Of a stretch of DNA of 29,490 nucleotides, positions 1 through 29,490 are shown one piece after another. Origin of the DNA: Chloroflexi bacterium TSY (lineage in GTDB: Bacteria > Chloroflexota > Anaerolineae > Caldilineales > Caldilineaceae); assembly GCA_019217005.1 (NCBI GenBank), contig JAHBNG010000158.1, positions 1 through 29,490 of the forward strand, given 5' to 3'. The position numbers and the translations under genes are program-made. The notes beneath the pieces are model-generated. The model did not search any database, was not told where the DNA came from, and saw nothing but the letters and a program-made list of their open reading frames with translations. Every line of letters starts with the position of its first letter. Positions within the stretch are counted from its first letter, which is position 1.

Positions 1-637
1 CCTTGCTCCATTTGACCATTGACCGCCATTGATGTCTGTCCATTTCCCAAAAGGAAGTGAGTTGAATGTCTGCGTTGGGTGGCACCGTCACTTCTCCTTC
101 AGCCGGTTCGCCGTTGAGTGGTCCCGTCACCACGCGCATGACCAACTGGTGGGGATTGATTAAAAAGCCATCGGGGCTTGACAGGTTGCTGCCACTGACT
201 TGGGTGATATAGACGTCGAAGGTTTGCCCATTCAGCAGAACGACATGGAGTCGATCTGTCGGATTCGGATGATAGGTGGCCTGATTATCACCCATCACTG
301 TGACCGTGCCCGTGGTGACGGCGGCCCCTGTGTTGGCCAACTGTGACGCCACAAAGGCGGCCCGCACGCCTGCAAACCGTAGCGCTATCGAATCTAGCTG
401 CAACCCATATGGATAGGCAACCCCCGCGGTCGAGCCAAGAATCTCTGCTGGTCCAGGGTTCGATTCAGTCGTCGTGGTTTCTGTCGGTGTGACGGTGGCT
501 GTCGCAGTTGGCGAAGGTGTCGCGGTTGGCGTCGCGGTTTGTTCCTGAGACGCCGGTTGCGTCTCTGTTGCAGTTGGCGTCATGGTCATCGTTGACGTGG
601 GCGTCGCCGGATTAGATGGCTTTGTATCCCCGTTGCA
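1..637 (-). CDS. Third-frame continuation of the exported protein, cut by the window edge
   Basis: On the minus strand this frame is open from 637 to position 1 without a stop. It reads GDTKPSNPATPTSTMTMTPT, more Thr/Pro linker, and then a folded-looking domain (YPYGLQLDSIALRFAGVR, NTGAAVTTGTVTVMGD, FDVYITQVSGSNL, EGEVTVPPNADIQ, ending in SFWEMDRHQW). It has no start of its own and joins the preceding frame after LPLIANDAT, so I read it as the C-terminal extension of the protease or of a neighbour fused by the linker. I do not recognise the domain; it looks like a beta-rich extracellular module. A separate downstream gene is possible but less likely because the linker is continuous. Confidence 0.55.
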
Positions 638-2330
638 TCATTCGCGATGAGCGGCAGATAGAATCTTCTTATTCGGATTCGTTCCGGCATTTGGCGTCTT
701 ACGCTCATTGGCATCCTTGTTTCAGTCGCGGTTGGTGATGGTGTCGCTGTCGGTGTCACTGTGGCTGTCGGTGTTGACGTCGGTGATGGTGTCAGCGTGG
801 CAGTTGGCGTCACGGGATCTGTTCCTTCCTTTGTTTCCGTCGCCGTCGGCGTTGGATTGACTGTCTCGGTTGATGTAGCCGTTGGCGTTTGTGTCGGCTT
901 CACGGTCTGCGTTGCTGTTGGTGTATTCGTCATGGTTGCTGTTGCCGTGGCAGTCGGTGTGACAGTCTCCGTAATTGGAATAGTTGGTGAAATATTTGCG
1001 CCATTGACACCGGCGGCAAACTCCTGCTTTTGGGTGCCAACCAGTGCATATGGTTGCGCCCCATAAGCTCCGTTGACGCTGTTGGCGCGCACAGTTACAA
1101 CGTAGGTACCCGCCGCTGGTTTTTCCAACCGGATGGTTTCGACATTATTTAGCTTGTCCGGCTGTTCGCCACCATTCCCATAGAGGCGTCCATCGGGGCC
1201 ATCCACAATCAGATCCAGATCATTGACAAGCATTTTAGATGCAGATGCTTGAACGGGCGGGTCGGTCCAGACCAATGTGAGGTAAAGACCGCGGCCGCTC
1301 GGCTGCGCTCCTGGATCCGTCTCATCTCCCCGTCCATCCGTGATCTCGAACTGACTAGATACCTGCACGTTACCCTGGACGGCCGTCAAGGTATGGACAC
1401 CAGGAGGAGCGTCCTCTGAAATCTCAAGGGTTATATTAATGCTACCGTCCGATTTTGGTGGGAAGCGTGTCTCGGCGTCCGTTATTTCTTGACCATTGAT
1501 CAATATGGCAATCGGTACATCCAGAACAAAGTTTCGCCCAATGAAGTTAAATATGGTGCCGGCGGGTCCTGCTTGTGGATTGACCGTCAGCTGTGGATCT
1601 CCCGCGGCCACACTTGTAATGGTAAATTGTGTGGCCGCCGAGCGTCCTGCACTGTCTGTCAAACGAAGCGAGATTGTGCCCGCGGGCGTGTTGCTATTTG
1701 TTCCAATAGGTAGCCGAACTGCACCATTCTGGTCGCTGCTGACGGTGCCAGCCGATTGATCATTCAAGGTTGCCTGAATTGCATTGTCGTTGGGCACAAA
1801 TCCGCTTCCCGTCACAATGAACTCCGTGCCCGCAGGGCCAGAAGATGGGGCAACCTGAAGGGTTGCTTGCTGTCCACCGAGAACGGACAATTTGGTTGCA
1901 GCCGTTCGCCCAGCGGCGTTGCGTGTCTCAATTCGATAGGTTCCAGGTGGCACTTGGGCGGTCGTTTCCAATGTGAAGAGCACATCCCCTGCGGCATCGG
2001 CATAGACGGTCTTCAGATGGTTGTTGGCGTTGCCACAACTTTGTACACAAACATCAACCCAGCCATAAGGAACATTGTATTGACTACGCAGGAGAAATGT
2101 GGTTCCAGGGGGACCCGATTCAGGGGCACCAAGCAGGCTGACGTCCGGATAGTCAACGATGAGGACAATGTCATCCACAAAGGCGGACATGTGCGGCATC
2201 GCGCCGTTATTGAGCGTATAGAGCACAAGAAAAGCCGTCTTCCCTGCCAATGAGGAGAGAGCATCTGCATCAAAGACCTCCTCAAATGTGTAAAGCCCGT
2301 TCACGCCGGTGCAGCACAGAATGCATCCCC
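586..2330 (-). CDS. S8 protease continuation: Ig/IPT-like repeats, C-terminal domain, Thr/Pro linker
   Basis: Second frame of the same protease gene. The coherent sequence starts at GVNGLYTFEE; the residues before it in this frame are not protein-like, so the ATG at 2466 is not a real start. It holds three Ig/IPT-like modules, each opening with a GP(P/A)GT motif (SGPPGTTF, SGPAGTEF, AGPAGTIF). Next comes the C-terminal domain often found after S8 proteases (LVWTDPP, LVNDLDLIVDGPDG, NNVETIRL, GTYVVTV). A Thr/Pro-rich linker of about 90 residues follows, and then FYLPLIAN, which resembles the LPLV/LPLI motif common near the end of exported Chloroflexota proteins. After LPLIANDAT the frame decays and stops at 586, while a different frame stays protein-like to the window edge, so a second frameshift probably lies in the GGGG run near 628. 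Confidence 0.75.
700..990 (-). repeat. Thr/Pro-rich low-complexity coding repeat
   Basis: A GC-skewed imperfect tandem repeat encoding (T-P-T-A-T-x) units on the minus strand. It acts as a linker between exported domains. Open frames on the plus strand here (for example 761-1066, a Val/Gly-rich peptide) are antisense shadows of this repeat. A second, shorter stretch of the same kind lies at about 470-605. Confidence 0.8.
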
Positions 2331-4769
2331 CGTGTTTGGGCTGGCGACATCCTGGTTCACGATTCCAACATTGAAAGCAATTCCACTGGCCAACGATGTG
2401 TCGATGGCATCGGGAAAGCGGACGGGATACCAGATCGAGTCGGCGACAGGTGTGCCACCCAACCACATAGAGTAGAAACCATTGATCACCGTGCCAGGAA
2501 TGTTGGTTCGTTCAGGAACCCCTGCTCCGAGCCAGACATATTGCCAGATCAATGACCAGTCGGGGTCTTCGAAATCACCGCCGCCGACCATGTTCTGCTG
2601 ATAAGAGTGAAGCTGCGTTCCTCCCTCCTGAGCTGGGTGGAAGTGTGCACTCGGTGTGCCGTTCCATTGAAGTGTAGGACTTGACAATACCTCTGTTGGA
2701 ACGGGATTGCTGATGGCCCGATTCGACTCTTTCTCGCTCCCTGCTGCTGACGGAATTGGCGTCATGGCTCGCGCAACGGCATGACCGGGCAGAGGTACAA
2801 CTTGTAGATGATTCGGATCGACTTGTGTCTGATCTTGCTGAAGATTGGGCACCGTCTGCGCTGGTCCGATGCGTAAGCCAAGATCTTGCGGTGAAGCCGT
2901 TGACAGAGCCATTTGCGATGTTGTTTCCGGTGTCGCAAAGAGGGTTCCCAAGCGATTCGTCCCCAGAATTTCAATTGAATAGGTAACGGTTTCGCCCGTG
3001 GCTATCCCCTGTACATGATCATCGAAGATGACATATTGGGCTTCGAGTGTGTTTTTGAGATCAACCCGTCCCCACCCGCTATCAATATTTGGAATCGACC
3101 TATTTGGCAGACCAAATGCGCCATTGATCATAGCTGCCTTCATCAGGGCCGCGCTGGGATTTTCAATATTGCGCGCTTTTTGAAGCCATTCACGAACAAG
3201 CGCCGCACCTCCAGCCGCGAGAGGAGTTGCCATGGAGGTGCCGTTCATGTAGGCATACTCATCATTAAATGGTGCATTGAAGTGATTGTCTGGCAGATTT
3301 GGTGCTCGTTTGGAAAGAATAAACGAACCAGGTGCGACGACATCTGGCTTTATTCGACCATCTTGGGTCGGCCCCCGGCTGGAGAAGATCGCCATTGAAT
3401 CTGGGTTATCTGCCAATTCATGCTGCAAGTCTGGTCGCAGATTCTCTGATGCACCAACGGACAGAATATTCTTGGCCGTTGCGGGTGAACCAACAGTCTG
3501 GGCCCCAGGACCCTGATTGCCAGCTGCATAGAGGACCAAGTAGTCTTTATGGTTCCAGACGTAATGATCAACAATCATGGAATTTTGGGTATATCCACCC
3601 CGATCATCTCGCCCCCAGCTATTGGACGAGATGCGTGCCCCCTCATCATAACCCTTGGCGATATAATCACCATTGGCATCGATGCATTCTAGACCGCCGT
3701 TGGCGCTTAATGCCAGAAAGACAAGCTCGGCCTCTGGTGCTGAACCCGCATGTGAGCCAGCGTAGTTGTGATTTGCCGGATCGCTACCGGACTGCAAACC
3801 GTTTCCGAGAAGCGAACCGGCGACGTGGGTACCATGTCCGTCACGGTCGGTCCATGAGGTGGCGGTTTGACACAATGGACTGATGTTCATCTCGCTCGGG
3901 GCAAATGCACGTCGGAGCCGTCCAGCGAAGTCACGGCTCAGATTTCTTTGATCGCTCAACCCCGTATCAGAAACAGCGATGATCTGCCCATTGCCATAGT
4001 AGCCGTGATCCTGCCAGAGAGTTTCCGCGGCCAGAATCTTGCGTCCCTCAGCATTGAATAATTGAGGTTCCGTATATGGCTCGATCCAGTTGACGGCTGG
4101 CAGCGTCGCAATCTCAGGTAGACGTTGGGATGCAATTTGTACTTGTGCGACCGGTCCCAGATCTGTTTGGGTCATCTGATCAATTTGCACATTGGCGTTG
4201 CGCAATGCTTGTTCCAGCAGATCGACTGAATCGCCAGGAAAACCAAGGATTGTCATGGTCTCCATTTGTACACTTTGGGTGCCGATGGCCTGCTGGGCCA
4301 ATTGGGGTGCAACTTTATATTGAGGGCGATAGGGGCCAACCCAACGCACACTTGGCAAAGAGCGAATCTGCTCGATGACGCTCTGACGCTCGCTTTCTGT
4401 ATTCCAAATCGGAAGCCGCACCAGATGCGCATTGTCGGGAACGTAGCCCAAAACCTTAACACCGAGCATCTCCAGTTGAGACAGCCAAGCCGCCTCGACT
4501 GGTCCTTGGAACTGGACAAGATGGTGGGGTGATTGGTTTGTGGTTGCATCTTCCGAACCCCACGCACCAGTCGTGAATTGCCCCATTAGTTGAGGTGCTT
4601 CGTGCAAAGGGTCGAACGTGCCTGCCTGAAGATGAAGCAGCCCATTCGTGCGTTTTTCATTCTGTCGCTCGCTTGGCTGTTGCCGCGCACTTTGGACATG
4701 AGGCGCGGAACCAATAGCCGATAGCAAGAGTGACATAGATAAGATAAGTTGAATAAGTTTTCTTTTCAT
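2301..4769 (-). CDS. Secreted subtilisin-like serine protease (S8), N-terminal part
   Basis: Peptidase family S8, predicted to be exported and to cleave extracellular protein. I place the start at 4769 rather than the longer open frame at 4907. A GAGGAAA ribosome site (4776-4782) precedes this ATG, and the protein then begins with a clear signal peptide (MKRKLIQLILSMSLLLSAIG, mature end near VQSA). Residues about 50-240 form a prodomain-like region. The catalytic triad is visible: Asp268 in VSDTG, His312 in DGHGTHVAG, Ser512 in NGTSMATP, with the oxyanion Asn418 in AAGNQG. The frame stops at 2301 inside a C-terminal domain that plainly continues in another frame (next entry), so this is one gene cut by a frameshift near 2305-2325. 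An 80-bp palindromic MITE lies about 50 bp upstream of the start. Confidence 0.9.
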   Translation of the reverse strand: MKRKLIQLILSMSLLLSAIGSAPHVQSARQQPSERQNEKRTNGLLHLQAGTFDPLHEAPQLMGQFTTGAWGSEDATTNQSPHHLVQFQGPVEAAWLSQLEMLGVKVLGYVPDNAHLVRLPIWNTESERQSVIEQIRSLPSVRWVGPYRPQYKVAPQLAQQAIGTQSVQMETMTILGFPGDSVDLLEQALRNANVQIDQMTQTDLGPVAQVQIASQRLPEIATLPAVNWIEPYTEPQLFNAEGRKILAAETLWQDHGYYGNGQIIAVSDTGLSDQRNLSRDFAGRLRRAFAPSEMNISPLCQTATSWTDRDGHGTHVAGSLLGNGLQSGSDPANHNYAGSHAGSAPEAELVFLALSANGGLECIDANGDYIAKGYDEGARISSNSWGRDDRGGYTQNSMIVDHYVWNHKDYLVLYAAGNQGPGAQTVGSPATAKNILSVGASENLRPDLQHELADNPDSMAIFSSRGPTQDGRIKPDVVAPGSFILSKRAPNLPDNHFNAPFNDEYAYMNGTSMATPLAAGGAALVREWLQKARNIENPSAALMKAAMINGAFGLPNRSIPNIDSGWGRVDLKNTLEAQYVIFDDHVQGIATGETVTYSIEILGTNRLGTLFATPETTSQMALSTASPQDLGLRIGPAQTVPNLQQDQTQVDPNHLQVVPLPGHAVARAMTPIPSAAGSEKESNRAISNPVPTEVLSSPTLQWNGTPSAHFHPAQEGGTQLHSYQQNMVGGGDFEDPDWSLIWQYVWLGAGVPERTNIPGTVINGFYSMWLGGTPVADSIWYPVRFPDAIDTSLASGIAFNVGIVNQDVASPNTGDAFCAAPA

Positions 4770-4818
4770 TCGGTATTTCCTCGATATTTTATCGACAGTT
4801 GTGTGCCAAATAAACACC

Positions 4819-4899
4819 GGCTCATCTAAAAAAATTGTGCAAATCGATGTTTTCGTAAAAGACAAAATATTGCATTTGCACAATTTCGTCTGATGAGCG
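4819..4899. mobile_element. 80-bp palindromic MITE, copy A
   Basis: An 81-bp imperfect palindrome. The arms are GCTCATC(t/a)..AAATTGTGCAAAT and the reverse complement ATTTGCACAATTTCGTCTGATGAGC (split here only for description). It is flanked on both sides by ATAAACACC (4810-4818 and 4900-4908), a 9-bp target duplication, which shows that it moved here as a unit. Copies B (24408-24487) and C (12595-12837) share both arms. It sits just upstream of the S8 protease start and may alter its promoter. It has no coding capacity. Confidence 0.85.
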
Positions 4900-4908
4900 A
4901 TAAACACC

Positions 4909-5271
4909 AGGAAACGATATCACGAGTGGTGCGTGGATTTATCTCAAGAAGAAGCACGTTTGTCTCATGTTGATGTAGTGCGTAGTGTGTGGGGCAGGAC
5001 GCACTATTGAAGAGGTACACCAGTTGGGAATTGGGCAGATTGCGCTCTATGGTCTGGAGGAGGAGCATTCTCCACAACTATACTGTGGTTGTGATGAAAA
5101 CATAACGCAGGTGACAACCGATGATGGGCGAGAAAGCGCCAAAAGAATGCATATTAAGAGGATCTTGATCACCGGTCTACGTGCGGAACAGATGTGCGTC
5201 CTGTCAAAATTAGTAGTAGAATGATCCGGTAAAGAATCAAGCACAAAGTTTCGCGGCTCAGGAGCGAGCTT
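4909..5271. other. Intergenic region, nothing clear
   Basis: Between the protease promoter side and the AAA-ATPase-like gene I see no credible gene; the short frames here lack family resemblance and ribosome sites. An inverted repeat, TAGTGCGT/ACGCACTA, lies at about 4976-5008. The only functional signal is the AGGAG ribosome site at 5260-5264 for the next gene. Confidence 0.5.
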
Positions 5272-5466
5272 ATGCCAAAGCCATTACAACCCAGCACGCC
5301 AACTTTTCAAGATTTTATTGAAGGCGGATACTTGTATGTGGACAAAACTCGTTATGTCTATGAGTTGATTCGTGGCTCTAAAGGAATCTATTTCTTGTCG
5401 CGTCCGAGACGGTTTGGAAAGAGTCTGTTTGTATCAACATTAGAAGCGGTTTTTAGAGGCAATAAA

Positions 5467-7123
5467 GGGGCTGGTTCAGAAATAGGTTGACAAAGAAGAG
5501 AGTACGTTAACAAGAGAATAGGTTAGAGAAAGAGGCTCCTGTTCAGGCAAAATAAGGGTGTTCAGACCAAAATAGCCAAAAAGGAGCCTCTAAATGTCAG
5601 AGTATCGAACAGACCCCCTATCATTGTCAACCCGAATCGATCTTGCGTTGGAAATGCTCAACCCGAATCGAGAGTGGGGGAGAGTGAGCGAACTGTCAAC
5701 GGCGTACAATGTGTCTCGAACGTGGCTCTATAAGTTGAGAGAGCGGTGAAGCGGCGCTGAAAGCGATCTTGTCGCCAGTGAGTCCAGGACCGCAGCCGAA
5801 AAGCCATGTGATCGAAGTGGATGAGACGTTCATCCGACGAACCATAACGGTGTTGCCGATGCTGCGAGGAAGCGTACGAGATATCCAAAGGGGGTTGGGG
5901 TTGCTGCTAGGTGTGGAGCGGTCGGTGGGATTCATCCAAGGGACGCTGGCGGAAGTTGGAGAACTGGCATCGGCGTACAATGAGAGCATGGTGCCGACGC
6001 TGCCGGTGTTGGGGGAAGCGGATGAAATTTTCTGTGGCGACCAACCGTGCCTGACGGTGGTGGACGGAGCATCGTTTGCGCTGTTGAATATCTCAGCAGC
6101 CGATGCCCGAGATGAAACAACATGGGGGTTGAAGTTTCTCGAATTGCTCGAGCGAGGCATCACCTTTGATGACTTGGTGACCGATGGGGCTTTGGGCATT
6201 CAGGCAGGAGCCAAGGCAGCGGGGATGAATGCGCCACACTCCTATGACCTCTTTCACCAAATGCAGAATGGCACCAAAATCACCCAACGTCTGGAGAGAG
6301 AAATGGACCAGGCCATGACCGACCGTGACGTAGCTTGGCAAGAGTTGGACGAGCAGACTGCTCCTGCACGTCGCCCTGGGCGACCACGCAAATGCACAGT
6401 GACTCTCGAGGTTGCCGACCAAACGGTGCTGACAGCAGTTGACTTGCACGAGAACTGGACATGGCTTCTCCGAACGGTCCGTCAGGCACTGGAGCCGATT
6501 TCACCGACCGGGCAGCTTGTCAACACAGATGCCGCGCAACAAACCATTCTGGCTGCCACCCAACTTATGATGGAGATGAACCGCGATGAAATTGCACACT
6601 TTGCCACCCAACTGCAGCAGATCTCTACATTGCTGGCTCCTCCGTCGCCTGGAACTATCCCTGGCTCCTCCGCCAGAACCTCTCACCTGAGTACGAAGCC
6701 TTCATCACACACCTCTGGACTTATCGCCATGACCATCAACTTCCCATTGAACAGCTTTTCCTCCCTCATTGCAGCCTATGGCTCTTGCCTCCTGGCATGC
6801 ACTGGATCGCTTCCATCGGGCTTCTTCTCTAGCTGAATCCTTTCATGCTTGGCTCAGGCCCTTTCTTGCAATCCATCGCTCTTTGCCCGATTGGTTGGCC
6901 GCTCTTTTACAGCTCTTTTGGAATCATCGCACCTTCTCACGTGGCAAACGCTCCGGTCACTCACCCTTAGAACTGGCTACCGATTCCTATGTCCCTTCTT
7001 TGGCTGACGCCCTTGATGCCATTCTTCAGCCTCAACAGCAACTGGCTCTTTAACCTATTCTCTTTTTAACGTGCCCATTTCAATTTTGTAAACCTAACTC
7101 ATCCCTTGTTCTGAACCTGCCCC
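5467..7123 (+). mobile_element. Insertion sequence IS-A, 1657 bp
   Basis: Imperfect terminal inverted repeats: the left end begins GGGGCTGGTTCAGAA and the reverse complement of the right end begins GGGGCAGGTTCAGAA. Both sides are flanked by AATAAA (5461-5466, 7124-7129). Deleting the element with one AATAAA gives GGC AAT AAA GAT CTC TTT, reading GNKDLF in the host frame. Subterminal sequence at the right end (TTAGGTTTACA) matches the ends of the 155-bp MITE at 12635. I cannot assign the IS family. Confidence 0.88.
5594..7053 (+). pseudogene. Transposase of IS-A, frameshifted
   Basis: The coding sequence starts at ATG 5594 with a helix-turn-helix-like N-terminus (GRVSELSTAYNVSRTWLYKL) and stops at a TGA near 5746. 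It resumes in another frame (AALKAILSPVSPGPQPKSH, 5750-6640), and near 6640-6780 changes frame again, perhaps twice, before ending in SLAESFHAWLRPFLAIHRSL. Candidate DDE acidic residues lie in VIEVDETF, LVTDGALG and LAESFH. As written no full transposase can be made, but the breaks are small indels and could be sequencing errors. The family is not one I recognise. Confidence 0.7.
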
Positions 7124-7129
7124 AATAAA

Positions 7130-8251
7130 GATCTCTTTAAGGAGCTTTGGCTGTATGAAAGCGACTATGATTGGGAAACGTATCCTATCATCCGATTGGA
7201 TTTTAGCCGCATCGCAGCAACAACCGCCGACGAACTAAAAGAGGGCATCAAATGGTATCTTCGGCGCATTGCTCGCCAGTACTCAATTACGCTTCCGGAC
7301 GGGCCTTATTATACACTTCTGGATGAACTGATCTTTGGACTTTCTACCATCGGTAAGGTTGTGATTCTGATTGATGAGTATGACAAGCCGCTCATCGACA
7401 ATCTGAAAGATCTTGAAAAGGCGAAGGTGATTCGAGATACTCTCAGAGGGTTTTATACAATTCTCAAAGCGATGGATGAGTATATCCGCTTTGTCTTTAT
7501 TACGGGGATCAGCAAATTTAGTAAGGTTGGCGTATTCTCGACCATGAATAATCTGGACGACATGACAATGGCTCCTTCTTTTGCGACTGCATTTGGCATT
7601 ACCGAAGATGAGTTACAAGAATATTTTCGCCCATACATTCTAATGTTCGCCGAAAAGGAGAATATTTCTCCCGAGATTTTAGTTCAGCAGATTCGAGATT
7701 GGTACGACGGGTTTTGTTTTGTTGAAGAATGTGAACGAGTTTACAACCCTTTTTCTACGATCCAGCTCTTCAAGAAACAACGCTTCTCGAACTATTGGTT
7801 CGAAAGCGGTACACCAACTTTTCTGATCAACTTGTTACAAGAAAAGGGGTATAATGTGGAATCGCTTGAGAAGTTGATCTTAAAAGAGATCGATTTTAGC
7901 ACCTATGAGCTTGAGCACCGCGACATTGTACCTCTCCTCTTCCAAACGGGTTATTTGACAATCAGAGATTATGAAAAGACTCTTGGTGAAGAAACGATTT
8001 ACCATTTATCCTATCCAAATCGTGAGGTAGAGAACGCATTTATTACCTACTTGCTAAGTGTGTTTTCGTATATCGAACGCACCTTATCGCGAAGTCATCT
8101 CTACAAATTGCTCGATGCATTGCAAAAGAAAGAGATTGAGCAGGTGTTTCTCGTCTTGCGTGTCTTCTTTGCAAACATTCCTTACACGCTCAAAGTAGAA
8201 AAAGAAGCTTACTATCAAACAATTTTCTATGTTATCTTTAATACAGTGTAA
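7130..8251 (+). CDS. Middle piece of the DUF1703-type gene
   Basis: This piece carries most of the ATPase-like domain (DLFKELWLYESDYDWETYP, VVILIDEYDKPLIDN, FVFITGISKF, QIRDWYDGFCF, NPFSTIQLF) up to YYQTIFYVIF. True coding ends at 8240. The last codons and the stop at 8249-8251 come from the end of the 71-bp MITE. A start inside the piece would miss the P-loop, so an active product is unlikely. Confidence 0.85.
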   Translation, partial: DLFKELWLYESDYDWETYPIIRLDFSRIAATTADELKEGIKWYLRRIARQYSITLPDGPYYTLLDELIFGLSTIGKVVILIDEYDKPLIDNLKDLEKAKVIRDTLRGFYTILKAMDEYIRFVFITGISKFSKVGVFSTMNNLDDMTMAPSFATAFGITEDELQEYFRPYILMFAEKENISPEILVQQIRDWYDGFCFVEECERVYNPFSTIQLFKKQRFSNYWFESGTPTFLINLLQEKGYNVESLEKLILKEIDFSTYELEHRDIVPLLFQTGYLTIRDYEKTLGEETIYHLSYPNREVENAFITYLLSVFSYIERTLSRSHLYKLLDALQKKEIEQVFLVLRVFFANIPYTLKVEKEAYYQTIFYVIFNTV

Positions 8252-8311
8252 ATTAAGTAATCGATAATTTTCTCTGACTAAAAACATTCAAAAACTTAGT
8301 TGACGCTGTAT
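8241..8311. mobile_element. 71-bp MITE with TTA target duplication
   Basis: The ends are inverted repeats: ATACAGTGTAAATTAAGT on the left, and the right end reverse-complemented reads ATACAGCGTCAACTAAGT (15 of 18 identical). It is flanked by TTA on each side (8238-8240, 8312-8314). Removing it, and then IS-B, restores GTT ATC TTT AAG ATG ATT GGC (VIFKMIG) in the host gene. A 3-bp T-N-A duplication is typical of some IS5-family elements, so an IS5-type transposase may mobilise it (inference). Confidence 0.8.
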
Positions 8312-8320
8312 TTAAGATGA

Positions 8321-9874
8321 CTCGATAGTTGTATTTTGAGCAGGTGCCGGATTTGACAAAGTCAAAATTAAGCAGAGCAGGCCTGCTGTTTGGCGAAAAG
8401 GGTAGCGAAGACCTCTGCAATCTCCTGTCCGTCATTCAAGGCATGATGTGCAGTCAAGATGAGATCTTGAATTAGTGACTGAGCTTGCTGCCGAGTAGCC
8501 TCACCAAGGGATTTGCTGGGCGAGAATTGAGTTTTAGCCAATGATGGTCCCAAACAATCAAGGTGCAAGAGAGAATAAGCCACGAAGACCAGAGACCAAT
8601 GTTTTTGAAAGGCGTGGGCAGTTCGCATGCAATATTCATCAAGGCCAAGCAGTTGTTTACCATCCTGATAAACCGTCTCGATAGGCCAACGAAGCAGGTA
8701 AATCGAGAGAATGCGTTTGGCATTACAATCAGTGCGATTGGTCACTAAAACGGCCTAATTGCCTTGCAATTCAGGATTATCAAAACTAATCACGATGCGT
8801 ACCTTGCCGATAGAAGGGATACGCACAGTCATGGTAAAGGTATAGTAAGTACGACCATCAATGGTGACAGGTTTGTAGGCATTCTGGGGGGATGTAGGGG
8901 ACCAACTCTTTGACTTTAATATGTGGCCCCTCGAAAGTTATCGGCTGACCGTCTTCATCTCGCAAACGAAAGCTATTTGTCTCCAGATTGCGATTGCACT
9001 TCAAGATGCTGATCCAATCTTTATTCAGACGATCGAGTACAGCTAGAAGATCTGGAGCGAGATACCAACCATCGAAGAGAGCCCAACCAAAGATAAGGGT
9101 TCGTTCAACAGCTTTTTCAACCAGTTCACTGGCAATGGTTATCTTGGTCTTAAACGCTTCGTCTCGCTCTCGAAAGGCGGGGTCAGTTAATAGGTGGCTA
9201 TCCACTCGTTTATGAAAAGCGGTTCGTTCTTTCTTTTTCTTGGGAATCTCAGTCACTGGGAAATGGTTTTCCACAAATGCTTCCCAGTCGGTAAACTCTT
9301 CGTACCGTCGGTAGATACTTGCATCGACCGGAAAACGAACAGCGCCACTGACATAGTGACTTGTGACTAAGTTATGAGCCAGTGGATGCTGACCATTGCT
9401 ATGATTGTAGTGTGTATCGATATACTCGAACAGACTTCCCACGTGTTCACATAGTGTATCGTCAATCGCTAATACCGATTCTGACTCTGAACGTTGGTAT
9501 TGTGCTGTCTCTGACTTCATGTAACCTATACGCTCATCATTGAGTTTTTCGGCTCGCCAAGGAGCTTCACTCAAATACCGTGATATATTCGTCTTATCTG
9601 CACTATCTAGAATGCAGCGGGCAATATTTGCCATGCTTTTGTTGTCCAAGACCATCAGACCCGTCAGATAGTTTTCAAAGTGGCGAAACTGTTTACGATT
9701 GGCAAATACTGAACGAAAGGTTTCGCTATGCTCCCTGACCAGTGGCGCTACATTCACTATCGGCAATTGCATCTTGATGGCTCCTTTTTCGCACTTTTTT
9801 CTTGATGCAATCTATTGAGATGACTTTTGTCTCTTTTGTCAAATTTGGAAAATATTCATTTCACAACTATCGAG
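8321..9874 (-). mobile_element. Insertion sequence IS-B (IS4 superfamily, IS701-like), 1554 bp
   Basis: Perfect 12-bp terminal inverted repeats, CTCGATAGTTGT and ACAACTATCGAG, are flanked by TAAGATGA on both sides (8313-8320, 9875-9882). The boundary may shift by a base because the repeat end overlaps the duplication. The transposase lies on the minus strand. The element landed a few bases beyond the 71-bp MITE, in the same host gene, so the MITE either preceded it or inserted independently next to it. Confidence 0.88.
8368..9772 (-). pseudogene. IS-B transposase (DDE, YREK signature), broken
   Basis: The N-terminal part (9772 to about 8890) carries SVLAIDDTLCEHVG with the first catalytic Asp and LIFGWALFDGWY with the second. 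The C-terminal part has YLLRWPIETVYQDGKQ, which fits the IS4 signature Y-x2-R-x3-E-x6-K. The two parts are in different frames; the shift falls at a run of six C (plus-strand GGGGGG near 8886-8891). A TAG (8755-8757) follows in the second frame, before TNRTDCNAK. The frameshift sits in a homopolymer and could be an error; the TAG looks like a point change. Related to IS701/IS4 transposases by sequence feel, not by a search. Confidence 0.8.
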
Positions 9875-9878
9875 TAAG

Positions 9879-10142
9879 ATGATTGGCATTGAGACAGAAG
9901 CCGAAGTTGTTACCAATGATGGACGCATCGATGCCGTGATTGAATTGCCTGACCATATCTTTATCTTTGAGTTCAATTTGGATGGAACGGTGGACGAGGC
10001 ACTTGCGCAGATCCGCAAGAAAGAATATTTCCAGAAGTATTGGTTGAAGAGGAAATCAATTCAGTGCGTTGGGGTAAATTTTGATACTAAATCTCGTACA
10101 ATCAGCGCGTGGGATATTGAAGAGATCGATCCTGCTCTATAG
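9879..10142 (+). CDS. C-terminal piece of the DUF1703-type gene (PD-(D/E)XK core)
   Basis: Reads MIGIETEAEVVTNDGRIDAV, then FIFEFNLDGTVDEALAQIRKK, the nuclease-like core of PDDEXK_9: D in GRIDAV, E-x-N for E-x-K in FEFN, and a downstream QIRKKEY helix. It follows the right end of IS-B directly. The ATG at 9879 was an internal Met codon before the insertions. The third core residue is Asn rather than Lys, as in several members of this family, so nuclease activity should not be assumed. Confidence 0.8.
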   Translation: MIGIETEAEVVTNDGRIDAVIELPDHIFIFEFNLDGTVDEALAQIRKKEYFQKYWLKRKSIQCVGVNFDTKSRTISAWDIEEIDPAL

Positions 10143-10148
10143 CGAGGG

Positions 10149-10709
10149 TTACAGAATTCGCGACTGGTTTTGCGTCTGCTCAAAGTAATAGCGATAAAAC
10201 TCAGTTCGCGACAATCCCGATCGATCACGCAGATCATATAATTCCTGGCGTGATGAAACTGGTTCGGGGACTTCAATATGCAGGCGTTGTATGGAGCTTC
10301 CACCAACCCCGTTGAACGTGTCAGCCACCATTGGTCGATGCCACCAGAACATCTCTTTCGGCAGAGCTGCAGGGTTAAACCAGTCGATATCAATGACTTC
10401 GTCCACTTGTGGTGTGAGGGTGCCGTTGATTCGATGGGCAGCAAACAGCGCAATGTGCGTGTCTGCATGTGAGCCAAGCCGAGCATACATGCCAACGAAA
10501 GTGGTCAGTTCGATGTCCAGCCCCGTCTCTTCCTTGGCCTCACGCATCGCCGTCTCTGCAACAGATTCACCGACTTCTGCCTGACCACCAGGCAAACACC
10601 AAACCTCGAAATCCTCGCGCTTGGTCAACAGCACTTTGCCTTCTTCGATGATAGCAACCGTTCCGCCTAAAAGGATCATTGACTCTTTGCTCTCTAGTTG
10701 GATGTGCAA
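10149..10709 (-). CDS. Nudix hydrolase
   Basis: A 186-residue protein with a complete Nudix box (GGQAEVGESVAETAMREAKEETGLD), described by its pattern G-x5-E-x7-REA-x-EE-x-GL at residues about 42-65. Nudix enzymes hydrolyse nucleoside diphosphates linked to another moiety; the substrate cannot be told from the sequence. The N-terminus GGTVAIIEEGKVLLTKRE and DFEVWCLPGG are typical. The tail after residue 135 is extra and includes an Arg/Tyr-rich helix. The gene converges on the disrupted ATPase gene with only 6 bp between stops, so no room is left for a separate terminator. Confidence 0.88.
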   Translation of the reverse strand: MHIQLESKESMILLGGTVAIIEEGKVLLTKREDFEVWCLPGGQAEVGESVAETAMREAKEETGLDIELTTFVGMYARLGSHADTHIALFAAHRINGTLTPQVDEVIDIDWFNPAALPKEMFWWHRPMVADTFNGVGGSSIQRLHIEVPEPVSSRQELYDLRDRSGLSRTEFYRYYFEQTQNQSRIL

Positions 10710-10844
10710 ACTTAAAATGACTCGTCAGGTTCTTGTCCCAGGATCATTAACAATTAACAAGCGATCGTTGACTATTGACAATTTGTTAGGCCCTTAAGGA
10801 ATAAAGATAAACAATAAATTGTCAATATGCAATTGATGGTTGAG

Positions 10845-10877
10845 TGCCGTCGCAAGGCCCTTGTTTGGGCCGACGGC
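10845..10877. repeat. GC-rich hairpin
   Basis: GCCGTC, a GCAA bulge, then GGCCC pair with GGGCC and GACGGC around a TTGTTT loop. It could end transcripts coming from the aldolase side, but no run of T follows on either strand, so the role is open. Confidence 0.45.
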
Positions 10878-11211
10878 CTGTAAAATTGCAGGCGCAAACA
10901 ACTAGACACCTACCGCTCTGAACAACAACTGGGGAATAAACTTGTCTTGCGTCTTCTCGAGCCGCAAATTCGAGCATCGCTCTGGATCAAATTACAAGAC
11001 CATTCAAATAAACAGCAAATCCGTTCAACGAGCATACTCTGGGCGGGTCCGTTCCTATATAAACCCACCCAAGGCATGCTTAGCCTATTCCACAAAAAAT
11101 AGGCGTCCAAATTACAAAAAGGACTCTTGCAACCCAATTTCAGTCGATCCAAAATGTACCTTATGCCCGCAGAGAGAGTATTCTCTAATGCGGCATTACC
11201 CGACCGAAACC

Positions 11212-11366
11212 GGCGTTAGAGATTACACGCAGTAGGATTTCTCAGAGGTAGAGCGTTCAAATGGCGAAAAAAGACGCAGTAGAGAATCTCGGACCATTTG
11301 GCCCGCTCGAGTCTGTTTTGACTGAGAAGTGCAGGATTATGTCTACTGCGTGTAATAGAGAACGCC
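11212..11366. repeat. 155-bp element bounded by 24-nt imperfect inverted arms
   Basis: The left arm (11212-11235) reads GGCGTT-AGAGA-TTACACGCAGTAG. The right arm (11343-11366), reverse-complemented, reads GGCGTT-CTCTA-TTACACGCAGTAG; 20 of 24 positions match and the differences sit in the central five. TTAGAGATTACACGCAG recurs at the very end of the window (29474-29490). A hairpin whose 3' arm is TCTCTAATGCGG (11167-11193) lies just upstream and is the complement of the recurring CCGCATTAGAGA. No target duplication was found, so mobile-element status is unproven. Confidence 0.45.
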
Positions 11367-11489
11367 TTCTCAGCGGGAATTTGGATCGACTGAGTCTAGA
11401 TTTTCGACTGGTATCACGCAACACGTACGTTCTATGAGTAATTTACTTTCTGGAACAGCCCTACTGTACTTCATTCGAATGATCTTGGG

Positions 11490-12452
11490 CTAAGCAAGCA
11501 CGCCATTCACGGACATTCGGACAGCGTCAAGTTGCCCTGCAGACTGGAGCTTCGTGTTTTTGTGAGCAATAAAGTTGGCATATTCATTGACAAAGACTTC
11601 ACCCGGTTTTCGGAAATCAAAGGCATCTGGCTGATCGCGGAAATATTCGCGATGGACCCGTGTCCAGACCAAACGACCATCAGTGTCGATGTTGACTTTG
11701 GTCACGCCTAGTGGAACGGCTTTGGCAAATTCTTCTTCGTTGACGCCCTTTGCTGATGGATCAAGCGTGCCGCCAGCTCCATTGATGCGTTTGACTTCGG
11801 ACGCTGGGACAGAACTAGAGCCATGCATAACCAATGGGAAGTTGGGTAGTAGCTTCTGAATTTCTTCAATGCGATCAAAATGTAAGCCCTGTGAGCCAGT
11901 GAATTTATATGCACCATGGCTGGTGCCAATGGCCACGGCCAGACTGTCACATCCTGAGCGCTCGACAAATTCCTGAGCTTCATCGGGATCGGTCAACATG
12001 GCGTGCTTCTCATCGACGGCAATATCTTCTTCGACGCCACCCAACATACCCAGTTCAGCCTCGACGCTGAGACCGGCATCGTGTGCACGATCAACAACGC
12101 GTTTTGTGATGGCAATATTTTCGTCCAGAGGATGGTGAGACGCATCGATCATCACAGAACTATAGAAACCTGACTCGATACAACTATAGCAGGTTTCCTC
12201 ATCGCCATGATCCAGATGCACAGCGAAGATGGCATCGGGGAAGATCTCTTCGGCAGCCCGAATCATGGCTTCGAGCATCTTTACCTCTGCATATTTGCGT
12301 GCCCCTTTGGAAATTTGGATGATGAATGGCGCCTTCGACTGAACATTGCCGCGGAACAGTCCCAAGGTCTGTTCCATATTGTTGATGTTATAAGCACCTA
12401 CAGCAAAATTGCCATAGGCGACATCAAAGAGTTGTTTTGTGGTTACAATCAT
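11490..12452 (-). CDS. fba: Class II fructose-1,6-bisphosphate aldolase
   Basis: Zn-dependent aldolase of glycolysis and gluconeogenesis: cleaves fructose-1,6-bisphosphate to dihydroxyacetone phosphate and glyceraldehyde-3-phosphate. About 320 residues from ATG 12452, chosen over the longer frame at 12506 because MIVTTKQLFDVAYGNFAVGA is the normal family N-terminus and a GGGGG stretch precedes it by eight bases. Family motifs are present: AVHLDHGDEE (catalytic Asp, Zn His), SVEAELGMLGG, AIGTSHGAYKF (Zn His), LVMHGSSS (Zn His) and KVNIDTDGR. It stands alone on the minus strand. An inverted repeat lies about 40 bp upstream of the start, and a stack of mobile elements sits beyond it. Confidence 0.95.
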   Translation of the reverse strand: MIVTTKQLFDVAYGNFAVGAYNINNMEQTLGLFRGNVQSKAPFIIQISKGARKYAEVKMLEAMIRAAEEIFPDAIFAVHLDHGDEETCYSCIESGFYSSVMIDASHHPLDENIAITKRVVDRAHDAGLSVEAELGMLGGVEEDIAVDEKHAMLTDPDEAQEFVERSGCDSLAVAIGTSHGAYKFTGSQGLHFDRIEEIQKLLPNFPLVMHGSSSVPASEVKRINGAGGTLDPSAKGVNEEEFAKAVPLGVTKVNIDTDGRLVWTRVHREYFRDQPDAFDFRKPGEVFVNEYANFIAHKNTKLQSAGQLDAVRMSVNGVLA

Positions 12453-12492
12453 TTCTATGCCCCCTACTACTTTTCCAAAACCGGTGATATCC

Positions 12493-12550
12493 CAAATTGT
12501 GTGCAACTTCGCATCTTTTCAGAGGAGACGATTGGCTTTTGCACAATTTG
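12493..12550 (-). promoter_or_regulatory. Inverted repeat upstream of fba, possible operator
   Basis: CAAATTGTGTGCAA (12493-12506) faces TTGCACAATTTG (12539-12550). The centre-to-centre distance is about 45 bp and it lies 41-98 bp upstream of the aldolase ATG, where a promoter would be. The core TTGTGCAA also occurs in the arms of the 80-bp palindromic MITEs, so either could bind the same protein, or this is a decayed relative. It is not a proven operator. Confidence 0.4.
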
Positions 12551-12594
12551 TGGCATACTATCCCAAAATCGGAAAGGTGTTTACTAAAAAATAT

Positions 12595-12837
12595 CGCTCA
12601 TCGGACAAAAGTGCGCATAACCAGCTATTTTTCAGGGGTAGTTCAGAATTAGGTTTACACTTTTGATACATAGATAAAAATCTATATGAGGTCATTTTCT
12701 GCCTGAGCATGGCTCAAAGTAGAAAATATAAACATCTTTTCTCTTTGCAAAAATGTAAACCTAATTGTCCGCCTAAAATGAACCACCCCATTTTTCAGAC
12801 CGGATATAGTCGTTTTACACACTTTCATAGATGAGCT
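12595..12837. mobile_element. 80-bp palindromic MITE, copy C, split by another MITE
   Basis: The left arm (12595-12618) reads CGCTCATCGGACAAAAGTGC and the right arm (12812-12837) ends ACACACTTTCATAGATGAGC. These are the two arms of copies A and B in the opposite orientation. Removing the inserted 155-bp MITE with one duplication leaves 80 bp, the same length as the other copies. Flanks are TAAAAAATAT and, after removing IS-C, TAAAATATAT, compatible with one target duplication that has lost or gained A residues. Confidence 0.75.
12635..12789. mobile_element. 155-bp MITE related to IS-A
   Basis: The ends are GGGGTAGTTCAGAATTAGG on the left and, reverse-complemented, GGGGTGGTTCATTTTAGGC on the right, both running into AATTAGGTTTACA. 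An 8-bp duplication ATTTTTCA flanks it (12627-12634, 12790-12797). The ends match those of IS-A (GGGGC.GGTTCAGAA and subterminal TTAGGTTTACA), so it is likely a non-autonomous derivative of that IS. It lies in the loop of palindromic MITE copy C and codes for nothing. Confidence 0.82.
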
Positions 12838-12841
12838 AAAA

Positions 12842-14332
12842 ACTTTACTTTCTGGTAAAAGAAAAGAGATGAGGTGAGAAATGTGACAAAAAGCGGTTAG
12901 CGTTTCATCCTAAAGGTAGAGAACCCAAAAAGGAGGAAGGAATGCTAACCGCGCCAGAAATAACTATAGCAGTACTGATGAATGTATTGCAAGTAACGCC
13001 GGTGGGAACAAACGTAAATGTAATGCGTCTGATGTGGGCGATGATGAATGGGTCGTTTCTGAAAAGTCGAGGAGCAATCCATAGTGGATTGAGTGAAAGC
13101 GGGTTTGAAGATGAGGAGCTGGCGAAGCTGGTGGAGCTGATATGGATCATGGGATATTGCAAGCCTGCTCATCGTGGCAAGAAGAAGTGGAGTGGAAAGG
13201 GGAATGGGAGGCAAAAAAGTTAGAAGGATACCGAGTGAAAAGCATAGATATCACAGGGTTCTGGCGACCGAAGCTGCAAGGGAAAGTGAACCGACTCTAT
13301 AACTCAACGGCTCGTCGGCATTGCCCGCGCTCATCTTTGGAGTGATGATAAGCTCGGGGAGATAGGCGGGAAACGAGTGCCACTGCTCAAGGCAATCATG
13401 AGATGCGAGGTAGGCACAAAGGAAAGTGAGTTTCGGAAAAGCTGCTGAAAGAGACGAAGAAATCACTGGAGTCAGACGAAGTGGCGGTGGTCGATGCCGG
13501 GTTTACAATCAGAGAAATGCTAGAAAGCGACGTCGACCGATTTGTCCTTCGGGAAGCGATTAACTGCACAGCGCGCCGCAATGAGTTACCCGAACGTAAG
13601 GAAAAAGGCAGACCACCCGAATATGGTGATATTGTGCGTCCGCTCTCGATGCTATAGGGAAAGCGACTCGAGGCCACAACTCCAGACTCGTTTGGTCAAT
13701 TTGTCTATAGTGGTCGCCTGATTCGCTATCAAGCATGGCACAATCTCGTCCCCAGGACAACCAAGGTGGATACAGCCAACCGCACCTATTCGATTTACGT
13801 CTTTCAGGATCCTGCTTATCACACACCTTTGGTTCTGGCGACCGTCATGGCTTTACAAGCTGAAACCATTTATCTTTTCTCTGGAGCGCTGGCCTGTTGA
13901 ACATCCCCCCTTGGCTTCCAAGCAGATGATTGGCTTACATCGTCAATTTGTTCATGCCGATGAGGCTTGCTTCCGCTTACCTGAACTGGGGCTGCTGGCT
14001 GGCAATCTTCTTTCCCATTTAGCCGCTTCTCTTCCTCCCATACCGACTGGCTACTGGGATCGAGAGCCTCAAGCCACTCCCGGCAGGCTGCGCCGCGTTC
14101 TCTCGAGTGCTCTTTTTCCAACTCCCGACCAACTCGACCCTGACTTTCGGAAAAAGGCCTCGGTTTCACACCATTTACCTAAAGGCGTTCTCGCTCATCG
14201 CCGCCTCAATGCCGCTGCTTAAACTAGCCGAGCACTATTTTTACATTTTATCCCGTTTTTTCAGGGTAGATTCTTTTTTCCGCCCCTTTCGGTTTGCCCT
14301 TTGTCACTCAAGCCTTTACCAGAAAGTAAAGT
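12842..14332 (+). mobile_element. Insertion sequence IS-C, copy 1 (1491 bp)
   Basis: Terminal repeats ACTTTACTTTCTGGTAAA and TTTACCAGAAAGTAAAGT, with the 5-bp duplication TAAAA on both sides (12837-12841, 14333-14337). It inserted at the right edge of palindromic MITE copy C. A second, inverted copy lies at 19116-20621. The two copies have identical ends and, in the stretches I compared, differ only by small indels. Confidence 0.9.
12942..14222 (+). pseudogene. IS-C transposase, copy 1, frameshifted
   Basis: It starts at ATG 12942 after GGAGGAAGGA (strong ribosome site) with MLTAPEITIAVLMNVLQVTP. Combining both copies gives an intact reading: GYRVKSIDITGFWRP, VAVVDAGFTIREM, LATVMALQAETIYLF, then YLERWPVEHPPLASK, which fits the IS4 signature Y-x2-R-x3-E-x6-K, and a C-terminus ending LAHRRLNAAA. 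Copy 1 carries indels near 13128, 13168, 13200, 13318-13326, 13439, 13600, 13650-13660 and 13881, all in short runs or dinucleotide repeats. Real family assignment beyond the IS4 superfamily is not possible from sight. Confidence 0.8.
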
Positions 14333-14337
14333 TAAAA

Positions 14338-14664
14338 TATATCTCTACAAATTTATCACAGATCGTCAGCGCATAAAAGAAGTCCGATCTGTAAATTTAG
14401 CTTTCGCCACGATTATCGGCCGATTCTAAAGTGATGGCGATACTCATAGCCACACCATTTAAACTTCGGATAATTGTCCTTCGACAGAAAACGATTTTAG
14501 GTTCTTTCGGATCTCGGGTGGTTGACAACACTCTGAGCTCCTTTGAATATGATTTTATTGTCCGAAGGTTAAGTGGCATCTCAATCAGGATCGTGTTATA
14601 CATGTAATGTAGATCTGCGAATTGCGTAAGACCCATTGTTGGCGATCTGTGGTATAATGACCAT
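14338..14664. other. Intergenic region before nurA
   Basis: No credible gene; the minus-strand frame at 14397-14681 overlaps the nurA start and has no family features. An inverted repeat ACAGATCG / CGATCTGT (14358-14365, 14385-14392) lies within longer AAATTTA-rich arms and may be a hairpin. The nurA promoter is at the right edge. Confidence 0.45.
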
Positions 14665-14665
14665 A
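14650..14665 (+). promoter_or_regulatory. Extended -10 promoter of nurA, likely leaderless
   Basis: TGGTATAAT (TATAAT at 14653-14658) fits an extended -10 box and lies six bases before the ATG at 14665. Transcription would start at or next to the ATG, giving a leaderless message. No ribosome site is visible and no good -35 box is seen at the usual distance. Confidence 0.6.
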
Positions 14666-15945
14666 TGTTCGATCGAAACAAAGTGGTCTATGCACTGCAA
14701 CAGAAACGAACCGACTTGCAAGAGTATCTCATCGAGCAAGGAAAACAACGTGCTACGTTGGAGGAACAGCTCGAGAGCATTCTAGATGTTGATTGTACAA
14801 CGATGTCTGCAAAGCTAGATGCTGTTAACACGGAATGGACGGGTGCATTTCCCACACTAGATCTTGATGAAGCAATTCGATGGTGCATGCCTTTTGAGCA
14901 AAGTTGGTCCAATCACCGTGAAGCACGTCAATGGGCATTAGAAATTTTACGGAATCGCCCTGTGGTTGCTGTGGATGGGAGTCAGATCACACCGACCGAG
15001 GATTTTTTCCCGCCGATTGGTGCTGTGCAAATCGGTTGGTTTGTGAATTACCATACTGCAGATAAAGAGTATGTGAAAGATATCTCCTTCGAAGTGTTGG
15101 CACCAAATGAACTGACCGATAACGCATCTCAGGGAAGTGATACACCATCACCTGAACGTCAAGTAAACCAAGTGCGTTTCGAACGTGAATGTGAGCAGTT
15201 GGCTCGATTGATGGCTCAGTATGGGGAACATAACAGCATTTCAGCTCGTCACCCCACTATCGGAGAAAATAGCGATTTTGTCTCTGATACCAATCCTCAT
15301 ATTCCGCTTTGTTTTTATGATGGTTCATTTATCGTCAGTTTTGCCGGTCAAATGAGCGCCAATCGTGCGCAGCCCTATTTGGTGGCAGTCCGACGCTTGA
15401 TTGATGATTCGGAGCGTTTCCAGGTTCCATTGGTGGCTTATGTTGATAATCCCCATAGCCGAGATATTGTCAACATGATCGAAAATGTGTTAGGCGAACC
15501 GCCTGGTGAACAAGTTCTCGATACGCATTTATTTGACAAGTTGCTGTCACCTGACCATTGGGGTGAGCGTAGTCCCTACTTTATCTGTGCTCGTGCTGAT
15601 GCATTGACGCGTGAAGATGAACGTCGCGGTCAAAATAGAGCACAATTCTACAAACGCGTCGTCTTTTGCTACATTCGGTTAAGTCAAGATCGCCCTCCTG
15701 CACGATTGGAGATGCCGCGTTGGATTTATGATACAGGCCAAGCAGATACAGTCATCGATCTCGTGCGTGCTGAATGTATTGTGGGCACTGGTTATCCCTA
15801 TGCCATCGAAACAGCCGATGCATTGGCCGTCATCAGCCAACAGGATCGCCAGCGTTTTTACACAACTTATCAGCAGTTTGCGACACAGCATGAACTGCCC
15901 TTTGGCTGGGCACGCAAGATGCGCAGCAAACAGGTGCGCCGTTAA
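14665..15945 (+). CDS. nurA: NurA-domain nuclease-like protein
   Basis: A 426-residue protein with the NurA fold: PVVAVDGSQITPTEDFFPPIGAVQIGWF (residues about 106-134; the Asp in VDGSQ is the metal ligand) and CFYDGSFIVSFAG (a second conserved Asp). It goes on with VPLVAYVDNPHSRDIVNM and a C-terminal IETADALAVISQQD block. In archaea NurA is a 5'-3' nuclease working with HerA in end resection; bacterial homologues are less studied and no herA gene is visible here. An N-terminal helical segment (residues 1-60) may be a coiled coil. It is the first gene of a plus-strand group with the transporter and Nudix genes. Confidence 0.85.
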   Translation: MFDRNKVVYALQQKRTDLQEYLIEQGKQRATLEEQLESILDVDCTTMSAKLDAVNTEWTGAFPTLDLDEAIRWCMPFEQSWSNHREARQWALEILRNRPVVAVDGSQITPTEDFFPPIGAVQIGWFVNYHTADKEYVKDISFEVLAPNELTDNASQGSDTPSPERQVNQVRFERECEQLARLMAQYGEHNSISARHPTIGENSDFVSDTNPHIPLCFYDGSFIVSFAGQMSANRAQPYLVAVRRLIDDSERFQVPLVAYVDNPHSRDIVNMIENVLGEPPGEQVLDTHLFDKLLSPDHWGERSPYFICARADALTREDERRGQNRAQFYKRVVFCYIRLSQDRPPARLEMPRWIYDTGQADTVIDLVRAECIVGTGYPYAIETADALAVISQQDRQRFYTTYQQFATQHELPFGWARKMRSKQVRR

Positions 15946-16040
15946 TCAATCTTTAACAAAACTCAAGCGCGACCACTCTCGCTGCTTGGGGTTTTATTTA
16001 GTGACGTGGTTTCTTCTTCGTTTTTCAAGTCCTATTTTCG

Positions 16041-17612
16041 ATGCAAGCATCAATTCCATCTGATGAACATGTCAATGTTGACTCAACAGATGTTCACGCA
16101 AATGAATATGAAACATCCTCATCTGATACCAGCGTAGTTCCAATTCCGTCCGCGGTCGAGCCACCACAGACCGTCATGTCATCAACCGTTACGCCACAGA
16201 CCGTTACAGTTTACGCAGCCAGTGAGAAATGGGATCCAGCCACCAAACGTACGGTATTGGTGATTTTGCTAATTGCCCTACTTTTCGCACTTTGGCTCAG
16301 TCGTCCCGTGTTGCCAATTTTGGTTGTAAGCGGCATCATTGCCTACTTGCTCAAACCCATCGTGGATTTGGCGGAACGAATCCGCATTCCACGCAGTTTG
16401 AGTACAATCGTGCTCTTTCTACTTTTGGCCGTGGGCTTGATCATTACGCCCATTCTCGTAGGGCCGATTCTAATCCGGCAACTTTCTGCGCTCAATGTCT
16501 ATGATCCGTTGGAAATCGCGAATATTTTGGTCAACTGGACAGAAAATACGTTTAGCAACGCACCAGAGAATTGGGTTTTATTGGGCGGACGTATCGAGAT
16601 TCCGATTGGCGATCTCTTCCGGCAATTTCAGACGAACTTTACCGAGTTTCAATTCAATTTTATTCCCACGCTGACCGAAATTTTGAACTATGTCCAACGG
16701 CTCTTGGGGACAGCAACGAGCGTTGTCGGCAGTACGGCGGCCTTTGGTTTTGGCGTTGTCGGCAGCATCTTCCAGGTTCTCTTTACAACCATAGTCGTTT
16801 TTATTGTCAGCCTCTATTTGACCAAAGATGCCCCGGCGATTCGATCCTATCTAGAGGGGCTCTTTCCGCAGTCTTATCAGCCAGAGTTTATCGAACTTTT
16901 ACGTCGTATTGGTCACATCTGGCAATTGTTCTTTCGCGGTCAGCTGATCTTAGCTATCACCATTGGTGTTATTACCTGGTTGGTCCTCGAACTGATTGGG
17001 ATGCCTGGTGCCTTGATCTTGGGCATTGTGGCGGGTGTTCTGGAAGTGATTCCCAACTTGGGACCCACATTAGCCATGTTTCCAGCTGTTATCGTGGCTC
17101 TTATTCAGGGGAGTTCAAATCCTGCTGTGGCAGAATTTGGCAACTTGGGCTTTGCCTTGCTCACCATCGGCGTCTATTTCCTCATTCAACAGATCGAGAA
17201 TGGTGTCATTGTCCCACGCGTCATTGGCGACAGTGTCAATCTGCACCCAGTCGTTGTCATTTGCGGTGTCATCGTGGGGCTCAGTACAGTTGGTATTTTG
17301 GGAGCTTTTCTGGCAGCACCAGTCATTGCAACGGTGCGAGTCGTCGGAAGCTACATCCATGCCAAACTTCTTGATAACCCACCCTTTATGGGTGAAACAA
17401 TCCAGCAAAGACGAGAAGCTCATACGCAAATCTATCGCCGTACCGTTACGGGCGATGAGCTTCGCGCGCGGGACCAACAGCAAAACCAAACGCCAGCCGA
17501 TCAAGACACTTCATCTACGTCATCTGGCTCCTCAACTTCGCTTGATCCCCAACTTATGCAAAGTGACCACAGCGTTGCTCCGGATGCCGAGAGCCAGACA
17601 TTAATGGCGTGA
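16041..17612 (+). CDS. AI-2E family transporter (PerM/YdiK type)
   Basis: A 523-residue membrane protein. A disordered Ser/Thr-rich N-terminus of about 70 residues precedes eight or so membrane helices, in the usual 2+1+5 order: TVLVILLIALLFALWL, VLPILVVSGIIAYLL, TIVLFLLLAVGLIITPIL, then VLFTTIVVFIVSLYL and five more. Family motifs include IIAYLLKPIVD, VIPNLGPTLAMFPAV, QQIENGVIVPRVIG and LHPVVVICGVIVG. A Gln/Ser-rich tail follows. Members export small molecules or ions; the autoinducer role holds only for some. It sits 95 bp after nurA and overlaps the next gene, so is probably co-transcribed. No clear ribosome site is seen before 16041. Confidence 0.9.
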   Translation: MQASIPSDEHVNVDSTDVHANEYETSSSDTSVVPIPSAVEPPQTVMSSTVTPQTVTVYAASEKWDPATKRTVLVILLIALLFALWLSRPVLPILVVSGIIAYLLKPIVDLAERIRIPRSLSTIVLFLLLAVGLIITPILVGPILIRQLSALNVYDPLEIANILVNWTENTFSNAPENWVLLGGRIEIPIGDLFRQFQTNFTEFQFNFIPTLTEILNYVQRLLGTATSVVGSTAAFGFGVVGSIFQVLFTTIVVFIVSLYLTKDAPAIRSYLEGLFPQSYQPEFIELLRRIGHIWQLFFRGQLILAITIGVITWLVLELIGMPGALILGIVAGVLEVIPNLGPTLAMFPAVIVALIQGSSNPAVAEFGNLGFALLTIGVYFLIQQIENGVIVPRVIGDSVNLHPVVVICGVIVGLSTVGILGAFLAAPVIATVRVVGSYIHAKLLDNPPFMGETIQQRREAHTQIYRRTVTGDELRARDQQQNQTPADQDTSSTSSGSSTSLDPQLMQSDHSVAPDAESQTLMA

Positions 17613-18271
17613 GTCATGTGATGCGACCTAACCCGCGCTCGCTCAACACCCCAACATCAATAGATGACTTTGCTCCTGCAGATGTCGAAGCCGGAACGGG
17701 CTTGGCTTTACAAGATGAGATAGGACGTTATATTTTCTTCCTCGCTGGGCAACGTCATCGGTGTCCGCCCGGAACCCTATTTTATGCCGGGATCGGAGGT
17801 CATTTGGAGCCTGGAGAAGGCTGGCTGGAATGTGTCCACCGGGAAGCGCGGGAGGAAACGGGTGTTGATGTTGTGGTATATTCTTCAGAGTATACCTGGT
17901 ATTTACCCCAAAATGGGTCTCCCATCTTAGTGTCTGTGCCTGATGAGCCAACTCCCCTGGCACTTTACGAAATGATCCATCCACCCAATTCACCGCTCGC
18001 CGGTGAGATTTATCGGATTGTTATTTATCGTGGGAAATTATGCGAAACACCGCGCAATTTGCCTGTAGACGAACTACGCGGCGTGATTGCATTAACGGAG
18101 GAACAGGTGATTCGTGCAGCAGATGAGAAGCCACCCTTGGAACAGCTTCTTGCAACGGGTGCTGCTTTGCTTATCGAGGCAGAACCCGTTGATAGGCAAA
18201 CTCGACTCTATCCGATTGGAACAGCTGCTGCTCTGGGAATGATCTTTGCTTTAGGCTTTTCCAACAATTAA
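17609..18271 (+). CDS. Nudix hydrolase
   Basis: A 220-residue protein with a complete Nudix box, GGHLEPGEGWLECVHREAREETG, described as G-x5-E-x7-REA-x-EE-x-G (residues about 64-86). The GTG at 17609 overlaps the transporter stop (GTGA), which suggests translational coupling; the ATG at 17621 is the alternative. The C-terminal 100 residues, including LPVDELRGVIALTEEQV and a final hydrophobic stretch, are longer than a minimal Nudix. Substrate unknown. It ends 30 bp before a strong hairpin terminator. Confidence 0.88.
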   Translation: MSHVMRPNPRSLNTPTSIDDFAPADVEAGTGLALQDEIGRYIFFLAGQRHRCPPGTLFYAGIGGHLEPGEGWLECVHREAREETGVDVVVYSSEYTWYLPQNGSPILVSVPDEPTPLALYEMIHPPNSPLAGEIYRIVIYRGKLCETPRNLPVDELRGVIALTEEQVIRAADEKPPLEQLLATGAALLIEAEPVDRQTRLYPIGTAAALGMIFALGFSNN

Positions 18272-18300
18272 AATCTCTAATTTGATCTGGAAAAGCTCAA

Positions 18301-18354
18301 GCCATTCCAGAGAAATCGACTGGGCAAATTGGGGATTTATTTCTCTGGAATGGC
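18301..18354. terminator. Bidirectional hairpin terminator
   Basis: A perfect 16-bp stem: GCCATTCCAGAGAAAT (18301-18316) and ATTTCTCTGGAATGGC (18339-18354). It lies between the stop of the Nudix gene and the stop of the convergent YbjQ-type gene, so it can end both transcripts. Confidence 0.85.
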
Positions 18355-18355
18355 C

Positions 18356-18673
18356 TTATTCCCGTAAACGAACAGCGGTGCCATAGGCAAGCAGTTCCGC
18401 TGCGCCCTGTAGAACCGTTGATGTGGTAAAGCGAACGCCTACTACTGCATCTGCACTGAGACGCTCTGCCTCTGCAATCATGCGATCCATAGCCTGTTCC
18501 CGTGCTTCGGCCATTAACTTCGTATACTCAGTTACTTCACCGCCGACTAGATTCCGTAGACCAGCGACTAAGTCTGACCCAATATGACGGGCACGAATGG
18601 TATTTCCACGCACCACGCCAAGTGTTTCCACAATTTCTCGTTCTGCAATCTTATCTTGCGTTGTGATGATCAT
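18356..18673 (-). CDS. YbjQ/UPF0145 family protein
   Basis: A 105-residue protein of the YbjQ_1 family (once called heavy-metal binding domain): MIITTQDKIAEREIVETLGVV, GLRNLVGGEVTEYTKLM, AEAERLSADAVVGVRF and LLAYGTAVRL. Members form pentameric rings; their role is not settled. Full length, with a near-abutting upstream membrane gene (5 bp), so the two form an operon. Confidence 0.92.
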   Translation of the reverse strand: MIITTQDKIAEREIVETLGVVRGNTIRARHIGSDLVAGLRNLVGGEVTEYTKLMAEAREQAMDRMIAEAERLSADAVVGVRFTTSTVLQGAAELLAYGTAVRLRE

Positions 18674-18678
18674 TCAAC

Positions 18679-18885
18679 CTATTTCTCCACGTTCCTGATA
18701 TAGTACTCATCTTCCTTGTTTGACAGGCGTTCCATTAAGACTTTGACAAATAAGAAGCCGATTCCAACCAGGAATAGAAGCCCAATCAAACCATAGGGGA
18801 ATACAGCGATCATCCCAATAATGAGCAGACTGATGTAACAAATGACGCCGAGCCCGATAATCGCGAGCGCTACTTTTTCAAGCAT
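18679..18885 (-). CDS. Small two-helix membrane protein
   Basis: 68 residues with two predicted membrane helices (LAIIGLGVICYISLLIIGMI and VFPYGLIGLLFLVGIGFLFV) and a charged C-terminus (ERLSNKEDEYYIRNVEK). It lies 5 bp upstream of the YbjQ-type gene on the same strand; small membrane proteins beside ybjQ-like genes are common. Function unknown. Confidence 0.75.
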   Translation of the reverse strand: MLEKVALAIIGLGVICYISLLIIGMIAVFPYGLIGLLFLVGIGFLFVKVLMERLSNKEDEYYIRNVEK

Positions 18886-19071
18886 AGAAATTTACTCCGT
18901 TCACACGTGTTGCGTGATACTCGTTGAGATTCTCATTGATCTGCCATAATGATGTAACTATTGATTTTATGTGATAGAGTATACGATAGAAATAGTAGAT
19001 GAGCCTCTCAAACATCTGACAAGAGACTGACAAAGCAGTGACTGAAACAGGATCGTCTCTCACTCCTTTCC
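18886..19071. other. Short intergenic region
   Basis: Lies between the two-helix membrane gene and the displaced end of the SMP-30 gene. AT-rich, nothing recognised beyond a probable promoter area for the membrane gene. Confidence 0.4.
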
Positions 19072-19113
19072 TCAAGGGAATAACAGCAGCCCTGTTCTTT
19101 CTGTTTGTGCTTT
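19072..19113 (-). pseudogene. Detached 3' end of the SMP-30 gene
   Basis: Reads KAQTERTGLLLFP and stop (TGA 19072-19074) on the minus strand. It joins DGHLL at the other side of IS-C copy 2 and matches the normal C-terminus of the family (a Glu-Arg-Thr-Gly stretch). It has no start of its own. Confidence 0.75.
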
Positions 19114-19115
19114 TA

Positions 19116-20621
19116 ACTTTACTTTCTGGTAAAGGCTTGAGTGACAAAGGGCAAACCGAAAGGGGCGGAAAAAAGAATCCACCCTGAAAAAACGGGATAA
19201 AATGTAAAAATAGTGCTCGGCTAGTTTAAGCAGCGGCATTGAGGCGGCGATGAGCGAGAACGCCTTTAGGTAAATGGTGTGAAACCGAGGCCTTTTTCCG
19301 AAAGTCAGGGTCGAGTTGGTCGGGAGTTGGAAAAAGAGCACTCGAGAGAACGCGGCGCAGCCTGCCGGGAGTGGCTTGAGGCTCTCGATCCCAGTAGCCA
19401 GTCGGTATGGGAGGAAGAGAAGCGGCTAAATGGGAAAGAAGATTGCCAGCCAGCAGCCCCAGTTCAGGTAAGCGGAAGCAAGCCTCATCGGCATGAACAA
19501 ATTGACGATGTAAGCCAATCATCTGCTTGGAAGCCAAGGGGGGGATGTTCAACAGGCCAGCGCTCCAGATAGAAAAGATAAATGGTTTCAGCTTGTAAAG
19601 CCATGACGGTCGCCAGAACCAAAGGTGTGTGATAAGCAGGATCCTGAAAGACGTAAATCGAATAGGTGCGGTTGGCTGTATCCACCTTGGTTGTCCTGGG
19701 GACGAGATTGTGCCATGCTTGATAGCGAATCAGGCGACCACTATAGACAAATTGACCAAACGAGTCTGGAGTTGTGGCCTCGAGTCGCTTTCCCCTATAG
19801 CATCGAGAGAGCGGACGCACAATATCACCATATTCGGGTGGTCTGCCTTTTTTCCTTACGTTCGGGTAACTCATTGCGGCGCGCTGTGCAGTTAATCGCT
19901 TCCCGAAGGACAAATCGGTCGACGTCGCTTTCTAGCATTTCTCTGATTGTAAACCCGGCATCGACCACCGCCACTTCGTCTGACTCCAGTGATTTCTTCG
20001 TCTCTTTCAGCAGCTTTTTCCGAAACTCACTTTCCTTTGTGCCTACCTCGCATCTCATGATTGCCTTGAGCAGTGGCACTCGTTTCCCGCCTATCTCCCC
20101 CGAGCTTATCATCACTCCAAAGATGAGCGCGGCAATGCCCGACGAGCCGTTGAGTTATAGAGTCGGTTCACTTTCCCTTGCAGCTTCGGTCGCCAGAACC
20201 CTGTGATATCTATGCTTTTCACTCGGTATCCTTCTAACTTTTTTGCCTCCCATTCCCTTTCCACTCCACTTCTTCTTGCCACGATGAGAGCAGGCTTGCA
20301 ATATCCCATGATCCATATCGAAAGCTCCACCAGCTTCGCCGGAGCTCCTCATCTTCAAACCCGCTTTCACTCAATCCACTATGGATTGCTCCTCGACTTT
20401 TCAGAAACGACCCATTCATCATCGCCCACATCAGACGCATTACATTTACGTTTGTTCCCACCGGCGTTACTTGCAATACATTCATCAGTACTGCTATAGT
20501 TATTTCTGGCGCGGTTAGCATTCCTTCCTCCTTTTTGGGTTCTCTACCTTTAGGATGAAACGCTAACCGCTTTTTGTCACATTTCTCACCTCATCTCTTT
20601 TCTTTTACCAGAAAGTAAAGT
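19116..20621 (-). mobile_element. Insertion sequence IS-C, copy 2 (inverted, 1506 bp)
   Basis: Same ends as copy 1 (ACTTTACTTTCTGGTAAA at the left, TTTACCAGAAAGTAAAGT at the right), in the opposite orientation. It lies inside the 3' end of the SMP-30 gene. The left flank is TTTTA and the right flank TTAAG. The uninterrupted gene needs CTTTTAAG here, so the duplication was probably TTTTA (the complement of TAAAA used by copy 1) with T residues lost in the record. Confidence 0.88.
19226..20521 (-). pseudogene. IS-C transposase, copy 2, frameshifted
   Basis: Same protein as in copy 1, MLTAPEITIAVLMNV to LAHRRLNAAA. Its frame breaks fall at other places: an extra CC after GAGGAGCT (near 20347), near 20130 (TCGGGCATTGCCGCG, where copy 1 has TCGGCATTGCCCGCG), and seven instead of six C before TTGGCTTCC (near 19537). 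In the stretches compared I saw no base substitution. A composite of the two copies reads through, so the family was recently active or the breaks are errors. Confidence 0.8.
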
Positions 20622-21477
20622 TTAAGAGATGCCCGTCTATGCTTGTGACATAAAGCGTCCGCAAGTTTGCATCTCCAAAGGAGCAGTTTGTTGGACGATT
20701 GACAGGCAGTGGATGTGTTTCCAGAACGCGCCCATTGGGAGCAAAGACATAGATCATAGCGCCTGGTCCACTCACTTCCCAACCAGCTGTTGCAACAATA
20801 TTTCCTTCCGTGTCCAAACACATCCCATCGATGCCGCGATGCGGATAGAAGTTGTGCAACACCTCAAACTGACCCAGCGTGTCATCATCCAAAATCGGAT
20901 AGGCGCGCAACTCGCGTTTTTCACTGTCGCCATATTTACTTTGCGCAACATAGAGCGTGCGGTTGTCGGGCGAGAGAAGCAATCCATTGGGTGCCGTTGT
21001 ATCGAAGGTCATGCGTTTGCAGTTCCAGGAGCCATCGAGTTGTGGGTCCAGACGGAAAATAGACTCATGATCAAGCTCCATGTCGTGGCGCAACTCGCCG
21101 TAGCGTGGATCCGTAAACCAGATACGTCCTTGTTGATCGATGGCTAGATCATTGGGGCTGTTGAGCCGCTTGCCCTCGAATTGATCGCAGAGAACCGTTA
21201 CACCCCCATCCGCTTCGTAGCGCACAATACGCCGACCACTTGTTGAATCTTTCTCTGGATTCCCACCTTCGCAAGCATAGAGCCGTCCATCCGGGTCGAA
21301 CATCAAGCCATTGGCCCGATTTGTTCCTGTGCGTATCTCAGTTGATTCGCCACTCGCTGGATCATAGCGCATGATGCGGCTGTTAGGAATGTTGGTGTAG
21401 AGTAAGCCGTTGCCGTCCCAGGCAGGTCCTTCCGTCAGGCCCATTGGACCAGCGATCAGTTCAAATGTCCAGGTCAT
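20605..21477 (-). CDS. SMP-30/gluconolactonase/LRE family protein, 3' end displaced by an IS
   Basis: A six-bladed propeller lactonase of the SMP-30 family, usually acting on sugar lactones. Motifs: LTEGPAWDGNGLLYTN (metal Glu), RANGLMFDPDGRLYACEGG, LNSPNDLAIDQQGRIWFTDP (metal Asn), APNGLLLSPDN, and GIDGMCLDTEGNIVAT (catalytic Asp). The last host codons are LYVTSIDGHLL (from about 20622); the final NFTFW and stop are read from the IS-C terminal repeat. The original end, KAQTERTGLLLFP then stop, lies beyond the IS at 19072-19113 in the matching frame. The present protein has lost only about 13 residues of the last strand and gained five, so it may still fold. The ROK and amidohydrolase genes nearby also suggest sugar use. 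Confidence 0.9.
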   Translation of the reverse strand: MTWTFELIAGPMGLTEGPAWDGNGLLYTNIPNSRIMRYDPASGESTEIRTGTNRANGLMFDPDGRLYACEGGNPEKDSTSGRRIVRYEADGGVTVLCDQFEGKRLNSPNDLAIDQQGRIWFTDPRYGELRHDMELDHESIFRLDPQLDGSWNCKRMTFDTTAPNGLLLSPDNRTLYVAQSKYGDSEKRELRAYPILDDDTLGQFEVLHNFYPHRGIDGMCLDTEGNIVATAGWEVSGPGAMIYVFAPNGRVLETHPLPVNRPTNCSFGDANLRTLYVTSIDGHLLNFTFW

Positions 21478-21555
21478 TTGGGGTTTTCTCCTATTTCTCT
21501 ATATTGTTCGACATAACCGTGTTTTCTGACACAGTCCGACTGGTTGATGTGATTG

Positions 21556-24393
21556 TCACTGGGCGAATTGATTTGCGAAAGGAGTGACTATACTTATATT
21601 ATTAATGATCCATTCTTGAAACAATGGAATTTTGATTTTGATTTTTCCATCTTGAACACGCTCAACAACATCGTGCTCTATCAATTCCGTCCAAGGTTCA
21701 GAATCCTCCACCCGCAATCCATCTGGGGCTTGTGCAAGTTTAAATAGAATCTTCTCACTACCACGATCGTTAAGACTAATTTCATCCCAAATGTTCCTGC
21801 AATAGCGATCTAGACCTCGTTCAAAGGTTGGATCCGGATTGAACCGTATTTCGTTTATATCATCGACGGTAAAAAGGGGATCACACAGCCGATTGTTTGA
21901 TAGATCCCGATTGTAATTGTCCATTAAACAGTAGGCCCACAGTTGCACGATATAGGGATGCCCAGCTGACTGGTGAAACACTTCTTCGATCGCTTCATCT
22001 AAACAGTATGGTAGAAAATCCTCATGGGGGTCTCTTAATAATTTTTTGGTATTTTCCCGGGAAATGTAACTAACATGTATCGGTTCTAAGCCTGTGGTAA
22101 AGGGATTATCGAATTGCTCACGGATTTCATTTGGCGTTTTCTTTGTGACAAAGACAAATCCGAGTTGACTTTGAGCTTGAGAAAATTCCCACAAAAATCG
22201 AAGGATATGGTCCTTTGTTCCTGACTGAATAATCAAACTTTCAATATGCTCGAACTCATCCAAAACGATCACCAATGATTGCTCTAGACCCATCTCACAC
22301 ACGCGCTTGACATAAGTATAGAAAGTGTGATTTGGATCTCTGAATATTGCTTCACGCGATGGAGATTGGACATTCGTTTGAATTTCGATCTCAGCACAAA
22401 TCGCCATGAGCAGATGCGATTGCGATGCCCGAATGTCCAAATGCTCAAGATTTACATAAATAAGGATAATACGCCCTGAGTTGAGCGTCTTCTGGTTAAA
22501 AATAACCGAAGTTTTACCTATTTGCGTTTGCCCATACAATAGAACAGGTCGCAGATTTCCTTGTGTCCAAGCATTTTTGAGATCATCTATTATAGTTTGC
22601 CGTCCAACGAAAATGTCCGCATTATGTAGTGGTTCGGCAAAAATATATGGGTTCTCCACTCTTTTCTGAGGAGATATATTGGGAGCGGAATATTTTCCTA
22701 AGAGATTGTACCATTCCATTGATTGCTCCAATAGAATCTGTTCACCCGGCCGAAAATCTTGGTTTGCCACAATTTGCTCCAGGTCAGCGATGATCTTTGC
22801 AAGAATTCCAGTTGCTACCCGCCTAATTATATGTTTTCTCAGACCTCTACAATGCTGGACTACCCAAGAACAGCGAATGAACTCCTGAATGGAAGATAGA
22901 GCGTTCCACGCTTCTTTAAACTTTACATTGTTTGAAGGGACTGATAATTTGAACGGGGCCGTAGGGATGATATTTGGTCCTTCTACAATCCGCTCAAGCG
23001 TATCTGCAAGTTGGCACAATTCTTTTCCTGAATCTCCAAAATCTCTCTTTCGAAGATCTTGTTTTTCAAATGCCTCTTTTGCCTTCCCTGGATATTTCTG
23101 CATCAGATACCATAATCCGGCGATTATCGCCCGTTGAGGTGTATCGGTTGCCAATTCGATCGTTAACGGTTTGCGATCCAAAAGTAAACCTCGCCGTTCT
23201 CTATTCTTTTTCAATCGCCCCTTCTTTTTTGTGCGATTGCCAAAGAATATAGTGGAAGCGGGTGCCGTTGGAATTGTCTTCACGAAAGGAATTGACGTGT
23301 TTGGTGCATACTCCAAAATATCATTTCTGCATGTCTGATTTTCAAACAAAACAAGAACATGATCGATAATTTGTTTATCGGGAGTATCTGCCAATCGTTT
23401 GCGTACAACCTGAATAAGCGGAGGCTTTTGATAGCTGAACTTCAGTAGAATCGTCAAGTTCGATATCCCTTGAGCCCAATCTCGCTCAAGCTCTTCCTCA
23501 AATTCTTGCATTAACCGAGCGAAGGGAATTCGAGTAACATGCGGGATGTTCCAACTCCCGTCGTCATCTGGTTCTTGCGAACAGACAACCCACCCCAATA
23601 ACCAATCATCTGGGCGCAACACAATAAACACTAGTGTGGCACAGGCAACGAAAAAAGTGATGATACTCCAGTAAAGTGCGGTTAGAATTGAATCGGCAGC
23701 TGAACCTGCAGCCGGCATATAGTACCGAACGAGAAGACCAAAGATGAGAATAAAAAGAACACCGAAGCTACCATACGAAATATTTCGTTGCTCTGTATTG
23801 GTTGAATATTTTAGCAGAATCAATATTGCTGTCCCAGTGATAACGCCAATCAATAGTCCGATAAATAAACTTTGTGAAATATGTGTTCTAAATATTAAAT
23901 CATGGATTAATGGTATGCTGATGAACGAGCTAATGATCCCCAGGTAGATTGCGTGATGAATAAACGGAATAATCAAATTTTTTATACTAAATCCTAAAAT
24001 AACAATCAGGAAAAAGAAAATAAGCCCGACGATACTACCCGCAAAAAACCTCGATAGGGTTACTGTTCCAGACCCTATATTATTGACGAGGAGCCAATAA
24101 CATACATTGATCGACAGCAGCAGCAAAGTCCCCAAAAGAGCTGTTTGCCAAAAGAATTGTGTAATCAAACGGGATTTGCTGAATTGACCCGTTAGATTGT
24201 TTTGGATACTTGCGTCATGTGTTGGTGAAAAAGGAAGATTGTTCAACCAATCAATATAATGCTCAATTGCTTGAGGGAAATATAAATACCAAACCAACAG
24301 CTGGATATTGTCGCGAGGACTCTTCCAATTCAAGACCGAAGTTATTTTTGGTGCAAGATTTAGCGATTGAATAGGTTGCTGTTCGGGAATCAT
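21556..24393 (-). CDS. Membrane-anchored AAA/STAND-like ATPase
   Basis: About 945 residues. I prefer ATG 24393 (MIPEQQPIQSL); the longer start at 24414 lies inside the terminal repeat of a MITE. Numbered from the 24414 start: residues 1-85 cytosolic; six hydrophobic helices at about 87-110, 122-142, 152-175, 182-203, 214-231 and 244-266; a soluble helical region 280-590 that I do not recognise; then NPYIFAEPLHNADIFVGRQ and a P-loop ATPase with Walker A GQTQIGKTS (628-636) and Walker B VIVLDEF (715-721). After that come GFVFVTKKT, a lid-like region with SAGHPYIVQLWAYCL, and a C-terminal winged-helix-like end. This is the Orc1/STAND-like AAA type common in Chloroflexota signalling proteins. It is divergent from the CHAT protease gene, hinting at a joint role; the function is unknown. 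Confidence 0.85.
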   Translation of the reverse strand: MIPEQQPIQSLNLAPKITSVLNWKSPRDNIQLLVWYLYFPQAIEHYIDWLNNLPFSPTHDASIQNNLTGQFSKSRLITQFFWQTALLGTLLLLSINVCYWLLVNNIGSGTVTLSRFFAGSIVGLIFFFLIVILGFSIKNLIIPFIHHAIYLGIISSFISIPLIHDLIFRTHISQSLFIGLLIGVITGTAILILLKYSTNTEQRNISYGSFGVLFILIFGLLVRYYMPAAGSAADSILTALYWSIITFFVACATLVFIVLRPDDWLLGWVVCSQEPDDDGSWNIPHVTRIPFARLMQEFEEELERDWAQGISNLTILLKFSYQKPPLIQVVRKRLADTPDKQIIDHVLVLFENQTCRNDILEYAPNTSIPFVKTIPTAPASTIFFGNRTKKKGRLKKNRERRGLLLDRKPLTIELATDTPQRAIIAGLWYLMQKYPGKAKEAFEKQDLRKRDFGDSGKELCQLADTLERIVEGPNIIPTAPFKLSVPSNNVKFKEAWNALSSIQEFIRCSWVVQHCRGLRKHIIRRVATGILAKIIADLEQIVANQDFRPGEQILLEQSMEWYNLLGKYSAPNISPQKRVENPYIFAEPLHNADIFVGRQTIIDDLKNAWTQGNLRPVLLYGQTQIGKTSVIFNQKTLNSGRIILIYVNLEHLDIRASQSHLLMAICAEIEIQTNVQSPSREAIFRDPNHTFYTYVKRVCEMGLEQSLVIVLDEFEHIESLIIQSGTKDHILRFLWEFSQAQSQLGFVFVTKKTPNEIREQFDNPFTTGLEPIHVSYISRENTKKLLRDPHEDFLPYCLDEAIEEVFHQSAGHPYIVQLWAYCLMDNYNRDLSNNRLCDPLFTVDDINEIRFNPDPTFERGLDRYCRNIWDEISLNDRGSEKILFKLAQAPDGLRVEDSEPWTELIEHDVVERVQDGKIKIKIPLFQEWIINNISIVTPFANQFAQ

Positions 24394-24407
24394 TACGAAA
24401 ACTTTTT

Positions 24408-24487
24408 GGCTCATCTATGAAAAGTGTGCAAATCGACGATCATATCGCCCAAATTTCACAGATTTGCACACTTTCGTCTGATGAGCG
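24408..24487. mobile_element. 80-bp palindromic MITE, copy B
   Basis: It begins GGCTCATCTATGAAAAGTGT and ends GCACACTTTCGTCTGATGAG-CG, with the duplication AACTTTTT (24400-24407, 24488-24495; a ninth base may be lost in the T run). Same arms and orientation as copy A. It lies 14 bp upstream of the preferred ATPase start. Its end supplies an in-frame ATG (24414) to the gene. Confidence 0.85.
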
Positions 24488-24699
24488 AACTTTTTTTAGC
24501 CGTATCTTTTCGACAGTCATTACAATATTATCTGTAGTGTGCTGAGTATCTGGTGCTCGAATTTGTTCTATTTGATCCTTTTTGGTACAACATATTTACA
24601 GACAGTAGCTGCAAAAGGGACATACACAGAAGTATAAAACATTCGCGTATCGATTCTGTAATCAGCAGTGTCGCCATAGGACAACGAACGTAGACGAAA
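24488..24699. promoter_or_regulatory. Divergent regulatory region of the ATPase/CHAT pair
   Basis: About 210 bp shared between the two 5' ends once MITE B is set aside. AT-rich with several -10-like stretches (for example TTACAATATTATC near 24520), so both promoters probably lie here. The minus-strand frame at 24528-24881 is not a gene. No operator could be identified. Confidence 0.4.
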
Positions 24700-26611
24700 A
24701 TGCTAGAATCAGTAGATCCAAATTTCAGGTTTTGAGAGAGAATTCTGGCTAAACAGTTGACATAAATACAAATTTGCCGGTCGATATCTAGTTTTTGCGT
24801 TAGATTTGGGCGATTTTCAGATATGAAATAGGTTGTTTTCTGTAACCGAAATCTGAATAAATGACTCCAAAATCCCTGCAATCTCGACTGAAAATAGCCA
24901 AAAACGCCAAATTTGGATCTACTGAGAATACTTAAATTTTGATTTAACCATTATCCCAGATCGACGTTCTAAAAACCGTTATCAAGCCCGCGTATCATAT
25001 TCGCCTACAGGCGAAAATAGCCAGGATTTCGCACTCGACATTAACAGCAAAGAATGGTTCCATTTGCTTGACCAACTAGAAAATGCCTGGTTTGATAAAA
25101 CATCAACCGGTAACGAGGCGATGCAAATCGGACAGAAGCTGTATAACACAGTATTTGATGTCAATATACGTTCTTTATTTGAAGCAAGTCGTCAGAGAGC
25201 GCGTGCAGAAGGAAAAAGATTGAGAATTCGTCTTTGTCTGACAGAGGTACCCGAACTTGCAAGGCTGCCCTGGGAGTCTATGTACAATACATCTTCAGAA
25301 CATTTTTTTGCGTGCTCAATCGAAACACCAATCGTTCGTTATTTAGCAACTTCTTACGATAATGGTCAACGCAACACAACCCTACCGTTGCGTATGCTAG
25401 TTATATCCGCTAGCCCTAGAAATTTTGATGCAAAGGATATTGAACAACAATGGAGGACAATCCAATCCTCAGTAAGAGTGCTCCAAGATCAAGGTGTTCT
25501 TCATGTAGAATATCTACGAGATATCACAATACAACGGCTGCAAGCAAGATTGAGACGGGAAAAGTATGATATTATTCACTTTATAGGACATGGAGAGTTC
25601 AATGACTCCTCTCAAAATGGCACGCTGTTCTTTTTAACTGATCAAGGAAATGTAAAAACCGTAACTGGAAATGTATTAGGGGCATTGCTATATGATGCAG
25701 CACCCACGCTGCGTTTGGTGATTCTGAATGCTTGTGACGGTGCCCGCGCAAATTCTCGTCATAGCTTTTCTGGCGTTGCTCAGCATCTTGTACAAAAATC
25801 TATACCGATGGTGATTGCAATGCAATCCCAGATATCTGTTCAAGCTGCGACAAAGTTCTCAGAGATTTTCTATCAATCGCTGATAGATGGCTATCCGGTT
25901 GATGCGGCGTTAACTGAGGCGCGCAAATCTCTCTGGTTCGAACTCAACACCATGGAGTGGGCAATACCCGTCTTATTTATGCGAACGTCTGATGGTTACT
26001 TGCTCGATGCCAAAAGTCTATCTAGTAAATCATCGAATTCACCGGCACCTTCTACGCGCTTGGCAGAATCAACGCTTCCGCCTCGGCCCATATTGCAAAT
26101 GAACCGTCGTTTAGGGGGAAATTCCAAAGACGAAAAGCCAAGCCCCAATTTGCGCATAAAAAAAGGTGATCAAGTTCGCCAATTTTCAATTATGTATCGA
26201 TGGGGAAAGCAGAAGTTTTCGGAAACCTGCTCTTTTCTCATCAATGATTGCAAAATAGAATTTCGTATGCTCGATCATGAGTATGGATCTGAGCCCAGTA
26301 ATCCTAAATGTATCTCTGCATTTAGAATATTGTTCGGGGAAAAAGTCCAACGCTGTAAAGGATTTGAACGAGATATCGTATTGGTTAGCGAGCAAAAGGT
26401 GCAACAGAAACTACAACCTAAGAGCAAGAAAACTAATTTCGTGATAGCAGAGAAAGGAAGAGAATTCACGATTCTGGGGAAGCAATTTTATTTAAGATGT
26501 GTTGTGAAGGATGTCAAGTTTAGACCAAAGCATCTCAACAGACCAATCAAATATAAAGTATTCGAGCGTTTTCAGCTCGATGTAGAAGTAATCTATAAAG
26601 GCAAAAGATAA
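24700..26611 (+). CDS. CHAT-domain caspase-like protease, start separated by a MITE
   Basis: CHAT (caspase HetF associated with TPRs) peptidase. Removing the 215-bp MITE (24710-24924) and one AGAAT joins ATG 24700 to the rest: MLEYLNFDLTIIPDRR, then KNRYQARVSYSPTGENSQDF, giving about 563 codons. The catalytic dyad is His in HFIGHGEF (rebuilt residue 224; codon near 25589) and Cys in LNACDGA (rebuilt 272; near 25733). Other family marks are LARLPWESMY, LRMLVISASP, GVAQHLVQKSIPMVIAMQ, and DAALTEARKSL. The last 170 residues (from about 26100) are basic and beta-rich and match no domain I know. As the DNA stands, the ATG frame stops after 11 codons in the MITE, and only weak internal starts (for example TTG 25064) remain, so expression is in doubt. 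Divergent from the membrane ATPase; ends at a hairpin terminator. Confidence 0.88.
24710..24924. mobile_element. 215-bp MITE inserted at codon 4 of the CHAT gene
   Basis: Perfect 16-bp terminal inverted repeats, CAGTAGATCCAAATTT and AAATTTGGATCTACTG. The duplication AGAAT flanks it (24705-24709, 24925-24929). Excision restores ATG CTA GAA TAC TTA AAT TTT GAT. No transposase inside. Two short frames within it (from 24700 and 24861) end before the host frame resumes. Confidence 0.9.
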
Positions 26612-26615
26612 AAAG

Positions 26616-26650
26616 AACGGCTCAACAGAATCTCATGTGGTTGAGCCGTT
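26616..26650 (+). terminator. Hairpin terminator after the CHAT gene
   Basis: AACGGCTCAAC (26616-26626) pairs with GTTGAGCCGTT (26640-26650), with a 13-base loop and T-rich TTTGGGTTT after it. It lies five bases past the CHAT stop and 45 bp before the convergent ROK stop. Confidence 0.85.
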
Positions 26651-26694
26651 TGGGTTTCGAACGACTTCTTCGATTTTTCAGAATCCACGTAGAT

Positions 26695-27775
26695 CTATGG
26701 GATAAACGCATAGAACTCCCGCTCATATCCAATTGCAGATAGAATGACCTTTGTTGTGTCATACTCATCCATACCGAGTGACAAGAGAGTCTGCTCAAGG
26801 GTTTGCCTAATTGCCGTAATCAGAATGCCTTCGCCCTCTCGCATCAGACCATCCCCCAACTTTGCGACACCCGATCCAATGATAATGTTCTGCGCAAACT
26901 TCGTCTTCCTTTCCACAAGCCAATAGTGGACAAAGGGCGCTAATGCTCGTCCCATTTCATGGCCGGCAGATTCGATCAACTCAATGGCAAATGCACTTCC
27001 CTGTCTTGCTACTCTGTTAATATCGACCAAATCCAGTTGGTTCGATATCTTATTCACCAGCGCCAACAGGGCTTGTCCCTCGACCTTCGCATCTATCCTC
27101 TTCCCAAATCTGCGTGCAAGCTCGGGACCACGAAGCCAGCGATCCAATCGTGTCTCCAAAGGGGCCAAGTTCGGGAAGCTCTGGCGACGGCCGGTATTCA
27201 AAGAGCCCATTGGCCATTCGTATCACCTGCAATCCAATTTCGCCCGTCATCAAATGTATGGCTGGATCTCGCCAGTAAATCCGGCCATCACGGATAATGC
27301 CACTGGCAACACCAGTACCCCATACGATAAACAGACAATCTTTGCATCCAGCCAACGTACCTTTCAAACTGACTTCCCCTAGAGCCGCCGCAGCGGCATC
27401 ATGAAGAACCTCCAGCTGTATGGGGGGTCCGAGTTTCTCTGCGACCAAGCTCGCAATTGTCTCTTGAATCGGATTTGAATCGCTGGGCAAATTCTCTGGA
27501 TCAGTAATCAGCCTCGGTGGTGGAGGCACCAGCTCTGGATAGGAGACACCTACGTACGCCACATTTTGTTGGCCCACCTGACGAACTACCGCCACAATTT
27601 GTTGGGCCGTAGCCGCAAACCGATCGGACGATTCTCGAGGAGTGGCAATTTCTTCTAACAGACAGAGCTGGTTTCCCAAGCTGTCTATTGCTCCTGCGCC
27701 GATCTTGCTCTGACCAACGCTCAATGTGACGATCAGACCATCATCTGCGAGTGGACTTGATTCGAGATTCCGCAT
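26695..27775 (-). CDS. ROK-like sugar kinase/regulator family protein, frameshifted
   Basis: Two frames of one gene: 27775 to about 27180 and about 27180 to 26695, together about 360 residues. The N-terminal half has VLHDAAAAALGE (the catalytic Asp block, usually NDANAAALGE), FIVWGTGVASGIIRDGRIY and GEIGLQVI. The second half continues with LAPLETRLDRWLRGPELARRFG and a C-terminal IIIGSGVAKLGD. The ROK zinc motif and the usual N-terminal DIGGT are missing (VTLSVGQSKIGAGAI instead), so kinase activity is doubtful. The shift lies between FEYRPSPELP and NLAPLET, near a GGGG run; it may be an error. The start is 3 bp past the stop of the amidohydrolase gene, so it belongs to its operon. ATG 27775 is preferred by position. 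Confidence 0.75.
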
Positions 27776-27778
27776 GAT

Positions 27779-28531
27779 TTAGACCCGCTTCAACAAACGT
27801 TGTGCGTTGCCCCCTAAGACCAACCGTTTCGCCTCGTCTGAAATCTGTGCAGTGATAATTTTGCCAATTTGTGGCCGTGGATCCATCAATGGCATGTCAG
27901 ATCCGTAGAGAACTCGATCTGCCCCGGCTTCATTCACTAGCCGCTCGATGACGCCAGGAGAGCGGAAGGTCGAACAAGTTTCTAGATAGACGTTGGGGTG
28001 AGCCTGCGCGGCAGCAATCGCCTGGTCACGATAGGGAGGAATGTTCCCCGCGTGACCTGCCACAAAATTTGCGTTGGGATAATGGGGCGCAATTTCGGCG
28101 ATAAACTTTGGTGCAGATTGAACCTCCGGACCGGTATGAAAGAGAACGGCCAGCCCACGCTCGTTGGCAAATTCATAAATGGGGTGCCAGATTGGGTCGT
28201 GTAAAGCCCATGCCGTGTAGGGCGGGTAGAGTTTGATCGCAACAAAGTTCAGCTCGTCAATCGCACGGATGAGCTCTGGCGCCATGCTCTCTGGTAACCG
28301 AGGGGAGACATAGGCAAAACCGACGAAGCGATCCGGGTGTTTTGCAACAAACTTGGCGGTGAGATCGTTGCCCGTGGTGCCGTCGGGATGAAAGATGTTG
28401 AACATGCAAGCTACATCGATCCCAGCCGCATCCATGGCGTGGAGCAGCTTTGCGGGGTCGTCATCCATGCGGAATCGGTCCCAGCGCCCAACATGTCCGT
28501 GAAAATCGATGACCTGGATATTTTCAATCAT
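27779..28531 (-). CDS. Amidohydrolase family protein (amidohydro_2)
   Basis: A 250-residue TIM-barrel metal hydrolase: VIDFHGHVG (HxH), FVAIKLYPPYTAW, VLFHTGPE, NFVAGHAGNIPP, and VLYGSDMPL (final metal Asp). It resembles the uncharacterised amidohydrolase_2 group that includes decarboxylases acting on aromatic or sugar acids. The start ATG overlaps the stop of the upstream gene (ATGA, 28528-28531) and it is followed 3 bp later by the ROK-like gene, so the three are one operon. Substrate unknown. Confidence 0.88.
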   Translation of the reverse strand: MIENIQVIDFHGHVGRWDRFRMDDDPAKLLHAMDAAGIDVACMFNIFHPDGTTGNDLTAKFVAKHPDRFVGFAYVSPRLPESMAPELIRAIDELNFVAIKLYPPYTAWALHDPIWHPIYEFANERGLAVLFHTGPEVQSAPKFIAEIAPHYPNANFVAGHAGNIPPYRDQAIAAAQAHPNVYLETCSTFRSPGVIERLVNEAGADRVLYGSDMPLMDPRPQIGKIITAQISDEAKRLVLGGNAQRLLKRV

Positions 28532-29298
28532 GTGCTCCCTCCAATCATGTTGTCCAAATTCTCTGCGCAGACCAACGTCAACTCCTCAGACGTTAAATTC
28601 GTATGATGTAGATAAAAGAGCATCGGGCCCATTGCATAGCGCGGATACCAGGAACCATAGAGAAATCGTTGCGGGCCAAACTCTTGGCAAAGTGCTTCGA
28701 TCTCCCCGATCGTTTCATAACGACTTAACTCCAGATACGCATTCGGCAACGCTTTTAGCAGGGGGCGTACCCAGAGCGCATGCACATAGTGCGCACCAAC
28801 AATCACGCTTCGCAAGTGAGGATATGCCTGGAGTGTGGTCACGAGGTCATCGGCATTGACATCGGGTAGCGGAATCCAGAGCGGAACCCGATTCTCCGAC
28901 AGCCAAGTCAACATCGGATCGTAAGCCCAAGGCCGAAAAGGCAACCCAATGATATTCGTATCATGGAGCCGCACGGACATCATGCGGCCATCAGCATGAA
29001 GTGATTGAATCTGAGCCAACGACTCCTCCGTCGGCACGATGGACCACTGAGGCAACAGTCGTCCATCATCGCCGAGCCACTCTTCGAGCAATTCGTTCCC
29101 CTCAATCGGGCTGTTGAATTCAGTCAGCGCATGGTAAACCAATGCTCGAGCAACACCGTGGCGGTCCATCTCAGCCAACAATGCGGTGCGATCACGGAAT
29201 GGCGCCGGCTCATCGTGACGATCACCAACGCGGACGTTGGCGTCGAAGACAGGGACGCGGGACGTAAAGGTCAAAGAAGTCATCTTTTGATTTTTCAT
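28528..29298 (-). CDS. Amidohydrolase-fold protein with a degenerate metal site
   Basis: A 256-residue protein (251 if started at ATG 29283). It follows the amidohydro_2 pattern: VPVFDANVRVG where active members have DxHxH, a middle PLWIPLPDVNADDL, VIVGAHYVHALWVRP, NAYLELSRYET and QRFLYGSWYPRYAMGP where active members have GSDxP. The first HxH and the final Asp are replaced, so it is probably not a metal-dependent hydrolase, but may be a partner or regulator of the active neighbour that it overlaps by four bases. First gene of the operon. Confidence 0.75.
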   Translation of the reverse strand: MKNQKMTSLTFTSRVPVFDANVRVGDRHDEPAPFRDRTALLAEMDRHGVARALVYHALTEFNSPIEGNELLEEWLGDDGRLLPQWSIVPTEESLAQIQSLHADGRMMSVRLHDTNIIGLPFRPWAYDPMLTWLSENRVPLWIPLPDVNADDLVTTLQAYPHLRSVIVGAHYVHALWVRPLLKALPNAYLELSRYETIGEIEALCQEFGPQRFLYGSWYPRYAMGPMLFYLHHTNLTSEELTLVCAENLDNMIGGST

Positions 29299-29304
29299 AT
29301 CGGT

Positions 29305-29333
29305 TTCATACTGCTTGGTTATTGTGATATAAT
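29305..29333 (+). promoter_or_regulatory. Extended -10 promoter pointing right
   Basis: TGATATAAT (TATAAT 29328-29333) with a weak TTCATA 17 bp upstream (29305-29310). It would drive transcription rightward, away from the operon. An ATG follows five bases after the box (29339) with a 21-codon frame (MNTCLLMDKSCGIGHWLGEVA). Whether that peptide is made is unclear. Confidence 0.45.
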
Positions 29334-29430
29334 CATCATGAATACATGTTTGTTAATGGACAAAAGTTGCGGCATCGGTCATTGGCTCGGCGAAGTGGCT
29401 TAGGCCGTTCCAAGAAAATAAGTACAACGG

Positions 29431-29490
29431 AGGAGGCGTTCTCTTACGCCGGTAGTCCCGGGGCAGAGCCGCATTAGAGATTACACGCAG
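29431..29490. repeat. Recurring motif at the window end
   Basis: GGCGTTCTCTTACGCC is a short hairpin. It is followed by CCGCATTAGAGATTACACGC-AG (29469-29490), whose last 17 bases match 11216-11232. The motif runs off the window, so its full extent cannot be seen. Confidence 0.45.

Follow-up and report, generated by a model that had tools for sequence, protein, structure and literature searches.

Within the 29,490-nucleotide stretch of Chloroflexi bacterium TSY DNA analysed here (hereafter the window), a gene for a CHAT-family protein is called from a TTG codon at position 25064, and a short element with inverted ends lies a little upstream. This raises the questions of where the gene originally began, what now separates its start codon from the remaining coding sequence and what kind of protein, if any, the interrupted gene can still yield.

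The element and the broken reading frame

The element spans 215 bp (24710–24924) and is bounded by two 16-bp terminal inverted repeats, CAGTAGATCCAAATTT, at 24710–24725 on the plus strand and at 24909–24924 on the minus strand, which match each other perfectly. An AGAAT target-site duplication flanks it, with its left copy at 24705–24709 and its right copy at 24925–24929. An earlier note had described a 215-bp MITE with 16-bp perfect inverted ends and AGAAT on both sides, and its coordinates proved exact to the base. With one flanking base included, the 25-nt arm pair is 88% complementary. When up to three mismatches were allowed, the 16-mer occurred at four sites in the window against 0.37 expected, two of them these ends and the other two the ends of a second element at 11141–11392. 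The 215-bp element thus shows the hallmarks of a MITE: it is short, has inverted ends and a target-site duplication, and contains no transposase gene.

Little else was found within it. Read in the phase of the CHAT gene, the element contains five stops, the last being a TGA at its right end, and the sole listed open reading frame of at least 80 aa over the element (117 aa, minus strand) runs out of it. Its predicted RNA fold is good (z −4.31), which is uninformative because the inverted ends alone would give it, and no Rfam family matched in the window at gathering cut-offs. The interior has no relative in the plasmid collection or among the BLAST matches listed.

Reading frame and homologues place the original start of the CHAT gene at ATG CTA GAA (24700–24708, plus strand). 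An in-frame TAG at 24691–24693, the third codon before ATG 24700, leaves this ATG as the only nearby start for the CHAT frame. The frame resumes at 24926 with GAA TAC TTA AAT TTT GAT, in the same codon phase as ATG CTA GAA, as the earlier note had proposed, and the insertion therefore splits the gene after codon 3. The element and one AGAAT together measure 220 bp, so the frame is shifted by 1. Translation from ATG 24700 now reads MLESVDPNFRF followed by a stop, 11 codons that end within the element. The CHAT frame itself is closed by an in-frame TGA at 24923–24925 (plus strand), formed where the right terminus of the element joins the leading A of the right AGAAT copy, two codons before a conserved tyrosine. 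The first ATG, GTG or TTG remaining in the CHAT frame is TTG 25064.

A further MITE-like element, of a different kind, was seen by eye upstream of this site. It is 80 bp long (24408–24487), has the ends GGCTCATC and GATGAGCG, and is flanked by an 8-bp duplication, AACTTTTT, at 24400–24407 and 24488–24495; a comparable element near 4819 has ATAAACACC on its flanks. It stands 14 bp upstream of ATG 24393, the codon at which the database copy of a divergent AAA ATPase gene starts. With the MITE at the CHAT gene, this places a small element 5′ in both divergent genes. The AAA protein (952 aa, 21556–24414) has only two distant relatives at E ≤ 1e-10 besides its own copy.

The severed N-terminus and the remaining CHAT protein

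Downstream of the element, positions 24926–25063 (plus strand) encode a segment beginning EYLNFDL that the insertion has separated from its start codon. A protein search returned 176 homologues, and our counts rest on the best 120 of these, or 119 without the window's own protein. A motif of the Y..FD type, defined by a wide regular expression, is found among the 20 N-terminal residues of 87 of the 119 listed homologues, including 50 of the 57 best. When the severed 65-residue piece alone served as an HMM query, the signal was weaker, with 64 of the 119 matched at E ≤ 1 and 20 at E < 0.01. The tyrosine is invariant in 49 aligned homologues, in which 2–6 residues precede it; here there would be three. 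In selecting these 49, which served for both the alignment and the structural model, late starters among the 120 listed (for example P0006, P0021, P0031 and P0034) were excluded, which biases the count of 49 of 49 and makes 87 of 119 the fairer figure.

A structural model started at 24926 and folded with the 49 homologues places residues 1–40 in pLDDT blocks of 90–98, with predicted strands at residues 2–11, 18–25 and 31–36. In the numbering of the model, TTG 25064 is residue 47 and ATG 25121, a further candidate start, is residue 66, so either start would lose all three predicted strands. Judged by its conservation in homologues and its confident modelling, the severed N-terminus is a real part of the protein. 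Homologues carry the YLNFDL part directly after their start codon, rather than beginning near the TTG, and show no interruption corresponding to 24710–24924. The conserved part upstream of the called start bears out the earlier suggestion that the open reading frame calls miss the N-terminus.

What remains of the gene is an open reading frame of 515 aa from the TTG (25064–26611, plus strand) with no internal stop. It matches the Pfam CHAT domain (PF12770) at E 3e-27. All 49 aligned homologues have His222 and 48 have Cys270; the window protein has both residues, which we take to be the catalytic pair of the CHAT protease. PADLOC reported SAVED_CHAT (E 7.1e-13) and BovA (E 5.6e-8). The C-terminal part of the protein has no Pfam match and a low-confidence model. 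By its domain and its His and Cys residues, we assign the gene to the CHAT protease family.

Related ends and a candidate ISH3-type partner

The same ends recur within the window and in other genomes. A two-ended search pattern, which allowed CAGTMGATCCAAA, matched two elements in the window (24710–24924 and 11141–11392) and three in a genome-contig collection, of which an Acidobacteria MAG carries two and an Anaerolineae MAG one. Those three carry perfect 5-bp duplications (AGACT, AAACT and AGTCT); no viral contig contained the both-ended pattern. In the Anaerolineae MAG the 13-base end occurs 26 times and its reversed control not at all. Across its class, the exact 16-mer was found in 14 of 396 genomes, with the first positions in each genome listed and the reversed control at zero in every row; copy numbers of the end reached 53 in one genome (G280) and 20 in another. 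Among 118 genomes from the class to which the Acidobacteria MAG belongs, the MAG itself is the sole carrier of the 16-mer.

We catalogued 25 distinct elements from the fetched loci under mismatch limits on the ends (a pair at L040 falls outside this rule), including the two in the window. The 5-bp flanks are identical in 15 elements, match at 4 of 5 positions in 9 and at 3 of 5 in one, the second window element. More than half of the catalogue (13 of 25) consists of elements only 91–97 bp long. Among the BLAST matches listed, similarity between species is confined to the ends and a few bases next to them, and the interiors differ. A 26-bp remnant in genome G002 (L017:1501–1526, corresponding to G002:C102:12254–12279) has inverted ends that meet directly, between AGACT and AGTCT, and could represent an extreme internal deletion.

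The second window element (252 bp, 11141–11392) is the one further like-ended element in the window and has a different interior. Its flanks, AATTT and AGTCT, match at 3 of 5 positions, so it is probably older than the 215-bp element. It contains an inner inverted repeat (11212–11235/11343–11366), and part of it resembles 29461–29484 at the edge of the window.

A putative autonomous partner is found in genome G249, where the same ends enclose a 1292-bp copy (L046:1501–2792) encoding a 388-aa DDE transposase. One of its ends is identical to the 16-mer and the other has one mismatch in 16; its flanks, AGTCT and AGACT, match at 4 of 5 positions. Among four NCBIfam families, this transposase best matched ISH3 (E 2.9e-48), with a score of 164.5 bits that lies below the curated NF033541 cut-off of 225, pointing to an ISH3-like protein or a divergent ISH3 branch. 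By sequence, no convincing relative was found among solved structures (best E 0.53). Searching with this transposase matched 21 of the 396 genomes at E ≤ 1e-20. From this search and that of the element-carrying genomes, we examined 29 transposase loci, one of them from the Acidobacteria MAG. Paired ends, for which the test required CAGTA, were found at 19 of them, four being copies in one genome, and the other 10 were unpaired; in G213 a transposase-bearing element showed only one end. Flanks could be read at 18 autonomous loci, 10 of which had identical flanks, 5 a match at 4 of 5 positions and 3 a match at 3 of 5. The 5-bp duplications usually take the form A-NNN-T; those of L087 and L100 do not end in T. 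A Y-(2)-R-(3)-E-(3)-R motif is present at 20 of the 29 loci, including the partner at L063, and the 9 loci lacking it are partial or carry stops.

These features compare closely with published ISH3 elements, a family split from the IS4 family, for which excerpts of the defining paper give CRGT ends and duplications of 4–5 bp, most often of 5 bp with A at one edge and T at the other (PMC2266710). The 215-bp element ends in CAGT on both sides, fitting CRGT. Taken together, it looks like a non-autonomous MITE of the ISH3 insertion-sequence type, an assignment made from sequence features.

The distribution of the transposase and of the ends overlaps in part. A transposase relative was detectable in 4 of 15 element-carrying genomes searched and went undetected in the other 11, among them G280 and G002 with their many copies. 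In the class sample, 14 genomes bear the end and 21 the transposase; the two coincide in 3, where 0.74 would be expected, a co-occurrence that amounts to a weak link. Many of the copies may be relics, or may have been mobilized by relatives that have diverged beyond recognition; incompleteness of the MAGs is another possible reason. In the window itself, tblastn with five query transposases found no ISH3-like transposase (best E 0.12).

The window encodes transposases of other kinds. IS701-like and weak IS256-like transposases were rejected as partners since their ends differ from CAGTAGATCC. The IS701-like element, at 8320–9875, has a transposase split over two open reading frames (8368–8745 and 8858–9772) and looks broken. 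Two nearly identical inverted long repeats (12840–14337 and 19111–20623), probably IS copies, surround about 4.8 kb with several open reading frames.

Fate of the CHAT gene and comparison with known systems

We consider it very probable that an ISH3-type MITE inserted into the CHAT gene and that the protein was probably damaged as a result, a joint claim that partly overlaps with the use of a truncated product discussed below. An ISH3-type DDE transposase made elsewhere in the cell would have mobilized the MITE in trans from another site, a step that we infer from the behaviour of the ISH3 family. The MITE would then have joined the gene at AGAAT, just past the third CHAT codon, duplicating 5 bp. 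As the sequence and the model suggest, ATG 24700 would now yield only the 11-residue peptide and full-length CHAT protein would no longer be made. Any product from TTG 25064 or ATG 25121 would lack the three strands and would probably be unstable or without activity. The inverted ends and the duplications are perfect and neither half of the gene has gained a stop, which makes a recent insertion probable, in contrast to the second window element, whose flanks are worn.

As the main rival reading, it is conceivable, if rather unlikely, that translation from TTG 25064 or ATG 25121 gives a working N-truncated CHAT protein, possibly under altered control. The CHAT open reading frame is open throughout and keeps both His222, which is invariant, and Cys270, which is nearly so, and the Pfam CHAT match begins only at residue 22 of the TTG reading frame, so both starts keep the domain match. 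A near-identical database protein, P0001, begins at ATG 25121, although that start is a gene call, and a few listed homologues such as P0006 also start late, possibly through a gene call or a contig end. Against a working product of this kind stand the conservation of the severed part and its high-confidence modelling as three strands; the structure model thus favours damage to the protein. By eye, neither TTG 25064 nor ATG 25121 is preceded by a good ribosome-binding site, GAGG sitting only 2 nt before ATG 25121, but the original ATG likewise has none. Between 24400 and 25130, no promoter-like site was found against 2.4 expected by chance, in a scan that says little for this host, and the number of terminators found in the same interval was also zero.

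The two other readings concern the presence of the element itself. The earlier note had speculated that reversible excision might act as an on/off switch. In its fullest form, precise, transposase-driven loss of the MITE would re-create an intact gene for a costly CHAT protease in a minority of cells, and most of the population would keep the protein switched off. Perfect ends and duplications would in principle permit exact restoration, and the downstream CHAT frame is undecayed. The lack of an ISH3-like transposase relative in the window speaks against such a switch, as does the protein search, which gave no separate cluster of intact-length CHAT proteins among the matches listed. The nearest thing to a scar is the 26-bp remnant in G002, which keeps both ends and is therefore not a precise excision. 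Reversible excision consequently found no support, and we judge it highly improbable. We give still less credence to an artefact of assembly or strain mixture, in which the element belongs elsewhere and was joined at 24710–24924. The window may derive from a metagenome, but a clean ISH3-type 5-bp duplication at the exact ends of the element would be unexpected from a misjoin, and the protein starting downstream of the element appears on three contigs in the database, which lends weak support to the join.

Insertion of the MITE, with probable damage to the gene, thus remains the preferred reading, and several consequences follow from it. The annotation should record an interrupted CHAT gene whose start is not at 25064. 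The element can be tied to a precise transposon family, and the event is clear but ordinary in kind. A recently broken CHAT gene might offer a handle on whether keeping CHAT genes carries a cost. More broadly, ISH3-type ends, known in 2008 only from archaea and described in excerpts of the paper of that year as 'so far restricted to archaea' (PMC2266710), here sit on small non-autonomous bacterial elements. Their carriers, some with high copy numbers, are one Acidobacteria MAG and genomes from the class to which the Anaerolineae MAG belongs. Excerpts of a 2022 survey place ISH3 in fewer than 9 phyla, with a strong archaeal preference, and mention no non-autonomous element of this sort (PMC9208149). 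In one open library, we found no description of an ISH3-type MITE in Chloroflexi, and the sole match to CAGTAGATC in a search for insertion-sequence literature concerned E. coli genomics.

Compared with known CHAT proteases, the predicted fold of the window protein matches separase, SAVED-CHAT and TPR-CHAT (best E 1.5e-11), at modest TM-scores of about 0.3–0.44 by query length. By contrast with SAVED-CHAT and TPR-CHAT/Craspase, Pfam reports no SAVED or TPR domain in the window protein, and the PADLOC match to SAVED-CHAT spans only its CHAT part.

As for the element, it differs from ISH3 proper in having no transposase, in the bacterial origin of its partners and in the score of the partner transposase, which falls under the NCBI cut-off. 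Its group shares with ISH3, as far as the published excerpts describe that family, the CAGT ends, the 5-bp duplication bounded by A and T, the transposase motif and autonomous copies of about 1.25–1.5 kb. The short elements MITEAba12 and MITEPsy1 are driven by another IS family. Unlike these, the window group has interiors that bear no likeness between species outside the ends, among the matches listed. The resemblance, drawn from excerpts of both descriptions, lies in their being short and non-autonomous and in where they settle: MITEAba12 landed within a gene, hns (PMC6382973), and MITEPsy1 lies 14 nt before the start codon of a transposase gene (PMC3189936).
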